Assembly: GCF_001590835.1 (NCBI RefSeq) | Contig: NZ_LTAQ01000001.1 | Location: 357,970 to 421,969 of the forward strand | DNA length: 64,000 bases | Reading direction: 5' to 3' | DNA from: Bacillus gaemokensis | GTDB lineage: Bacteria; Bacillota; Bacilli; Bacillales; Bacillaceae_G | In this document: piece by piece, positions 1-64,000 of the stretch | Numbering within the stretch: position 1 is the first letter of the stretch | How the letters are laid out: every line of letters begins with the position of its first letter | Program-made: the position numbers and the translations under genes | The notes under the pieces: generated by a model | Told to the model about the DNA's origin: nothing | Databases searched by the model: none | Seen by the model: only the letters and a program-made list of their open reading frames with translations

Positions 1-101
1 ATTTTATCTCCCGGCTTCCATTCACCGTCCTCAATTAGCTGTTTCACCCACTCTTGAATCTGATAATAGATCGGAAATGGTGAATACTTGTCGATGTTCA
101 T
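1..101 (-). CDS. nagR: GntR-family regulator NagR (YvoA-like), N-terminal part only
   Basis: The first 33 codons of a GntR-type repressor are visible, beginning [18 protein letters not shown], which is the usual N-terminus of the NagR/YvoA regulator of N-acetylglucosamine use; the rest lies beyond the left edge. The ATG is at 101-99 and is preceded by GTGAGG inside nagB. The gene overlaps the last 71 bases of nagB in another frame, so it is the third gene of nagA-nagB-nagR. Family knowledge: the protein binds dre-type palindromes and is released by GlcNAc-6-P or GlcN-6-P. The identification rests on a short stretch plus the operon context. Confidence 0.8.
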
Positions 102-819
102 CAGCAATCGCCTCACTGCATAAAGATAGAGCTTCTTGATCAGCAATTACGGTTACATTCGGATGACGTTGCAGCACTGTAGCAGGACACGCTTCGCTAA
201 ATTCACCTTGTAATAATTCTTTGATTGCTTCTGCCTTTTTCGGACCCATAGCAACAAGGAGAATTCGTTTCGCTTTCATAATGCTTCCAATACCCATTGT
301 AATTGCATGAGTTGGTACATCTTCTTCGTTTTCGAAGAAGCGAAGGTTCGCTTGGCGCGTAGACTCTGTTAATTCTACAATATTAGTTGGAGAATTAAAT
401 GCTGTTCCTGGCTCGTTAAATCCGATGTGACCGTTTTCACCGATTCCAAGAATCTGTAAGTCAACTGGGTTAGCTGCTAGAATGCTTTCATAACGCTTGC
501 ATTCCTCTTCCAAATCACTTGCCATCCCATTTGGTACATAAGTTTCTTTGAAAGGAAGATGATTAAACAACTGTTCTTGCATAAAGTAATGATAGCTGTT
601 TTTATCTTCATGTGGTAAATTTACGTACTCATCTAAGTTTACAGTGGTTACACGGCTTGTATCAAGTTTATTTTTTCGCATTTCTGCATAAATACCAAGT
701 GGAGAGCTTCCTGTAGCCATTCCTAACGTTGGATTTTCTTTTGATTTTACAACTTCTTCAATTAATTTATAGCCTGCCTCAGCTAATTCTTCTGGAGTTT
801 TTACAACAAGAATATTCAT
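31..819 (-). CDS. nagB: glucosamine-6-phosphate deaminase
   Basis: Converts glucosamine-6-phosphate to fructose-6-phosphate and ammonia, feeding amino sugars into glycolysis. The 262-residue protein has the phosphate-binding ATGSSP (35-40), the NLDEY segment (61-65) and the active-site block [15 protein letters not shown] (124-138) with the catalytic histidine near 131. Length is normal for the family. The start ATG follows AAGGAAGGGAAG four bases after the nagA stop, so the two are translationally close. The 3' end runs 71 bases into nagR. Confidence 0.97.
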
Positions 820-823
820 CTAT

Positions 824-1972
824 TTACTTCCCTTCCTTCATATGAATTCCTAATCGAACTGTATCATATACATGTAAATCTTCAGTCATAACAACAAAAT
901 CAGCATCTTTCCCTGCTACTAATGCCCCTTTATTTGTTAGTCCAAACTCTTCTGCTTGGTTAACTGACGTCATAAGTACAGCCTCTTCAACAGAACATCC
1001 TGTAAATTCAATTACATTACGAAATGCTTGGTCCATTTTCAAAATACTACCAGCTAACGTTCCATCTTCTAATCGTGCACTACCATCTTTTACATGTACA
1101 GGCTGTCCGCCAAGTTCATATAATCCATCTTCTAGACCTTTTGCACGCATTGCGTCAGTAATGACACTTACTTTTTTAGGCCCTTTTAATTTATATGCTA
1201 ATTTCACCATATCTGGATGAATGTGAATACCATCAGTAATTACTTCAACCATTACATCTGGGTTTAGTAAAACATGACCCACAACCCCTGGCTCACGGTG
1301 ATGTAAACCACGCATTTGATTGTATAAGTGTGTAGCATGTGTAATGTTTCTGTTTTTGAGGTCAGCATCAATCGCATCAGTATGCCCGATTGTGCCAACA
1401 ACACCAGTCTCAGCCAGATACTGTTCAAACGCTTCTGCACCTTCTTCTTCTGGTGCATACGTTACTAATTTAATTAAATTACCACTTGCTTCTTGCCATT
1501 GCTTAAATTGTTCAATATTCGCAGGAACGATATGCTCAAGTGGTTGTGCTCCTGCACGTTTTTTTGAAACATACGGTCCTTCTAAATGAATATATTCAAA
1601 ATGTGCTCCTTTTTCTTTCGCTTCTTTTGCAGCATGTAAAGCTGCTTCAATTGCTTCTGGAGCTTGCGTCATTGTTGTTGGGAAGTAAGTTGTAACCCCT
1701 TCTTTTAACATTTCTTTACCAAGGGTTACTAAACCATCGCTATTTGCATCCATCGCATCAATATCGTATCCACCATGAATATGAACATCGATCATACCTG
1801 GAATCACAATCTTTCCTTCTGCATCAAAAACAGTTTCATTTTCTTGTGATACATATTGAGCCATCAAACCAATTTCTTCAATTTTTTCTGCGTAACGAAT
1901 AAATCCACTTTCCATTACTTCTTGACCTGTATAAATGTTGGCATTGATGACAACTTGCGTTTTCATTTTCAT
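824..1972 (-). CDS. nagA: N-acetylglucosamine-6-phosphate deacetylase
   Basis: Cytosolic amidohydrolase that removes acetate from GlcNAc-6-P, making the substrate of NagB. The 382-residue protein has the metal-binding HIH (64-66) in an IDVHIHGGYD block, the LEGPY segment, IGHTDA, and ITDAMRAKG, all typical of the family. The start is ATG 1972 (GGGGAAAGG upstream); a second ATG two codons later is an alternative with better spacing. It is the first gene of a minus-strand nagA-nagB-nagR operon, and a NagR-like palindrome lies about 80 bases upstream. Confidence 0.97.
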   Translation of the reverse strand: MKMKTQVVINANIYTGQEVMESGFIRYAEKIEEIGLMAQYVSQENETVFDAEGKIVIPGMIDVHIHGGYDIDAMDANSDGLVTLGKEMLKEGVTTYFPTTMTQAPEAIEAALHAAKEAKEKGAHFEYIHLEGPYVSKKRAGAQPLEHIVPANIEQFKQWQEASGNLIKLVTYAPEEEGAEAFEQYLAETGVVGTIGHTDAIDADLKNRNITHATHLYNQMRGLHHREPGVVGHVLLNPDVMVEVITDGIHIHPDMVKLAYKLKGPKKVSVITDAMRAKGLEDGLYELGGQPVHVKDGSARLEDGTLAGSILKMDQAFRNVIEFTGCSVEEAVLMTSVNQAEEFGLTNKGALVAGKDADFVVMTEDLHVYDTVRLGIHMKEGK

Positions 1973-2046
1973 CGATCCTTTCCCCTAAAATACCTACTTG
2001 TTATTATTACCTATTTGCCTAACCCCATCTTAATATATACACGAGT

Positions 2047-2069
2047 AGTTGTCTATACATTATAAATAA
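2047..2069 (-). promoter_or_regulatory. nag operon promoter -10 with NagR (dre-like) operator
   Basis: On the minus strand a TATAAT hexamer (2069-2064) is followed directly by TGTATAGACA (2059-2050), close to the dre/YvoA palindrome pattern (consensus core around TGGTCTAGACCA). Its position at the start of nagA-nagB-nagR fits autoregulation by NagR. The -35 is weak. The site is inferred from pattern only. Confidence 0.5.
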
Positions 2070-2102
2070 ATTTCCTCTTTGTTTAGTAAAAAAGGAAATT
2101 TA
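2067..2102. repeat. 10-bp inverted repeat upstream of nagA
   Basis: TAAATTTCCT (2067-2076) and AGGAAATTTA (2093-2102) form a perfect inverted repeat separated by 16 bases, just upstream of the candidate nag -10. It could be a second operator or chance in AT-rich DNA. Confidence 0.35.
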
Positions 2103-2215
2103 CATTTCTTCTCTAATTATAATATATATTATTCATTTTTTCCAAAAGAAGACAGTTCACCTTTTATGAATTTTGGTAACGATTCCTTATTCATTGTATG
2201 AACATATACTCCTTT

Positions 2216-3118
2216 TTACTTTAACAGTGGGTATGGCGAATTAGGCAACATTGCAATATGCTCACCATCCGTCTCAATCTCTATCGTTTGTTTATCTGTT
2301 GCATATATCATTACACCATATCGCTTTAATCTTTTTACTACACTTTGGTGTGGATGCCCATATGGGTTTTTATTCCCATAAGAAAGAATAGCAAATTGAG
2401 GTCCTACCTTTGTCAAAAAGGTTTCACTAGTTGAGGTGTAGGAACCATGATGCCCAACTTTTAATACATCTGCATGTACATCATAATCGTTTATTATTTT
2501 TTTCTCCGTTTGTACGTCAGCATCTCCCATTAACAAAAAATCAGCCTTACCATATCGCACCTTTAAAACAATGGAGGACTCATTATTTTCATCTTTTGAT
2601 TTCCCATTATTCAACACTTGAATTGAAACATGCGGATCCAATGGGATATGTTGACCTTGTTTAACACGAATAAACGGAATCCCCCTCTTTTTAATATTTC
2701 TTCTATACGTATGATACGTAAAAGAGCTATATGTTTTCCCACTATCTAATACGAGTGATACTGGCATTTGTTCTATAATTGGAATAAGACCACCTATATG
2801 ATCCATATCAGGATGAGTTCCTACTACAACATCTAAATGGTTAATTCCCTTTTGAATTAATTTTTGAATAATTACTTCACCCGCTTCATAAGGCCCTCCA
2901 TCAATCAACATTGTTTTGCCATTTGGGAAAATAATAAGCGAAGCATCCCCTTGTCCTACTTTCAAAAAGCTAACTTTCATTTTCCCAAGATGTGGACGTT
3001 GCATATATAAAGAAGACGCAGTATGAATAGACGTCATATATCTTTTGACAGATGTGCTGTTTAATGAACAACATAATAAAACAGAAACTAACAACAGAAT
3101 AATCCGTACCCTCTTCAT
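2216..3118 (-). CDS. secreted metallo-beta-lactamase-fold (ComEC C-terminal-like) hydrolase
   Basis: A 300-residue protein with an N-terminal hydrophobic export or anchor segment (VRIILLLVSVLLCC) followed by a metallo-beta-lactamase domain. The zinc motif HPDMDH sits near residues 102-107, then MGDAD and VGHHGS, the order seen in the ComEC/Rec2 C-terminal domain family. Without the ComEC competence channel it is a stand-alone extracellular hydrolase; such proteins are suspected nucleases or phosphodiesterases, but substrate cannot be told from sequence. The second ATG (3118) is chosen because AAAAAGGAG precedes it at the right spacing. It lies downstream of scpB, separated by a terminator. 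Confidence 0.8.
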   Translation of the reverse strand: MKRVRIILLLVSVLLCCSLNSTSVKRYMTSIHTASSLYMQRPHLGKMKVSFLKVGQGDASLIIFPNGKTMLIDGGPYEAGEVIIQKLIQKGINHLDVVVGTHPDMDHIGGLIPIIEQMPVSLVLDSGKTYSSFTYHTYRRNIKKRGIPFIRVKQGQHIPLDPHVSIQVLNNGKSKDENNESSIVLKVRYGKADFLLMGDADVQTEKKIINDYDVHADVLKVGHHGSYTSTSETFLTKVGPQFAILSYGNKNPYGHPHQSVVKRLKRYGVMIYATDKQTIEIETDGEHIAMLPNSPYPLLK

Positions 3119-3171
3119 AACCCGTCTCCTTTTTTTCATTTAGTATGACTCGCTATGTATTTCATATACAA

Positions 3172-3199
3172 AAAAAGCTTAGCAAAATGCTAAGCTTTT
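3172..3199 (-). terminator. terminator after scpB
   Basis: AAAAGCTTAGC-aaaat-GCTAAGCTTTT stem followed, on the minus strand, by TTTTTTTGT. The hairpin begins in the scpB stop codon region. Confidence 0.85.
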
Positions 3200-3770
3200 A
3201 TTTAGATAATTCCTGCAATGAGCCAAAGAATAGATCTGCCTCATTCATTTCTTCATTTTCTTCAGAAAGAGCTGGTAGATCATCTAATGTCTGTAATCCA
3301 AACGTATCTAAAAACTCTTTTGTTGTGCCGTACAAAATGGGACGTCCCGGGCCTTCTGCTCTACCAGTTTCTTTGATAAGCAAATGTGATACCAGTGTTT
3401 GCAATGCCCTGTCCGTTTTCACACCACGAATCTCTTCCATTTCACTTCTTGTAATTGGTTGACGATATGCAACAATCGCTAATGTTTCAAGAGCTGCCTG
3501 AGAGAGAGAAGCGGCTGTTGGTGTATCCATTAACTTTTGATAATATAGCGCGTGTTCCTTCTTTGTAGCAAGGCGATACACTTTTGCAAATTGTACAATT
3601 TGCAATCCTCGCTGCAGCCCTTCCCATTCTTTTTGCATTTCTTCAATCATTTTAATTACATCTTTCACTTCAACTTCAAGTACTTTTGCAATTTGTTCTG
3701 GATAAATCCCTTCATCTCCCGCAACAAATAAAAGCCCTTCAATAATCGCCATCTGTTCTTTTCTATTCAA
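3198..3770 (-). CDS. scpB: segregation and condensation protein B
   Basis: Kleisin-interacting winged-helix subunit of the SMC-ScpAB condensin, needed for chromosome organisation and segregation. The 190-residue protein has the typical [15 protein letters not shown] start, the second winged helix with [26 protein letters not shown], and the GRPILYGTT segment. Translation starts at TTG (3770), eight bases after GAAAGGAG. Its partner scpA is upstream but separated by about 260 bases holding repeat DNA, unlike the tight scpA-scpB arrangement usual in Bacillus. Confidence 0.96.
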
Positions 3771-3869
3771 CGTACGATCTCCTTTCTCATATTTTCATTC
3801 GAAAAATATCCACAACAAAAACCGAATCACAGCATACTGTGCCCGGTCTAACATCCCTTTTATTGTTCC

Positions 3870-3985
3870 AAATGGTAAAGTGAAATTTTAACCAGAGGGT
3901 GAGATAACCACCTATGCATAGCAGGATAAAGTGAAACTTCCACTAGTCAGCTACGCTCAACTAATAGAAAGCTTTCACTAATCAC
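3870..3985. repeat. degenerate B. cereus-group intergenic repeat (bcr-like) between scpA and scpB
   Basis: Two copies of AAAGTGAAA (3877-3885 and 3928-3936) each start a related stretch (TTTTAACCAGAGGG and CTTCCACTAGTCAG), followed by an inverted AAGCTTTCACT. This resembles the AAAGTGAAAC..ATCAGTGG ends of the dispersed bcr repeats of the B. cereus group. The assignment is from remembered consensus and is not certain. The 257-base gap otherwise holds nothing visible. Confidence 0.5.
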
Positions 3986-4027
3986 CATACTCCTATTTCC
4001 TCACACTTCTGCTCTATACCTTATTAC

Positions 4028-4762
4028 TTATTTAGAACGCGACAAAAAGATTTCATCAAAGTTTTGTTCTTGCTCGATAACAATCTGTTGGTTTTTCATT
4101 AATTCAAGTATAGCTAAAAATGTTACAACCATTACTTCACGTTCTTCATCAGCAAATAAATCATAAAAACTTTGACGACCGCCTACTGTTTCCAACTGTT
4201 TTAAAATATCAGTCATCCGCTGTTCAATCGGTATTTCTTGTCGAGTAATCCGCGTTGTTACTGGACGCTTTGATTTTTTACGACGTATGAGCTTTTGGAA
4301 CGCTGCTAACATATCATAGAGTGTGACATCCAGAGGTAAGTTTGTCTCTTCTTCTTGCTGAAACGATGTAAAATCGATCGGTGGACGTGTATAGAGCTGA
4401 GCTCTTTCCTGTTCTCTCTCTTTTAACTCAGTAGCAACTTGCTTATATTTTTTATATTCAATTAACCGCTCCATCAATTCTTGACGAGGATCATCTATAA
4501 AATCTTCCCCATTATCAGGTATATCTTCCTCCTGCTTCGGTAACAGCATCTTACTTTTAATTTGTAATAGCGTTGCAGCCATCACCAAGTATTCACTTGC
4601 AACATCCAACTGCAAATCTTTCATCGTATGAATATAGGATAAATACTGCTCTGTAATTTCCGCTACAGGAATATTATATATATCAATTTCATAACGATGA
4701 ATTAAATGTAACAATAGATCTAAAGGCCCTTCAAAAGCCTCTACCTTAAAATTATATTGCAC
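4028..4762 (-). CDS. scpA: segregation and condensation protein A (kleisin)
   Basis: Kleisin subunit that bridges SMC heads. The sequence [20 protein letters not shown] at the start and [21 protein letters not shown] near the end are the conserved N- and C-terminal SMC-contact helices. The GTG at 4762 is preferred, giving VQYNFKV; GGTGGG lies seven bases before it, and a GTG five codons upstream has no good ribosome site. The product is 244 residues, normal for the family. Upstream is an intergenic region shared with a divergent YjcZ-like gene. Confidence 0.95.
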
Positions 4763-4885
4763 AAAGCATCCCACCACATTTTTTCTATAACAACATAAGT
4801 ATAGAGCATACTTATGTTCTATCCAACCTTTTTGAGAAATTTAATTAAAAATAGACACTTACCCATGCAACAATGCCCACCCCTT

Positions 4886-4894
4886 CATATGATA
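4886..4894 (+). promoter_or_regulatory. possible sigma-K-like -10 before the YjcZ-like gene
   Basis: CATATGATA fits the CATANNNTA pattern of sigma-K -10 elements and lies about 40 bases before the small gene at 4932. No AC -35 is found at ideal spacing, so this is tentative; late mother-cell expression would suit the gene family. Confidence 0.3.
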
Positions 4895-4931
4895 GCAGTG
4901 TAGTAAGTACAATGTAGGAGGTTAAAAAACT

Positions 4932-5027
4932 ATGGGCCATGTTGATTGTGGTTTTAACGGCGGTTTCGCGTTACTTGTTGTACTATTTATTTTATTAATT
5001 ATTGTAGGAGCTGCTTGCTTCTGCTAA
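4932..5027 (+). CDS. YjcZ-family small sporulation peptide, 31 residues
   Basis: A 31-codon gene with a strong GTAGGAGG seven bases before its ATG. The peptide starts MGHVDCGFNGGFALLVVLF, continues with one hydrophobic helix and ends AACFC. The glycine-rich head, single membrane helix and cysteine-ending tail are typical of the YjcZ/YhcN-neighbour class of tiny spore-associated membrane peptides in Bacillus. It is followed by a strong hairpin terminator, so it forms its own transcription unit between scpA and a DUF309 gene. Molecular role unknown. Confidence 0.85.
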   Translation: MGHVDCGFNGGFALLVVLFILLIIVGAACFC

Positions 5028-5040
5028 TGCGTATTGTAGT

Positions 5041-5067
5041 AAACGACTAGAGAAATCTAGTCGTTTA
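5041..5067 (+). terminator. terminator after the YjcZ-like gene
   Basis: AAACGACTAGA-gaaa-TCTAGTCGTTT followed by an AT-rich tail, 13 bases after the stop. Confidence 0.85.
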
Positions 5068-5204
5068 TTATATATATCGTACTAACAATTGTATTTCTAC
5101 ATCACTTTTTAGCAAGTAACAAAGAAGTTGATACTCTCCCCACTCATCACCATTTCACTTTATGATACACTGTACATAAAACCGTTTAGACAGGAGCGAG
5201 CAGG

Positions 5205-5723
5205 ATGTATCCTACAGCATACATACAATTTTTAACTCATTTTCACGGAGACTACGATTATTTTGAATGTCATGAAGTGTTAGAAGAATATTGGAAATTA
5301 AAGCCACGAGGAATGCGTGATAACTACTGGGTTGGTTTTATTCAAATTGCCGTTTCATTATACCACCAAAGACGATTGAATTGGAATGGTGCAGCAAAAA
5401 TGATGAAAAGCGCAATTACTATTTTAGAAAAAGAACAGGACTCCGTGTATAAATTGGGACTAGATTATCAAGAACTTTTATCTTTACTAAAAAAACAACT
5501 GCAATCTATTCAAATAAAAGAATCTTTCACACCTATATTTTTACCCATTTTGGACATATCTTTAGAAAACACATGCATAAAATTATGTACCGAAAGAGGT
5601 CTCTCTTGGAAAAACGCGCAATCCTTCCCCAATGAATATATTGTCCATAAACATACTTTACGCAACAGAAGTGATGTAATATTCGAACGAAACGAACAAC
5701 TAAAAAAAAGAAAGCAGAGATGA
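5205..5723 (+). CDS. DUF309 family protein (YpuF-like)
   Basis: A 172-residue protein whose first 90 residues match the DUF309 pattern: FHGDYDYFECHEVLEEYWK, then YWVGFIQIAVSLYHQRRLNWNGA. This helical domain is widespread in Bacillus and cyanobacteria with no proven activity. Its position beside scpA and ribT corresponds to B. subtilis ypuF. Here it runs on the plus strand, convergent with ribT. GACAGGAGCGAGCAGG precedes the ATG. The last codons sit in one arm of a shared terminator. Confidence 0.8.
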   Translation: MYPTAYIQFLTHFHGDYDYFECHEVLEEYWKLKPRGMRDNYWVGFIQIAVSLYHQRRLNWNGAAKMMKSAITILEKEQDSVYKLGLDYQELLSLLKKQLQSIQIKESFTPIFLPILDISLENTCIKLCTERGLSWKNAQSFPNEYIVHKHTLRNRSDVIFERNEQLKKRKQR

Positions 5724-5745
5724 CACGATTTCTATCTCTGCTTTC
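5710..5745. terminator. bidirectional terminator between DUF309 gene and ribT
   Basis: GAAAGCAGAGAT and ATCTCTGCTTTC form a perfect 12-bp stem around a 12-base loop. It overlaps the stop codons of both convergent genes; A-rich on the left and T/A-rich on the right. Confidence 0.75.
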
Positions 5746-6112
5746 ATAAATGTATATTCTCTTCGAATTCCTTACACTTTTCACAAAAACTAGCAGTTTG
5801 TTCATTTCCACAAATTGCAATTCCTTGAAATTTATTTTTCAGTTCTTGAACCATCATCGTTCCAATTCCCATGTAACGATGAGATGGATTCACACTAAGA
5901 TGTTGAACCTCTAATACATTTTCTTCTTTTTTAATAATCCCAATTATCCCAACAAAGTCATCATTTTGTTTCCACAAATACAATTGCCAATTATCTTTTG
6001 TATCATATTCCTTCATTGTCAATTGTAATGTTTTCACATCTTTTTCAGTTGGCATAAAAGAAAGAAGCCCCATTGCAATCTTTTCATAACTTTTTTTAAA
6101 ACGAATTAACAT
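5744..6112 (-). CDS. ribT: GNAT acetyltransferase RibT
   Basis: A 122-residue GNAT-fold protein starting MLIRFKKSYEKIAMGLLSFMP, which closely matches the B. subtilis RibT N-terminus as remembered. The acetyl-CoA loop region reads LSVNPSHRYMGIGTMMVQ (about 72-89). In B. subtilis ribT is the last gene of the rib operon next to ypuF-scpA-scpB; here the rib operon is 44 kb away and ribT has stayed behind beside ypuF and scpA. Its substrate is not established. Confidence 0.85.
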   Translation of the reverse strand: MLIRFKKSYEKIAMGLLSFMPTEKDVKTLQLTMKEYDTKDNWQLYLWKQNDDFVGIIGIIKKEENVLEVQHLSVNPSHRYMGIGTMMVQELKNKFQGIAICGNEQTASFCEKCKEFEENIHL

Positions 6113-6665
6113 AAACTTTATCCCTTCTTACAAAAGTTACAAACTGTCTATCCCCTCAACCACTACTTCTACATCACATCTATTCTACAATATTTTCACT
6201 ATAGTGAGAAGAGCTGTCAAAACAACTTGATAATCATACAAAGAGAAATTAGGAAAGTCAACCGTACACAAATCCTTTATTCCTTACTCATACAATGACT
6301 CTTTTTAAGTAAGGCGGTTCTAGAGAAAGACCGTTCCCTTCTTGTGGTCCTTTCGCTAATAGATTATTAAAAGTAAGATATAAACTCTACTGCATCCTAT
6401 GTATTTTTACGAAATACGTTTCTCAGTATGACATTCATTTTAATGCAATAAACTTTGTCCTCCTACTTTATCATTTACTGCACGTTACCTACCAATTCCT
6501 GTTTATTAAGTAAAAAAGTCCAACTTCATCTATTCTCATCAATAAATCCGAATATACCTTACAATATTTCGAAACTAAAATAATCTAACCGCTATGTTAG
6601 CCTGAACAGTAACCTGCTGACAATATAACAAAACAAAAAAAGAGAGCTAAATAGCTCTCTTTAAC
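6113..6665. other. 553-base gap without a gene
   Basis: No open frame with a ribosome site is seen. It holds a 12-bp palindrome TCACTATAGTGA (6196-6207), a possible minus-strand TTGACA (within 6214-6222) serving ribT, a partial Fur-like TGATAATCAT (6229-6238), and the ppiB terminator at its right end. The segment is where B. subtilis carries the ribDEAH genes, so it may be a scar of their loss or relocation. Confidence 0.6.
6638..6662 (-). terminator. terminator after ppiB
   Basis: AAAGAGAGCT-aaat-AGCTCTCTTT with a run of T on the minus-strand side (TTTTTTTGTTTTG), ending four bases from the ppiB stop. Confidence 0.88.
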
Positions 6666-7103
6666 TTATTCTTCCCAAACTTTAACTTCTTTCATTACAT
6701 CGCCTTGACGCATGTTCAGTACTGTTTCGATGCCGCTTGTTGCTTTACCAAATACAGTATGCACACCATCTAAATGTGGTTGTGGCTCATGAACAACAAA
6801 GAATTGGCTACCACCTGTATTACGGCCAGCATGTGCCATAGAAAGTGATCCAACTAAATGTCTATGAGGATTTCCTTCAGTCTCACATGGAATAGAGTAA
6901 CCTGGGCCACCTGCTCCTGTTCCTGTTGGATCTCCACCTTGGCTTACAAAACCAGGAATAACGCGGTGGAATGTAACCCCATCATAAAATCCTTGCTCTG
7001 CTAGTTTCTTAAAGTTTTCAACTGTTTTTGGTGCTTCCTCTGGGAAAAATTCTAATTCGATTTTTTCACCATTCTCCATTAATATGTATCCTAAAGTTTT
7101 CAT
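6666..7103 (-). CDS. ppiB: peptidyl-prolyl cis-trans isomerase, cyclophilin type
   Basis: Cytosolic proline isomerase assisting protein folding. The 145-residue protein has the cyclophilin core [19 protein letters not shown] with the catalytic arginine, followed by [15 protein letters not shown] and [11 protein letters not shown]. Length matches bacterial PpiB. AAAGGAG precedes the ATG. The neighbourhood (ypuA on one side, ribT/ypuF/scpA on the other) matches B. subtilis. Confidence 0.97.
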
Positions 7104-7290
7104 ACGTATATATCTCCTTTCAACTATCTCAGCACTATATTACCATATTCGTGCCGAGAAACAAAAAGAATCCGACAATCTGTATACTTCTTTTTTAAAA
7201 TCAACAAGAAGATGGATGACAAATTTAAAAAATATACTATAATTACTGTGTTGCCCGCAAATTTCAGAAAGAGAAAGGGAGCGATTTTTC

Positions 7291-8157
7291 GTGAAAACGA
7301 AACTATTAGCTCTGCTATTAGCTGTTACGGTATTCATGATTCCTACAGCTTCATTTGCAGACGTGATTGAGGGAGAATCAATCGTTACATTAGGAGAAAA
7401 TTTATCTGAACAACAAAAACAAGATCTTTTAAAAGAAATGAAAGCGCCAAAAGATGCGCAAATTATCACTGTATCTAATGCGGAAGAACATAAATTTTTA
7501 GAAGGTATCGTTCCAAAATCACAAATTGGTACGAGAGCGATTTCCTCTTCTATGATTACGTATACAAAACCAGGATCTGGTCTTATTGTACGAGCAAAAA
7601 ATATTAATTGGGTAACAGATGCAATGTATACAAATGCACTAATCACAGCCGGTGTGAAAGATGCGGAAATCCAAATCACTGCACCATTTAAAGTATCAGG
7701 AACAGCTGCTTTAACAGGCTTAATGAAAGCTTACGAAACAACATCAAAAAAAGAAATTCCTGAAGAAGTAAAAAAGGTTGCCAATGAAGAAATGGTTCAA
7801 ACAGCTAAACTTGGTGACAAAATTGGTGACGAAAAAGCTGTTCAGCTTGTCGCAAAAGTAAAAGAAGAAATTTCCAAAGAACAGCCAAAAACAACCGAAG
7901 ATTTACGTGCATTAATTAAAAAAATTGCAGAACAACTTGGCATTACACTAACAGATGAACAGTTAGATAGTTTAGTTTCACTCTTTGATAAGATGAAAAA
8001 CTTAAATATTGACTGGAACCAAGTTGGTAGCCAATTAAATAAAGCGAAAGAACATGTTTCAGCCTTCCTAGGATCGGAAGAAGGCCAAGGGTTTCTAGAT
8101 AAAGTAAAAGATTTCTTCTCTAGTATCATTGATTTTATTAAATCACTATTTAAGTAA
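7291..8157 (+). CDS. ypuA: secreted DUF1002 protein (YpuA)
   Basis: A 288-residue exported protein starting at GTG, preceded by GAAAGGGAGCG. The signal peptide is KTKLLALLLAVTVFMIPTASFA with cleavage likely before DVIEG. The mature part follows the DUF1002 pattern (VTLGENLSEQQKQDLLKEM, TYTKPGSGLIVRAKNINWV, ITAPFKVSGTAALTGLMKAYE). In B. subtilis ypuA lies next to ppiB, as here, and is linked to cell-envelope stress; the molecular role is unknown. A terminator follows directly. Confidence 0.88.
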   Translation: MKTKLLALLLAVTVFMIPTASFADVIEGESIVTLGENLSEQQKQDLLKEMKAPKDAQIITVSNAEEHKFLEGIVPKSQIGTRAISSSMITYTKPGSGLIVRAKNINWVTDAMYTNALITAGVKDAEIQITAPFKVSGTAALTGLMKAYETTSKKEIPEEVKKVANEEMVQTAKLGDKIGDEKAVQLVAKVKEEISKEQPKTTEDLRALIKKIAEQLGITLTDEQLDSLVSLFDKMKNLNIDWNQVGSQLNKAKEHVSAFLGSEEGQGFLDKVKDFFSSIIDFIKSLFK

Positions 8158-8182
8158 AAGCTCGTCAATGACGAGCTTTTTT
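8156..8182 (+). terminator. terminator after ypuA
   Basis: AAAAGCTCGTC-aat-GACGAGCTTTT followed by TT; begins in the stop codon. Confidence 0.9.
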
Positions 8183-8311
8183 CTATATAAATCCAATTTA
8201 AAAAACGACATAAACTCCTTCTTTTTAGGTGGAAGAGAAAACGAGCGCAAATCACCTTTTGTTCTTCATAGTAGCAACTTATATGTCGAAAAATCAAAAT
8301 GGATTTATATA

Positions 8312-9097
8312 TTACATAAGCAAAGGTAATTTCATAATTGCTTCTTCTACAGAACGAACGACATGACATGCTTTATCTTTTACATACGGATGCGCATGAT
8401 GAAGTGTAAAAGAATGCGGCGTTACTGCAAACATGGAAATATCATTGAACGAATCACCAATACACGCTACTTCATGTGCTTCAACCTTTAAATGCTCCAT
8501 TAAACGTTTTAAAGCACTTCCTTTACTAACACCCATGGGCATAATATCAACGTATCGTTTCCCAGAAATGAAAATTTCAGCTTGCTCATGAAAATTTTCT
8601 CTTAACTCTTGATCCAAATTCACAATTTTTTCTTCTTCTCCATACACAAATAACTTTGCAGGGCGGACTGTTTTACCGAATTCTTCTTCCAATGATTCTA
8701 CTTCAGCAATATGTACACCCATATACTCCTCAAAAATATGATGATGTTTATTTTTTCTTTTCGTATATCTCTGCTCTTTCGCACACACAATATCAGCTAG
8801 TCCTTTTTCATGTATATATCGATATATTTCCTGGGCAACTCTATCATCAAACGTCGATTCATGAAATATTTCCCCATCTGGTAATAACATCGTAGCCCCA
8901 TTGAGTCCCGTCGTATAATACGGAAAGGTAAATTTGTTAACCGCATGATGAATTCGATGTGTGAACCGTCCAGAAGCAAAGCAAATATTTGTCCCTTGGT
9001 CCGCCAACCAACAAAGCGCTTTCTCATCTCCTTTATCCATATGACTCACATTATAAACAAGTGTATCGTCTAAATCACTTACAAATAATTTAATCAT
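8312..9097 (-). CDS. HAD-superfamily Cof-type phosphatase
   Basis: A 261-residue class-IIB HAD hydrolase. Motif I is FVSDLDDTL near the start, motif II is FASGR, motif III includes the lysine of MGVSKGSALKRL and motif IV is GDSFNDISMF. These enzymes dephosphorylate sugar phosphates or cofactors such as FMN and PLP; the substrate here cannot be assigned. The ATG at 9097 is chosen for the GGGGAAGAGAGC before it; the longer frame upstream lacks this. In B. subtilis lysA lies between spoVAF and ppiB; in this window this gene sits there instead. Confidence 0.85.
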   Translation of the reverse strand: MIKLFVSDLDDTLVYNVSHMDKGDEKALCWLADQGTNICFASGRFTHRIHHAVNKFTFPYYTTGLNGATMLLPDGEIFHESTFDDRVAQEIYRYIHEKGLADIVCAKEQRYTKRKNKHHHIFEEYMGVHIAEVESLEEEFGKTVRPAKLFVYGEEEKIVNLDQELRENFHEQAEIFISGKRYVDIMPMGVSKGSALKRLMEHLKVEAHEVACIGDSFNDISMFAVTPHSFTLHHAHPYVKDKACHVVRSVEEAIMKLPLLM

Positions 9098-9184
9098 GCT
9101 CTCTTCCCCTTTCATACACAATGTCTACTCTAAGTGTACGAAAAAAATGTTGTGTTTTTGTTAAAAAATGATAAATTTATAATA

Positions 9185-9218
9185 AAAAATAAGCAGGAAA
9201 ATCACCCTGCTTATTTTT
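9185..9218 (-). terminator. terminator of the spoVA operon
   Basis: AAAAATAAGCAGG and CCTGCTTATTTTT form the stem; it spans the spoVAF stop codon and on the minus strand ends in a T-rich tract. Confidence 0.85.
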
Positions 9219-10692
9219 GTCTACGTATATTTTGCGGATGTACAATGCTTGGACGCACTTTTAAGCTCGATATCGTCGGGCGTAATAATATTGTTTTTAA
9301 CGCTCCCCAGTCAAATGGTAAGAATGGCCATAAATATGGTGTTTGTAAACTTTTAATAGATGTTAAAAATAAAATCAGCAGCGTCATTCCAATCACAAAT
9401 CCCATCTCATGGAAAAATCCAGTTAAAATAATGACAAATAATTTTCCGATTTTATTTCCGAGCCCCAATTCATAACTTGGTGTTGCATACGATCCAATCA
9501 TTGAAAGTGCTGTATATAAAATAACTTCTGGAACAAATAAGCCAACATCAATGGCAATCTGGCCGATTAAAATTGCTGAAATAAGACCAGCAGCTGCTGA
9601 TAATGGACTTGGAGTATGAATCGCTGCCATCCTTAAAAATTCAAGTCCAATATCCGCCATAATAATTTGCAATAAAATTGGTAGGTGCGTCATTTTATTT
9701 GGTCCAATAAAAGCCAGTTTCTCCGGTAATAATGTTGGATCCAAAACAAATACAAGCCAAAATGGTACTAAAAATAAAGAAAATAAAATACCAACAAATC
9801 GTACCCAGCGTAAAAATGTTCCTACCGCTGGATTTTGCCGAAACTCTTCTGCATGCTGCACATGATGAAAATATGTTGTTGGTGTAATCATAACACTTGG
9901 TGATGTATCAACAATAACGAGCACATGCCCCTCCAATAAATGGGTCGCTGCTACATCTGGTCTTTCTGTGTAGCGAATAAGCGGGAAAGGATTATAACCT
10001 TGTTTTACTAGAAATTCTTCGATCGTTTTGTCAGCCATCGTAATTCCATCTACTTCAATATTCTCTAGTTCTTGCTTAATAATCTTTACCATATCTGGAT
10101 TCGCAACATCTTGAACATAAGTAATACAAATATCCGTTTGCGACCTATCCCCTACTCGAATAATTTCGTTTCGAAGACGCGGATCACGAATACGTCTTCT
10201 TATGAGCCCTGTATTTACAATAATATTTTCTACGAAACCATCCCTTGCTCCGCGCACCACTTTTTCTGTATCTGGTTCTGTCGGTGTTCTTCCTGGATAA
10301 CTACGGACATCAATTGCAAAGGCCTCTGTTTCACCTTCTACAAAAATAATAATAAGACCAGATAATACTTGTACCATTACCTCATCCATCGTTTTCACTT
10401 TACTTACTTGTTGATGAATAAAGCGATTTTCTAGTAGCTTAACAGTATCTTCCTCAACATGTCCTAGCTCATTCGTATCCACTACTTCTTCTAAAATTGG
10501 GATAATATAGTTCGTATCACACAATCCATTTACAAACAATACACCAATTTCTTTATCAAGAATTTGAAATTTACGAATCCCAACATCAAATGTGACACCC
10601 AGTCCAGCTGTTTGCTTTAAATAATTTTCATTGTCGCTCAAAAAGGAAGAAATCGGGATATTAACTTTCTTTTGTTTTGTCATAAAACCCAC
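9211..10692 (-). CDS. spoVAF: stage V sporulation protein AF (GerA-type membrane protein)
   Basis: A membrane protein of the GerAA/SpoVAF family, about 493 residues. It has a soluble N-terminal half ([56 protein letters not shown]) and a C-terminal half with several membrane helices starting near [14 protein letters not shown]. Family knowledge places it in the inner spore membrane where it modulates germination and dipicolinate release. The start is GTG 10692 or ATG 10683; the latter has AGAAGTGGG close by. Its start overlaps the 3' end of spoVAEa. Confidence 0.95.
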
Positions 10693-11239
10693 TTCTTTCT
10701 AAAATTAATTGAATTGCTTTTTTAGTAATTGGTGATCCTCGCTCCCATTCATCATTTCCATACATCTTTCCAACATCACCAATCCCAACAATAATAGGAA
10801 CATTCAATTCATCTAAACAATAAATTGTATCTCCATTAATCCTTCCAATTTCACCATCAGGAAGTCCAAATTTATCAACACCATATTCTGTTAATCTGCC
10901 TTCTCGATCTACACTCACATCTACGCGTGCCCACTCCCAATGATGTGTATTAGACGCGACTGCTAAAACACCGAGAACATCAATTTGTTTATGTATCGCT
11001 ACATATTTCAATGCCTTCTCACCAGGACCTTCTCCAATAAATCCACTATCATCAAACATAACAAATACAGGGTCATATGGCGTTTGCATAATAAGCTCAA
11101 CAATCTTCTTTCCTGTCAATTTCGTTGGATTGCTTTGCGATGCTGAAATACATCGTCCGTTAAATTCTTTTGCTATCAATGCAATTGTTCGCTGTGCATA
11201 TTCATCTCCATCTGTCACCAAAATAACCCTTCGTCTCAT
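10661..11239 (-). CDS. spoVAEA: stage V sporulation protein AEa
   Basis: A 192-residue soluble protein starting [19 protein letters not shown] and containing [16 protein letters not shown] and [13 protein letters not shown], which are landmarks of SpoVAEa. It is encoded between the small membrane protein SpoVAEb and SpoVAF, as in B. subtilis. Function within the SpoVA calcium-dipicolinate channel complex is accessory and poorly understood. The 3' end overlaps spoVAF by about 32 bases, implying coupled translation. Confidence 0.93.
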
Positions 11240-11244
11240 TTGAT

Positions 11245-11595
11245 TTATCCTTTCGGTTTACATATAAGTGCTACAAAGAACGAAAATACTATGGCTGCTG
11301 TAATACCCGCGGAAGTTAAACTAAACATCCCTATTCCTATTCCTAAATAACCATGCTTTTCAGCTGATTGTAACGCCCCATGTAGAAGGGAATGCCCAAA
11401 ACTCGTAATAGGAACTATCGCCCCAGCACCTGCAAATTTTATGAGCTTATCATATATACCAAAGCTATCTAAAATAGCTCCAGCTACTACAAAAGTTGCC
11501 ATTAAATGAGCAGGCGTAAATTTTGCAAAATCCAATAAAATCTGTCCTACTACACAAATGGCTCCTCCAACGATAAATGCATATATAAAATCCAC
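11245..11595 (-). CDS. spoVAEB: stage V sporulation protein AEb, membrane protein
   Basis: A 116-residue, four-helix membrane protein starting at GTG (GGAGTGTAAAGTT upstream). It shares the layout and the core [21 protein letters not shown] with SpoVAC downstream-numbered in this window (GVYDKIGQFGGAGSVVPVTGF), showing the two are paralogous channel components. Together with SpoVAC and SpoVAD it is required for dipicolinic acid movement in the spore inner membrane. Confidence 0.93.
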
Positions 11596-11599
11596 AACT

Positions 11600-12616
11600 T
11601 TACACTCCTTTTACTCTTTCGAATACAACGCCGTGTGCAATCGTTGGGATTGTTTCTTTTTGTTGCATCATAATCGGGCTTAATAACGCTCCTGTTGCGA
11701 CTACAAAAATACGCTGTAAATTCCCTTTTTTCATTTCTTGTAGTAAATGGCCGTATGTTACAACTGCTGAACAAGCACAACCGCTTCCACCTGCAAAAAC
11801 TTCTTCTTGATCCCCGTGATAAATCATTAACCCGCAATCATGATATATATTCCCTAAGTCATATCCTTCCTCAAGTAAAAGTTGCTTCGTAATAGGCGCT
11901 CCAACACCTGATAAATCCCCTGTAACGATAAGATCATAGTCAGCTGCACTTCTCCCTAAATCTTCAAAATGTTGTTGAATCGTATGAGCAGCAGCTGGTG
12001 CCATCGCCGATCCCATATCAAAAGGATTCGTAATTCCTAAATCCTGTACTTTCCCAATCGTCGCAGCCGTTATTTTAATTTGGCTTTGTTCTTTACTAAT
12101 TAAAGCTGTTCCTGCTCCAGTAACAGTTGAATTTGCTGTTCCAGGCTTTTGAACGCCATACTCTGTCGGATAACGAAATTGTCTTTCAGCAGTTGCATTA
12201 TGACTACTTACTGCAGCAATCACACGGTTAGCAAAGCCTCCATCAATAAAAGCCGATCCAATCGCTAAAGTTTCCATCGATGTTGCACAAGCACTGAACA
12301 CACCTAAAAAAGGAATCCCCAGCTCACGAGCGACGTAATTTGCTGTCACCGTTTGATTTAACAAATCCCCTGCTAAAAAAAAATCAATTTGCGATTTTTT
12401 TACATTCCCTTTTTGCATAACTTGTTGAATAGAATCTTTCATTAATTTCCTTTCAGCAAGTTCCCAATTTTCTTCCCCGCAATGTAAATCATCATATGCA
12501 ATGTCAAAACACTTACCAAGTGGACCTTCCGCTTCTTTCGGACCGACAGCCGTACCCGTTGCATTCACAAATATATGATTTTGAAATACCCATGTTTGCT
12601 TCCCTGTCAATCTCAT
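11600..12616 (-). CDS. spoVAD: stage V sporulation protein AD (thiolase-like)
   Basis: A 338-residue protein with a thiolase fold and no enzymatic role known; in Bacillus it binds dipicolinic acid and docks on the outer face of the inner spore membrane. The sequence has the SpoVAD landmarks [21 protein letters not shown] at the start, [19 protein letters not shown] around residue 105 and [16 protein letters not shown] near the end. ATG 12616 follows AAAGGAG. A 150-base repeat-containing spacer separates it from spoVAC, which is unusual within this operon. Confidence 0.96.
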
Positions 12617-12629
12617 ATCTAATCTCCTT

Positions 12630-12772
12630 TTATCCCGCTATTCGCGGGCAGTAATCCCTCATTAAAAAACAAAGAAGTTAAGCGTGAGGTAAACTACCCG
12701 TGAAAGTTTGATTGTTGAGGTCTGGTACTCAGTAGAAAATGATGTCTCCCAATGAGTATCCTTTCACTTTAT
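12630..12772. repeat. bcr-like repeat inside the spoVA operon (spoVAC-spoVAD spacer)
   Basis: The spacer begins with a small hairpin CCCGC-tattc-GCGGG (12634-12648) followed by CAGTAATCCCTC, and ends with TTTCACTTT (12762-12770) next to the spoVAC stop. Both parts resemble pieces of B. cereus-group dispersed repeats as remembered. The operon must be transcribed through it. Confidence 0.5.
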
Positions 12773-13227
12773 GACATTAAAATTTTAAATGTATATCGAA
12801 TTAAGCCAACAATATACGCTCCAACAACCCCAAACACAATTACACTTCCCGCAAGTTTAAACATATTTGTAGCAACACCTAGTACAATTCCCTCACTACG
12901 ATGCTCTATTGCAGCACTTGCTATAGAATTTGCAAATCCAGTAACAGGAACCACTGATCCAGCTCCCCCAAATTGGCCGATTTTATCATATACACCAAAG
13001 CCAGTTAATAGCGCTGATAATAATACAAGAGTTGCTATCGTAGAGTTTCCCGCATTTTGCTCACTAAAGTGAAAATAGTGCATGTAAAATTTCAGAAAGC
13101 ATTCTCCCACTGCACAAATCAATCCCCCTACAACAAACGCCTTTACACAATTCATCACATAATTTGGCTTTGGATGATAATCTTTTATTTGATTTATGTA
13201 ATCATCTTTTAATTTTTTTTGTTTCAT
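12769..13227 (-). CDS. spoVAC: stage V sporulation protein AC, membrane channel component
   Basis: A 152-residue membrane protein with a charged N-terminus (KQKKLKDDYINQIKDYHPKP) and four hydrophobic helices. SpoVAC is described as a mechanosensitive channel in the spore inner membrane that releases dipicolinate. The ATG at 13227 is chosen because GTAGGAGG stands seven bases upstream; an 11-codon longer frame has no such signal. It is the paralogue of SpoVAEb. Confidence 0.95.
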   Translation of the reverse strand: MKQKKLKDDYINQIKDYHPKPNYVMNCVKAFVVGGLICAVGECFLKFYMHYFHFSEQNAGNSTIATLVLLSALLTGFGVYDKIGQFGGAGSVVPVTGFANSIASAAIEHRSEGIVLGVATNMFKLAGSVIVFGVVGAYIVGLIRYTFKILMS

Positions 13228-13238
13228 CTTGATGCCTC

Positions 13239-13655
13239 CTACCTTACGAAATAAATCCAATGAAACAAAGATCCCATTACTTTACCCAGCACAAGTGCAA
13301 CGAGTAGCACTACAATTTTCCCATCTACCCCTATCCTTTTTGCTAATATCGGTAGAACATTTAATACTTCAGTTAAAGCTGCAGCAAGCATCCCAACAAA
13401 CGTTCCACAAAATAACCCAAGCACAATGAGCCAATATTGAGATACGTGAAACGTGATATCGCGTAAACTACACCACGCTCCAATTAAAGAACCACCAATA
13501 ACTGCCCACTCAAAAAATTGAATACAATGTCCACTTCTTGTTAACTGAGCTAAACGAGGAATTACACCAAGTACAGCTAAAAACGCAACATACCCGCCTC
13601 CAACTGCAATTCCACCAGCAAGACCAATTACGATAACCAACCCGTACTCAATCAT
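13239..13655 (-). CDS. spoVAB: stage V sporulation protein AB
   Basis: A 138-residue membrane protein starting MIEYGLVIVIGLAGGIAVGGG. The ATG at 13655 overlaps the spoVAA stop in ATGATTGA, a typical translational-coupling overlap, so it is preferred to an ATG 11 codons upstream. Hydrophobic throughout, with four or five predicted helices. Part of the SpoVA dipicolinate-uptake system; individual role unknown. Confidence 0.92.
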   Translation of the reverse strand: MIEYGLVIVIGLAGGIAVGGGYVAFLAVLGVIPRLAQLTRSGHCIQFFEWAVIGGSLIGAWCSLRDITFHVSQYWLIVLGLFCGTFVGMLAAALTEVLNVLPILAKRIGVDGKIVVLLVALVLGKVMGSLFHWIYFVR

Positions 13656-14274
13656 CAGCAATTTGTTTTGCACTCTCTTTATTCTCATGAATCATGACAT
13701 ATTGATCGAGTGACTGTTGATACTGAAACATTTCAACTTCTAATGGACTGGGTTCTTCGTTAATTCTTTTCTGAAACACATGGTTAAAAAACAAAACCAT
13801 ACCTAATCCAAGACCTAAAGAATATGGGATTTGAAATAAGAGTGGTTTATAGTTAATTTCCCCTGTAATCATGTAATATAAGCGCAAATGTACTTGCTGC
13901 ATACTCACATCCTCATGAAAATAAATAATAGCAAGAGCCGCACCGACAAAAAGTAGCATCCAAACCATTGCAAGGAAAATTGGATGTACTTTCTTTTTTT
14001 CATACACGATTTCCACGAGTATTTGTCCAGGACCTAGTAAATTAACTTGTATATGCTTGGTAGTCTGATGAATCATTTGAATGACTTTCATCGCATCAAT
14101 TACAACATGTGTTTTATCATGTTTTGTAATTTTATAAACAGATTGTCTTTTTACTTTTTCTACTACCTCAGAATCCCCCACTACTTGTGCAATATCCTCA
14201 ATTTTCAACTCATATGAAGGAGATACTTGCAGACGATTTCGCATTTTGAGATAGATTGTTTGTTCCAACTCCAT
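13648..14274 (-). CDS. spoVAA: stage V sporulation protein AA
   Basis: A 208-residue protein with a soluble N-terminal domain (IYLKMRNRLQVSPSYELKIEDIAQVVGD) and two or three membrane helices in the second half. First gene of the spoVA operon, preceded by GGGAAGAGGTGA and a sigma-G promoter. It ends in the start of spoVAB. Accessory component of the dipicolinate transport complex. Confidence 0.93.
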   Translation of the reverse strand: MELEQTIYLKMRNRLQVSPSYELKIEDIAQVVGDSEVVEKVKRQSVYKITKHDKTHVVIDAMKVIQMIHQTTKHIQVNLLGPGQILVEIVYEKKKVHPIFLAMVWMLLFVGAALAIIYFHEDVSMQQVHLRLYYMITGEINYKPLLFQIPYSLGLGLGMVLFFNHVFQKRINEEPSPLEVEMFQYQQSLDQYVMIHENKESAKQIADD

Positions 14275-14301
14275 TCACCTCTTCCCTATTCCTCGTAGTT
14301 G

Positions 14302-14331
14302 TAGTATGGTTTCTGGAAAATTTTCTAATAC
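14302..14331 (-). promoter_or_regulatory. sigma-G promoter of the spoVA operon
   Basis: Minus-strand GTATT (14331-14327), 18 bases, then CATACTA (14308-14302). This fits the sigma-F/G consensus (GHATR, 17-18, CATNNTA) with one -35 mismatch, and spoVA is a known forespore sigma-G operon. Confidence 0.75.
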
Positions 14332-14420
14332 AACTTTTTTTATAAACCGCAACTTAATCCGATATTTTTATCAATCATTATTCGTAGATTGAACTTATAA
14401 GTTTCGCTCCCTATTCATAA

Positions 14421-14465
14421 AACAAAAAACATCTACACCATTTTGGTGTAGATGTTTTTTGTTTT
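14421..14465. terminator. strong terminator after the NSS importer genes
   Basis: AACATCTACACC-attttg-GTGTAGATGTT flanked by A-run and T-run, so it can act in both directions; it ends in the stop codon of the small subunit gene and lies upstream of spoVAA. Confidence 0.9.
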
Positions 14466-14568
14466 ATGCTTTCTTTTTCTTAAATAAATTTGCAATGCTT
14501 AGTGCGAGCCCTCCCCAAATCACTACAATTCCAATAAGCATCATCATAATTGCTGATCCACTCATCAT
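14464..14568 (-). CDS. metS: MetS-type small subunit of NSS methionine/alanine importer
   Basis: A 34-codon gene overlapping the large subunit stop in ATGA. The peptide starts MMSGSAIMMMLIGIVVIWGG, has one membrane helix and ends in a basic LFKKKKA. This pattern is that of the small subunit that accompanies bacterial NSS transporters of the MetP class, first described as MetPS in Corynebacterium. The overlap makes co-translation certain to be the normal mode. Confidence 0.85.
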   Translation of the reverse strand: MMSGSAIMMMLIGIVVIWGGLALSIANLFKKKKA

Positions 14569-16091
14569 GAAACACCTCGATCTTTCCATTCTTTTTCAAG
14601 CTGGGCTGAATCTGAATGTATTTGTGTATTCCATTTTTTCAAACTAATAATTAATGCAACAACAAGAAACGCCGCTGCGAGACCCCAACCATACGTCACA
14701 ACAAATTGTGTCGGATAACCACCATAATTCTTTTGAATGTTTTGAATCGTACCATCAATAAGCATATACCCTAACATAAGTGGTGTAATAACAAGTAAAC
14801 TAACTCTCCAAAATGTTCCTAGCTTTATATCCGATACAAAGTTAGCATGATTTTGATACATTGGTAAACGCTGAAGAATGATCCCTACCGTAACCACTTC
14901 CGCTAATGCTATTATAATTAGTCCAAAGTTATTAGCAAAGTAATCAACAACATCCAAGAACATAAGTCCACCACGTGTCGCGAAAACAAGAGAAACCAAT
15001 ACAAGAAGCGTGCCCATAATTCCAATTGTCTTTTGACGGCTTATACTAAATTTTTCAGATACAGCTGCAAAACATACTTCTGCCAATGAAATAAGTGATG
15101 TAATGCCAGCTACTGTTAATGATAAAAAGAATAGTACCCCAAATAGTGGTGACATTGGTAATTCATTAATAATCTGTGGAAACACGACAAATGCAAGCCC
15201 AACACCAGCACTCGCTACCTTATCCACTGGTACCCCCATGTTATTTGCCATAAAACCAAGAGCTGCAAAAACACCAATTCCAGCTAATAATTCGAATCCT
15301 GAGTTTGCAAATCCTGTAATAAAAGCATTATTTGTTGTATCTGAGTTTTTTGGCAAATAACTAGAGTACGTAATCATAATCCCGAACGCTAGCGATAGAC
15401 TAAAGAAAATTTGTCCGTAAGCTGCGAGCCACACTTTCCCATCTAAAATACGACTCCAATCTGGTTTAAAAAATGCATCGAGTCCTTGCATTGCCCCTTC
15501 CATCGTAACAGCACGAACAACAATAATTAGAAACATCACAACAAGCAAGGGAATAAAAATGCGGTTTACAACTTCAATCCCTTTCTTAACCCCTTTAAAT
15601 GCAACACCAAGTACAATAATCCAAACGAGTGCGAGTGGGATTAAAACTTCCGGAACAAGACCGCCAAATTGTCCCGGCTTATCAGCAACTTGTAAGTACT
15701 CTTTAAATAAAAACGCTTCTGTATCTTTTCCCCACGCCCCATTAATAGAAAAATACGTATAAGAAATGGACCATGCAATAATAACGGCATAATACGTTGA
15801 GACAATAAATGTAACAGCCATTTGCCACCACCCAATAAATTCAGCACGTGGATTGATACGAAAGAATGAAAGCGGCGCTGAACCACGGTGACGATGTCCA
15901 AGAGCGAATTCAAAAGCTAATAATGAAATACCAGTCGTTAATAATGCAAATAAGTACGGTAAAAAGAATGCGCCTCCTCCATTTTCATACGCAGTATACG
16001 GAAAGCGCCATATGTTCCCTAATCCAACGGCAGAACCGATTGCTGCAAAAATAAAGCCAGCTCTCGTTCCCCATTGCTGCCTCGTTTCCAT
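14565..16091 (-). CDS. metP: sodium-dependent amino-acid importer, NSS (SNF) family
   Basis: A 508-residue transporter with about 12 membrane helices. The LeuT-fold sodium/substrate site appears at GFIFAAIGSAVGLGNIWRFPY in the first helix. Conserved segments WSISYTYFS and QIFFSLSLAFGIMITYSSY follow. With its tiny partner downstream it matches the MetP-MetS importer of methionine and alanine; the exact substrate is inferred only from that pairing. It separates the spoVA and spoIIA operons, which are adjacent in B. subtilis. Confidence 0.88.
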   Translation of the reverse strand: METRQQWGTRAGFIFAAIGSAVGLGNIWRFPYTAYENGGGAFFLPYLFALLTTGISLLAFEFALGHRHRGSAPLSFFRINPRAEFIGWWQMAVTFIVSTYYAVIIAWSISYTYFSINGAWGKDTEAFLFKEYLQVADKPGQFGGLVPEVLIPLALVWIIVLGVAFKGVKKGIEVVNRIFIPLLVVMFLIIVVRAVTMEGAMQGLDAFFKPDWSRILDGKVWLAAYGQIFFSLSLAFGIMITYSSYLPKNSDTTNNAFITGFANSGFELLAGIGVFAALGFMANNMGVPVDKVASAGVGLAFVVFPQIINELPMSPLFGVLFFLSLTVAGITSLISLAEVCFAAVSEKFSISRQKTIGIMGTLLVLVSLVFATRGGLMFLDVVDYFANNFGLIIIALAEVVTVGIILQRLPMYQNHANFVSDIKLGTFWRVSLLVITPLMLGYMLIDGTIQNIQKNYGGYPTQFVVTYGWGLAAAFLVVALIISLKKWNTQIHSDSAQLEKEWKDRGVS

Positions 16092-16283
16092 GTTTTCTTC
16101 CCCCTTTATGACAAGTTTATACTTGGATTATATTTTAAATTTACTAAATTATCAATAAATTCTGTTAATTTTATTAATGATTGAAATGATTTAATTTTAG
16201 AAAGAATAACATCGATAGAGAGAGATAGACTGTGAATCTTAATCTTATTTAAAGCATCTTTCTATTTTAGAATAAAATAAAGA

Positions 16284-16312
16284 ATCGAATAGATGCTACT
16301 CATCTATTCGAT
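16284..16312 (-). terminator. terminator of the spoIIA operon
   Basis: ATCGAATAGATG-ctact-CATCTATTCGAT, 12-bp perfect stem, overlapping the last codons of sigF and followed on the minus strand by TTCTTTATTTTATTCT. Confidence 0.8.
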
Positions 16313-17054
16313 CCTTCATCTGTTTCAATATTTTCTTTTCAAGTCTTGATACTTGTACTTGCGATATTCCAATCCGCTCCGCTACTTCCGATTGAGTTTG
16401 ATCTTTATAATAACGCAAGTATACAATTAAACGTTCTCTTTCATCTAGTTCTCTAATTGCCTCTTTTAAAGCGATCTTATCAAACCATTTTGTTTCAGAT
16501 TGATCTGCAATTTGATCCAGGATTGTAATGGGATCTCCATCATTTTCATAAACTGTTTCATGTATAGAAGATGGAGCACGGCTCGCCTCCTGCGCAAGGA
16601 CAACTTCTTCTGGCGTCAGCTCAAGCGCTTCTGCGACTTCATTAATTGTTGGAGCCCGTCCATATTCTTTTGAAAGCTCATCTTTCATTTTTCGAATCTT
16701 ATTTCCTGTCTCTTTTAAAGATCGACTTACTTTCACTGATCCATCATCACGTAAAAAACGCTGTATTTCTCCAATAATCATCGGGACTGCATATGTTGAA
16801 AATTTCACATCGAAAGATAAATCAAATTTATCTACCGATTTCAAGAGGCCAATACAGCCAATTTGAAATAAGTCGTCTGGTTCATATCCTCGATTGAGAA
16901 AACGCTGTACAACCGACCATACGAGACGCATATTACTTTGGACAATCGTATCTCTTGCTTGTTGGTCTCCATCTTGACTTTTTTGAATTAACGCTTTTAA
17001 CTCATGGTCTTTTAACTGAGGTTTCTTCTTCTCATTTCTGACCTCTATGTCCAT
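16296..17054 (-). CDS. sigF: RNA polymerase sigma factor SigF, forespore specific
   Basis: First compartment-specific sigma factor of sporulation. The 252-residue protein carries region 2 (NRGYEPDDLFQIGCIGLLKSVD, STYAVPMIIGEIQRFLRDDG), region 3 (VSRSLKETGNKI) and region 4 with the helix-turn-helix SEVAERIGISQVQVSRLEKK. ATG 17054 is eight bases after AAGGAG; an in-frame TTG two codons earlier is too close. Held inactive by SpoIIAB until SpoIIAA releases it. Confidence 0.98.
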   Translation of the reverse strand: MDIEVRNEKKKPQLKDHELKALIQKSQDGDQQARDTIVQSNMRLVWSVVQRFLNRGYEPDDLFQIGCIGLLKSVDKFDLSFDVKFSTYAVPMIIGEIQRFLRDDGSVKVSRSLKETGNKIRKMKDELSKEYGRAPTINEVAEALELTPEEVVLAQEASRAPSSIHETVYENDGDPITILDQIADQSETKWFDKIALKEAIRELDERERLIVYLRYYKDQTQSEVAERIGISQVQVSRLEKKILKQMKDRIDE

Positions 17055-17066
17055 AGGCAATTCTCC

Positions 17067-17507
17067 TTAATTGCATAGAGCGTTACTATTTGATAAGTAT
17101 TTTGTCAAATGGATTGTTGTCCCGAAAGATTCGTTTGAAATAACTTCTACTTCATCCATAAAATTTTCCATGATAGTAAATCCCATTCCGGAACGCTCTA
17201 ATTCAGGTTTAGTTGTAAAAAGAGGTTGTCTTGCCTCATCTAAATTAAAAATGCCAACCCCTTCATCTCGAATCGTGAGTTTCACCATTGCTTCTTCCAA
17301 AACCGCTGAAATGTAAACAACACCTTCTGCATTCCCTTCATATCCATGAATAATTGCATTTGTCACCGCTTCAGACACAACTGTTTTAATCTCTGTCAAT
17401 TCTTCCATCGTTGGGTCCAATTGTGCAATAAAAGCAGCAACTGTTACGCGAGCAAATGATTCATTTTGACTCAATGCTGAAAATTGAAGGTTCATCTCAT
17501 TTCTCAT
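17067..17507 (-). CDS. spoIIAB: anti-sigma F factor and serine kinase
   Basis: A GHKL-type kinase that binds SigF and phosphorylates SpoIIAA. The 146-residue sequence shows the N box [17 protein letters not shown], the G1 box IRDEGVGIF and the G2 box [13 protein letters not shown]. Its ATG overlaps the spoIIAA stop in TAATG, giving tight coupling. The normal stoichiometric control depends on this arrangement. Confidence 0.98.
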
Positions 17508-17857
17508 TATGCCACCCCCAATGTCGCGAGCGCATGCGCTTCACTTTCTTCTAAACGAACGATCTTAAACAGACCCGACATTTCAAACAAACGTTTTACA
17601 GGGGCTGAGATTGCACAGACGACCATCTCCCCTCCCAAACCTTTAACATGTTTATATCGGCCTAATATAACACCTAGCCCAGAACTATCCATAAATGTTA
17701 AGTTTTCTAGGCTTAATACAATATGATGAACACCATGCGTCTCAATCATATCTGTTACTTTCGCTCGCAACTCTTCAGCAGTATGATGATCTAATTCACC
17801 CGCTAACCTAACACATAAGACGTCACGTTTTACTTCTAAATGCATGGAAAGACTCAT
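17507..17857 (-). CDS. spoIIAA: anti-anti-sigma factor, STAS domain
   Basis: A 116-residue STAS protein. The phosphorylation site serine lies in [20 protein letters not shown] (serine about residue 58). Unphosphorylated SpoIIAA binds SpoIIAB and frees SigF in the forespore. ATG 17857 is preceded by AAGGAGGAAATCGT. First gene of the spoIIA operon in this window, with a sigma-H-like promoter in the 170 bases to dacF. Confidence 0.97.
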
Positions 17858-17898
17858 ACGATTTCCTCCTTATGCTCAAACTTTACTCATTTACATAA

Positions 17899-17930
17899 GA
17901 TTTTCGTGAATACAAAATAAGAATCCTTCC
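17899..17930 (-). promoter_or_regulatory. candidate sigma-H promoter of spoIIA
   Basis: Minus-strand AGGATTC (17927-17921), 12 bases, then CACGAAAATC (17908-17899), compared with the sigma-H pattern AGGAWWW, 11-12, RNNGAATWW. The -10 is imperfect. spoIIA is a known Spo0A/sigma-H target, which supports the call. Confidence 0.55.
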
Positions 17931-18030
17931 TATTGACAAAAGAAGTACTATTTCGCCATAATGTGCACCTTTTAGCAATTATTCTATCTTTTTCATGTAT
18001 GTGGGTAGGAAAGCAGCAATACCTTTACCG

Positions 18031-19224
18031 CTATTTTGATGTTGAAAACATCCCAAAACTTCTTTTAAATAACTCCCACCAACTTGCAGCAGCGACATCT
18101 TCTTTCGCCACAATCGCCTGCTTCAATAAAACATCCTTGTCTTTTTTTACAACAAGCGTACCAAGTACATCACCTTTTTTAATTGGGGCTTTCACTTTCT
18201 TTTCAGCAATAACTTCTTGCTTTACCTTGTCCATACTTTCTCCTTTTTTCATAAGAAGAGATACATTATCTGATGCCACTAAATCTACCTTTTCTTTCTT
18301 ACCTTTTCCGACATTTACAGTCTTAATTTTTTCACCACGTTTATACAGCTTCTTCGTCGTAAATTGTCCAAACGCATAATCAAGGAGCTTTGTTACTTGA
18401 TTGTTACGTTCTTTTGATGTCGGTGCTCCCATTACAACAGAAATGACCCGCATTCCATTTTTCTCAGCTGATGCTGTTAAACAATATTTTGCTTCTGTCG
18501 TAAATCCTGTTTTTACCCCATCTACCCCTGGATAAAAACGAACTAATTTATTTGTATTTACAAGCCAAAACTTTTTCTCCGTGTCTTCACGTAAATAATC
18601 TTCATATTTCCCTGTATATTTCCGAATGAGTGGATATTTCATCAATTCTTTTGCCATAATTGCCATATCATATGCTGTTGAATAATGATCTTTTGCCGGA
18701 AGCCCCGTTGGATTTTGGAAATGTGTATTTTTCAATCCTAAATCCTTCGCTTTTTTATTCATCATGTTTACAAATCCTTCTTCCGAGCCAGCGATATGCT
18801 CAGCAACTGCAACAGATGCATCGTTTCCAGATGCAATTGCAATCCCTTTTAGCATTTCATTCACTGTCATCTCTTCACCAGGCTCCAGGAAGATTTGTGA
18901 ACCACCCATTGAAGCTGCATGTTCACTTGCTCTGACTTTATCATCTAGTTTCAATTTTCCCTTTTCCACTTGTTCCATAATAAGCAACATCGTCATAATC
19001 TTCGTCATACTAGCAGGTGGTAGTTTTTCATTTGGACTTTTTTCAAATAAAACTTTACCTGTATCTTGCTCGATAACAATTGCTGACAATGCTTGTTCCG
19101 CTAACTTCGGTGTCGTTTCTACTTCTGTTCTTTCAGACTGCGTTTTCTCAGATTGGGCAAAACCAACTGAAGCACCAGAAAGCAGCAACATGAAACAAAT
19201 AAGCATTCCAAAAACTCGCCTCAT
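18031..19224 (-). CDS. dacF: D-alanyl-D-alanine carboxypeptidase DacF
   Basis: A 397-residue low-molecular-weight penicillin-binding protein, type S11. The signal peptide RVFGMLICFMLLLSGASVGFA is followed by the catalytic SxxK in PPASMTKIMT, the SGN motif in IASGNDASVA and the KTG motif in DGVKTGFT, then the PBP5 C-terminal beta domain and an amphipathic tail (WWELFKRSFGMF) that tethers it to the membrane. DacF regulates spore cortex cross-linking from the forespore side. It lies upstream of spoIIAA and has its own sigma-F promoter. Confidence 0.95.
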   Translation of the reverse strand: MRRVFGMLICFMLLLSGASVGFAQSEKTQSERTEVETTPKLAEQALSAIVIEQDTGKVLFEKSPNEKLPPASMTKIMTMLLIMEQVEKGKLKLDDKVRASEHAASMGGSQIFLEPGEEMTVNEMLKGIAIASGNDASVAVAEHIAGSEEGFVNMMNKKAKDLGLKNTHFQNPTGLPAKDHYSTAYDMAIMAKELMKYPLIRKYTGKYEDYLREDTEKKFWLVNTNKLVRFYPGVDGVKTGFTTEAKYCLTASAEKNGMRVISVVMGAPTSKERNNQVTKLLDYAFGQFTTKKLYKRGEKIKTVNVGKGKKEKVDLVASDNVSLLMKKGESMDKVKQEVIAEKKVKAPIKKGDVLGTLVVKKDKDVLLKQAIVAKEDVAAASWWELFKRSFGMFSTSK

Positions 19225-19251
19225 GACTAACCCTCCATTCTATATCAAACC

Positions 19252-19280
19252 TATTTTTTCCAACCAACACTTTTTTATAC
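19252..19280 (-). promoter_or_regulatory. sigma-F promoter of dacF
   Basis: Minus-strand GTATA (19280-19276), 14 bases, then GGAAAAAATA (19261-19252). Both match the sigma-F consensus (GYWTA, about 15, GGNRANANTW), and dacF is a known sigma-F gene. Confidence 0.75.
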
Positions 19281-19300
19281 CATATTTTTCTATTTTAGTA

Positions 19301-19329
19301 TTGACAAACAATCCTGGCGCATATATTGT
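19301..19329 (+). promoter_or_regulatory. sigma-A promoter of the ytrABCD-like operon
   Basis: TTGACA (19301-19306), 17 bases, TATTGT (19324-19329), directly before the YtrA operator. Confidence 0.7.
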
Positions 19330-19330
19330 A

Positions 19331-19361
19331 TTAAGTGTATTACATCTAATAGTACACTTAA
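19331..19361 (+). promoter_or_regulatory. YtrA-type operator
   Basis: TTAAGTGTA (19331-19339) and TACACTTAA (19353-19361) form a perfect 9-bp inverted repeat with a 13-base spacer. From memory, the B. subtilis YtrA operator is AGTGTA-13-TACACT, so core and spacer both fit. It sits just past the -10, suited to repression by the first gene of the operon. Confidence 0.85.
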
Positions 19362-19387
19362 ATTTTATCAGGAAGGAGACATTGCTC

Positions 19388-19807
19388 TTGCACATTCAAC
19401 TCGATCCAAGAAGCAACACTCCGATATGGGAACAAATTGTTCAAAGTATAAAAGAACTCGTATTAAAAAATATGTTAGCTCCAAGCGATAAACTGCCCTC
19501 TGTACGTGAACTCGCTTCACTCCTTGTTATTAATCCAAATACCGTCAGTAAAGCGTATCAAGAATTAGAAAGGCAAGGGATTATTGAAACACTGCGAGGA
19601 AAAGGAACGTTTGTCTCTCAATCGATTACACCGACATTAGATGAAAGGAAAATTGCTATGGTTGAAAAACAATTTCATCAATTATTGCTAGAAGCTTCTT
19701 ATCTTGGTATTACAAAAGATAAAATTCATGATTGGATTGACTCATACTATAAAGAACTGGGAGGGAATACGGATGCTAAAAGTGGAGAACCTGGGGAAAA
19801 CAATTGA
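19388..19807 (+). CDS. ytrA: GntR-family regulator, YtrA subfamily
   Basis: A 139-residue regulator with an N-terminal winged helix (TPIWEQIVQSIKELVLK, LPSVRELASLLVINPNTVSKAYQELERQGII, GKGTFVS) and a short C-terminal helical tail typical of the YtrA subfamily rather than a ligand domain. Start TTG 19388 is nine bases after GGAAGGAG; a TTG two codons earlier is too close. The operator upstream implies autoregulation. Family members respond to cell-wall antibiotics that target lipid II. The 3' end overlaps the ATPase gene by 35 bases. Confidence 0.9.
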   Translation: MHIQLDPRSNTPIWEQIVQSIKELVLKNMLAPSDKLPSVRELASLLVINPNTVSKAYQELERQGIIETLRGKGTFVSQSITPTLDERKIAMVEKQFHQLLLEASYLGITKDKIHDWIDSYYKELGGNTDAKSGEPGENN

Positions 19808-20654
19808 TAATCAAGTCATTTTAGAAGATGTTTCTTTCACATTACCAAAAGGAAGCATTGTAGGATTACTCGGAAGAAATGGTGCAGGGAAAACAACTTT
19901 ACTTCGGACGCTTGTTGGTATTTTAGATTCCGACGAAGGAACCGTTACATACGACGATGTAGATGTTCATAAGCATCCAGAAATTAAACAAAAGGTCGCT
20001 TATGTGCCGGATTCTACTAATATATTAAGCGGATATACAGTAAAAGAAATTGCGACGTTTTATAAGGCTGTTTATACAAACTTTAATGAAGAATATTTTT
20101 ATCAACTGCTAGAGCGCTTCCATCTACCTAAAAAACGCATTCGTAGTTACTCACGTGGTATGAAAGCACTTCTCGCTATCATTTTAGCTTTTTGCACAGG
20201 TGTAGAATATATTATTTTAGACGAACCAACAAATGGACTGGATCCGATTGTAAAAAGACAAATTCTACAATTTTTAATTGAAGAAGTAGCGGAACGGGAG
20301 ATTACCATCCTCATTTCTACTCATCATTTAGATGAAGTGGAAAAAATTGCAGACACAGTCATTATTTTAAAAAATCATACGATTGCTTCGATTACAGCAT
20401 TAGACGATACGAAATCTCGCTATGCAAAAATACAAGTCGCTTACGAACGTTCGCTACCGCAAAAACTAGAGAACTTAAATAATGTAAAAGTATTAAACCA
20501 AACAGGCAAAGTGTATACAATTTTAATTGAAAGCAATGTAGCAACTACGCTAGAGAAATTTCATAAAGAACAACCACTTTTATTAGAAGAATTACCAATG
20601 TCACTCGAAGATATATTTGTCACGACATTTGAGGAGGATTCACATGTTTCATAA
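19773..20654 (+). CDS. ytrB: ABC transporter ATPase, YtrB-like
   Basis: A 293-residue ABC ATPase. Walker A is GLLGRNGAGKTTLLR, the signature region reads SRGMKALLAII (a diverged LSGGQ), Walker B is YIILDEPTNGLDPI and the switch histidine is in STHHLDEV. The signature divergence is common in this exporter class. ATG 19773 follows GGGAGGGAATACGG. It overlaps both neighbours, so the four genes are one operon. Likely energises the two permeases that follow. Confidence 0.9.
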   Translation: MLKVENLGKTIDNQVILEDVSFTLPKGSIVGLLGRNGAGKTTLLRTLVGILDSDEGTVTYDDVDVHKHPEIKQKVAYVPDSTNILSGYTVKEIATFYKAVYTNFNEEYFYQLLERFHLPKKRIRSYSRGMKALLAIILAFCTGVEYIILDEPTNGLDPIVKRQILQFLIEEVAEREITILISTHHLDEVEKIADTVIILKNHTIASITALDDTKSRYAKIQVAYERSLPQKLENLNNVKVLNQTGKVYTILIESNVATTLEKFHKEQPLLLEELPMSLEDIFVTTFEEDSHVS

Positions 20655-21732
20655 AGCTTTATGGATGCGACAATGGAAGCAGGGGAAATATATTATTCTA
20701 CTGTTTTGGTTAAGTAGTTTATATCTACTACCGTATAAATATTATAAGGCTGCACAAATGGAACTAAGCCAATCAAAAATGAAAATCGATGACTATGTTT
20801 ATTATTATTCCTACTCTTTTAATACATTTGATAGCGCCTTCGTAATACAAGGAGTCATTATTATTACACTCGCTTGTCTTTTAATTGGCTGGGAACGTAA
20901 CAATCAATCTACCGATTTTTTATTATCAATGCCTTTTAAGCGAAAAGATATCTTTTTAACAAAATGGTTGTTTGGCGTTTTGAATATCATTACAGTAAAT
21001 ATCATTTGTTGGATTAGCATGTACGGAATAAAAAACATATCGTTTCACAATGAGTATCAAATCTTTACTCCGTTCCATATTTACTTTTTATATACTACAG
21101 TTGTACTCATTGCCGTCTATACATTCGCTTTATTTATCGGTACGATTACTGGAAATATTTTCTCACAAAGCAGCTTAACTGCAATTTTATTATTTCTACC
21201 ATACGGTTTAGTATTATTAATATCCGGGTTTGTTTACACCCATACACAAGGGTCAGTAGAAGCATTGGGAGAAATAGAATATAAGACTCATAAATATTTA
21301 CAACATGCAGGTATCGCTTCACCATTAGAATCTTTCAATATCACTTATGATTACCACCCTAGAGTAACTTTCGATGAGAAAGGGAATGAAATTTCTAAAT
21401 CACCACAGGACAATCCAATGGAACATACATCTATTCCTTCTCCTTGGAAACTATTAACGCCATTTACTTATATTATTACCTTTTTACCGATTGCAACTTT
21501 TCTATATACACGTGCGCCGAACGAACAAAACGGAAAAATATTATTGTTCCCTAGGTTACAGAAATGGTTCATGTTTTGCACCGTTCTTTGTTTTGCTTTA
21601 TTTGGTGGTAGATTACTTGGCGGAAGAGATGCACTCCTTTCTTATTACGTCGGATTTTTCATGGCAAGTATTATCAGCTATTTCATTTTTACTCGTTTGC
21701 TAAAATTGAAGTTTTCTTTTGGCGGAAAATAA
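20644..21732 (+). CDS. ABC transporter permease, YtrC/YtrD-like (first copy)
   Basis: A 362-residue membrane protein beginning MFHKALWMRQWKQGKY, with about six hydrophobic helices and a large extracytoplasmic loop around residues 200-270. ATG 20644 follows GAGGAGG inside the ATPase gene. It is paralogous to the next gene: both share the head MFHKALWMR, the motif GWERN, the segment YTFxLFIGTITGNIxSQS, and LYTRAPNEQNGKILL. It corresponds to a B. subtilis YtrC or YtrD subunit. Confidence 0.82.
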   Translation: MFHKALWMRQWKQGKYIILLFWLSSLYLLPYKYYKAAQMELSQSKMKIDDYVYYYSYSFNTFDSAFVIQGVIIITLACLLIGWERNNQSTDFLLSMPFKRKDIFLTKWLFGVLNIITVNIICWISMYGIKNISFHNEYQIFTPFHIYFLYTTVVLIAVYTFALFIGTITGNIFSQSSLTAILLFLPYGLVLLISGFVYTHTQGSVEALGEIEYKTHKYLQHAGIASPLESFNITYDYHPRVTFDEKGNEISKSPQDNPMEHTSIPSPWKLLTPFTYIITFLPIATFLYTRAPNEQNGKILLFPRLQKWFMFCTVLCFALFGGRLLGGRDALLSYYVGFFMASIISYFIFTRLLKLKFSFGGK

Positions 21733-21780
21733 CGACAGTAATTAAAGTAGGAATAAGAAATAAAAATTGAGGTGGGATAT

Positions 21781-22848
21781 ATGTTTCATAAAGCGTTATG
21801 GATGCGCAACTATAAACAAGGAAAATATGTGATTTGGCTCTTTTGGCTTAGTACTTTATACGCCTTACCATATAAATATTATACGAGCGCACAGCACACG
21901 GCCGAGTATTTACGCAGAACAACAGGTACTTATTATGGATATCATTTACAGGGAGCTGACGCTATACTATTTCCAGCTCTTCTATTAATGGGGCTCTCCC
22001 TTCTATTAACAGGATGGGAACGTAATAGTCAAACAATCGACGTACTATGGTCTATGCCATTTAAACAATCACATCTATTTTTGTCGAAATGGTTATTAGG
22101 AATCATTCATATTGTGAGCGTACTTAGCCTCAGTTGGCTCCTTATGTATATTATCTATAGAAGCACGATACATGCTCAGTATCAATCCTTTTCACCATTT
22201 CATATATACTTTTCTTATGCAATTATTACCCTAATTGCAGTCTATACGTTCACGCTCTTTATTGGAACGATTACAGGAAACATTATTTCACAAAGTGTCT
22301 TAAGTTACATTCTCATGATTTTTCCTATCTATATCTTTGGGTTAATATTTCCTTTCTTCGCATTACATGTAGATTTATCACAAGAAGAATACAATTATAA
22401 TTATAATAAATATGTAAATTATACAGAGAATACAAGTGTAGTAGCTCCTCTTACTCATTTTCGCATTAACTACAACTACAATCCACAGAGAGACACTTTC
22501 AAAGATGAGTTTGGAAACATACACGTAGGACCTGATTATCACCACATCCCGTCTGCTTGGACACTGTTAAGTCCGATTCTCTATATACTTGTTTGTCTTC
22601 CGCTAGGCGCTTATTTATATACACGTGCTCCGAATGAGCATAACGGAAAAATATTGCTATACCCAAGACTTCATGTATATTTCTTAATCTGTACTTCTAT
22701 TTGTTTCGGACTTCTTGTTAGTAGTATTTTTACTAACGGCAGTAATTCTTTGCCTCTTTACTATATCTATTTTATAGGATCTGGCATACTGACATATGCT
22801 ATCTTACATCGACTGTTAAAACACAAGCTTTCTTTATATGTAAAATAA
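21781..22848 (+). CDS. ABC transporter permease, YtrC/YtrD-like (second copy)
   Basis: A 355-residue paralogue of the preceding permease, beginning MFHKALWMRNYKQGKYVIW, with the same GWERN, GTITGN and LYTRAPNEHNGKILL blocks. ATG 21781 follows GAGGTGGGATAT; a GTG three codons upstream lies inside the ribosome site. The two permeases probably form a heterodimer driven by the YtrB-like ATPase. The loop sequences differ most, around the region rich in asparagine and tyrosine. Confidence 0.82.
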   Translation: MFHKALWMRNYKQGKYVIWLFWLSTLYALPYKYYTSAQHTAEYLRRTTGTYYGYHLQGADAILFPALLLMGLSLLLTGWERNSQTIDVLWSMPFKQSHLFLSKWLLGIIHIVSVLSLSWLLMYIIYRSTIHAQYQSFSPFHIYFSYAIITLIAVYTFTLFIGTITGNIISQSVLSYILMIFPIYIFGLIFPFFALHVDLSQEEYNYNYNKYVNYTENTSVVAPLTHFRINYNYNPQRDTFKDEFGNIHVGPDYHHIPSAWTLLSPILYILVCLPLGAYLYTRAPNEHNGKILLYPRLHVYFLICTSICFGLLVSSIFTNGSNSLPLYYIYFIGSGILTYAILHRLLKHKLSLYVK

Positions 22849-22872
22849 CCTCCTCACCCAGAGGAGGTTATT
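22844..22872. terminator. terminator after the ytr-like operon
   Basis: AATAACCTCCTC-accca-GAGGAGGTTATT, 12-bp perfect stem lying between convergent genes and usable by both. Confidence 0.8.
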
Positions 22873-22874
22873 TA

Positions 22875-23420
22875 TTATTTGACATTCTCTCGTCTTTTCC
22901 CATACTCCTTCTCTTCCACCATTCCAAACCCATCACCATTCTCAACAATTTGATCTGTTGGCGCGACCACACTTTCAGCAATTTTCCACTCACCACGTTC
23001 TTTCACAAATACTTGGAGAAAGTAATTCATTCCATTAAGCTGATATGGATTTTCTTTTTGCACGTTATACCGCACTGCCACGTAATAAACTTGAATGTTT
23101 TCTTTTCCGGCTCTTGAAACGTATTGAGATAGTCTTGGAATATACACAGATGCTTTTATAAATGGTAACTGCTTCGTTTTTACAAGAGATGAGCTTGTCA
23201 CATTGCGAAGCGTATCTTGATGACGAATGTTATCACTGTGATGAAACAATACTGTATTTTGCATCGAACGAATCCATAATTTTGAATATAATACTGGATT
23301 ATCTTTCGCAATGTATTGCACTTCTTTTTGCATAACTTGAAGAGGCGTGTCAGCATACATCAATTTACTAAAACAAAAAAAGCTCCCTATAATAATGATC
23401 AGTGAAATAATTTGTTTCAT
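22875..23420 (-). CDS. secreted protein of unknown function
   Basis: Not recognised. The 181-residue protein has a signal peptide (KQIISLIIIIGSFFCFSKLMYA, likely cut before DTPLQ) and a mature part of about 158 residues that mixes helical and beta stretches, with two regions like an NTF2-type fold (QVYYVAVRYNVQKENPYQ and YFLQVFVKERGEWKIAESV). The end is very charged. Upstream lies a MarR-type regulator gene in the same direction. GGAGG precedes the ATG. Confidence 0.6.
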   Translation of the reverse strand: MKQIISLIIIIGSFFCFSKLMYADTPLQVMQKEVQYIAKDNPVLYSKLWIRSMQNTVLFHHSDNIRHQDTLRNVTSSSLVKTKQLPFIKASVYIPRLSQYVSRAGKENIQVYYVAVRYNVQKENPYQLNGMNYFLQVFVKERGEWKIAESVVAPTDQIVENGDGFGMVEEKEYGKRRENVK

Positions 23421-23527
23421 TATTTTTCCTCCGATACTTTTTATTTCAAGTATCGGAATTTCAAAATACTTTTATTCAAAAGAAAAAAGGTAGGAAAGCA
23501 CATTGCTTCCTACCCTCATTTATCATA

Positions 23528-23947
23528 TTATAGTACGCGACCAAATAACTCCAATACCATTTCAATCTCTTGATCGCTCCAACCTTTAAATTTCTCTTTA
23601 TAGTACTCTTTACGTACAACTTCAAGCTTCTCAGTTACTTCTTTTCCATGATCTGTAATTTCCAGATACACAATACGACGGTCTGAATCAGAACGTTTTC
23701 TCGTTACAAAACCTTTTTGAACAAGACGATCTGTTACAGCTGTAATATGACTGGATGTTACGTTTACTTCACTTGCAATTTGCGAAGCCATTTGTGGGCT
23801 CTTCAAAAATAACGCACGTAATACAGAGAATTCATTATATGGCATATGCTCTGAAAAACGTGTATTAATATCATTTTGTAATAAACGTATCATCTTTCGA
23901 AATGATGTAGATAAATCTAAAATCAGTTCTTCTCTTTTTTCGTTCAC
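23528..23947 (-). CDS. MarR-family transcriptional regulator
   Basis: A 139-residue winged-helix regulator. The recognition region is ASQIASEVNVTSSHITAVTDRLVQKGFV followed by the wing RKRSDSDRRIVYLEITDHGKE, both typical of MarR. The GTG at 23947 is preferred, with AAGGG and GAGG upstream; an ATG 11 codons earlier has no ribosome site. Target and ligand are unknown; no operator is obvious. Confidence 0.88.
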   Translation of the reverse strand: MNEKREELILDLSTSFRKMIRLLQNDINTRFSEHMPYNEFSVLRALFLKSPQMASQIASEVNVTSSHITAVTDRLVQKGFVTRKRSDSDRRIVYLEITDHGKEVTEKLEVVRKEYYKEKFKGWSDQEIEMVLELFGRVL

Positions 23948-24106
23948 TAGCCTCGACCCTTTTTTATCATATTTATACATATTATAATCTATAAATACCT
24001 ATGTTGTATATGTTTTCTTTGCCCTTGATTCTCAATTATGTAACTTTTTACATACAATTTTCTCGCTCCTCCACTCATATACATATAAAAAGGATGGTGA
24101 GCAAAA

Positions 24107-24769
24107 ATGCAAGTTGGCATGAATCCCTATTCACCCGATATCCGCAATGGAAAACAAGCAACCATTACTGTACAAGGAGAAGGCGTCATCAAAGCAAAAC
24201 CAAATGTTGTTATATTAACAATTGGTATTAGAACAGATAATAAAGATGTGAAACAAGCGCAGGAGGAAAATGCAATCCAATCTAAACAATTACTTGCTGC
24301 ACTTAAACAAATTGGTATCCCTGATAAAGATATAGAAACTATTTCATACACAATTACTCCTCAATATGAACACATAAACGGGAAAGCAGTATTACAAGGT
24401 TACCGCGTAGAGCACTTGTATGAAATTACCGTTTTAAATGTACAAAAAGCTGGGGAAGTATATGATATAGCCGTTACAAATGGAGCAAATGTAGCAAGAG
24501 GATTACGCTTTCGTATTTCCCATCCAAACGCGTACTATCAACAAGCACTGTTACAAGCAGTCCAGCACGCTCAAGAGAAAGCTCGTACAATCGCGAGTTC
24601 ATATAATTTAAATATTAATCCTGTCCCACTTTCACTCGTTGAAGAATCAGCACAATTACCGCGCGAATTTATGTCTCAAGCTACGTTACAAGCACATGCC
24701 GCTCCTCCAATTCAACCTGGAGAATTAGAAATCATCTCTACTGTTCGTGCTATTTTTATTTATTTGTAA
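24107..24769 (+). CDS. SIMPL (DUF541) domain protein
   Basis: A 220-residue protein of the SIMPL/DUF541 family: ATITVQGEGVIKAKPNVVILTIGI at the start, DIETISYTITPQYEH and RGLRFRISHPNAYYQQALLQAV later. AAGGATGGTGAG precedes the ATG. The family is widespread in bacteria; members such as BP26 form channel-like rings, but no signal peptide is seen here, so location is uncertain. It is followed by the promoter of the NCS2 permease. Confidence 0.82.
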   Translation: MQVGMNPYSPDIRNGKQATITVQGEGVIKAKPNVVILTIGIRTDNKDVKQAQEENAIQSKQLLAALKQIGIPDKDIETISYTITPQYEHINGKAVLQGYRVEHLYEITVLNVQKAGEVYDIAVTNGANVARGLRFRISHPNAYYQQALLQAVQHAQEKARTIASSYNLNINPVPLSLVEESAQLPREFMSQATLQAHAAPPIQPGELEIISTVRAIFIYL

Positions 24770-24808
24770 CACCACTTAACTTTTAAGTAACCGTTCTCAT
24801 TTTCTTTA

Positions 24809-24836
24809 TTGTAAAAAGATTATGTTCTGATATAAT
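24809..24836 (+). promoter_or_regulatory. promoter of the NCS2 permease gene
   Basis: TTGTAA (24809-24814), 16 bases, TATAAT (24831-24836). No purine riboswitch pattern is visible between here and the start codon. Confidence 0.65.
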
Positions 24837-24905
24837 AAAGAACGGTGAGCTCTTTACAAAAGGGATATCACGGGTGGGAGAGGGATATGAAAAAGAAGGT
24901 TTAAC

Positions 24906-26195
24906 ATGAAAGGAATACTTGAAAGAACATTTAAATTAGACCTACACCACACATCACCAAAACAAGAAATATTAGCTGGAGTGACATCATTTTTCACAAT
25001 CGTTTATATTATGATTGTAAATGCGTCAATTTTATCAGATGCCGGCATTCCGCTTGAAGCAGGAATTTTGGCAACTGTTTTTAGTTCATTTGTCGGATGT
25101 CTAATGATGGCATTTTGGGCAAATGCCCCTGCTATTCTTGTACCAGGTATGGGTGTAAATGCATTCTTCACGTACACAGCTGTGCATACGCTTGGACTAA
25201 GCTGGCAAGAAGCTTTAGCCGCTGTCTTTATCGCTGGTATTATTTTTGTAATTGCCGCGTTTACACCGATTGCTCGTGTGCTCTCACTATCGATTCCAAA
25301 ATCGTTAAAAGAAGCAATTACTGTCGGCATCGGTTTATTCTTAGCTTTTATTGGATTGCAAAAAGGTGGTCTAGTCGTTTCACATCCGAACACTGCTGTT
25401 GCATTAGGAAAATTAAGTAGTCCTGTTGTTCTTGCAACACTACTTACACTTATTGTAGCACTCGTTTTATTTGTTCGTAATGTGCGTGGAAACTTTTTAT
25501 GGACGATTGCAATTGGAACTGGTATCGCATGGCTATTTGGTCTTGTTGATACAAGTCAAGTAGGAAGCAGCTCATTTTCATTCGCTAGCTATGGGGATGT
25601 ATTTGGAGCTATGTCATTTGGAAAGCTTTCTTCCTTGCCATTTTGGATTGCAACATTCTCCTTAAGCATGGTGCTTATTTTTGAGAACATGGGACTATTG
25701 CACGGATTATTAGAAGATGATCGTAAATTCCCACGTGCTTATCAAGCAAATGCAATTTCAGCAATGACATGCGGTCTATTCGGCACAAGTCCTACCGTTT
25801 CAACCGTAGAAAGTGCTGCAGGTATCGCAGCGGGAGGCAAGACAGGTCTGACGTCTATCGTTACAGGGATGTTATTCTTCGCATCACTATTTGCACTTCC
25901 GTTTGTCAAATTAATTCCTGATAGTGCCATTGCACCAATCTTAATTATTATTGGTGGTCTAATGATTACAAACATTCTACAAATCCCTCTAAATGACTTT
26001 TCAGAAGGATTTCCAGCGTTTTTAATCATCGTTATGATTCCACTCACATATAGTATCGCTGATGGCATTGCGTTCGGATTTATCGCTTATCCTATTTTAA
26101 AGATTGCTCTTGGAAAGCATAAAGAAGTCGCACCATCCATGTATGTTATTACATGTCTGTTCTTAGCCATGTTTGTGTTACACGCTATTGGCTAA
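24906..26195 (+). CDS. NCS2-family purine permease (AzgA/PbuG-like)
   Basis: A 429-residue membrane transporter with about 12-14 helices. It begins LERTFKLDLHHTSPKQEILAGVTSFFTIVYIMIVNASIL, and has ILVPGMGVNAFFTYT and GLFGTSPTVSTVESAAGIAAGGKTGL, hallmarks of the AzgA-like branch that imports hypoxanthine, guanine or adenine with protons. AGAAGG lies seven bases before the ATG. It lies near the nucleoside-salvage operon but on the other strand. Confidence 0.9.
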   Translation: MKGILERTFKLDLHHTSPKQEILAGVTSFFTIVYIMIVNASILSDAGIPLEAGILATVFSSFVGCLMMAFWANAPAILVPGMGVNAFFTYTAVHTLGLSWQEALAAVFIAGIIFVIAAFTPIARVLSLSIPKSLKEAITVGIGLFLAFIGLQKGGLVVSHPNTAVALGKLSSPVVLATLLTLIVALVLFVRNVRGNFLWTIAIGTGIAWLFGLVDTSQVGSSSFSFASYGDVFGAMSFGKLSSLPFWIATFSLSMVLIFENMGLLHGLLEDDRKFPRAYQANAISAMTCGLFGTSPTVSTVESAAGIAAGGKTGLTSIVTGMLFFASLFALPFVKLIPDSAIAPILIIIGGLMITNILQIPLNDFSEGFPAFLIIVMIPLTYSIADGIAFGFIAYPILKIALGKHKEVAPSMYVITCLFLAMFVLHAIG

Positions 26196-26227
26196 AAAAA
26201 CGCCGGGGAATTTCCCAGCGTTTTTTT
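26194..26227. terminator. bidirectional terminator between NCS2 permease and corA
   Basis: AAAAAAACGCCGGG and CCCAGCGTTTTTTT with one mismatch; run of A on one side and run of T on the other, between convergent genes. Confidence 0.9.
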
Positions 26228-27176
26228 ATTTAAACCACCCTTTTTTATAAAACCACACCATCATTCCCCCACCTATGAATGCCATAACTGCTAAACAAAT
26301 AAAATAACCATACTCCCATTTTAACTCTGGCATATTATCGAAGTTCATCCCATATACACCAGCAATAAATGTTAATGGCATGAAAATGGTTGAGAATACC
26401 GTTAATGTTTTCATTATGTTGTTCATATGGTGAGAGTTTAATGAAAAATAACTATCCCGAATATCTGCTGTTAATTCTCGACTTGCTTCAATCATTTCTG
26501 ATAGCTTTAACAAATGATCATGAATATCTTTAAAATAAATTTCATGATCACTTACACCGTAAAAACGAGTCGAATTTAAAATACGATACAACAAATCACG
26601 CATCGGTATAATCGTCCGTCTAAGCTTAGATAGGTCCGCACGAATATCAAATACTTCTTCTAATACACTTCCTGCTGTCTCTCCTGTTAAATTATCATCA
26701 ATTGCATTCAAATGATCTTCAATATAGTAAACAGGTGCAAAGTAATCATCAACAATTTGATCGATAATCGTATGTGCTACATGCAAAGGACTCTTCTTGA
26801 TACGTTTACTCTCACCAAGTGTTGTCCACACTCTTTCAATTGCATTATTATGTGAGAAATGAAAAGAAACAATATAACGATCACTAACAAATAAATCAAT
26901 TTCATGTGGTTCTAATCCATCTTCTCCAAATGCATGGAGAACTAAAAAGTTATAACCATCATAAAAATCTACTTTTGGCCTCTGTACATATTCTACACAA
27001 TCTTCAATTGCAAGAGGATGGAATTTAAAATGGTCTCGTAAAATATATGTATACTCTTCTTTCGTTGGCTTATATAAATCAAGCCAATACCATACAATGT
27101 CTTCTCTCTTCGTTTCTTCTAATGAAACATCATATAATACTTCATCTTCTTTCGTTATTGCACAAATTCTAATCAT
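26226..27176 (-). CDS. CorA-family divalent-cation transporter
   Basis: A 316-residue protein with a large cytosolic N-terminal domain and two C-terminal helices. The selectivity motif YGMNF occurs at the end of the first helix, and the loop after it is acidic (PELKWEYGY), as in magnesium transporters of this family. The ATG at 27176 follows GGGTGA; 24 further in-frame codons upstream run through the pdp terminator and are not part of the gene. Ends in a shared terminator. Confidence 0.9.
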   Translation of the reverse strand: MIRICAITKEDEVLYDVSLEETKREDIVWYWLDLYKPTKEEYTYILRDHFKFHPLAIEDCVEYVQRPKVDFYDGYNFLVLHAFGEDGLEPHEIDLFVSDRYIVSFHFSHNNAIERVWTTLGESKRIKKSPLHVAHTIIDQIVDDYFAPVYYIEDHLNAIDDNLTGETAGSVLEEVFDIRADLSKLRRTIIPMRDLLYRILNSTRFYGVSDHEIYFKDIHDHLLKLSEMIEASRELTADIRDSYFSLNSHHMNNIMKTLTVFSTIFMPLTFIAGVYGMNFDNMPELKWEYGYFICLAVMAFIGGGMMVWFYKKGWFK

Positions 27177-27211
27177 AATTTCACCCATTATTATTATAAA
27201 CAAAAAACAGC

Positions 27212-27245
27212 AAAAAAAGCCAAGGAGAAGGCTCCTTAGCTTTTT
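27212..27245 (-). terminator. terminator of the deoB-punA-pdp operon
   Basis: AAGCCAAGGAG-aagg-CTCCTTAGCTT (one mismatch) followed on the minus strand by TTTTTTG, five bases after the pdp stop. Confidence 0.85.
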
Positions 27246-27249
27246 CATT

Positions 27250-28554
27250 TTATTTCGTTACAATACCATGCACTAATTTCGGTGCATCGACATGCGCTGT
27301 CGCTATTTTCATGTTCTCATAAATTTTCGCTTTTACATCTTCTACATTGTCGCGGTTTGCGTAAATCGTAACAAGTGAGTCACCTTTTTTCACACTATCG
27401 CCAACTTTTTTGCGAAGCATAAGTCCAACTGCTAAATCAATCTCAGATTCTTTCGTTGCACGTCCTGCACCTAAAAGCATCGCTGCTGTTCCAATTTCAT
27501 CTGCAACAATTTCAGACACATATCCGTCTTCTTTTGCTTCTACTTCAATTTTGTACTCTGCTTGTGGAAGCTTAGAAGGATCATCAACAACAGAAGCGTC
27601 CCCGCCCTGCGCCGCTAAGAACGTTTTAAATGATTCTAGCGCTTTTCCATTGTTCATTACTTCAATTAACTTTTCACGCGCATCCTCTAAAGATGAAGCT
27701 TGTCCAGCAAGGTATACCATTTGACTTCCAAGCGTTAAACATAGCTCTTCTAAATCTTTCGGTCCTTTACCTTGTAATGTATCGATTGCTTCTTTTACTT
27801 CTAATGCGTTACCAATTGCTTCACCAAGTGGTTGGCTCATATCTGAAATAACTGCCATCGTTTTACGACCAACGTTATTACCAATGCGCACCATTGCTTC
27901 CGCTAAGCGTTTTGCATCTTCATCCGTTTTCATAAATGCACCTGCACCTGTTTTTACATCAAGTACAATTGCATCTGCACCAGCTGCGATTTTTTTACTC
28001 ATAATAGAGCTTGCGATAAGCGGAATAGAGTTTACTGTAGCAGTTACATCGCGCAGTGCGTATAACTTTTTATCAGCAGGTGTTAGGTTTCCACTTTGGC
28101 CGATAACAGCAATTTTATTTTCATTTACAAGACGAATAAACTCGTCATTTTCAATTTCCACATGGAATCCCGGTACTGCTTCTAATTTATCAATTGTACC
28201 ACCTGTATGTCCTAAGCCACGGCCAGACATTTTTGCAACTGGTACATCTAAAGCAGCAACTAATGGACCTAATACAAGCGTAGTTGTATCACCAACACCG
28301 CCTGTTGAATGCTTATCTACTTTTACCCCTTCAATCGCTGATAAGTCAATTGTATCGCCGCTATTCACCATTGCCATCGTTAAATCAGCACGCTCTTGAT
28401 CATTCATATCTTGGAAGAAAATCGCCATCGCCAGTGAGCTCATTTGATAATCTGGGATATCACCATTTGTATAGCCTTCTACAATAAAGTTAACTTCTTC
28501 TGTCGTTAATGTATGTCCATCACGTTTTTTTGCAATTAGGTCCACCATTCTCAT
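27250..28554 (-). CDS. pdp: pyrimidine-nucleoside phosphorylase
   Basis: Splits thymidine, uridine and deoxyuridine to base and (deoxy)ribose-1-phosphate. The 434-residue protein has the family signature [13 protein letters not shown] and phosphate-binding [13 protein letters not shown], plus the [15 protein letters not shown] block. GGGGTGAG precedes ATG 28554. Last gene of the operon after deoB and punA, which together channel nucleoside sugars to deoxyribose-5-phosphate and ribose-5-phosphate. Confidence 0.97.
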
Positions 28555-28561
28555 TGTGAAC

Positions 28562-29383
28562 TCACCCCTTCATTTGTTTTACGATTGCTTTTACTAATGC
28601 TAAGAAATTAGATTTCACACGTTCTGTCGTTTCAATTACTTCATCATGATGAAGTGGTTGATCTAAAATACCAGCTGCCATATTTGAAATACAAGAAATA
28701 CCAAGTACTTTCATGCCAGCATGACGCGCGACAATTACTTCTGGTACAGTTGACATTCCAACTGCATCTCCGCCAAGTGTACGAAGCATACGAATTTCAG
28801 CAGGTGTTTCGTATACTGGACCTGTCATCCCAACGTATACACCTTCTTGTACTTTAATATTTAAGTCCGCTGCAACTTGTTTCGCCATTCCGCGAAGCTC
28901 TTTGCTATATGACTCAGACATATCAGGGAAACGTACGCCCATTTCAGAATCATTTGGTCCAATTAATGGGTTAGTCCCCATGAAGTTAATGTGATCTGAA
29001 ATTAACATAAGATCGCCTGGTTCAAATGTTGTATTTACACCACCAGCTGCGTTTGTTACCACAACTGTTTCTACACCTAATTCTTTCATAACACGAACTG
29101 GGAATGTTACTTTTTGCATGTCGTATCCTTCGTAATAATGGAAACGTCCTTGCATTGCTACTACTGTAACACCTTGAAGTATACCAAATACAAGTTGACC
29201 AGCATGGCCTTCTACAGTTGATACAGGAAATTCAGGAATTTCACTATATGGTACTGTTACTGCATTTTCGATTTCATCTGCTAATACGCCTAGTCCAGAA
29301 CCAAGGATAAGTCCTACTTGTGGTGTTTCTTGGAATTTCTCTTTTAAGTATGAAGCTGATTTTGTAATAAGTTCACGATTCAT
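28562..29383 (-). CDS. punA: purine-nucleoside phosphorylase I
   Basis: A 273-residue trimeric-type purine nucleoside phosphorylase. Recognised by [18 protein letters not shown] at the start, [11 protein letters not shown], the phosphate site [14 protein letters not shown] and [24 protein letters not shown]. Acts on inosine and guanosine and their deoxy forms. AAGGGGGACAATATA precedes the ATG. In B. subtilis the order drm-punA leads straight to dacF; here about 9 kb of other genes separate them. Confidence 0.97.
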
Positions 29384-29396
29384 TATATTGTCCCCC

Positions 29397-30581
29397 TTAT
29401 TTCTTTAAGTCGTTTAAGAAACTTTTTCCGTATTTTGGCATTGTGACACCGAAGTTTTCTGCTACTGTTGCACCAATATCAGCAAATGTTTGACGAAGTT
29501 CTAATTCTTGTCCGCCTTCTTCCATGCTTGGGCTATACGCTAGTAATGGTACATATTCACGCGTATGGTCAGTACCAGGGTGAATCGGGTCATTACCATG
29601 ATCTGCTGTAATGAGTAATAAGTCATCTTCTTTTAGTTTTTCAAATACTTCCGGAAGACGCGCATCATATTCTTGCAATGCTTCTCCGTACCCTTGAGGA
29701 TCGCGGCGGTGACCGAACAACGCATCAAAATCAACTAAGTTCAAGAAGCTTAAACCTGTAAAGTCCATGTTTAATGTATCTACAAGCTTGTCCATTCCGT
29801 CCATGTTAGATTTTGTACGAAGAGATTCTGTTACCCCTTCTCCGTCATAAATATCAGAGATTTTACCAATTGCAATTACATCATAATCGCTATCTTTTAA
29901 CTCATTCATTACAGTGCGACCAAATGGTTTTAATGCATAATCATGACGATTTGGTGTACGTGTAAAGTTTCCAGGCTCTCCAACGAATGGACGAGCAATG
30001 ACACGGCCTACCATATATTTCTCATCTAACGTTAACTCACGCGCAATTTTGCAAATCTTATAAAGTTCTTCAAGTGGTACTACTTCTTCATGAGCTGCGA
30101 TTTGTAATACGCTATCAGCAGAAGTGTACACAATTAAAGATCCTGTTTCCATTTGCTCTTTACCAAGCTCATCAAGAATTTCAGTTCCAGAAGCTGGTTT
30201 ATTACCGATAATTTTGCGTCCTGTTTTTTCTTCTAACTCGTCAAGTAATTCTTTCGGAAATCCTTCTGGAAACACTTGGAATGGCGTATCAATATAAAGT
30301 CCCATAATTTCCCAATGTCCTGTCATTGTATCTTTCCCAGTAGATTTCTCTTGCATTTTTGTATAGTAACCAAGTGGTTTCTCTACTTTAGAAATCCCCT
30401 TCATTTCACGAATGTTACCAAGACCTAATTTCACCATGTTTGGCATTTGTAATCCATTCATATGCTCAGCGATATGACCAATTGTATCAGAACCTAAATC
30501 ACCAAATTTTTCAGCATCTGGTGCTTCCCCGATTCCTACAGAGTCCATTACGACTAGGAAAATACGTTTATATTTATTCAT
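29397..30581 (-). CDS. deoB: phosphopentomutase
   Basis: Interconverts (deoxy)ribose-1-phosphate and -5-phosphate. The 394-residue enzyme belongs to the alkaline-phosphatase superfamily; metal ligands are in [13 protein letters not shown] near the N-terminus and in [23 protein letters not shown] near the C-terminus, and the phosphorylated threonine is in [15 protein letters not shown] precedes ATG 30581. First gene of the operon (drm in B. subtilis). Confidence 0.97.
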
Positions 30582-30633
30582 AACTGCAACCTCCTATATG
30601 TTCAGTTCTACTTCTTGTAGTATGTTCAAAACG

Positions 30634-30745
30634 CTGTAAAGTGAAACTGTTATCAGTGATATTTCCCACTAAGAAAAACCACTTCTTTTAGTCGTTCTCC
30701 AACCCTCTTCGCCCTATTTTCAAACGAAGCAAACACTTTCCTGGT
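30634..30745. repeat. bcr-like repeat upstream of deoB
   Basis: AAAGTGAAACTGTTATCAGTG (around 30638-30658) resembles the start of the dispersed B. cereus repeat. It lies in the deoB leader between the promoter and the gene, in the first half of the 480-base gap between deoB and the tnpB-like gene. Confidence 0.4.
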
Positions 30746-30756
30746 TTTTCTAAGTC

Positions 30757-30809
30757 AGATGTCAGACATCTAATATTGATATCATAACATGTTTACGCTT
30801 TCTTTTTAA
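30757..30809 (-). promoter_or_regulatory. candidate deoB operon promoter with palindromic operator
   Basis: Minus-strand TTAAAA (30809-30804), 17 bases, TATGAT (30786-30781), followed by AGATGTC-t-GACATCT (30771-30757), a perfect 7-bp inverted repeat around one base. The palindrome looks like a GntR-type operator placed to block the promoter. No regulator gene is next to it, and the -35 is weak. Confidence 0.5.
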
Positions 30810-30850
30810 TACATTTTCGTAGAAATTCTTATTTTCCTTACACCTTCTAT

Positions 30851-31061
30851 TCTGACTACTTCCACAGCTAAAGCAGTGGGAATCTTATGTACTTAAGAGA
30901 AGCGTTACAAAGCTCTCCACAGATGGTGTTTCCATGTCCTGTGTACAACATCTTTGATTTATCTTCTATTCCATAAGACTTTCTTATTTACACAACCAAT
31001 GTTGTGTTGACAATAAGCTTTGACGAAGGTAGGTAGCTCTACCTACGAAGGAAACATTCCC
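30851..31061 (-). ncRNA. possible omega-RNA (reRNA) region 3' of the tnpB-like gene
   Basis: In IS605 elements the guide RNA of TnpB is transcribed from the 3' end of tnpB to the right end of the element. Here this 210-base stretch has no gene but several hairpins: GTAGGTAG-ct-CTACCTAC (31029-31046), ACACAAC-caat-GTTGTGT (about 30993-31010) and the right-end stem (30861-30883). The presence of structure is seen; the RNA is inferred. Confidence 0.3.
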
Positions 31062-32576
31062 TTACATGATTTGTTTGATACCCATACTTAGAGGTATTGT
31101 TTTTTTGATTTGTCGCAATTCTTCTATGTGTTGATTGTGTAACCTTAAAAAGGTAGCAAAGGTTTTATTACATAATTCTCGATTGGTTTGTTGCAAATCT
31201 ACGTCACTATTCATGAGTAAGAAAGCACTATATAAATCACGTTGTACGAGATGATTACCTATTTGACTCCATCGTTGATGGAGTTTTTTCTTTTCATAAC
31301 TATTCTCTATATGATTGTATTGACTTGCCCTAAAAGTTATCGTGTTTACTTTATGAACGGTTTGTTTTGTATATCCTAATTTTTTGTTGATTATTTCAAC
31401 TAACATCGCAGGAGCGTGATTCCCAATACTGGTTCCAAATCTCTTTTTAGATAAAAACTTACCTTGTTTATTTGTTTTGGTTTCTTTTGTACGCTTTGCT
31501 AGTCCTTTAAAATGCATGGTCTCGATATACACTTCATCACCAAGAGATAAAATGACATTTGCTAAAGAACCATGTTGCTCTTTGATATACGAAACTTTCT
31601 TTCGATACAACTCTTTTAATTGATATAATTTTTTTTGATAGTTTTTGCTGTATGTCCAGTGTAACTGAATCCCTCGTTTCAAAGTGCTGTCACTTCTAAA
31701 GTTGTCAGGATTTGTACTTCTACGACTTCTGTCCAACTTGCGTAATAAACGTCTCTTTTGTTTTTCAAATATAGGTACATTCGGAGCAAGTTGTTGGAGA
31801 CAAACTGTTTCTTCTGAAACAATCGCAATGATAGAAGGACCAATATCTATACCTATTCGCTTTTGTTTTTGGTACTGATGACGAAAGGCTCCTGTAGAAC
31901 TGATTCTCTTTGCAGGGGGAATCCCATCCATGACGAGTTGCACATAAAAGGTATGTTTCCCACGAATGATTTTTTTGACAATACGACAATATTTTACGGT
32001 ATGAAGAGCAAGAGATTCCTCTACAAACAAATCTTGTTTTCGGATACGAACAGGAAGCGCTAATCCATTCCAATATACTGTATTTTCTTTAAAGCGAATG
32101 CCTGCTTTATTCGATTTGCCTTCTACAGAATGAAGCATTCCATACCGTTTGAAATGAGCTTTATTTCCTTTGAATACGATTTCTTGAACAGCTTTCCAAA
32201 CTGTAGAAACAATTTTTTGAGAGGCATGGCTATCTATATGTTTTTTATAATTATGCTGATGTTTTTTTATGTAGGTGTGAAGTTGATATTCACTTAATCC
32301 AAAGGATTGACGAATACCATCTAATTCCTTCGTATGCTGTTTCAACTCTTTTTGGTTATTCGCTTTTATTGCTTTTATTGTATTTTGATACAAACGTAAT
32401 TGTTTTCGATAACGTTTAGATTCTTTCATTAACGTATATTGTTTTAATGCATACGACAGAGTTTTATTGTAGAGTTTACGGGCAATTTCAAAGCGTTTCA
32501 ATAATATATCTTTTTGCCATGAATCTACCATTAACTTTAGCTCTAAAACAAAACAATCTTTTTTAGATTTCGGCAT
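31062..32576 (-). CDS. TnpB-like RNA-guided nuclease homologue (IS605 OrfB family), no zinc ribbon
   Basis: A 504-residue basic protein of the TnpB/OrfB family. RuvC motifs are RIGIDIGPSIIAI (Asp244), DEVYIETMHFKGLAKR (Glu352) and QRDLYSAFLL (Asp447), so the D-E-D triad is kept. The C-terminal zinc ribbon with two CxxC pairs that TnpB carries between motifs II and III is absent: residues 412-446 contain no cysteine. It is also longer than usual (about 400). The long coiled N-terminal half is lysine/glutamine rich. Flanks carry possible element ends. It could be a domesticated or diverged TnpB. Confidence 0.75.
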   Translation of the reverse strand: MPKSKKDCFVLELKLMVDSWQKDILLKRFEIARKLYNKTLSYALKQYTLMKESKRYRKQLRLYQNTIKAIKANNQKELKQHTKELDGIRQSFGLSEYQLHTYIKKHQHNYKKHIDSHASQKIVSTVWKAVQEIVFKGNKAHFKRYGMLHSVEGKSNKAGIRFKENTVYWNGLALPVRIRKQDLFVEESLALHTVKYCRIVKKIIRGKHTFYVQLVMDGIPPAKRISSTGAFRHQYQKQKRIGIDIGPSIIAIVSEETVCLQQLAPNVPIFEKQKRRLLRKLDRSRRSTNPDNFRSDSTLKRGIQLHWTYSKNYQKKLYQLKELYRKKVSYIKEQHGSLANVILSLGDEVYIETMHFKGLAKRTKETKTNKQGKFLSKKRFGTSIGNHAPAMLVEIINKKLGYTKQTVHKVNTITFRASQYNHIENSYEKKKLHQRWSQIGNHLVQRDLYSAFLLMNSDVDLQQTNRELCNKTFATFLRLHNQHIEELRQIKKTIPLSMGIKQIM

Positions 32577-32937
32577 TGCCCGTCACCCCTTTCTCTTTTC
32601 TCTATTTCTATTATAAAACTCAACGCTCGTTCTATAAAGGGAAATTTTTCTTCTGTATCGTGGAAAAAATATATATAATTCATAATACAATTGTTTTTGT
32701 TCTTCTATAGTTGTTTATCATGTTTACATTGTGTTGGTTTGATTACTAAACCGCAACACAATGCTTAAAAAATAAAGATACCAACATTTTGGATACTTGA
32801 AGTACCACAAACCTTATGTTTTTTAGTGGCGCTCCGTATCCAACCTCACTTTCACCCCATACCTAAAGGTGATTGGCTTTCTCGTTCGGAAAAGGCTGTA
32901 ATATAAAAATAAAAAAGCAGCTCTAAAGAGCTGCTCC
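32577..32937. other. 361-base gap upstream of the tnpB-like gene
   Basis: No gene is seen. It holds a long hairpin CATTGTGTTGGTTT..AAACCGCAACACAATG (32728-32764, arms of 9 and 5 bp with a 2-base bulge), a possible element end around 32845-32885 (CCTAAAGG in an imperfect stem), and the terminator of the lipoprotein gene at its right edge. Confidence 0.5.
32916..32935 (-). terminator. terminator after the YtkA-like lipoprotein gene
   Basis: AGCAGCTC-taaa-GAGCTGCT followed on the minus strand by TTTTTTATTTTTA. Confidence 0.88.
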
Positions 32938-33666
32938 TCATTTTACTTCTACTGTTTCTTCTTTATGTTCGTGAAGTTCGCCTTTTCTCACATGAACTTT
33001 CACTTTATAAGCCGCTGCATCTTTAAACGTGTGTTTGCTTACATACTCGCCTTTATTACCTTCTTTAGCGGGAATAAACTCATGCTTTTCCACGCCATCT
33101 TTCCAAATTTCAAGTTGTACTTCAGCACCAGTTAACGCTTCTTCTTTTTGTTTTAGATGTACTTTCATTGTTGATTCAGCATTTGCTTTTACATCACCAG
33201 CCATAAGGTGAATCATCGTGTCGCTCTTGTGATCACCATGACCACCCTTTTCTTTCTTTGCGTCCTCAACTTTTGCATTTCCTACAGCTATTTTCACTTC
33301 TGGCATTACGTGCATTTCACGTGCATTTGTATGTGCAATAACATGATACACACCGTCAGATGGGAATGTTTTCTCTACTGCATAAACACCTTTTCCTTTA
33401 TGCTTACCATTTAGCATTTCATGTTTCTCTTCGCCGTCTTTCCAAATTTCAAACTTCACATCGTCAGCATCCGTTACTTTTTCTTTCCCTTGTGTAACAA
33501 GTGCCTGCACTTCAGTTTTTTCATTTGGTTTAATTTCTTTCGGATTTGTTTGAACCGCTACCTTAACTTCTTCAAGTTTCTCTTTTTTCGTTGTGTCTTC
33601 TTTCTTTGTATTACAACCAGCTAACGCTAGCATCGCGATAAATAAAGTGATTACAAGTTTTTTCAT
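32938..33666 (-). CDS. lipoprotein with two YtkA-like (FixH-type) domains
   Basis: A 242-residue lipoprotein. The signal peptide ends in the lipobox LALAGC with the lipidated cysteine at 18. Two similar beta-sandwich domains follow, each with an FEIWKDGEEKHE or LEIWKDGVEKHE strand and a GVYxVxxTF strand; a histidine/lysine linker (KKEKGGHGDHKSD) joins them. YtkA-like domains occur in copper or redox-related envelope proteins, but no metal site is certain here. ATG 33666 follows AAGGAGG. Codon usage matches its neighbours. Confidence 0.85.
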   Translation of the reverse strand: MKKLVITLFIAMLALAGCNTKKEDTTKKEKLEEVKVAVQTNPKEIKPNEKTEVQALVTQGKEKVTDADDVKFEIWKDGEEKHEMLNGKHKGKGVYAVEKTFPSDGVYHVIAHTNAREMHVMPEVKIAVGNAKVEDAKKEKGGHGDHKSDTMIHLMAGDVKANAESTMKVHLKQKEEALTGAEVQLEIWKDGVEKHEFIPAKEGNKGEYVSKHTFKDAAAYKVKVHVRKGELHEHKEETVEVK

Positions 33667-33870
33667 AATTATTTCCTCCTTCATACTTTACTTAGTATAG
33701 AGGAAATGCGTAGTTATATTCTAGCCTTCTGCTGAAAACAATGTACGAAATGTTTGTGAAGTTTTTGTGAAGTGCTTAATTTTGTTGATTTTCCATTTTC
33801 AATATACATTCTAGAATTACTAGTAAACTAAATCCGGTAATAGTGAACTATTACAAAAAGAGCATAATTA

Positions 33871-34761
33871 TTATGCCCTTGGATGGAACTGTTTATATAC
33901 ATCTTTTAATCTAGTTTTTGAAACGTGTGTGTAAATTTGTGTTGTTGAAATATCAGCATGTCCAAGCATTTCTTGCACAGCACGTAAATCCGCTCCATTT
34001 TCTAATAAATGTGTTGCAAACGAATGACGCAACGTATGCGGTGTTAGCTCTTTTTCAATATTCGCTTCTTTTGCCAGTCGTTTTAAAATCTTCCAAAACC
34101 CTTGGCGAGATAATCGATTACCATGATGGTTCAAAAAGAGTGCATCGACTGTTTTTTTTCCCATCAATTCTTTTCTACCTTTTTCAATATAGCGTTGAAT
34201 GGCTTCTGTAGCTAAACTTCCTAGTGGAATAATTCTCTCTTTATTCCCTTTTCCAGTGCAACGAACAAATCCCATTGTCAAATGAACATCCTCTAAGTTT
34301 AGCGCTATTAGTTCTGAAACGCGAAGTCCCGTTGCATACAATAGCTCTAGCATTGCTTTATCTCGAATACCAAATGCGCTCGTCGCTTTTGGTGTTTGAA
34401 GCAATGCTTCTACTTCACTTACTGATAATACTTTCGGTAATTTCCGTTCGCCTTGTGGTGTTTCAATATGTACAGATGGATCATGCTCCACAGCTCGTTC
34501 ACGAAGTGAAAATTGATGAAACGAACGAATAGACGCAATATGACGCGCTAATGTTTTGGAGGATTTTCCATTCTCTTTTAAGTACTGCAAAAAATTCACA
34601 ATGTGTATCCGCGTCACTTCCTGAAATGTTTTCGTCTGCTCCACATTCTGTAAATACTTCACATAACTCTTTAAATCTCTTTCATAAGATACAACTGTAT
34701 TTTTCGCTAGTCCTTTTTCGACAATCATATAATGAATAAAATCTTTTAATTGATCTTCCAA
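33871..34761 (-). CDS. xerD: site-specific tyrosine recombinase XerD
   Basis: Resolves chromosome dimers at dif together with XerC (CodV). The 296-residue protein has the SAM-like N-terminal domain ([26 protein letters not shown]) and the catalytic domain with ATGLRVSEL (Arg), [18 protein letters not shown] (His, Arg), [15 protein letters not shown] (His, Tyr). TTG 34761 follows GGGGAG by nine bases, six bases after the yqzK stop. The fur-yqzK-xerD order matches B. subtilis. Confidence 0.96.
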
Positions 34762-34767
34762 TCTACA

Positions 34768-34998
34768 CTACTCCCCATTTTCATAGAAAAAAATCATTCT
34801 ATTTACGAAAGCATCCTTTGCTGGTTCCTCATTCCCTGATACTTTTTCTACTGTCTCTTCTTTTGGCTTTTCATAACGATGGTAACTTTCATATTCTTCA
34901 TTTATCCATAGTATAGCGAAATAAAACAAAATCGTACAACTTGTAAATAATAAAAATACTTTCATTCCATCAAAAGTTAATTTCAAAGCTCGGCGCAT
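34768..34998 (-). CDS. yqzK: YqzK-like DUF4227 membrane protein
   Basis: A 76-residue protein with a basic start MRRALKLTFDGMKVF, one membrane helix (LLFTSCTILFYFAILWI) and a charged tail. ATG 34998 follows GGAGG; the longer frame upstream lacks a signal. Position between fur and xerD matches B. subtilis yqzK. Function unknown. Confidence 0.8.
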   Translation of the reverse strand: MRRALKLTFDGMKVFLLFTSCTILFYFAILWINEEYESYHRYEKPKEETVEKVSGNEEPAKDAFVNRMIFFYENGE

Positions 34999-35101
34999 TG
35001 TAAATTCCTCCAAAATATATGTTATTACAACATATGCCAAGCTTTCAGTGATTTATACCTAATCTAAATAAAAAACCTCTTCCTAGCTAGATAGGAAAAG
35101 G

Positions 35102-35557
35102 TTATTTTTCATCCGTTTCATTTTCTTGACAATTTTTACAAATCCCATGGAAAGTTAAACGATGATCTTTCACCTTAAAGTTCCAATCACGCTCTACTTT
35201 TCTTTCCACTTCACCAAGTAAATCTTCTTGAATTTCTTGTACAGCACCACATTTTGTACAAATTAAATGATGATGGAAACGCTGTGCACCTTCTTGACGT
35301 AAGTCATAGCGTGAAACACCATCTCCGAAGTTAATCTTATCGACAACTTTTAACTCAGATAATAACTCTAAAGTTCGATAGACGGTTGCTAATCCGATCT
35401 CTGGCGACTTTTCTTTCACAAGGAGGTAAACATCTTCTGCGCTTAAATGATCTTCTTCATTTTCTAGCAGCACACGAACTGTTGCTTCACGTTGTGGTGT
35501 TAATTTATAGCTCGCTGCATGCAATTGCTTCTTAATTCGTTCAATTCTCTCTTCCAT
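35102..35557 (-). CDS. fur: ferric uptake regulator Fur
   Basis: A 151-residue Fur-family repressor. The winged helix is at AEDVYLLVKEKSPEIGLATVYRTLELLSE (about 40-68); the metal-binding part has FHHHLICTKCG with Cys100/103 and GICKNCQ with Cys140/143 as structural zinc ligands. The gene sits at the known fur locus next to spoIIM and yqzK, and a Fur-like box lies before it. PerR or Zur are less likely given that locus. Confidence 0.92.
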   Translation of the reverse strand: MEERIERIKKQLHAASYKLTPQREATVRVLLENEEDHLSAEDVYLLVKEKSPEIGLATVYRTLELLSELKVVDKINFGDGVSRYDLRQEGAQRFHHHLICTKCGAVQEIQEDLLGEVERKVERDWNFKVKDHRLTFHGICKNCQENETDEK

Positions 35558-35590
35558 TCGGTACTACTCCCTCCTCGCCACTCTTACACC

Positions 35591-35618
35591 ATTATATCAG
35601 AAGAAGGGCTTCTGTCAA
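35591..35618 (-). promoter_or_regulatory. sigma-A promoter of fur
   Basis: Minus-strand TTGACA (35618-35613), 16 bases, TATAAT (35596-35591); near-consensus, about 35 bases before the start codon. Confidence 0.8.
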
Positions 35619-35640
35619 AAGAAAAACAATCAAAATAACT

Positions 35641-35655
35641 TGATAATTATTCTCA
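35641..35655. promoter_or_regulatory. Fur box upstream of fur
   Basis: TGATAATTATTCTCA differs from the 7-1-7 Fur box TGATAATNATTATCA at one position. It lies 23 bases beyond the fur -35 and nine bases from the spoIIM stop, which suggests autoregulation. Confidence 0.6.
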
Positions 35656-35663
35656 TGTAGTAT

Positions 35664-36311
35664 TTATTTTTTATTAATAGCTTCCACGACTTCTTTCATT
35701 AAAACTGGTGAGGCATATGCCTCAATGCTAGAAGCAATCGCTACCACCACCCCAATTATAAGAAAAAAGCAAGTGTACCGAATTAACATCGGTAATACAG
35801 GCTCATTAATTTTTCGAATAAATTGATGCCTAATCATCCTTAAAGAGAAACTTGCAGCAATTGTCGTCATGACAAGAAACGCTGGAATGATAATTAAATT
35901 TTGTGGCAATACAGATACAAATGCTAACAATAGTCCGTTCCAACCGTGCTGGCTTACTAGAAAGCCGACTGTAAATCCAACAACTACCCCTTTTAAAAAC
36001 AATAAAATAAAAATGAGTGGTAATCCAATAATAGAGATCCCTAAAATCCAAATAAACCCAATGTATTTTAATTGTGAAAAGTAACTTTCTCGAAACATTT
36101 CACCCGCAATTGCAAATTCACCTTTGGAAACTTGTCCAAAAAAACGATTCAAATAAAAAGATAAATCTTGTTTTTGATTCACTTGTAAACTATTTACAAG
36201 AATCGCTCCAAATACTACACCCATCAATAACAAAACAGAAACAAATATGTAAAGCGAAGAATTTTCTTGTATATGAGAAATCACACGATCTTGCCACGTT
36301 TTTCGCAACAT
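35664..36311 (-). CDS. spoIIM: stage II sporulation protein M
   Basis: Mother-cell membrane protein of the SpoIID-SpoIIM-SpoIIP engulfment machine. The 215-residue sequence has an N-terminal cytosolic segment, then five or so membrane helices, with the SpoIIM-family block GEFAIAGEMFRESYFSQLKYIGFIWILGIS and GLLLAFVSVLPQNLIIIPAFL. GGAGGGAAGAAAAA precedes the ATG. A sigma-E promoter lies 32-60 bases upstream. Confidence 0.95.
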   Translation of the reverse strand: MLRKTWQDRVISHIQENSSLYIFVSVLLLMGVVFGAILVNSLQVNQKQDLSFYLNRFFGQVSKGEFAIAGEMFRESYFSQLKYIGFIWILGISIIGLPLIFILLFLKGVVVGFTVGFLVSQHGWNGLLLAFVSVLPQNLIIIPAFLVMTTIAASFSLRMIRHQFIRKINEPVLPMLIRYTCFFLIIGVVVAIASSIEAYASPVLMKEVVEAINKK

Positions 36312-36342
36312 TTTTTCTTCCCTCCGTTCACACTCTTACTAC

Positions 36343-36371
36343 AATGTATGAAAGAAAGAAAAAAAGTATGA
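36343..36371 (-). promoter_or_regulatory. sigma-E promoter of spoIIM
   Basis: Minus-strand TCATACT (36371-36365), 14 bases, CATACATT (36350-36343). The -10 fits sigma-E (CATACANT) and the spacing is right; spoIIM is a known sigma-E gene. Confidence 0.75.
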
Positions 36372-36437
36372 CGAATTAACATTGAAATTCCGCTCTACTT
36401 TGCTAAACTTAAAAGTAGAGAATAGGAGGGATTTTAC

Positions 36438-36989
36438 TTGAAACCATTATTATTAGATTTTCCAACATTATTTCAAACTGAGCGCTTGCAAGTACGCAAA
36501 CCATTTCCTGGTGACGGGACAGAGGTATATGAAGCTGTTCAAGCTTCTTTAGAAGATTTACAACCATGGATGCCAATTACATCCGAAACTGAAGAAAGTG
36601 CTGAAGAAATAGTTCGAGAAGCTCACGGGCAGTTTTTACTTCGTGAAACGTTAGCTTTTCACTTATACGATAAAGTATCTGGCACATTTATTGGAGCCCT
36701 GACTCTTCACCCAGAGAACTGGGATATTCCTAAGTTTTCGATTAGCTTCTGGTTACATAGTGCGTATACAAAACAAGGTTATATGACAGAAGCGATAAAA
36801 GGTGCTGTCCAGTTTACTTTTGATAAGCTTGGTGCTAGACGACTTGAAATTCGCTGCGATGCTACAAATGTAAATGCATCTGCCTTAGCAGAACGCCTTG
36901 AATTCATTTTAGAAGGTACACTTGAAAATGATTTTCTTGCGCCAGACGGCAGCTTACGCGACACACGCGTATATGCCAAAATTAATTAA
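36438..36989 (+). CDS. GNAT acetyltransferase, RimJ/RimL type
   Basis: A 183-residue N-acetyltransferase starting at TTG after AGGAGGG. The layout (TERLQVRKPFPGDGTEVYEAV, SFWLHSAYTKQGYMTEAIKGAVQFTFDKLGARRLEIRCDATNVNASALAERLEF) is that of the ribosomal-protein or broad-substrate RimJ/L branch. Substrate unknown. It is followed by a terminator shared with nudF. Confidence 0.85.
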   Translation: MKPLLLDFPTLFQTERLQVRKPFPGDGTEVYEAVQASLEDLQPWMPITSETEESAEEIVREAHGQFLLRETLAFHLYDKVSGTFIGALTLHPENWDIPKFSISFWLHSAYTKQGYMTEAIKGAVQFTFDKLGARRLEIRCDATNVNASALAERLEFILEGTLENDFLAPDGSLRDTRVYAKIN

Positions 36990-37017
36990 AACACTCGCCT
37001 TAGGCGAGTGTTTATTT
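36988..37017. terminator. terminator between GNAT gene and nudF
   Basis: ACACTCGCC-tta-GGCGAGTGT followed by TTATTTTT; its right side overlaps the nudF stop region. Confidence 0.85.
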
Positions 37018-37551
37018 TTGTAATTGCAAATATTGAACAGCGAACATCGTCTTTGCATCATGAATACGCTGATTTTGCATAAGCGAAATCGCTTCTTCTA
37101 ATGACACTTCCATTAATTCCACAAATTCATCTTCATCTAGCGCTGCCTTATGTTCTTTTTTCTTTAATCCAGTTGCTTTATATACATATAAAATCTCATC
37201 TGCAAAACCTGGTGATGTGTAAAAGGATGTGATGAACTCCATTTTGTCACATACATATCCTGTTTCTTCTTCTAATTCACGAACTGCTGTTATTTCTGGT
37301 TTTTCTCCAGGCTCTAATTTTCCGGCAGGGATTTCCACGATCTCTTTTTCTAGTGCTTTACGATACTGCTCTACAAGCACAATCTTGCCTTCATCTGTAA
37401 CAGCAATAATAGCAACTGCTCCCGGATGATTTACAATCTCACGTTTACTCATTTCTCCATTTGGTAATACTACTTCATCAACACGAACTTTAATAACTCT
37501 ACCATCAAAAATCGGTTCAGTTGCAACAGTTCTCTCTGCAAGATTACTCAC
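37012..37551 (-). CDS. nudF: ADP-ribose pyrophosphatase, Nudix family
   Basis: A 179-residue Nudix hydrolase that cleaves ADP-ribose to AMP and ribose-5-phosphate. The Nudix box runs from GKLEPGE to AVRELEEETGY with the expected glutamates, followed by FITSFYTSPGFADEILYVY. GTG 37551 follows GGGAG by about ten bases. Its place between spoIIM and mciZ/yqkF matches B. subtilis nudF (yqkG). Confidence 0.93.
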   Translation of the reverse strand: MSNLAERTVATEPIFDGRVIKVRVDEVVLPNGEMSKREIVNHPGAVAIIAVTDEGKIVLVEQYRKALEKEIVEIPAGKLEPGEKPEITAVRELEEETGYVCDKMEFITSFYTSPGFADEILYVYKATGLKKKEHKAALDEDEFVELMEVSLEEAISLMQNQRIHDAKTMFAVQYLQLQK

Positions 37552-37568
37552 AATACTTCATCTCCCTG

Positions 37569-37597
37569 TTCTATTTCCTAATCGTTCTTCATACATT
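37569..37597 (+). promoter_or_regulatory. sigma-E promoter of mciZ
   Basis: TTCTATT (37569-37575), 14 bases, CATACATT (37590-37597). The -10 is identical to that before spoIIM. mciZ is known to be sigma-E dependent. Confidence 0.7.
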
Positions 37598-37625
37598 TTA
37601 CCACACTGAAAGGAGCGTGATAAAA

Positions 37626-37754
37626 ATGAAAGTATATATTTTACCAAATCGTATCACGTTGGTCGGAAAGGCTTGGCAAATTCGGCACATGCTAAAACAA
37701 TATGGAAAAGATTACGAAACCGTACAAGAATGGATTACAGCAAACAAAAAATAA
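37626..37754 (+). CDS. mciZ: MciZ, mother-cell inhibitor of FtsZ, 42 residues
   Basis: A 42-residue protein with LVGKAWQIRHMLKQYGKDY, matching the conserved core of B. subtilis MciZ (LVGKAWEIR.KLKEYG), which caps FtsZ filaments and stops Z-ring formation in the mother cell. GAAAGGAGCGTG precedes the ATG. The gene lies beside nudF as in B. subtilis, and the sigma-E promoter supports the assignment. Confidence 0.9.
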   Translation: MKVYILPNRITLVGKAWQIRHMLKQYGKDYETVQEWITANKK

Positions 37755-37824
37755 ATTGAAACGTTAATCAGTGGGTGCTTTATCCCTCGCTCATTATTAG
37801 TCCTTACCAATCGGGATAAACGTT
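37744..37824. repeat. bcr-like repeat between mciZ and the aldo/keto reductase gene
   Basis: ATTGAAACGTTAATCAGTGG (from 37751) and TCGGGATAAACGTTTGT at the other end give an imperfect inverted arrangement like the ends of the dispersed B. cereus repeat. Confidence 0.45.
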
Positions 37825-37825
37825 T

Positions 37826-37876
37826 GTCAACCTCCTTCAGCTTTCGTACAATGAAAGAAAGCTAAAGGAGGTTGAC
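37826..37876. repeat. 20-bp inverted repeat enclosing the ribosome site of the aldo/keto reductase gene
   Basis: GTCAACCTCCTTCAGCTTTC (37826-37845) and GAAAGCTAAAGGAGGTTGAC (37857-37876) pair at 19 of 20 positions around an 11-base loop. The right arm contains AAGGAGG, the ribosome site of the gene starting at 37879, so a transcript beginning upstream would fold its ribosome site shut. Confidence 0.85.
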
Positions 37877-37878
37877 TT

Positions 37879-38793
37879 ATGAAAAAAAGAAAATTAGGAA
37901 ATTCAGATTTATATATTACTGAAATGGGACTCGGTTGTATGTCTCTTGGCACATCTGAAACCGAAGCTACACGTATTATTCATGAAGCAATTGATTTAGG
38001 TATTAATTTTTTTGATACAGCAGATTTATATAATTTTGGTCAAAATGAAGAATTTGTTGGAAAAGCTCTTCGTGGAAAACGGGACCAACTCATCCTCACA
38101 ACGAAAGTAGGAAACCGTTGGACAGAAGAAAAGAACGGTTGGTCTTGGGACCCTTCAAAAGCTTATATTAAGACTGCAGTAAAGGAAAGTTTACGCCGCC
38201 TGCAAACAGATTATATTGACCTATACCAACTACATGGTGGGACACTTGAAGATCCTATCGATGAAACGATTGAAGCATTTGAGGAATTAAAACAAGAAGG
38301 TGTCATTCGCCATTACGGTATTTCTTCTATTCGTCCAAATGTCATTCGTGAATATGCAAAGCGTTCTAGTATCGTTAGTGTACTAATGGAATATAGCCTA
38401 TTAAATCGTAGGCCAGAAGAATGGTTTTCACTGCTTCAGGAGCAGCAAATTAGTGTTATTGCTCGGGGACCACTCGCGAAAGGTTTGTTAACTGACAACA
38501 ATGAAAGAAAAATAGAAAAGGTGAAAGAAAAAGATTATCTTTCTTATTCCTATAACGAGTTAACAGAAACGCTAGCTACTGTAAAAGCAATTACAAAAGA
38601 ACGATCCTTAACTGAAACTGCTCTTGGGTATTGTTTGCATGATCCGGCTGTTGCAGCTATTATTCCTGGTGCTAGCTCGATCCAGCAGCTACGCGAAAAT
38701 GTACAAGCTAATAATCAATCTCCATTAACAACTGAAGAATATAAACAAATTCAAACAGCTGTTAAATCTGATACATATGCATTACATCGTTAA
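37879..38793 (+). CDS. yqkF: aldo/keto reductase (YqkF-like)
   Basis: A 304-residue NADPH-dependent oxidoreductase with the AKR pattern: GLGCMSLGTSE near the start, FFDTADLYNFGQNEE with the catalytic Asp and Tyr (about 47-52), LILTTKVG with the Lys and DLYQLHGG with the His. The C-terminal cofactor part has AIIPGASSIQQLRENV. Placement between mciZ and the yqkE-like gene region matches yqkF. Its ribosome site lies within a strong inverted repeat. Confidence 0.9.
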   Translation: MKKRKLGNSDLYITEMGLGCMSLGTSETEATRIIHEAIDLGINFFDTADLYNFGQNEEFVGKALRGKRDQLILTTKVGNRWTEEKNGWSWDPSKAYIKTAVKESLRRLQTDYIDLYQLHGGTLEDPIDETIEAFEELKQEGVIRHYGISSIRPNVIREYAKRSSIVSVLMEYSLLNRRPEEWFSLLQEQQISVIARGPLAKGLLTDNNERKIEKVKEKDYLSYSYNELTETLATVKAITKERSLTETALGYCLHDPAVAAIIPGASSIQQLRENVQANNQSPLTTEEYKQIQTAVKSDTYALHR

Positions 38794-38824
38794 AAAACGC
38801 TACCATTTTCGGTAGCGTTTTTTT
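38792..38824. terminator. bidirectional terminator between two aldo/keto reductase genes
   Basis: AAAAAACGCTACC-attttc-GGTAGCGTTTTTTT between convergent genes. Confidence 0.92.
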
Positions 38825-39650
38825 ACATCGTATCGTATTTATCAGGATTTGTGCCCACGTGTAGATTACGATCAAGTGTATCAATTTGCTTGATTTCATC
38901 TTCTGTTAATGCGAAATCAAAGATTGTAAAGTTCTCTTTAATACGAGATGGCGTAACTGATTTAGGTATTGTAACGATACCACTCTGAACATCCCAGCGT
39001 AAAATGATTTGTGCTGGTGTTTTACCGTATTTTTCAGCAAGTTCTTGAATAATTGGATGATGAAATACTTCGCCACCTCTCATTAATGGGCTCCATGCTT
39101 CCATTTGAATTTGTTTATTTTGACAAAAATCACGCAGTTCAAATTGTGCTAGCATTGGATGAAGTTCCACTTGGTTCACCATTGGTTTCACATTACAATT
39201 TTGCAACAACTGCTCTAAATGATGTTGATGAAAATTTGAAACACCAATTGCACGTACTTTTCCCTCTTCATATAATTTTTCTAAAGCACGATATGTATCT
39301 ATGTATTTCCCTCTGATCGGCCAGTGGATTAAATATAAATCTACATAATCCATTTGTAATCTCTGTAGACTTTTTTCAAACGCTTGCAGTGTCGTTTCAT
39401 AACCTTGATCGTCATTCCATACTTTGGTCGTAATAAATAATTCTTCACGTGCAATACCTGATTTACGAATCGCTTCTCCGACACCGCTTTCATTTTCATA
39501 TACAGTCGCTGTATCAATAGAACGATATCCAACTTCTAAAGCTGTTTTTATCGCTTGCTTTACTTCTTCTCCTTCTTTTGCTTTATATACACCTAAACCA
39601 AGCATCGGCATTGTCACGCCATTATGAAGTGTAGTTGTTGGAATATACAT
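38823..39650 (-). CDS. aldo/keto reductase, AKR5-like (YtbE/YvgN type)
   Basis: A 275-residue AKR. Landmarks are MPMLGLGVYKAKEGEEV, GYRSIDTATVYENESGVG with the catalytic Asp and Tyr, LFITTKVWNDDQGY with Lys, YVDLYLIHWP with His and IVTIPKSVTPSRIKENF for NADPH binding. Likely a broad-range aldehyde or methylglyoxal reductase like YvgN and YtbE. ATG 39650 follows GAAGGAGGAACC; the upstream in-frame extension is not supported. It is not closely related to the convergent YqkF-like gene. Confidence 0.9.
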   Translation of the reverse strand: MYIPTTTLHNGVTMPMLGLGVYKAKEGEEVKQAIKTALEVGYRSIDTATVYENESGVGEAIRKSGIAREELFITTKVWNDDQGYETTLQAFEKSLQRLQMDYVDLYLIHWPIRGKYIDTYRALEKLYEEGKVRAIGVSNFHQHHLEQLLQNCNVKPMVNQVELHPMLAQFELRDFCQNKQIQMEAWSPLMRGGEVFHHPIIQELAEKYGKTPAQIILRWDVQSGIVTIPKSVTPSRIKENFTIFDFALTEDEIKQIDTLDRNLHVGTNPDKYDTM

Positions 39651-39799
39651 GATGGTTCCTCCTTCTTCTCTCCCCAAAATTCTATAAAAAGATGTCACTA
39701 TTTTTATAACTGTCACTTTATTTGAACAAGATTTACGAAAAAAGTCAAAAAATATATACAGTTTACATAATAATTTTATAAAAATGAGACCGTTTCATC

Positions 39800-40303
39800 T
39801 TATAGCTTCTGTAAAAATTCCTCTAATTCAGCTGAAGTTTTGAAAATAACAATGTTTTTCTCAGCAGATATAGCTTGCAATTTCCCCAAAATAACAGGCC
39901 GTTTCACTTTTGGATACGTCCATACCCATTTCAAAAATTCAAAGTCTAGTTGTTCATTGCATCCTTCTCCCATATCTGGACGCGTTTTGTTATGATATTG
40001 TACTCTCCTTTTTATTACGCGATATAGGCATTGTATTCTTGGTAAATCAATGAAAATGATTGTATCAGCTGCCTCTAATCGTATATCCATTGTAAAACCA
40101 TAATTCCCATCTATAATCCAAGAGTCTTGTGTCACTAACTCTCTTTGCACTTGTATCTGTTCTTCATGACTTGTTAGCACCCAATCTTTTTTCCAATAGA
40201 GCGCATCAAGGTGATATACAGGTAGTTGTAAGACTTCTCCTAATCGCTGTGAAAAAGTTGATTTTCCAGCTCCCCCAGAACCAATAATCATTATTTTTTT
40301 CAT
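39800..40303 (-). CDS. P-loop kinase-like protein (topology-modulation/FlaR-like)
   Basis: A 167-residue nucleotide-binding protein of the adenylate-kinase-like group often annotated as DNA topology modulation protein. P-loop GSGGAGKSTFSQRLG near the start, then VYHLDALYWKKDWV, DGNYGFTMDIRLEAADTIIFIDLPR and RRVQYHNKTRPDMGEGC. ATG 40303 follows GGGGGGAGCAGCG. The real substrate is unknown; the family name is historical. Confidence 0.8.
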   Translation of the reverse strand: MKKIMIIGSGGAGKSTFSQRLGEVLQLPVYHLDALYWKKDWVLTSHEEQIQVQRELVTQDSWIIDGNYGFTMDIRLEAADTIIFIDLPRIQCLYRVIKRRVQYHNKTRPDMGEGCNEQLDFEFLKWVWTYPKVKRPVILGKLQAISAEKNIVIFKTSAELEEFLQKL

Positions 40304-40322
40304 CGCTGCTCCCCCCATACCA

Positions 40323-40356
40323 AAAATAACGCAAGCTTACTCGCTTGCGTTATTTT
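40323..40356. terminator. terminator at the end of the GrpB-like gene
   Basis: AAAATAACGCAAGC-ttactc-GCTTGCGTTATTTT, 14-bp perfect stem, symmetric tails; the GrpB-like gene stop is in its loop. Confidence 0.85.
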
Positions 40357-40861
40357 CTCTCCACTCAAGTGCCTTTTTATCAATATTACGTACAAAGTCA
40401 GTTTTCCCTTCTGTATATTGACCTCCATCATATGTATACTTTTCTGCTAAATCTTTTTTTAATGCCGTATATGCCTCCGCTTCTTCACAATGCGCCATCA
40501 TATAATCACGAAACGCTAAATGACGTGTAATTTCTGGATTTCCCGTTTCAAATACATGTAAATGATATGCTCGTTTTTCTTCCGTTCCATGAATAAAAAA
40601 TCGACGACCCGAAATGCCATTTTCCCCTTTGACAATATAACCAAGTTTTTCTAAAATCTCGTTCCAATTATCTACTTGCTCAATATCTCCTACCTCCATA
40701 ATCATATCAACAATTGGCTTTGCTGCTAGCCCCGGTACTGATGTACTACCAATGTGATGCACTTTCACAGCTTCTGGCATCGATGCTTTTAACCTCTGTG
40801 ATTCTAATTGAAATTTCTCACTCCAATGGTTTTCATAAGGAACAACTACAATCTTTCTCAT
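40337..40861 (-). CDS. GrpB/UPF0157 family nucleotidyltransferase-like protein
   Basis: A 174-residue protein of the GrpB domain family (minimal nucleotidyltransferase fold): VVPYENHWSEKFQLESQRL, the core VHHIGSTSVPGLAAKPIVDM and HLHVFETGNPEITRHLAFRDYM. ATG 40861 is chosen with GGGGAGTTGGG upstream; a 34-codon longer frame has no signal and would overlap a terminator. No substrate is known. Confidence 0.85.
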   Translation of the reverse strand: MRKIVVVPYENHWSEKFQLESQRLKASMPEAVKVHHIGSTSVPGLAAKPIVDMIMEVGDIEQVDNWNEILEKLGYIVKGENGISGRRFFIHGTEEKRAYHLHVFETGNPEITRHLAFRDYMMAHCEEAEAYTALKKDLAEKYTYDGGQYTEGKTDFVRNIDKKALEWRENNASE

Positions 40862-40890
40862 CCCAACTCCCCTTTTCTCATCAAGTCGTA

Positions 40891-40925
40891 AAAAAATCAT
40901 CAGGACAATTGTCCTGATGATTTTT
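40891..40925. terminator. bidirectional terminator downstream of the DUF3886 gene
   Basis: AAAAAATCATCAGGAC-aatt-GTCCTGATGATTTTT; perfect stem, lying between the DUF3886 gene and the GrpB-like gene on the same strand. Confidence 0.9.
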
Positions 40926-40928
40926 ACA

Positions 40929-41192
40929 TTATTTAAAGTCTTTCCAAGTGAGACTACTTTCACTTAATAGCTCTTCAAATGATTTATTTTTTTCACGTTC
41001 TCTTTGCTCTTTACGCTTTCTTTCTTGTTCTTCTATTTCCTTTTGCTCTGCTCTTACTTGTAATTCTTTCTTCTTACTTTTTAATTGATCCATTAACGAT
41101 CTATTCAATTGATCTCCAATTGTAATGGAATCATTTTCTGATTGATTCATTTGTGTTTGTCTTTGCACTTGTCTTTGTTTCTTTTTCTTCAT
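40929..41192 (-). CDS. yqkE: DUF3886 protein (YqkE-like)
   Basis: An 87-residue highly charged protein that is predicted to be mostly coiled coil: QLKSKKKELQVRAEQKEIEEQERKRKEQ, then the conserved end FEELLSESSLTWKDFK. This matches YqkE of B. subtilis, whose gene lies next to yqkF. ATG 41192 follows AAGGTGAGTAGT. Function unknown. Confidence 0.82.
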   Translation of the reverse strand: MKKKKQRQVQRQTQMNQSENDSITIGDQLNRSLMDQLKSKKKELQVRAEQKEIEEQERKRKEQREREKNKSFEELLSESSLTWKDFK

Positions 41193-41423
41193 ACTACTCA
41201 CCTTTTACTTTTTTCTCCATTATAGGTGAAATGAATGACTCTCGACAATAAAAAAGGGAATTCACTCTCTTTTTTTCTATTATTTATATTTTGTAAAGAT
41301 GTAAAGAAAAAATAAAATTTTATTAATTTTTATAATAAAGAGATTTTTACGTAGAAATAACTCTCTCAATCTATTAAAATTATGTCGTATGATGTCAGAT
41401 TATAAAAAAGGGAGAGAAAACAC

Positions 41424-43013
41424 ATGTGGAAAAAAGCTATTCCTATTGCTCTAGCGTTAAGTACAATTACTTTTTCAAACGTATTTGCTGCACCTCCATC
41501 TCAAATACCTACAGAACAAAATCGTTACATAGACGTACAAATGCTTGGCATTAACGATTTTCATGGTCAACTAGATACCGTGAAGAAAATTAATAACAAA
41601 GAAGCAGGCGGTGCTGAATATTTAGCTACCTATTTACGCGATCGCGAAAAACAAAATCCAAATACATTAAAGGTCCACGCTGGTGATATTGTCGGAGCAA
41701 GTCCTCCAGTTTCAGCACTACTACAAGACGAACCAACAATTGAATTTTTAAATGATCTAAAGTTTGATGTTGGAACCATTGGAAATCATGAATTTGACGA
41801 AGGCATCAACGAAATGAATCGCCTTATTTATGGGGGATATCATGAAAAAACAGGGAATTTTAAAGGAGCAAGCTTCCCTTACGTCGCTGCCAATTTTTAC
41901 AATAAATCAACTGGCCGCTTATTTTTACCACCATTCACTGTAAAAATGGTAGAAGGAGTCCCTGTCGGCTTTATCGGGGTTGTAACAACAGATACACCTA
42001 ATGTCGTTATGCCTACTATGCTTAAAAATGTACAAATTACAGATGAAGTGGAGGCTGTTAATAAATCTGTAAAACAACTGAAACGACTCGGTGTCAAATC
42101 TATCGTTGTTCTTGCACATGTCGGCGGTACAACCGATGATACCGGGGTAACAAATGGGGATCTCGTTCGCTTAGCAAATGAGACTGATCCAGAAGTCGAT
42201 GTCATTTTTGGCGGGCATAGTCATACTTTTGTAAATGGAACTGTTAATAACAAACTTGTCGTACAAGCGAATTCTTACGGAATGGCTTTTGCTGATGTTG
42301 ATGTGAAAATCGACCGTAAAACAAAAGATATTATTGAGAAAAAAGCAGAAGTTGTTACAACCTACCATGAAGGAATAGAGCCTGACCAACAAGTGAAAAA
42401 GAAAATGGATCAATATAAAGAAAAAATCGCACCTCTTGTAAATCAGATTGTTGGAAAATCTACTGCTCCAATAGATCGTAAACAAAATGCAGCTGGTGAA
42501 TCCACTCTTGGAAATTTAGTTGCCGACGCTCAGCGTACAACGATGCAAGCGCAAATTGCCCTTATGAATCCTGGTGGTATTCGAAATGACTTAGATACTG
42601 GTGATATTACATGGGGAGAGTTATACGGAATTCAACCATTCGGAAATCAATTAATCAAAGTCAATTTAACTGGTCAAGACATTCGTGACATTTTAAATCA
42701 ACAATGGCAAAAAGATAAAACAAGAATGCTTCAAATCTCAGGTATTCAGTACACTTGGGATTCCAATAAACCAGATGGTGAAAAAGTTACAAATATTCAT
42801 TTAACAAGCGGAGAAGAACTAGTTGCATCTAAAACCTACACCGTTGTTGCGAATGCTTTCCTAGCTTCAGGTGGCGATGGATTTGTATCCTTTAGAAATG
42901 GTAAAGATGCTGAAACAGGCCCAAATGATTTTGAAGCGTTACTTGATTATGTAAAACAAGCAAAAGAACCGATTCAACCAATCATTGATGGGCGAATTCA
43001 AAAAATCAATTAA
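41424..43013 (+). CDS. secreted 5'-nucleotidase / UDP-sugar hydrolase family
   Basis: A 529-residue exported enzyme with a signal peptide (WKKAIPIALALSTITFSNVFA). The metallophosphatase domain has LGINDFHGQLD (about 41-51), HAGDIVGASPP, GNHEFDEG and VIFGGHSHTF; the C-terminal 5'-nucleotidase substrate domain has GNLVADAQRTTMQAQIALMNPGGIRNDL and QPFGNQLIKVNLTGQDI. No LPXTG or membrane anchor, so it is released. Likely removes phosphate from extracellular nucleotides. AAAGGGAGAG precedes the ATG. Could also be named YfkN-like. Confidence 0.92.
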   Translation: MWKKAIPIALALSTITFSNVFAAPPSQIPTEQNRYIDVQMLGINDFHGQLDTVKKINNKEAGGAEYLATYLRDREKQNPNTLKVHAGDIVGASPPVSALLQDEPTIEFLNDLKFDVGTIGNHEFDEGINEMNRLIYGGYHEKTGNFKGASFPYVAANFYNKSTGRLFLPPFTVKMVEGVPVGFIGVVTTDTPNVVMPTMLKNVQITDEVEAVNKSVKQLKRLGVKSIVVLAHVGGTTDDTGVTNGDLVRLANETDPEVDVIFGGHSHTFVNGTVNNKLVVQANSYGMAFADVDVKIDRKTKDIIEKKAEVVTTYHEGIEPDQQVKKKMDQYKEKIAPLVNQIVGKSTAPIDRKQNAAGESTLGNLVADAQRTTMQAQIALMNPGGIRNDLDTGDITWGELYGIQPFGNQLIKVNLTGQDIRDILNQQWQKDKTRMLQISGIQYTWDSNKPDGEKVTNIHLTSGEELVASKTYTVVANAFLASGGDGFVSFRNGKDAETGPNDFEALLDYVKQAKEPIQPIIDGRIQKIN

Positions 43014-43070
43014 CCTTTTGCATCATAATAAGGATAATCCCAACCAAAACATAACATGTTTCATCTAATA

Positions 43071-43101
43071 AAAGAGAGGAGTCTATATCACTTCTCTCTT
43101 T
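43071..43101. terminator. terminator between nucleotidase and DNA-binding protein genes
   Basis: AAAGAGAG and CTCTCTTT around a 15-base loop, between convergent genes; stem is short. Confidence 0.55.
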
Positions 43102-43576
43102 CATTTTGTTCCAATTCATCAACTTCTTTGTATCTTTGCAAAAATTCTTTTAACGCTTCTTCTACAATTTTAGATTTTTGAATCCCTGTCGTACCAGCTA
43201 CAACGTCTAATCCTTCTAAAATCTCCGTACATATAGAAAAAGTACGCTTTTTCTTTTCACTATTTTTGAAGTTTTTTGTAACAATAATACGCTCCTCACG
43301 TTTCCGCAACAATTCATAAATACTTTGCAATTGTTCATAAATCAAAACTTGGTAATCCGTTTTTACAGATTGAAGTGCAGTAGCTTCTTGAAAATATAAA
43401 TGACGAGGTTCTTCTCCCTCTCCAATGAATATTCGTTTCTTTTGTTCACCATCATATTCATATCCAAGCACCCTTAGCTTTTTCGACAATGTATACGGGC
43501 TTATCTCGAGGCGCTTTGCAATAATCGCAAGTGGTTCACGTTTGTTTAAGCGATCTATAATTTCTCCAATCGTCAC
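43088..43576 (-). CDS. DNA-binding protein with HTH and ribbon-helix-helix segments
   Basis: A 162-residue protein with two apparent DNA-binding parts. The first 40 residues read GEIIDRLNKREPLAIIAKRLEISPYTLSKKLRVLGYEYD, a helix-turn-helix. The last 55 read KKRTFSICTEILEGLDVVAGTTGIQKSKIVEEALKEFLQRYKE, a CopG/Arc-like ribbon-helix-helix. Between them is a coiled region. I do not know a characterised homologue; similar plasmid-encoded proteins occur in the B. cereus group. Target unknown. Confidence 0.7.
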   Translation of the reverse strand: MTIGEIIDRLNKREPLAIIAKRLEISPYTLSKKLRVLGYEYDGEQKKRIFIGEGEEPRHLYFQEATALQSVKTDYQVLIYEQLQSIYELLRKREERIIVTKNFKNSEKKKRTFSICTEILEGLDVVAGTTGIQKSKIVEEALKEFLQRYKEVDELEQNEREK

Positions 43577-43708
43577 TTCCGTCCTCCTCTCCCAAGCGCG
43601 TATAGTTGAAAGAAAGTTGGCATGTTATGATACAATATTTTTTTAACAGTATATGCAAAATTGATAGCCTGTGCGATACATATCATTTCAAAAGAGGAGG
43701 TTTTTTAT

Positions 43709-44710
43709 ATGCTTTTTCGTAGCCATACCCCACCATTTTACAATGAAAGAAAAAAACTAACCCCCACAAGTGTCGCTACGATAGAAAGCGTTGTAATTAA
43801 TAAATGTAAACACTCTTTACTTATACGTGGTCAAGATATAGATCAACCTATTTTATTATGTTGTCATGGCGGCCCTGGTATGGCACAAATTGGATTTATT
43901 CGTCATTTTCAAGAAACGTTAGAAAAGCACTTTATTGTCGTTAATTGGGATCAGCGCGGCGCAGGAAAATCCTTTTCATGGCGAGATATAAACAAATCCT
44001 TTACAATCGAAGAATTTGTTTTAGATACACTTGAAATCATTCAGTATCTTCTTTCTCGCTTTAAAAAACAAAAATTATTTTTTGCTGGGCATTCATGGGG
44101 AAGTATTATTGGGTTACAAATTGCACATAAATATCCCAAGTACCTTGAAGCTTATATTGGAATTGGTCAAATTGTACACATGAAACAAAACGAAGAGTTA
44201 CTGTATCAACATTTAATTCATTCTGCTAAAAAACATGGACACGAGCAAGCTTTAACATCTCTTACAAAACTAGGTAAACCTCCTTTTTTAGACATGCGGC
44301 GTCTTATTATTCAAAGAAGATGGCTTGGTACATTTGGAGGAGCAGTTCAAAACGGGTCATCCTTTTCTTTTATTCGAAAAGGATTACTTTCTCCAGAATA
44401 TACGTGGATAGATTGGTTAAAATTCCTCGCAGGAAATATGAAAGCTGGAGCATTATGGGAAGAAATGCTTACTATAGATTTCTTTTCTACTATTTCAAAA
44501 CTCTCCGTACCTGTTTATTTTTGTTCTGGGCGTTTTGATTATCAAACACCTTATGCGCTTGTTCAGCAGTATTGTGATATGGTTCAAGCACCAATCAAAA
44601 AAATGATTTGGTTTCCAAACTCCGCCCATTCACCAAATTTAGAAGAACCCGAGCTGTTTGCGAGGTCTTTATGCTCTATTAAACAAGAGTTATCTTTTCC
44701 ACACGGATAA
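43709..44710 (+). CDS. alpha/beta hydrolase (prolyl-aminopeptidase-like)
   Basis: A 333-residue hydrolase. The oxyanion segment is CHGGPGMAQIGF, followed by NWDQRGAGKSFSW, the nucleophile elbow FAGHSWGSIIG (Ser), the acid in FCSGRFDYQTPY (Asp) and the histidine in PNSAHSPNLEEP. The HGGPG/DQRGAGKS pattern is that of the proline iminopeptidase branch. ATG 43709 follows AGAGGAGG. Substrate unknown. Confidence 0.85.
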   Translation: MLFRSHTPPFYNERKKLTPTSVATIESVVINKCKHSLLIRGQDIDQPILLCCHGGPGMAQIGFIRHFQETLEKHFIVVNWDQRGAGKSFSWRDINKSFTIEEFVLDTLEIIQYLLSRFKKQKLFFAGHSWGSIIGLQIAHKYPKYLEAYIGIGQIVHMKQNEELLYQHLIHSAKKHGHEQALTSLTKLGKPPFLDMRRLIIQRRWLGTFGGAVQNGSSFSFIRKGLLSPEYTWIDWLKFLAGNMKAGALWEEMLTIDFFSTISKLSVPVYFCSGRFDYQTPYALVQQYCDMVQAPIKKMIWFPNSAHSPNLEEPELFARSLCSIKQELSFPHG

Positions 44711-44766
44711 CAAATCTTATCCCTTTTACATTTTACAGAAAACATTTTATAATGATATGTCACAAC

Positions 44767-44803
44767 TTTGATCAGTAGGGTTCTTTACCACTCACTGATC
44801 TTG
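44767..44803. repeat. short inverted repeat, possible bcr remnant
   Basis: GATCAGT (44771-44777) and ACTGATC (44794-44800) flank a 16-base loop in the leader of the YuiF-like gene. It resembles the ATCAGTGG arm of the dispersed repeats, but is short. Confidence 0.35.
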
Positions 44804-44923
44804 CTTTTACGAACTGGCAATTCCCCATCCAACCTCTTTACTTTCAGTTCATTTTGAGGCGAGGTATTGCCGGCCTTACATAACAAAATTCACAGAATAA
44901 AAATCAGGGAGATTACATTTATT

Positions 44924-46243
44924 ATGAACGCTGTACTTATCGCAGTAGCAGTGATGCTACTGCTTAGTTTATTACGCGTCCAAGTCATCGTCGCTATTAT
45001 TGTTGGTGCCTTAACAGGTGGACTAATTGGCGGGCTTGGCATTTCAGAAACAATTAACACTTTTACCACTGGTCTTGGAAACAGTGCTCCAATCGCTTTA
45101 AGTTATGCCATGCTCGGCGGATTCGCTATTTCTCTTTCCAAAACAGGGCTTCCCGATGCTATGATTCAAACTGCATTAAATTGGATTGGCAACGAACAAG
45201 ATACGAAAAAGCAAGTCTATTCAAAAATACTTATTTTATTTATCATCTTAGCAATGGCTTGTTCTTCACAAAATATAATCCCTGTTCATATTGCTTTTAT
45301 TCCAATCCTAATTCCAGCACTTTTAAAAATATTAAACGAGCTAAAAGTAGACCGCAGGCTTGTTACGTGTCTCATTACATTCGGGTTAATTACCCCTTAC
45401 ATGTGGATTCCAGCAGGATTCGGAAAGATTTATCACGACGTATTACAAACAAATGCTCAGCAAAGCGGCCTTACATTTGATGTAGCGCTCATTCCAAAAG
45501 CCATGACAATTCCAGCAATCGGGATGATTATTGGGCTATGCGTCGCGGTCTTCATTACATATCGGAAACCGCGTACTTATCATACCGAACAAATCCCTGC
45601 TTCATCTGATGAGATTGCTCCTTACACAAAAAGAAGCATTTCCTTTGGTTTATTATCTATTATTGCAACATTAAGTGTACAATTAGCAACTGAATCAATG
45701 ATCTTCGGGGCATTAGCAGGAATTATTGTCTTGTCCGTTAGTGGTAGCCTTCCTCTAAAACAAGCTGATGCTATTTTAACAAGCGGGATGCGTATGATGT
45801 CATTTATCGGTTTTGTCATGATTTCTGCTGCAGGATTCGGAGCTGTTCTCAGAAAAACAGGACATGTTGAATCACTTGTACAAACGAGTGCTCATTTAAT
45901 TGGAAACAACAAACCACTCGCTGCTTTTCTCATGCTTGTCATTGGTCTACTCGTTACGATGGGGATTGGTTCTTCCTTTTCAACGATTCCAATTTTAACA
46001 ACCATTTTTGTACCGCTATGTATCCAGCTTGGCTTTAGTCCGATGGCAACCATCGCTATTATCGGTACAGCTGGCGCATTAGGTGATGCAGGATCTCCAG
46101 CCTCTGATAGCACCCTTGGACCTACCTCAGGTTTAAATGCCGATGGTCAGCATCATCATATATGGGATACATGTGTTCCAACTTTTCTTCACTACAATAT
46201 TCCATTACTTATATTCGGCTTTATTGCCGCAATTACATTGTAA
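44924..46243 (+). CDS. YuiF-like transporter, NhaC/Na+:H+ antiporter superfamily
   Basis: A 439-residue membrane protein with about 11-12 helices. It matches the YuiF-like group annotated as Na+/H+ antiporter or amino-acid permease (GALTGGLIGGLGISETINTFTTGLGNSAPIALSYAMLGGF, IPVHIAFIPILIPALL, TAGALGDAGSPASDSTLGPTSGLNADGQHHHIWDTCVPTF). ATG 44924 follows AGGGAGA. Substrate unknown; YuiF has been linked to amino acid efflux or uptake only by prediction. Confidence 0.82.
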   Translation: MNAVLIAVAVMLLLSLLRVQVIVAIIVGALTGGLIGGLGISETINTFTTGLGNSAPIALSYAMLGGFAISLSKTGLPDAMIQTALNWIGNEQDTKKQVYSKILILFIILAMACSSQNIIPVHIAFIPILIPALLKILNELKVDRRLVTCLITFGLITPYMWIPAGFGKIYHDVLQTNAQQSGLTFDVALIPKAMTIPAIGMIIGLCVAVFITYRKPRTYHTEQIPASSDEIAPYTKRSISFGLLSIIATLSVQLATESMIFGALAGIIVLSVSGSLPLKQADAILTSGMRMMSFIGFVMISAAGFGAVLRKTGHVESLVQTSAHLIGNNKPLAAFLMLVIGLLVTMGIGSSFSTIPILTTIFVPLCIQLGFSPMATIAIIGTAGALGDAGSPASDSTLGPTSGLNADGQHHHIWDTCVPTFLHYNIPLLIFGFIAAITL

Positions 46244-46272
46244 AAAGGTGCGTCAAATAGACGCACCTTTTT
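46242..46272. terminator. bidirectional terminator between YuiF-like and LacI-type genes
   Basis: AAAAAGGTGCGTC-aaata-GACGCACCTTTTT between convergent genes. Confidence 0.92.
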
Positions 46273-47194
46273 ACTTTGTGGATTCTCTCTCAATGCATGC
46301 AAATTCTTTTTCTAATTCTTCCTGCTGCATTGGTTTATTTTTTATTTTCCCGACCAATTTTTGTAGCGCTACTTCCCCTTGTTTTTCAAAAGAGGCTCCA
46401 ATTGTTGTCAATGAAGGAGTAACCCATTCCCCCTGCAAACTCCCGTTAAAGCCAATGACTTGTAACTGCTTAGGAATTTTGATACCAAGAGATTTTGCCG
46501 CCCGGATAATCGTAATTGCAATATCGTCACTAGAAGCTATAACACCATCTATGTATGGGTATTTTCGTAATAGCTCGATAATCTGTTTTTCTTTACATCC
46601 TTCTATGGTTACTTCACGATAAGCAATTCTGTCTTCCCAAACACCATCTAAAAATCCCGATATATGCTCTTCCATCGCCTCATCTTCTATCTTTTCTCCA
46701 ATATAAGCAAGAAAATGACAACCTTTTTCTTTTAATAAAACAACTGCCTTTTTCGCACTTTCATAATAGGTAGCAGGCTCTGATTCATCCAGTACAACAA
46801 ATGGAATTGAAATTCCCTCCAATTTCTGAAATACCTCGCTCGTCATAATGACACCAGCAATATTATTTTGCATCAATACATCTATATATCCACTCTTATT
46901 TTCTGTATTACAAACAACAATTTGATACCCCTCTTTATATGCAGCTTCCTCCACTGAACGAAGCAAAGTTATATATGATGGATCCCGTAAATTGGATACG
47001 AGTATAGCAATCATTGTTGAAGATTTTTTAAATAAAGCCTTTGCTACGGCATTTGGTTTATATTTTAATTCTGTAATTGCTTGCTTTACTTGTTTTACTG
47101 TATCTTCATGGACATACCCTTTTTCATTAATTACTCGTGAAACGGTTGCGACTGAAACACCGGCTAATTTTGCAACATCACGTATGGTTGCCAC
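46271..47194 (-). CDS. LacI/GalR-family transcriptional regulator
   Basis: A 307-residue repressor. The LacI helix-turn-helix is ATIRDVAKLAGVSVATVSRVINEKGYVHEDT (2-32) with hinge KPNAVAKALFKKSS; a periplasmic-binding-like sensor domain follows (IAILVSNLRDPSYITLLRSVEEAA, NNIAGVIMTSEVF, IDGVIASSDDIAITIIRA). It is slightly shorter than usual. No sugar operon is near, so the target and ligand are unknown. Confidence 0.9.
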   Translation of the reverse strand: MATIRDVAKLAGVSVATVSRVINEKGYVHEDTVKQVKQAITELKYKPNAVAKALFKKSSTMIAILVSNLRDPSYITLLRSVEEAAYKEGYQIVVCNTENKSGYIDVLMQNNIAGVIMTSEVFQKLEGISIPFVVLDESEPATYYESAKKAVVLLKEKGCHFLAYIGEKIEDEAMEEHISGFLDGVWEDRIAYREVTIEGCKEKQIIELLRKYPYIDGVIASSDDIAITIIRAAKSLGIKIPKQLQVIGFNGSLQGEWVTPSLTTIGASFEKQGEVALQKLVGKIKNKPMQQEELEKEFACIERESTK

Positions 47195-47365
47195 ATCGTC
47201 ACCCCTTAATATGGTAATAGCTTACAATTTAAAATTAAAACAAAATATGACATTCGTCAAGTTTATTATTTTATATTTCTGAAAATTGTTACATATAAAA
47301 GTACATGCCGTAAACCTTCTAGCAGTGTAGAACTTACCATCTGATAGCGGCCGCCTAAATTACAC

Positions 47366-47844
47366 CTACTTGTATTTCAACTCCAATTGAATTTCATGCA
47401 AAATTGGGATGTTATCATATCCCAAAAGCGGAATTTCCGGTTTTATTTTTCTTGCTTGTATCACGGCATCCATATATAAATTTGTCATTACAAAACCTTT
47501 CTTCTGATAAAAACGAAGTGCATTTGTATTGTCATTCGTTGTAATTAACCATACTTTTTCAAAACATTTCTCTTTTGCCACCCTAATAACACACTCTACA
47601 AGCTTTGTCCCAATTCCTTTCTTTTCATCAAAACTATCCAATGATACAATCTCACAGCAATCTTCTATTAATTCATACGTTATAATTCCTACTATTCTGT
47701 CATTTTCAATTGCAACAAAACCAGGTAATTCATCTAATTGGTGTAGTTTCTCACGTGAAACCATCTGTGTACTTCCCCAATTTTCGCGCATAAAAAGTTC
47801 AATTGTTTTCCCATTTCTTCTGTAATTTTTTGTATATGAATCAT
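47366..47844 (-). pseudogene. GNAT acetyltransferase gene with a probable one-base frameshift
   Basis: From about codon 14 the frame encodes a clear GNAT domain: TIELFMRENWGSTQMVS, FVAIENDRIVGIITYEL, KKGIGTKLVECVIRVAKEKC and NALRFYQKKGF. The best start, ATG 47844 with GGGGAG ten bases before it, reads MIHIQKITEEMGK in another frame and would continue correctly only if the TTTT run at 47806-47809 (AAAA on the minus strand) had one more base. The open frame that extends to 47896 gives an unlikely N-terminus. So this is either a natural frameshift or a sequencing error; the domain itself looks intact. Confidence 0.65.
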
Positions 47845-47865
47845 ACTCTACGTTCTCCCCTTTTA

Positions 47866-47904
47866 ACATCCTTATGATACAATATAAGTGTATCATAAGG
47901 ATGT
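47866..47904. repeat. perfect 15-bp inverted repeat between divergent genes
   Basis: ACATCCTTATGATAC (47866-47880) and GTATCATAAGGATGT (47890-47904) with a 9-base spacer. It covers the divergent start region of the acetyltransferase gene and the yqkD-like gene and contains -10-like TATGAT in both directions, so it may be an operator for both. No T-run makes a terminator likely. Confidence 0.85.
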
Positions 47905-47920
47905 ATTTGGAGGATGAGGT

Positions 47921-48844
47921 ATGAAACGTTTTCTCACAATATTGTTGACCCTACTAGGTGCGTTCATCGGCATTGGTATCTTCTTTACCAATAAAGTAAT
48001 GTACTTAAAGAAAAAAACAGAAGAAGAAATTTTAGAGCGTGAAACGAAAAAGCATTTTCGTTTAGAGGACTTTAACGCGGTTCCCAAAGAAGAAGTTCGT
48101 ATTCCTTCTCAATTTGGATACGACATTCACGGTTACTATATTTCTGCAGGAAACTCAAATAAATTTATGGTTTTTTGTCATGGTGTAACCGTAAATAAAA
48201 TAAACTCTGTCAAATATGCAAACCTATTTTTAAACAAGGGATATAATGTATTTATTTATGATCACCGTCGCCACGGGAAAACAGGTGGGAAAACGACAAG
48301 TTATGGCTATTATGAAAAATATGATTTAAAAACCGTAGTCGACTGGCTAAAAAATCGTTTTAGCGCCAATATTACACTTGGTATTCATGGCGAATCAATG
48401 GGGGCTGCAACACTCCTTCAATACGCAGGGATGGTGGAAGACGGTGCAGATTTTTATATTGCCGATTGTCCTTTCTCTGATTTTTATGAGCAGTTGCATC
48501 ATCGCTTAAAAGTCGAATTCCATTTACCAAAATGGCCACTATTACCGTTAGCAAACGCATTTTTAAAAGTTCGTGACGGCTATACAATACGTGAAGTTTC
48601 TCCCATTGATTGTATAAAAAACATAAAAAATCCAGTCCTCTTTATTCATAGTAAAGACGATGATTATATTTTATGTGATATGACCAAGTCACTGTACGAA
48701 GCGAAAGAAGACAATAAACAGCTTTATATTGCAGAACACGGTGCACATGCTTGCTCTTATAACGAAAATAGACATGAATATGAAGCGGCAGTTGATCAAT
48801 TTTTAAGAACATATGTAAAAGAAACAAAAAACAGGCTTGCATAA
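47921..48844 (+). CDS. yqkD: alpha/beta hydrolase YqkD
   Basis: A 307-residue serine hydrolase with an N-terminal membrane helix (FLTILLTLLGAFIGIGIFF). The nucleophile elbow is GIHGESMGAATLL, the acid and base are in FIHSKDDDYI and EHGAHACSY. The VFCHGVTVNKINSVKYA and YDHRRHGKTGG segments are typical of the YqkD/FrsA-like group. The yqkC-like gene lies next to it, as in B. subtilis. GGAGGATGAGGT precedes the ATG. Confidence 0.87.
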   Translation: MKRFLTILLTLLGAFIGIGIFFTNKVMYLKKKTEEEILERETKKHFRLEDFNAVPKEEVRIPSQFGYDIHGYYISAGNSNKFMVFCHGVTVNKINSVKYANLFLNKGYNVFIYDHRRHGKTGGKTTSYGYYEKYDLKTVVDWLKNRFSANITLGIHGESMGAATLLQYAGMVEDGADFYIADCPFSDFYEQLHHRLKVEFHLPKWPLLPLANAFLKVRDGYTIREVSPIDCIKNIKNPVLFIHSKDDDYILCDMTKSLYEAKEDNKQLYIAEHGAHACSYNENRHEYEAAVDQFLRTYVKETKNRLA

Positions 48845-48855
48845 GCCTGTTTTTT
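48826..48855. terminator. bidirectional terminator between yqkD and yqkC
   Basis: AAAAAACAGGCTT-gcat-AAGCCTGTTTTTT; it overlaps the end of yqkD. Confidence 0.92.
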
Positions 48856-48860
48856 GTTAG

Positions 48861-49106
48861 TTACTGTGCTAAAACATCTGTAACTTGTTCCATATTTTCA
48901 GAAATCCACATCATCGCTTCATCAAGCGTTTGAAATTCTGTCGTTTGAAAAGTTACCTCATCTTGAAGTAACCACACATCTTTTGGTTCTTGTCCTACAC
49001 CTGCAATCGACCAATGAAGCAAACTATACGGATGATTATCATTTAAAAATGATGCCCAAGTACGCTCATTCGCAATATTTTGTAGTGTACGTAATTGTTT
49101 ATTCAT
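48861..49106 (-). CDS. yqkC: DUF2552 protein (YqkC-like)
   Basis: An 81-residue protein: MNKQLRTLQNIANERTWASFLNDNHPYSLLHWSIAGVG and DEAMMWISENMEQV. It matches the short DUF2552 family of which B. subtilis YqkC is the member next to yqkD. ATG 49106 follows AAGGTG. Function unknown. Confidence 0.82.
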   Translation of the reverse strand: MNKQLRTLQNIANERTWASFLNDNHPYSLLHWSIAGVGQEPKDVWLLQDEVTFQTTEFQTLDEAMMWISENMEQVTDVLAQ

Positions 49107-49241
49107 GTTTTTCACCTTACTGTATCAATTATAAACGTTATTATAACACTCTCTTCTCTTACACACAAAGGTATATTTTTATTGTCAAGTACTTCCTGCA
49201 ATTATATGATGGACATAAGCGTTTGGGAAGGAGGGATAACG

Positions 49242-49448
49242 TTGGCAAAAGTACAGATTAAAGTGAATGATAACGGTTCGTTTCGCATTACAGGGGATGT
49301 GGAACTAGTTGACTCACAAGGGAATGCATTTCCCGCAAAACCTGCATTTTCCTTATGTCGTTGTGGCTTATCAAAAAACATGCCTTATTGCGATGCTTCG
49401 CATAAGGGAAAATTCGAGTCTATCGTTCGAGCACCAAAAGAAGATTAA
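49242..49448 (+). CDS. CDGSH-type iron-sulfur protein
   Basis: A 68-residue protein with one CDGSH motif, CRCGLSKNMPYCDASHKG, which binds a redox-active [2Fe-2S] cluster through three cysteines and one histidine. Start TTG 49242 is preceded by GGAAGGAGG; the long frame upstream is not needed. The single motif and lack of a membrane anchor place it with small soluble bacterial members of unknown partner. Confidence 0.88.
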   Translation: MAKVQIKVNDNGSFRITGDVELVDSQGNAFPAKPAFSLCRCGLSKNMPYCDASHKGKFESIVRAPKED

Positions 49449-49454
49449 TAATGC

Positions 49455-49488
49455 AAGAAGCACGTACAATAATTTGTAGGTGCTTCTT
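49455..49488. terminator. terminator between CDGSH and crcB genes
   Basis: AAGAAGCAC..GTGCTTCTT with an inner TACA/TGTA; between convergent genes; T-run is short. Confidence 0.7.
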
Positions 49489-49841
49489 TACATGCGTCCC
49501 ATATAAAAACCTAAAAATGCAGAAAAAATGCCTAGTATATAACTCATTATTATATATAATGCCGCCTTTTGTCCTTCACGTTTATGTATCAACTGAACAA
49601 TTTCAAGTTTAAATGTCGAAAACGTCGTAAATGCTCCCATAAATCCTGTTCCCCATAATAATAGCCATGTGCTACTTACCTCAGTTCCATACAATAGTCC
49701 GAGTATAAATGAACCTACTATGTTTACAAATAGTGTTCCATATGGAAACAAACTCCCATACTTTTCTTTCATTGCATTACTAATAAAAAATCTAGCAACT
49801 GCCCCGAAGAAACCACCGATTCCTACAAGTAATATATTCAT
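49488..49841 (-). CDS. crcB: fluoride channel FluC/CrcB, second copy of a pair
   Basis: A 117-residue four-helix protein of the Fluc family with GIGGFFGAVARFFISNAM, GTLFVNIVGSFILGLL and the filter segment GFMGAFTTFSTFKLE. It exports fluoride as a dual-topology dimer. Its ATG overlaps the stop of the other crcB in ATGA. Paired crcB genes usually form a heterodimer with fixed opposite orientations. Confidence 0.95.
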   Translation of the reverse strand: MNILLVGIGGFFGAVARFFISNAMKEKYGSLFPYGTLFVNIVGSFILGLLYGTEVSSTWLLLWGTGFMGAFTTFSTFKLEIVQLIHKREGQKAALYIIMSYILGIFSAFLGFYMGRM

Positions 49842-50242
49842 AGTGACCCTTCTTTCTTCATCCTTTTTTCATACAATACATTCCCAAGATAAAACCCAAC
49901 TAAAGATAGGAGCAAGCCACCAACTACACTTGTACTCACATAATAAAATGCTATTAAAAAAGCATCATACTGCATGAGTTTCAATGTCTCTACACTGAAC
50001 GTTGAAAAAGTTGTAAATGAACCAATCATTCCGGTTCCAACCGCACTCGTTATCACGTATGAAACATGTTTCACACGAAACAAATATATTGTTAAAAATG
50101 CTAATAAAAAACTACCAATCATATTCGCTAACCATGTCGCTAACGGAAAAGCCTCTGCAGAATGAGTACCAATCCATTGACCTAATCCATACCGTGTTAA
50201 AGCTCCGACAATGCCACCGATTCCTACCGCAGTATATTTCAT
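49838..50242 (-). CDS. crcB: fluoride channel FluC/CrcB, first copy of a pair
   Basis: A 134-residue Fluc protein with GIGGIVGALTRYGLG, LATWLANMIGSFLLAFL and GMIGSFTTFSTFSVETLKLM. It is followed with a 4-base overlap by the second copy. AATGAGGTGG precedes the ATG. No fluoride riboswitch was recognised in the upstream 250 bases. Confidence 0.95.
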   Translation of the reverse strand: MKYTAVGIGGIVGALTRYGLGQWIGTHSAEAFPLATWLANMIGSFLLAFLTIYLFRVKHVSYVITSAVGTGMIGSFTTFSTFSVETLKLMQYDAFLIAFYYVSTSVVGGLLLSLVGFYLGNVLYEKRMKKEGSL

Positions 50243-50503
50243 ATTTCCACCTCATTTACATATATACCGAAATCTTTCCCGTACTAGTATAACAAAATTT
50301 ATCCTCTTATTTACGAGCGGTACTACCACATCTCAACATACAGAACAAGAAAAGAAGCTAAACGAGAAAAATGAATTGATGAAAACTTACCATCAGCAGA
50401 TGAAGTTTCACTTTATTCATCTTTCATTTTCACACAATTCTTCACATTCGAATATTTTTTACTATCCTTTTTTCTTTTTTGTGCTATAATGTGAGCAAAC
50501 AGC

Positions 50504-50642
50504 ATCCTTCGGGGTCGGGTGAAATTCCCAACCGGCGGTGATGAAGTGCACACTTCTAAGTCCGTGACCCGTTTTCAAGCTTGAAAACGGTGGATCTAGT
50601 GAAACTCTAGGGCCGACAGTATAGTCTGGATGGGAGAAGGAT
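50504..50642 (+). ncRNA. FMN riboswitch (RFN element)
   Basis: The conserved RFN landmarks appear in order: ATCCTTCGGGGTCGGGTG, AATTCCCAACCGGCGGTGAT, AGTCCGTGACCC, GGTGGATC..GGGCCGACAGT and TGGGAGAAGGAT. P1 is formed by ATCCTTC and GAAGGAT. A TATAAT (50485-50490) lies just upstream as the -10. It controls ribD-ribE-ribBA-ribH. The gap 50243-50503 before it holds only a TTTCACTTT repeat remnant (50406-50414). Confidence 0.97.
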
Positions 50643-50893
50643 ATGTTTTCTAGTGCTTATATAGCGAATACACTTTTATTTTGGCATACACATTTTTAGA
50701 GATTTGATGTAAATCACTGTATATGTTTTATTTCATATACCTATGTTTCTATGCTGAAATAAAAAGATACGACTAGCGTATGAAAAAATTGATAGTTTGC
50801 TAGGCTTCTTTCTAATGCAAAAATATCAATCATCGTTAGGTTTCTTTCCTATACTTTCGTATTCAAGCTATATTTCTAGAAATCACGTCTCCC
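50643..50893 (+). other. long linker between FMN aptamer and its terminator
   Basis: About 250 AT-rich bases without a gene. A hairpin GTATATG-ttttattt-CATATAC lies near 50723, and short repeats such as GCTAGGCTTCTTTCTAATG / GTTAGGTTTCTTTCCTATA occur around 50801 and 50836. No second aptamer is seen. Confidence 0.5.
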
Positions 50894-50927
50894 AAACCCC
50901 AAGGATACTATTATCCTTGGGGTTTTT
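50894..50927 (+). terminator. leader terminator of the rib operon
   Basis: AAACCCCAAGGATA-ctat-TATCCTTGGGGTTTTTT, strong stem with T-run, 28 bases before ribD. It is the likely switch-controlled terminator though far from the aptamer. Confidence 0.88.
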
Positions 50928-50954
50928 TGATTTTTCTTAGGAGAGGTGAAAAGA

Positions 50955-52067
50955 ATGACAGACCAAGAATATATGAGGGTTGCCTTGCAATTAGCACAAA
51001 GTACTGAGGGGCAAACAAGTCCAAATCCAATGGTCGGTGCTGTTATTGTAAAAGATGGAAAGATCGTTGGAATGGGAGCTCACCTGCGCACAGGTGAAGA
51101 TCACGCAGAGGTTCACGCTCTTCGTATGGCAGGAGATAAGGCGAATGGCGCTACTGTGTATGTAACACTTGAGCCATGTAGTCACTTTGGAAAAACGCCA
51201 CCGTGCTGTGAATTACTTATTGAAAAGCAAGTAAAGCGTGTTGTGATTGCTACTCTCGATTGCAATCCGCTTGTTTCAGGTAATGGAAAAAAACGATTAC
51301 AAGATGCTGGTATTCATGTAACAACTGGTATTCTTGAAGAAGAAGCCACCTTATTAAACCGATACTTTTTTCACTATATGAAAACAAAACAGCCATTTGT
51401 AACAATAAAAACAGCCATGAGTTTAGACGGAAAAATAGCAACTACTGCTGGAGAAAGTAAATGGATTACAGGTGAGAAAGCTCGCGCAGATGTTCATCAA
51501 TCCCGTCATACACACGATGCCATTCTTGTCGGTGTGAATACTGTTGTAACTGATAATCCGCATTTAACAACGCGGCTTCCAAACGGCGGGGAAAATCCGA
51601 TTCGAATTATTTTAGATACACACTTACGAACTCCGCTGTCCTCTCATGTTCTTACAGATGGGATGGCACCAACATGGATTGTTGTTGGTAAAGACGTAGA
51701 AAAAGAAAAAATAAAAGTTTATGAATCTCAGAATGTATCTGTACTTCAAATGCAAACGAGTCAAATTGAAATATGTGACCTCCTCTCCCTTCTTGGCGAG
51801 AAACAAATCCTTTCACTCTTTGTTGAAGGGGGACAATCGGTACATGCAAGCTTTTTAGAAGCAAGATGTTTCAATGAAATCGTAACTTATATAAGCCCAA
51901 AATTAATTGGCGGAAAAGATGCACCGACTTTGTTTGGAGGCACTGGATTTATAAAACTGCAAGATGCACTTTCCTTGCAAATTCAAGAGATGAAACAAAT
52001 TGGTGATGATATAAAAATTGTTGCCAATGTGCGAGATGAGGTGTCTGAATGTTTACAGGAATTGTAG
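50955..52067 (+). CDS. ribD: bifunctional riboflavin deaminase/reductase RibD
   Basis: Catalyses the second and third steps of riboflavin synthesis. The 370-residue protein has an N-terminal deaminase domain with the zinc motifs HAEVHAL and PCSHFGKTPPC, and a C-terminal reductase domain beginning PFVTIKTAMSLDGKIAT. ATG 50955 follows AGGAGAGGTG; an in-frame GTG nine bases earlier is part of that signal. It overlaps ribE by 19 bases. Confidence 0.97.
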   Translation: MTDQEYMRVALQLAQSTEGQTSPNPMVGAVIVKDGKIVGMGAHLRTGEDHAEVHALRMAGDKANGATVYVTLEPCSHFGKTPPCCELLIEKQVKRVVIATLDCNPLVSGNGKKRLQDAGIHVTTGILEEEATLLNRYFFHYMKTKQPFVTIKTAMSLDGKIATTAGESKWITGEKARADVHQSRHTHDAILVGVNTVVTDNPHLTTRLPNGGENPIRIILDTHLRTPLSSHVLTDGMAPTWIVVGKDVEKEKIKVYESQNVSVLQMQTSQIEICDLLSLLGEKQILSLFVEGGQSVHASFLEARCFNEIVTYISPKLIGGKDAPTLFGGTGFIKLQDALSLQIQEMKQIGDDIKIVANVRDEVSECLQEL

Positions 52068-52693
52068 AAGAGCTTGGAACTGTTTCGAATATAAGACAAA
52101 GTGGAGAAGCCATGAAGCTAACGGTTACAGCAAATTTGATTGTATCAGACGTCAAATTAGGTGACAGCATCGCTGTAAATGGTATCTGTTTAACTGTCAC
52201 TTCTTTTACAGCGTCTTCTTTCACTGTTGATGTTATGCCCGAAACGATGCGAGCAACATCCCTCTGTATGCTAGGGCCCCGTTCTAAAGTGAATTTAGAG
52301 CGAGCGATGGCTGCAAACGGACGCTTTGGTGGGCACTTTGTCACGGGACATATCGATGGAATTGGCACCATTTTAAGCAAAAAGCAGCACTACAATGCTA
52401 TATATTACAAAATTGGAATTTCAGATCATTTACTCCGTTATTGTTTACCAAAAGGATCCATTGCTGTTGATGGTACGAGTTTAACGATATTTGATATAGA
52501 TGAAGCTTCAATTACCATCTCACTCATTCCACATACTGTAAGCGAATCTATTATTGGTGAAAAAGTAGCTGGAGATATTGTAAATATTGAATGTGACATG
52601 ATTGGAAAGTATATCGAACGTTTTATTTCAAATCCAACAAAACGAAGCACTTCAGTTACAGAAAGCTTTTTACAAGAAAACGGATTTCTATAA
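52049..52693 (+). CDS. ribE: riboflavin synthase alpha subunit
   Basis: A 214-residue protein made of two lumazine-binding repeats. It begins MFTGIVEELGTV, has GDSIAVNGICLTVTSF in the first repeat and KGSIAVDGTSLTIFDI in the second, and the internal NLERAMAANGRFGGHFVTGHIDG. It dismutates two dimethylribityl-lumazine molecules to riboflavin. Translation is coupled to ribD through the overlap. Confidence 0.97.
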   Translation: MFTGIVEELGTVSNIRQSGEAMKLTVTANLIVSDVKLGDSIAVNGICLTVTSFTASSFTVDVMPETMRATSLCMLGPRSKVNLERAMAANGRFGGHFVTGHIDGIGTILSKKQHYNAIYYKIGISDHLLRYCLPKGSIAVDGTSLTIFDIDEASITISLIPHTVSESIIGEKVAGDIVNIECDMIGKYIERFISNPTKRSTSVTESFLQENGFL

Positions 52694-52705
52694 GGAGGAA
52701 GCACA

Positions 52706-53899
52706 ATGTTTCATCGAATTGAAGAAGCGTTAAAAGATTTAAAACAAGGAAAAGTCGTTATTGTATGTGATGATGAAAGCCGTGAAAACGAGGGCGATTT
52801 TATCGCTTTAGCAGAGTATATTACACCAGAAACAATTAACTTTATGATTACGCATGGCCGTGGCCTCGTCTGTGTACCAATTACAGACCAATATGCAAAT
52901 CGCTTACAATTAGAGCCTATGGTGTCTCATAATACAGATTCTCATCATACTGCGTTCACAGTTAGCATTGATCATATTTCTACAACAACAGGTATTAGTG
53001 CTTACGAACGAGCAACAACAATTCGCGAATTATTAAATCCAGAAGCTAAAGGCACAGACTTCAACCGTCCTGGTCATATCTTTCCGTTAATCGCCAAGGA
53101 GGGCGGTGTTCTTCGTCGCGCAGGACATACCGAGGCTGCTGTTGATTTAGCAAAGTTATGCGGAGCAGAACCAGCAGGAGTCATTTGTGAAATTATAAAT
53201 GAAGATGGCACAATGGCACGTGTGCCTGACTTATTACAAGTTGCAAAACAATTTGATATAAAAATGATTACCATTGAAGATTTAATCACTTACCGTCGCC
53301 ATCACGAAACGCTTGTAACAAGAGAAATTGAAATTACATTACCAACAGATTCTGGTACATTTCATGCAATCGGCTATTCTAATTCATTAGATACAAAAGA
53401 ACATGTCGCTCTTGTAAAAGGAGATATTTCAACAGGGGAACCAGTTCTCGTTCGCGTCCATTCTGAATGTTTAACTGGTGATGTATTTGGCTCATGTCGC
53501 TGCGATTGCGGTCCACAACTACATGCCGCTCTCGCTCAAATTGAACGTGAAGGAAAAGGAGTTCTTCTTTATATGCGACAAGAAGGACGCGGCATCGGGC
53601 TACTTAATAAACTCCGTGCATACAAGTTACAAGAAGAAGGATTAGATACTGTAGAAGCAAATGAGAAGCTAGGGTTCCCAGCTGACCTTCGCGATTATGG
53701 TATTGGCGCTCAAATCTTAAAAGATCTAGGATTACAGCAATTACGATTATTAACGAATAATCCAAGAAAAATTGCAGGCTTACAAGGTTATGATTTAGAA
53801 GTTATTGAACGCGTACCATTGCAAATGCCAACAAAAGAAGAAAACAAAGTATACTTACAAGCAAAAGTAACAAAATTAGGTCACTTATTAAACTTATAA
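52706..53899 (+). CDS. ribBA: bifunctional DHBP synthase / GTP cyclohydrolase II
   Basis: A 397-residue fusion. The N-terminal half is 3,4-dihydroxybutanone-4-phosphate synthase ([39 protein letters not shown]). The C-terminal half is GTP cyclohydrolase II with the zinc cysteines in [16 protein letters not shown] and the [13 protein letters not shown] segment. Both feed precursors to RibD and RibH. TAAGGAGGAAGCACA precedes the ATG. Confidence 0.98.
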
Positions 53900-53925
53900 T
53901 CTATGAATTAAGGGAGAGATATAAT

Positions 53926-54387
53926 ATGGTATTCGAAGGTCATTTAGTTGGTACAGGATTAAAAGTAGGGATTGTTGTTGGACGTTTTAATGAGTTTATT
54001 ACGAGTAAACTTTTAGGTGGTGCTTTAGACGGATTAAAGCGCCATGGGGTAGAAGAAAATGATATTGATGTCGCATGGGTTCCAGGTGCATTTGAAATCC
54101 CATTAATCGCAAAAAAAATGGCAAACAGTGGAAAATATGATGCGGTCATTACGCTAGGTACAGTCATTCGCGGCGCTACCTCTCATTACGATTACGTTTG
54201 CAATGAAGTCGCAAAAGGGGTTGCCTCTCTATCACTCCAAACAGATATTCCAGTTATCTTCGGTGTATTAACGACTGAAACAATCGAACAGGCAATCGAG
54301 CGTGCAGGTACGAAAGCAGGTAACAAAGGTTATGAGTCCGCAGTTGCTGCTATTGAAATGGCTCATTTATCAAAGCAATGGGCATGA
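53926..54387 (+). CDS. ribH: 6,7-dimethyl-8-ribityllumazine synthase
   Basis: A 153-residue subunit that forms the lumazine synthase capsid. It has [36 protein letters not shown] and [19 protein letters not shown] with the catalytic histidine. Last gene of the operon. In B. subtilis ribT would follow; here a terminator does. Confidence 0.98.
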
Positions 54388-54412
54388 AAAAAGAGGCTTC
54401 GGCCTCTTTTTT
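54387..54412 (+). terminator. terminator of the rib operon
   Basis: AAAAAAGAGGC-ttcg-GCCTCTTTTTT, tetraloop hairpin just after ribH. Confidence 0.93.
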
Positions 54413-54425
54413 CTTCTATTAATAC

Positions 54426-54728
54426 TTAAGACACTACTTTTAATCCCACAATGCTAATCACAATACCACTAATAAAAATAATTCGTTTTATATCTTTTGA
54501 TTCTTTAAAGAGTAGCATACCAACTAATACACTTCCAGCTGAGCCAATTCCAGTCCAAATCGCATATGCTGTACCTACTGGTAGTGTTTGTACAGAAGAC
54601 GATAATAAATAGAAACTTGCTCCTCCAAACAACAGACACGAAATAGTTGGCTTTATTTTCGTAAATCCTTCTGTAAGCTTTAATGAAATTACGCCTACAA
54701 TCTCACACAATCCTGCTATTATTAACAT
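54426..54728 (-). CDS. SMR-family small multidrug/guanidinium exporter
   Basis: A 100-residue, four-helix protein: LIIAGLCEIVGVISLKLTEGFTK with the essential glutamate at residue 9, PVGTAYAIWTGIGSAGSVLVGMLLF. The start is a few residues short of the usual MAWF-type head, because an in-frame TAG lies four codons upstream; the ribosome site (AGGG two bases from ATG) is poor. It is single, whereas many SMR genes are paired. Drug or guanidinium substrates cannot be told apart here. Confidence 0.8.
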   Translation of the reverse strand: MLIIAGLCEIVGVISLKLTEGFTKIKPTISCLLFGGASFYLLSSSVQTLPVGTAYAIWTGIGSAGSVLVGMLLFKESKDIKRIIFISGIVISIVGLKVVS

Positions 54729-54771
54729 TGCCCTGATCTATTTAGTTTAGCTGACAATATAGTTATACATT

Positions 54772-55092
54772 TTATTCTTTAACTTTTTTCCTCACATCTT
54801 TTATCAATTCATCCATCGTTTTTCCTTCTGTTTTAATACGAAGCTTTTGAGCAGTCTTCCAAACATTCTCCCTTTTCTTTTCTTCCTCCACAAAATGAAG
54901 TTCTTTCCGCACTTCCTTTAAATCTTTTCCATCAGTCTCAATACCAAGATGCTCAGCTTGTGTTCGAAAATGTTGTTCAATTCTTTGTTGCATTTCTTTC
55001 TGCTCTGGATTTTCAGCTACTTTAACTGGATCAGCACTGATTGCCTTTAATAATATAAGAAAAGCCATAATAGCTAATATATACTTGTGCAT
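54772..55092 (-). CDS. small secreted protein with two LGIxTxGK repeats
   Basis: A 106-residue exported protein: signal peptide HKYILAIMAFLILLKAISA, then a helical, charged mature part with two copies of a 20-residue motif, AEHLGIETDGKDLKEVRKEL (46-65) and AQKLRIKTEGKTMDELIKDV (81-100). The motif resembles the DUF2680 type seen in Bacillus secreted proteins. A related gene lies at the other side of the biotin operon (61224-61580). GGAGGATCGCGT precedes the ATG. Function unknown. Confidence 0.75.
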   Translation of the reverse strand: MHKYILAIMAFLILLKAISADPVKVAENPEQKEMQQRIEQHFRTQAEHLGIETDGKDLKEVRKELHFVEEEKKRENVWKTAQKLRIKTEGKTMDELIKDVRKKVKE

Positions 55093-55231
55093 ACGCGATC
55101 CTCCAACCCGAGATAAATTACACCTTTACTATGCACAATTAGAGGATGGAAAATTCGTCCACACATTTTATTTTTCCGCTAAGAAACCACTCTCTTCAAG
55201 GCTTCAAAAGATTTTATTACATTTTATTTAC

Positions 55232-55266
55232 AAAAAAAGAAAGCCTCCTCAGGAGCTTTCTTTTTT
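55232..55266 (-). terminator. terminator of the biotin operon
   Basis: AAAAAAAGAAAGC..GCTTTCTTTTTT about 50 bases after the bioB stop; the loop has an extra TCCT/AGGA pairing. The rest of 55093-55318 is without features. Confidence 0.85.
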
Positions 55267-55318
55267 CATGATATATCACTATTTGCAAATAGGAATCCTC
55301 TCTTATGAAAACTCCACT

Positions 55319-56317
55319 TTATAATGCACATTCCTCAATTTCAAATCCTAAATCTTCAATCATACCCCAGTCAGCTGTCGGCTCTTGTCCCTCTGTTGTT
55401 AAGTAGTCACCAACGAAGATTGAATTTGCTGCAAATAGCCCCATTGGCTGTACAGAGCGTAAATTAATTTCACGACCACCAGAAATACGAATTTCTTTTG
55501 ATGGATTCACGAAACGCATCATCGCTAGCACTTTTAAACATTCTACCGGCGTTAATTCTTTTTGCCCTTCAAGCGGTGTTCCTTTTACAGCAACAAGGAA
55601 GTTACATGGAATGGAATCCGCATCTAAACGTTTTAATTCAAAAGCAATTTCAGCGCGTTGTCCTACCGTTTCTCCCATTCCGAAAATTGCACCTGAACAT
55701 GGAGAAATACCAGCTTGTTTTGCTTTTTCTACTGTATCCACACGGTCATCATACGTATGGGTTGAGCAAATACTGTCGTAATTATTTGCATGTGTATTTA
55801 GATTGTGATTATAGCGGTGAACACCAGCTTCCGCCAAGCGTCCTGCTTGATCTTCATTTAAAAAACCTAAGCAGCAACAAATTTTTAAATCCGTTGTTTC
55901 ACGAATTTCTTTCACTGCCCCAATAACATGGTTTACCTCTTTATTCGTTGGCCGGCGACCAGATGCAACAATACAATATGTACCCGCTTTACGGCGAATT
56001 GCTTCATGTGCCCCTTCCACAATTTTTTCTTGTGTTAACCATGCATACTTATCAATTGGTGCTTCTGAAACGATAGACTGTGAACAATACCCACAATCTT
56101 CTGGACATAATCCAGATTTCGTATTAATAATCATGTTTAACTTTACTTTTTTACCAAAATGATGGTGACGAATAATATAAGCTGCATTCATAATATCTAA
56201 AACTTCTGTATCATCTGCTTCTAAAATAGCTACTGCTTCTTCCTTCGTTATATCTCGTCCCTCTACCACTTCAGATGCAATTTGTTTCCAGTCTGTTTTT
56301 GTTTGTACTTGTCTCAT
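55319..56317 (-). CDS. bioB: biotin synthase
   Basis: Radical SAM enzyme that inserts sulfur into dethiobiotin. The 332-residue protein has the SAM cluster motif CPEDCGYCSQS and the second-cluster ligands in KICCCLGFL and SICSTHTYDDRV, plus ISGGREINLR. Last gene of bioADFHCB. Its start overlaps the bioC stop by four bases. Confidence 0.98.
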   Translation of the reverse strand: MRQVQTKTDWKQIASEVVEGRDITKEEAVAILEADDTEVLDIMNAAYIIRHHHFGKKVKLNMIINTKSGLCPEDCGYCSQSIVSEAPIDKYAWLTQEKIVEGAHEAIRRKAGTYCIVASGRRPTNKEVNHVIGAVKEIRETTDLKICCCLGFLNEDQAGRLAEAGVHRYNHNLNTHANNYDSICSTHTYDDRVDTVEKAKQAGISPCSGAIFGMGETVGQRAEIAFELKRLDADSIPCNFLVAVKGTPLEGQKELTPVECLKVLAMMRFVNPSKEIRISGGREINLRSVQPMGLFAANSIFVGDYLTTEGQEPTADWGMIEDLGFEIEECAL

Positions 56318-57129
56318 TTCTTCTCTTCCCCTCTTTTTTCAATATACGCAAATAAAGCATGGTACGTTGCGACAATCTCCCCTTCTTCCCTGAAATCTCT
56401 TTCGTATATGCGAAGCATTGTTCGAAAGAGAGAAGGGCTTTGGCAATACGATTCCTCATTACTATTCGTCGCTCCTACTTTCCGAATCGATTGTAGAAAC
56501 TCCCGCACAGCAAAAAACTTCTCTATGTAACATGTTTCAGAAACATGAACATCCCCTGTTATACTTTCACATACATCATGCAGCTGTTTTTTCGTTAAAA
56601 AGTGTTGTCCGATGGATGAACCTTTTTGTACATTTTTTTCTGCTTTGGCATATTGAAATGCTGTATGAAGCTCTTGAAACGTTTGATTTCCAAACGTTGA
56701 AAATAATAGCAGACCACCCGCGGACAAATAACGATATAAATTTCTCACCGTTGTTTGTAAATCATTTAACCATTGAAATGTAGCACTTGAGATAATCACA
56801 TCAAACGATTCATGTAACGTGAGATGTTCAATATCTTCACAACGAAAAGTAACCGACTCTACATGCTGTCTTTTTTTGGCAACAGTAATCATACTTTCAG
56901 CAAAATCAACGGCTGTAATAGAAGCGTTTGGAAATGAAGTTGCTAACTGCTCTGTTACATACCCTGTTCCACATCCAAGCTCTAAAATACGAATTGACGA
57001 CATCGTGTTATAATATTTCTTCATCATAGAAAGCAATTGATGTGCCATCTTTTTTTGTACATTGGCATATTGATCATAGGATATAGCTGCCCCATTAAAC
57101 CGTTTTTGTAATAACGTTTTGTTGATCAT
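56314..57129 (-). CDS. bioC: malonyl-ACP O-methyltransferase BioC
   Basis: A 271-residue SAM-dependent methyltransferase that caps malonyl-ACP so it can be elongated to pimeloyl-ACP. Motif I is ILELGCGTGYVTEQL (about 50-64); FDVIISSATFQWLND is motif II/III. It begins [23 protein letters not shown], which is BioC-like. It overlaps bioH by 35 bases. Confidence 0.94.
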   Translation of the reverse strand: MINKTLLQKRFNGAAISYDQYANVQKKMAHQLLSMMKKYYNTMSSIRILELGCGTGYVTEQLATSFPNASITAVDFAESMITVAKKRQHVESVTFRCEDIEHLTLHESFDVIISSATFQWLNDLQTTVRNLYRYLSAGGLLLFSTFGNQTFQELHTAFQYAKAEKNVQKGSSIGQHFLTKKQLHDVCESITGDVHVSETCYIEKFFAVREFLQSIRKVGATNSNEESYCQSPSLFRTMLRIYERDFREEGEIVATYHALFAYIEKRGEEKK

Positions 57130-57835
57130 TTTGTATCCCCTTTACAAACTGGATAATTTCATTTGCACAATATTCAAAATGCGTTATGCAAAGTGCATGC
57201 CCAGCTCCATTTACCACTTTCATTGTCCCATTCGTATTCTCGTCTATATAGTAAGCGGCAGCAAGTGGACATATCTCATCTCTTTCTCCATGAAGAATTA
57301 GGATTGGTGTCTTTATATATTTCAACTGGTTTCTCATATCTGTCTCTATTAAATAATCAAGTCCGAGTTGTAAAGATTCAGTGGAATCACCTTGAAAATG
57401 CTCCGTAACACTTACAAATTGTTCACTTTTTTTCATCTCTTGTTCTGCAAACATACTTTTATAGAAACGCTTTAGTGTATCATCCTTTCGCTTCAATAAG
57501 CCTCTTTTCATTCGCTCTACAAAAGAACAGTTCCATCCACTTGCATAATCTTTATCCGTCGTAAACTTAGCCGTACTTCCTATTAAAATCATTCCTTTTG
57601 TTTGCACTCGATTACAAGCCTGAAGAGCAACCAATGCACCAAGCGACCAACCAACTAAAATTACATCCTTTCCATTCGCTTCTTCCATCACTCGCTCTGT
57701 AAAATCACTCATTTTTTTCACATCGCGCCATTGAACGCACTGAACGGAGTATTCCTGAAAGTATGGAAGGATCGAGTCCCACACCATCTCTTCCATCCCC
57801 CAGCCAGGAATAAAAATAATCTTCAGTTGCTTCAT
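57095..57835 (-). CDS. bioH: pimeloyl-ACP methyl ester esterase, BioH-like
   Basis: A 246-residue alpha/beta hydrolase. It starts [19 protein letters not shown], the nucleophile is in [12 protein letters not shown], the acid in [10 protein letters not shown] and the base in NGAGHALCI. In this operon position, between bioF and bioC, it is expected to remove the methyl cap from pimeloyl-ACP methyl ester. It overlaps both neighbours, so it is fully integrated in the operon. Confidence 0.88.
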
Positions 57836-59019
57836 ACAAAAATCTCCTCTTCTTTACCGATTCGAATAATTTGTTTAATTGCCCATTCCAAATCAGTTTT
57901 TGCATGCTTAGCTGTAACCGCAAATCTAATTCGCGAACTATTATAAGGAACGGTTGGGGGCCGAATTGCAATTGCTGCAATGCCCACTTCTTGTAATTTC
58001 CTACTAAAATGGATGGCAGCTTCATTCGATCTAACAATAACCGGTACAATATGTGTCGAACTATCACCAATATCGAAACCAGCTTCTTGCAAAGCATTTC
58101 GGAAATATCCACCATTCTCCAAAAGACGCTGACGACTTCCCTCATCTTCTCGAACAATTTCAATTGCTCGTTTCATCGAACCAAGTACCCCAGGTGGCAA
58201 TGCTGTTGTAAAAATAAAACTTCTCATCATATTTTTCATATAGTCAATACAAATTGCATCACCCGCTAAATATGCACCATAACACCCTAGCGCTTTACTA
58301 AATGTTCCCATATGAATGTCAATTTCCTTAGATAATTCCTTCTCTACATGCGCTAAACCAGCACCATGTTTTCCATATATTCCACCTGCATGTGCTTCAT
58401 CAACCATCAAAAGTGCTCCATATTTTTCTTTCAGTATAATTAAGTCTTTTAGATGAGCCATGTCACCATCCATACTAAAAATCGTGTCTGTTATAATTAG
58501 TTTTCGTTTTGAAATTGGGGACATTCGTAATAACTTTTCCAAATGCTCCAAATCATTATGACGGTACCTTTTATGCTCAGCACCACTAAGTGTGATCCCA
58601 TCAACAATGCTTGCATGATTCAACTTATCGCTAAAAATAATATCGTGGCGACCGACTAAAGAAGCGATTGCACCAATATTTGCGGTATATCCACTATTCA
58701 CGATGACTGCTTTTTCAGTTTTTTTCCAATCACAAATACTCTGTTCAACCTCTTCATACAGTGGATAATTCCCCACAACAAGACGCGACGCCGTAGCTCC
58801 AGCACCATATTGATTTGTCGCTATAATAGATGCTTCTTTTAATCTCTCATCTCCAGCTAATCCTAAATAATTATTTGATGCTAAATTCAACATCCTTTGA
58901 CCATTTCGAACAAGCCATGTCTCTTCTGAATGCTCGGTTACATATAGGCGACGATACTGTGATTGTTTCTTTAAACACTTTAATTTAGCTTGAAGGTGTG
59001 TGCGCCACGCTTGATCCAT
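57832..59019 (-). CDS. bioF: 8-amino-7-oxononanoate synthase
   Basis: PLP enzyme joining pimeloyl-ACP and alanine. The 395-residue protein has [45 protein letters not shown] and the PLP lysine in [17 protein letters not shown]. It overlaps bioD by 35 bases and bioH by four. Confidence 0.97.
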
Positions 59020-59716
59020 TTTGGATGAACTCCTCTAATTTTGAAATCATAATATGCTCTTCCGCTGCTCTCAATAATTCTTTACGAGTAAAGTTTTCTC
59101 GCAGAGAAGGCAATAAACCAAGAACAGGTACACCACTTAACTCCTCAATCATCTCTTTATTTTCTTGTACTCGTTCTTTTTCACAATCTTTGCAGCCAGA
59201 TAAAATAACACCAGCAACTGTTAAGCCATGTACTTTCGCATAAGAAATTGTTAAAACGGTATGATTCACAGTGCCGAGTAGCGGACGTGCGACAATAATA
59301 ACCGGTAATTGCAATTTCTTTGCAAAATCAACAACTAATGCATCTTTTGTATACGGAACAGCAAGGCCACCTGCTCCTTCTACAAACAACTCATTAAATT
59401 CTTCCATTAGCTCATTGTAATAAGATGTAATTTGCGCTAGAGTTACAGTTCTTCCCGCTCGTTTCATCGCAAGTCTCGGTGCAAGAGGTTCTTCAATAGA
59501 ATACGGACAAATTCTCCCAACCTCTGTTTCTACTCCAGATGCCACTTTCAATCTAGCTGCATCACCTTCTGGATTCGAAGCAATATGTCCGCTTTGCAAC
59601 GGCTTATACACCCCAATGTTATACCCGCGATTTCTAAGTACTCCTGCTAAAGCACCTGTAACAACTGTTTTGCCAACTTCTGTATCAGTTGCCGTTATAA
59701 AAAAGCCGCCCATCAT
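58985..59716 (-). CDS. bioD: dethiobiotin synthetase
   Basis: ATP-dependent carboxylase of 243 residues. P-loop [18 protein letters not shown] at the start, VYKPLQSGH and [13 protein letters not shown] follow. Its ATG overlaps the bioA stop (ATGA). A GGAGGGAGA precedes it. Confidence 0.97.
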
Positions 59717-61101
59717 TCTCCCTCCGTAACATCTGCAATTGCTTGATATAAAATGCGTAGCATTTCATCAATTTCATCAATTCTAGAAGCTAGCGGTGGC
59801 ATAAATACAATTGTGTTACCAAGTGGTCGTAAAATCATTCCTAGTTCCCTTGATCGCTTACACACTTCCACTCCTACTCGCTCAGTCCACTCAAACGACT
59901 CTTTCGTTTCTTTATTTTTTACAAGCTCAATTCCAATCATCAATCCGCACTGTCGAATATCTCCAACATGTTTGTATTCATAAAGCGCTTCTAACTGTTT
60001 TGCTACATATTCTGCTTTATATGACACATCTTCTACAAGGTTTGTTTTTTCGTAAAGTTCTAGATTGGCAATCGCAACAGCGCAGCCTAGTGGGTTACCA
60101 GTATAGCTATGGCCGTGGAAAAAGGTTTTTTGTTCTTCATAATCACCTAAAAAAGCATTATAAATTTCATCTGTTGTCACAGTAATGGCCACTGGTAAAT
60201 AACCACCTGTTAACCCTTTTCCAGCTGTTAAAATATCAGGTGTAACCCCTTCATGTTCACAGGCAAACATTTTTCCCGTACGACCGAATCCTGTTGCCAC
60301 CTCATCTGTAATAAATAAAACATTATATGCTGTACAAAGATCACGAAGACCTTTCAAATATCCTTTCGGCATGGTAATCATACCACCAGCCCCTTGCATT
60401 AACGGTTCTACAATAATGGCTGCAACCTCTTCGTGTTTTTGTTTTAATAGCTCTTCCATTTCTTCCAAATGTTTTTGAACAATTTGTTCTTTGTCATCTC
60501 CATAAGGAGAACGATATGTATATGGATAAGGCATTTTAATTGCATCAAATAAAAGCGAACTATACACTTGGTGAAACAAGTCAATTGCTCCTACTGAAAC
60601 AGCCCCAATTGTATCTCCATGATATGCTTCTTTTAATGTAATGAATTTTTGTTTTCTAGGTTTTCCTTTATGCTGCCAATATTGAAAAGCCATTTTAATT
60701 GCAATTTCAACAGCTGTAGAACCAGAATCTGAATAGAATACTTTCTTCAAACCTTCTGGAACAACTTCAACGATCTTTTCCGCAAGTAAAATGGATGGCA
60801 CATTAGCAAGTCCTAACATAGTCGAATGTGCGACTTTATTTAATTGTTCACGAATCGCTTCATCCAATTCCGGCACATGATGCCCGTGAACGTTTAACCA
60901 AATTGATGAAACACCATCCCAATAACCATTTCCATTCACATCGTATAATTTGCGTCCTTCTCCCCGTTCAATAATAACGGGATCTTCCGCTAAATAGTCT
61001 TTCATTTGTGTAAACGGATGCCATACATACGCTTTATTCTTTTGGGCTAACTCTTCATATGTATAGGTTGTTTTTTTACTTGTATTACTACTAACAGTCA
61101 C
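59713..61101 (-). CDS. bioA: adenosylmethionine-8-amino-7-oxononanoate aminotransferase
   Basis: Class-III PLP aminotransferase of about 462 residues that uses SAM (or lysine, as in some Bacillus) as amino donor. It has [12 protein letters not shown] at the start, [34 protein letters not shown] and the PLP lysine in [17 protein letters not shown] 61101 is preferred with AGGGGTG upstream; a GTG three codons earlier overlaps that signal. First gene after the BirA box. Confidence 0.96.
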
Positions 61102-61113
61102 AATTGTCACCCC

Positions 61114-61148
61114 TAATGTTAACTTTTATATAAATATAGTTAACATTA
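61114..61148 (-). promoter_or_regulatory. BirA operator of the biotin operon
   Basis: TAATGTTAAC (61114-61123) and GTTAACATTA (61139-61148) form a 10-bp inverted repeat with a 15-base spacer, matching the Gram-positive BirA box pattern TTGTTAAC-N14-16-GTTAACAA. It is 13 bases before the bioA GTG. Confidence 0.92.
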
Positions 61149-61200
61149 AAATTAAAATACTGTCAATTATTTTTAAACTATATCGTTCTTAAAAAAGAAC

Positions 61201-61220
61201 GACTTATCATAAGATAAGTC
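61201..61220 (-). terminator. terminator after the second LGIxTxGK-repeat gene
   Basis: GACTTATC-ataa-GATAAGTC followed on the minus strand by GTTCTTTTTTAAG; a second small hairpin CGTTCTT..AAGAACG (61184-61201) lies beyond it. Confidence 0.75.
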
Positions 61221-61223
61221 GCT

Positions 61224-61580
61224 TTACTTTCCATGTTGTATCTTTCCAATTTCCAAGATGATCTCTTCATCTTTTTTTCCTTCTGTTTCAATTCCTAGTT
61301 GTTTTGCATGCTCAACTAACAACTCATGACGTTTTTCAAATCTTGCTGTATTTAACTCTTTTTGGATTTCTTTCTCTGTTTTTCCTTCAAGAGAAACACC
61401 AAGCTTAGCAGCTGTTTCTTTCTTATTCTTTTCTTCTTTTACCTTTTCTAATTTCTTTATCTCTTCCTTCTGTACGATCTTTTGCTTTGATTGATCAGGA
61501 GATGCTGCAAGTGCTGTGTAAATCCCAGCACTACCGACAACTGTGAGTAACGTTGTAAAAAGAATTACTTTCTTTTTCAT
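61224..61580 (-). CDS. small secreted protein with two LGIxTxGK repeats (paralogue)
   Basis: A 118-residue exported protein: signal peptide KKKVILFTTLLTVVGSAGIYTALA, then a lysine/glutamate-rich coiled segment and two copies of the same 20-residue motif found in the gene at 54772-55092: AAKLGVSLEGKTEKEIQKEL (57-76) and AKQLGIETEGKKDEEIILEI (92-111). ATG 61580 follows GGAGGGAGG; further upstream codons have no signal. Function unknown. Confidence 0.75.
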   Translation of the reverse strand: MKKKVILFTTLLTVVGSAGIYTALAASPDQSKQKIVQKEEIKKLEKVKEEKNKKETAAKLGVSLEGKTEKEIQKELNTARFEKRHELLVEHAKQLGIETEGKKDEEIILEIGKIQHGK

Positions 61581-61730
61581 TTCCTCCCTCCTTTCTTTTT
61601 TCATTATAACGCACAAACTAAGAATATAAAAAACATCCTCCCATTATTTACTTTTTGAAAAATAATATATATATGTATTGACATACTAGATAAATTTATG
61701 ATAAAAATTTAACTAACATCATATGAATCG

Positions 61731-61966
61731 GCAATGATAGGATCTAGTAGTATTTCGTTTTTTGATTTCAGAGAGCTGGTGGTCGGTGCGAACCAGTACA
61801 GAGCGAATTATGAATTACCCCCTGGAGCTTCTTTTACGAAACATTCGGAGTAGTAAAAGACGGTTATGGACCGTTATTCCTATAGAGTGGTGAAATGAAG
61901 CTATTTCACAATTTAGGGTGGTACCGCGATTTTTTCGTCCCTGCATTACATGCAGGGGCGTTTTTT
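61731..61966 (+). ncRNA. T-box leader, probable tyrosine type
   Basis: A full T-box riboswitch: stem I with the AG-bulge region (TTCAGAGAGCTGGTGG..GTGCGAACCAG), a specifier strand GAATTATGAATTACCCC in which both TAT and TAC can be read as tyrosine codons, then the T-box AGGGTGGTACCGCG (61915-61928) and the terminator CGTCCCTGCA..TGCAGGGGCG with T-run (61936-61966). The gene controlled is the NhaC-family transporter at 62200. The tyrosine call is from the specifier position and from remembered T-box-regulated NhaC-type tyrosine transporters. Confidence 0.9.
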
Positions 61967-62015
61967 ATTTTTTGTGGTGCGTAGTTTACTTCCCTTTATT
62001 TTGTATTACCTTCAC

Positions 62016-62080
62016 TTCACAAGCTAGGGTGGTACCGCGATCTTTTTCGTCCCTGCATATATATGCAGGGACATTTTTTT
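62016..62080 (+). ncRNA. second T-box antiterminator/terminator without stem I
   Basis: TTCACAAGCTAGGGTGGTACC.. repeats the expression platform of the upstream leader: T-box AGGGTGGTACCGCG (62026-62039) and terminator GTCCCTGCATAT/ATATGCAGGGAC with T-run (62049-62080). About 40 bases are nearly identical to the first copy. Only about 50 bases separate it from the first terminator, too few for a stem I. Confidence 0.88.
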
Positions 62081-62199
62081 ATGATGTTACACAATCACCG
62101 GTGATTTGTCGTAAAATTCAAAATTTTAGAAGGAAATATATAATATTGGCGAAATTTATATAAAAAAGAACTATTTTATATTATTAGGAGGGGCAAACA

Positions 62200-63573
62200 A
62201 TGGTTTCAAAATTCGAATCTATTCTTTTAACAATTTTAATCTTTTTTTGTATTGGCTTTAGCGTTATTAAATTAGAAACATCACCACATATCCCAATTCT
62301 ATTCGGCATTATTGTATTGTTAGCTTTTGGCTTTATTAAAAAAATCTCTTGGTCTGATATGGAAAAAGGTATGATAAGTAGTATTTCAGCTGGTATTCCA
62401 TCCATTTTTATTTTCTTACTTGTCGGTGTATTAATTAGTGTTTGGATTGCCGCTGGGACAATTCCAACATTAATGGTATACGGCTTCCAACTTGTATCAC
62501 CTAAAATTTTCATTCCGACAGTATTTGTTGTTTGTGCGATTGTTGGAACGAGTATCGGTAGTGCCTTTACAACAGCAGCAACAGTAGGACTTGCCTTTAT
62601 GGGAATGGGCACTGCTCTCGGATACGATCCAGCGCTTATTGCTGGAGCAATTATTTCTGGGGCTTTCTTTGGGGATAAAATGTCTCCTTTATCTGATACA
62701 ACAAACTTAGCTCCTGCTGTAACAGGTGTAGACCTTTTTGAACACATTCGTAACATGCTTTGGACGACAATTCCTGCTTTCCTTATCGCCTTTATTGCTT
62801 TCTTCATTTTAGGGAGCGGGTCTTCAGGAGATGTTGATTTCTCTACTTTTACAAATACATTAGAGAAGAATACAATCATTTCAATTGTTACGCTTATTCC
62901 GATTCTATTACTATTCTTATTCGCATTTAAAAAGGTACCAGCTGTTCCAACTTTACTTGCTGGAATTGTTGCTGGAATTATTATCCTCTTTATTTTCAAG
63001 CCAGGTACATCACTTGCGGATTTAATGAAAATTATGCAAGATGGCTATGTATCCAAGACAGGTATAAAAGATATTGATAGCTTATTATCACGCGGTGGAT
63101 TACAAAGTATGATGATGTCAATCGCACTTATTTTCCTTGCTCTTTGTATGGGTGGTCTGCTACAAGGAATGGGCATTATTACACAACTTATGAACATGCT
63201 TTCTAATTTTGTTAAGACAAGTACACGTTTAATTGTTTCTACTGCATCGACAGCAATCGGCGTTAACTTCTTACTTGGTGAACAATACTTATCTATCGTT
63301 TTAACAGGACAAGCATTTGCTAATAAATACGATGAAGTTGGTTTAAAGCGTCGTAATTTATCCCGAGTACTAGAAGATGCTGGTACAGTTATTAACCCAC
63401 TTGTACCATGGGGTGTAAGTGGAGTCTTCTTAGCAAACGTACTAAGCGTTCCAACTGTTGATTATGTTCCATACGCAATCTTCTGCTTAGCTTGTCCACT
63501 CGTTACAATTATCGTTGGATTTACAGGGTTTGGACTTTCATGGAAGAAAGAAAAAGCTGTTACTGTTTCTTAA
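62200..63573 (+). CDS. NhaC-family transporter, probable tyrosine permease
   Basis: A 457-residue membrane protein with 11-12 helices, of the NhaC ion transporter group: GTSIGSAFTTAATVGLAFMGMG, ISGAFFGDKMSPLSDTTNLAPA, NFLLGEQYLSIVLTGQAFANKY and EDAGTVINPLVPWGVSGVFLANVL. Annotated members are called Na+/H+ or malate-lactate antiporters; the T-box leader argues for an amino acid, most likely tyrosine. TAGGAGGGGC precedes the ATG. Confidence 0.85.
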   Translation: MVSKFESILLTILIFFCIGFSVIKLETSPHIPILFGIIVLLAFGFIKKISWSDMEKGMISSISAGIPSIFIFLLVGVLISVWIAAGTIPTLMVYGFQLVSPKIFIPTVFVVCAIVGTSIGSAFTTAATVGLAFMGMGTALGYDPALIAGAIISGAFFGDKMSPLSDTTNLAPAVTGVDLFEHIRNMLWTTIPAFLIAFIAFFILGSGSSGDVDFSTFTNTLEKNTIISIVTLIPILLLFLFAFKKVPAVPTLLAGIVAGIIILFIFKPGTSLADLMKIMQDGYVSKTGIKDIDSLLSRGGLQSMMMSIALIFLALCMGGLLQGMGIITQLMNMLSNFVKTSTRLIVSTASTAIGVNFLLGEQYLSIVLTGQAFANKYDEVGLKRRNLSRVLEDAGTVINPLVPWGVSGVFLANVLSVPTVDYVPYAIFCLACPLVTIIVGFTGFGLSWKKEKAVTVS

Positions 63574-63584
63574 ATTAGATGTAC

Positions 63585-63618
63585 AAAAAGAGGATTACCA
63601 CTATTGGTAATCCTCTTT
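63585..63618. terminator. bidirectional terminator between transporter and wall protein genes
   Basis: AAAAAGAGGATTACCA-ctat-TGGTAATCCTCTTT, strong stem between convergent genes. Confidence 0.92.
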
Positions 63619-63622
63619 CACT

Positions 63623-64000
63623 TTATCTATTTGCTTTTTTTCGTCTAAATAGCATGAACACACCTGCTCCAACAAATGCAAGTCCTGCCCCAATTGTAGA
63701 AAAGACAGTAGTTCCCGTTTTTGGCAAGTCACGATCTACCTTACTTGTTTCTTTCTCTTGACTTACGTTTGTATCTTTAGTTCCATCAGTAGAAGTTGTT
63801 GGGTTACCCCCATTGTTATCTCCACCTGTCGTTGGTGGCGTTGTTGGATTATCCCCGTTGTTGTCCCCACCTGTCGTTGGTGGCGTTGTTGGATTATCCC
63901 CGTTGTTGTCTCCACCTGTCGTTGGTGGCGTTGTTGGATTATCCCCATTGTTGTCCCCACCTGTCGTTGGTGGCGTTGTTGGATTATCCCCATTGTTGTC
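63623..64000 (-). CDS. LPXTG cell-wall-anchored protein, C-terminal 125 residues
   Basis: The 3' end of a minus-strand gene continuing past the right edge. The C-terminus has the sortase signal LPKTG, a hydrophobic helix (TVFSTIGAGLAFVGAGVFMLF) and the basic tail RRKKANR. Before it is a linker (STDGTKDTNVSQEKETSKVDRD) and tandem 15-residue repeats of DNNGDNPTTPPTTGG. Such Pro/Thr-rich repeats span the cell wall. The function of the missing N-terminal domain cannot be seen; collagen-binding-type adhesins are one option. Confidence 0.9.
   Translation of the reverse strand, partial: DNNGDNPTTPPTTGGDNNGDNPTTPPTTGGDNNGDNPTTPPTTGGDNNGDNPTTPPTTGGDNNGGNPTTSTDGTKDTNVSQEKETSKVDRDLPKTGTTVFSTIGAGLAFVGAGVFMLFRRKKANR
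63821..64000. repeat. 45-bp tandem repeat in the wall protein gene
   Basis: Four complete 45-base units (63821-63865, 63866-63910, 63911-63955, 63956-64000) with a degenerate fifth on the left. Units differ only at a few third positions (for example GGGGAC/GGAGAC and AATGGG/AACGGG), so protein repeats are identical while DNA is slightly varied. The array continues beyond the window. Confidence 0.95.

What the first reader, a model, noticed from the sequence alone, without database searches (positions are those of the whole stretch)
61731..62080. T-box leader with a duplicated, stem-I-less expression platform
After a complete T-box riboswitch, the T-box sequence AGGGTGGTACCGCG and its terminator are repeated about 110 bases downstream without room for a second stem I. 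Transcription must pass two terminators, each with its own antiterminator, while only the first has a codon reader. The second could be a failsafe terminator, a site for a second uncharged tRNA 3' end docked from the first stem I, or a decaying tandem T-box. The near-identity of about 40 bases suggests a recent duplication.
Basis: partly seen in the sequence, partly recalled or inferred. Interest (0 to 1): 0.7.

Follow-up and report, generated by a model that had tools for sequence, protein, structure and literature searches.

The report
Partly duplicated tRNA-sensing gene switch
A tRNA-sensing switch in front of a transporter gene carries an extra copy of its on/off half without the tRNA-reading half; relatives suggest it is what is left of a complete double switch, and other Firmicutes keep a fuller version that may let one tRNA be checked twice.

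Summary
Window 61725-61945 is a complete Tyr (UAC) T-box; a second T-box motif starts 111 nt later with its own antiterminator and terminator and no room for stem I. The gene is nhaC-like. The three closest nhaC relatives found carry two or three full T-boxes, so the window copy is most simply a reduced tandem unit. It lacks the RRRxG-stem III-AA part of the discriminator, so I predict a second terminator in series with little or no tRNA response. A similar reduction occurs before aroA in another family. Following the pattern outward, 29 of 63 genomes of one Firmicutes class carry one-sensor, two-platform T-boxes whose second unit mostly keeps a discriminator (32 of 36 leaders) and repeats only the 3' strand of a linker helix; the single 5' strand covaries with both 3' strands. 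This suggests strand exchange that docks one sensor on two platforms in turn. Partially tandem T-boxes are named in print with unknown mode of action (PMC7583486, passages). The exchange is inferred, untested, and not seen in the window.

The parts
61725..61945 (+). Complete class I T-box leader, first unit (stem I, II, IIA/B, III, antiterminator)
   Evidence: RF00230 150.9 bits, gathering 93
61816..61818 (+). Specifier codon UAC (Tyr)
   Evidence: Read by me from the Rfam alignment; PMC2494555 (passages) assigns Tyr to NhaC T-boxes
61885..61911 (+). First discriminator flank: RRRxG (GAGUG 61885-61889), stem III (61890-61909), AA (61910-61911)
   Evidence: Sequence; element test
61915..61942 (+). 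First T-box motif and antiterminator (AGGG/CCCU, bulge UGGU 61919-61922, GCGA/UCGU)
61936..61972 (+). Terminator 1 (stem 61936-61960) with T-rich tail
61973..62025 (+). Linker between the units: no stem I, II or IIA/B found; no RRRxG-stem III-AA; holds GUAUUACCUU (62003-62012), able to pair with AGGGUGGUAC of the second T-box
   Evidence: a weak long-loop hairpin only; the sequestering pairing is not significant (35 of 200 shuffles)
62026..62054 (+). Second T-box motif and antiterminator; 14-nt motif and antiterminator pairs identical to the first
62049..62081 (+). Terminator 2 (stem 62049-62072, 10 pairs) with T-rich tail
62117..62144 (+). Promoter-like site downstream of terminator 2 (TTCAAA-16-TATAAT); consensus match only
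   Evidence: 9 sites found in the region against a shuffle mean of 3.3, sd 2.2
62200..63573 (+). nhaC-family antiporter gene (tyrosine transport inferred from the specifier)
   Evidence: TIGR00931, 432.7 bits, cut-off 370

Best explanation
The leader of nhaC is a reduced (partially tandem) Tyr T-box array. Unit 1 is a full tRNA-Tyr sensor that gates terminator 1. Unit 2 has lost stem I, II, IIA/B and the stem III purine flank and keeps only the antiterminator/terminator pair. Polymerase that escapes terminator 1 because uncharged tRNA-Tyr is bound then meets terminator 2, where read-through is set mainly by the intrinsic competition of antiterminator 2 and terminator 2, not by tRNA. The second unit thus acts as a fixed-loss or failsafe terminator in series, lowering basal and induced expression. 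Shown: the anatomy of both units, and full tandem arrays before nhaC in three relatives. Inferred: the direction of change (loss from a tandem array), the tRNA-blindness of unit 2, and the effect on expression.
For: Both platforms are complete. The three closest nhaC relatives found (62-67% identity) have two (L001/G001), two (L017) and three (L019) complete T-boxes. Before aroA, G136, G163 and G339 show two T-box motifs 254-275 nt apart and G395/G407 have a second aroA with motifs 282 nt apart (read from sequence, not scanned with Rfam), while L047/L064 and L048/L049 have a full T-box plus a copy without room for a sensor. Unit 2 of the window fails the RRRxG-stem III-AA test that unit 1 passes; [quoted passage not shown] Rfam at E up to 10 lists no T-box match at unit 2, whereas 3 of 6 second units in the genomes gave partial matches of 27-32 bits on model positions 147/159-216 (a different search mode). 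In one-strand folding, antiterminator 1 with terminator 2 (-55.1) is far below antiterminators 1 and 2 together (-40.9 kcal/mol).
Against: If unit 2 were only a terminator its T-box strand should drift, yet its 14-nt motif is identical to the first; but this case and L047, L048 and L049 were picked because the motif is intact, so this is biased. Tandem arrays were seen only in the three closest relatives: L021-L032 (40-42% identity) have one T-box each, L020 (51%) none, and L002-L008 none at the gathering score. The direction of change is inferred; close relatives of the window were not available. One-strand energies do not describe co-transcriptional competition. A consensus promoter lies after terminator 2, so the gene may partly bypass both units.
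Confidence: 0.55

Rival explanations
1. Second checkpoint on the same tRNA: after terminator 1 is passed, the single stem I with its docked tRNA is handed to platform 2 (by strand exchange or by the tRNA 3' end moving to the second UGGU bulge), so read-through at both terminators depends on one uncharged tRNA.
For: UGGU bulge, A1, A2 and the G-U at the A2 base are intact in unit 2. In the class of G422 most second units keep a discriminator and a strand able to re-pair with the sensor side.
Against: In the window unit 2 fails the RRRxG-stem III-AA test, and pairing of the copy-1 region with the linker is no better than shuffles (40 of 200). A swapped antiterminator (T-box 1 with the 3' strand of unit 2) computes at -50.7 against -55.1 kcal/mol for antiterminator 1 plus terminator 2.
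Confidence: 0.17
2. Decaying relic with no selected role: what is left of a second T-box after a deletion, still terminating some transcripts but on its way out.
For: Degenerate linker and lost stem III flank; full arrays in the three closest relatives; such pairs are rare in the order (1 of 397 genomes at 84-114 nt; 2 of 397 at 114-144 nt).
Against: A useless strong terminator before a transporter gene should be costly, and its core is intact. In the parallel aroA case the second platform shows no difference between L063 and L064 while the linker shows several; between L048 and L049 it shows one. These numbers are small.
Confidence: 0.2
3. Fresh slippage duplication of the platform alone, unrelated to any tandem array.
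For: 31-nt block at 90% and 16-nt block at 100% identity.
Against: Full tandem copies within other genomes are about equally alike (82-94%), and tandem arrays stand before the same gene in relatives.
Confidence: 0.06
4. A hidden complete second T-box or an assembly artefact.
For: None found.
Against: No second Rfam match listed at E up to 10, only 53 nt between the units, and a like layout in other genomes.
Confidence: 0.02

Closest known systems
[quoted passage not shown]
   Same: Unit 1 is a full member with UAC specifier; Tyr T-boxes before NhaC genes are described in PMC2494555 (passages)
   Different: A second platform without a sensor follows
Fully tandem T-boxes (PMC12452182 and PMC9413887, passages; and L001, L017, L019 here)
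   Same: Two or more terminators in series before one gene
   Different: Tandem units each have a stem I; here unit 2 has none
'Partially tandem T-boxes' named in PMC7583486 (passages)
   Same: Probably the same kind; [quoted passage not shown]
   Different: The passages seen give no anatomy, origin or mechanism to compare
Co-transcriptional strand exchange in riboswitches (PMC9756952, PMC10907184; search listing with the start of the abstract only)
   Same: Strand exchange during transcription
   Different: I did not read them; the exchange proposed here would re-dock a sensor on a second platform

Membership tests
T-box riboswitch (unit 1) | Full covariance-model match including stem I and T-box | tested here: met
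   150.9 bits over model 1-219
T-box riboswitch (unit 1) | Specifier agrees with the gene | tested here: met
   UAC before an nhaC gene; NhaC assigned to Tyr in PMC2494555 (passages)
T-box riboswitch (unit 2) | Stem I with specifier | tested here: not met
   No match listed at E up to 10; 53 nt of linker
T-box riboswitch (unit 2) | RRRxG-stem III-AA flank of the discriminator | tested here: not met
   unit 1 passes, unit 2 does not
T-box riboswitch (unit 2) | T-box bulge UGGN, helices A1 and A2, competing terminator | tested here: met
T-box riboswitch (unit 2) | Response to uncharged tRNA | not testable with these tools
   Needs transcription assays
Partially tandem T-box (one sensor, two platforms) | Full T-box followed by a platform without room for a sensor | tested here: met
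   the definition is mine, as the passages of PMC7583486 give none
One-sensor/two-discriminator class found here (L091-L126) | Second unit with discriminator, and a single 5' linker strand complementary to both units | tested here: not met
   Window fails both; the class meets the first in 32 of 36
Fully tandem T-box | Two complete sensors | tested here: not met
   contrast L001, L017, L019

The most novel reading that the evidence does not exclude
A class of T-box riboswitches uses one tRNA-reading sensor and two discriminators in series. The sensor side ends in a single strand (consensus GGGGAUAUCGGAU). It first pairs with a strand of unit 1, and after terminator 1 has been passed it re-pairs with the equivalent strand of unit 2, so the same docked tRNA is checked for charging a second time before the gene is transcribed: two-step checking of one ligand by strand exchange. 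The window carries a degenerate Bacillus-type counterpart.
Probability: 0.4. Interest if true: 0.85.

Novelty: new variant of a known kind. Interest (0 to 1): 0.6.

Why it matters
[quoted passage not shown] The comparison here separates two kinds. One is reduced arrays in Bacillales, including the window, whose second platform fails the discriminator test. The other is a recurrent class, often before genes that read as DAHP synthase, in which the second platform mostly keeps a discriminator and can share one sensor strand. If the exchange is real, an RNA tests one bound ligand twice in series, a proofreading-like design that can be tested with paired point changes and in vitro transcription.

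Tried and rejected
Hidden second stem I: no sign of it. Sequestration of the second T-box by its own linker as a general rule: in the window GUAUUACCUU can pair with AGGGUGGUAC (-10.9 kcal/mol, third of 45 motifs), but 35 of 200 shuffles do as well; in L083 and L084 it is rarer (12 and 1 of 200), in L078 and L079 weak (127 and 121 of 200). By whole-linker folding the window gives 238 of 500, L047 0 of 500, L048 22 of 500. Left as a hint. Swapped antiterminator in the window: no energetic advantage. A local helix for the second-unit strand in the class: not supported, mean z -0.25, 1 of 33 at 5 of 100 or fewer, with 3 of 36 dropped for short upstream sequence.

Against my own exchange idea: per-sequence shuffles of the linker give only mean z -1.23, with 1 of 36 at 2 of 200 or fewer; trans pairing beats own pairing in 27 of 36, not all; at positions where the 5' strand departs from its consensus the unit-1 strand pairs in 30 and the unit-2 strand in 33 of 45, and in L094 and L103 the unit-1 strand does better; the number of further pair types does not exceed shuffles (89 of 500 and 69 of 500 as high). 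The 5' strand was placed on the first UAUC after CCGUU, so its invariance at those four letters is by construction, and the 3' strands were taken in their best-pairing register.

The first discriminator test (stem starting exactly after RRRxG) passed 5 first units and 20 second units of 36; I then widened it to stem offsets 5-7 and an end shift, giving 30 and 32 of 36, with 68 of 1800 in shuffled controls. Plasmid and viral collections gave nothing useful. Vitreschak 2008, Gutierrez-Preciado 2009 and Kreuzer and Henkin 2018 are not held (60 and 61 were ids guessed for the first two), so an earlier description there cannot be excluded. A search for six phrases such as 'partial T-box' and 'two antiterminators' found 0 papers.

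Full report
Observation. The window holds a complete T-box at 61725-61945 (RF00230, 150.9 bits) with specifier UAC (61816-61818, my reading), followed 111 nt later by a second T-box motif with its own antiterminator strand and terminator. An Rfam scan at E up to 10 lists no second T-box. The gene behind it, 62200-63573, is an nhaC-family antiporter (TIGR00931); PMC2494555 (passages) places NhaC-family transporters under Tyr T-boxes, including one in the Bacillus cereus group. That the window belongs to that group is my reading, not a tool result. No whole genome of the window is held, and the best nhaC matches in the collections searched were 62-67% identical.

Origin. The three nhaC relatives at 62-67% identity have complete tandem arrays: L001/G001 two, L017/G012 two and L019/G026 three, with UAC as I read the sequences. 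More distant relatives do not: L021-L032 (40-42%) have one T-box each, L020 (51%) none, and L002-L008 (41-56%) none at the gathering score. Over the platform the window copies are 85% identical; tandem copies in the other three genomes are 82-94%, copies of different genomes 77% on average (30 pairs). Near-identity is therefore usual for such arrays and does not date the event. The simplest account is loss of the sensor half of a downstream unit.

Parallel case. A scan for two exact motifs too close for a second sensor found 1 of 397 genomes of the order at 84-114 nt (L047) and 2 of 397 at 114-144 nt (nearly the same sample; L048, L049). All three have a full T-box first and stand before aroA, bifunctional DAHP synthase/chorismate mutase (HMM for L047; the others by reading the ORF start). 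A fourth (L064, same genus as L047) was found by similarity. In the same family (16 genomes held; 5 and 7 of 16 matched at E 1e-20 or better, the rest not looked at) G136, G163 and G339 have two T-box motifs 254-275 nt apart before aroA, and G395/G407 have a second aroA with motifs 282 nt apart (HMM for L065). Between L063 (the L047 place) and L064 the second platform shows no difference, while the linker shows several, including one that turns a G-U into an A-U pair of a stem III in the second unit; between L048 and L049 the second platform shows one difference. Reduction of tandem units has thus probably happened more than once.

Function in the window. By PMC7583486 (passages), the unit that senses charging is the discriminator: stem III flanked by RRRxG and AA, plus the antiterminator; [quoted passage not shown] Unit 1 of the window passes this element test; unit 2 does not, nor do the second units of L047, L064, L048 and L049, although L047 and L064 keep a stem III by eye. 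Unit 2 of the window keeps the UGGU bulge, A1, A2 and terminator. I therefore predict a terminator in series with little or no tRNA response. A promoter-like site after terminator 2 leaves open a bypass.

Wider class. A phylum scan gave 12 of 199 genomes (13 places). In the class of G422 it was 29 of 63 (six of these places were already), and in the class of G493 3 of 4 (the same places as). Together these are 36 leaders, L091-L126. Rfam T-box matches above the cut-off were found in 11 of 13 and 20 of 20 loci scanned; L120, L124 and L126 were not scanned. The two misses, L095 and L103, score 87.1 and 90.0 bits, below the cut-off of 93. In three loci (L091, L107, L115) the single best match is about 370-390 nt long and ends in the second unit, that is, the model joins the sensor of unit 1 to the platform of unit 2. 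Downstream ORFs read by eye in large part as DAHP synthase (HMM for L100), in L091-L093, L095 and L096 as an SSS-type symporter (HMM for L092, below cut-off), and in L094 as a TrpX-like binding protein (HMM, below cut-off). The specifier reads UUC in many; I did not assign all.

The class differs from the window. Its second units pass the RRRxG-stem III-AA test in 32 of 36, first units in 30 of 36, shuffled controls in 68 of 1800 (a stricter first version gave 20 and 5 of 36). Between CCGUU and stem III the first unit holds a 5' strand, consensus GGGGAUAUCGGAU, that the second unit does not repeat; the second unit repeats only a 3' strand (first unit about AACCUGUAUCUUU, second unit about AUCCCGUAUCCUU). 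The 3' strands lie 13-36 and 22-32 nt from their T-boxes.

Evidence for exchange. On 31 distinct rows (of 36 leaders), the pairing of the 5' strand with the unit-2 strand has 84.9% standard cells, 7 of 13 pairs with changes on both sides and 26 such cells (shuffles as high: 0, 15 and 0 of 500); the pairing with the unit-1 strand has 81.1%, 8 of 13 and 20 cells (0, 0 and 0 of 500). Further pair types do not exceed shuffles (89 and 69 of 500). Slid registers give 29-56% paired. The rows were placed on UAUC and in the best-pairing register, which leans towards the structure. In all 36 leaders pairs 3 to 8 with the unit-2 strand are standard, and at pairs 3, 4 and 5 the 5' base changes 4, 2 and 3 times on a tree of the upstream sensor part. 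In L113 and L095 the altered 5' strand is matched better by the unit-2 strand than by the unit-1 strand; in L094 and L103 the reverse; over all altered positions 33 against 30 of 45. Exchanging linkers among genomes gives equal or better pairing in 0 of 20000 permutations, with the caveat of relatedness. In five of these genomes 54 T-box matches were found and 30 loci fetched; 18 leaders could be parsed; none of 15 single ones has the helix motif, while 2 of 3 dual ones match it and the third has the 5' strand. Against: single-sequence shuffles of the linker are weak (mean z -1.23, 1 of 36 at 2 of 200 or fewer), and the two 3' strands are paralogues, so part of the covariation may be shared.

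Model for the class (inferred): uncharged tRNA on stem I stabilises antiterminator 1; polymerase passes terminator 1; the unit-2 strand, in 27 of 36 the better complement by duplex energy, displaces the unit-1 strand; the sensor with its tRNA is now joined to discriminator 2, which tests the 3' end again before terminator 2. The window does not show the strand (40 of 200 shuffles as good), so I do not extend the model to it.

Literature. Passages seen: PMC7583486, PMC7778990, PMC12452182, PMC9481103, PMC9413887, PMC2494555, PMC8632094, PMC3766115. Search listings only: PMC9756952, PMC10907184. None of the passages seen describes the shared strand. Searches. The comparative surveys of Vitreschak 2008 and Gutierrez-Preciado 2009 were not readable, so priority for the partial arrays themselves may lie there.

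Noticed in passing
L143 (minus strand, tRNA 1553-1627) and L154 (tRNA 1656-1731): A complete tRNA-Ala(GGC) gene lies inside stem III of the T-box leader of a leuS-like gene (ORF read by eye) in G507 and G422, 2 of the 5 genomes, between CCGUU and the T-box. A tRNA nested in a T-box that seems to be for another amino acid is unexpected.
   Followed up: partly
L001 about 2895-2966, L017 about 1402-1476, L019 minus strand about 2961-2893: A short ORF with a shared GG[IL][AV]RY motif stands between the tandem T-boxes and nhaC in the three relatives (read by eye); the window has at most a fragment (LAKFI then stop) at 62146-62163.
   Followed up: no
window 62093-62106: Perfect 14-nt palindrome AATCACCGGTGATT between terminator 2 and nhaC, possibly a protein-binding site.
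   Followed up: no
window 62003-62035: The linker can pair with the second T-box over 10 bp (GUAUUACCUU with AGGGUGGUAC), hiding part of the UGGU bulge; not significant alone.
   Followed up: partly
L063 against L064, linker before the second T-box: Several substitutions between the two species in the second-unit linker seem to keep or improve its pairing with stem III and the T-box strand (read by eye; energies).
   Followed up: partly
L091, L107, L115: The Rfam T-box model itself joins the sensor of unit 1 to the platform of unit 2 in its best match, so automatic annotation may hide dual platforms.
   Followed up: no
L035 (minus strand, T-box 2998-3256): A second, more distant NhaC relative (32%) in G026 with its own T-box.
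   Followed up: no
window 63623-64000 (-): Surface-protein-like C-terminus with LPKTG and NPTTPPTTGGDNNGD repeats.
   Followed up: no
window 50501-50645: FMN riboswitch, 115.9 bits.
   Followed up: no
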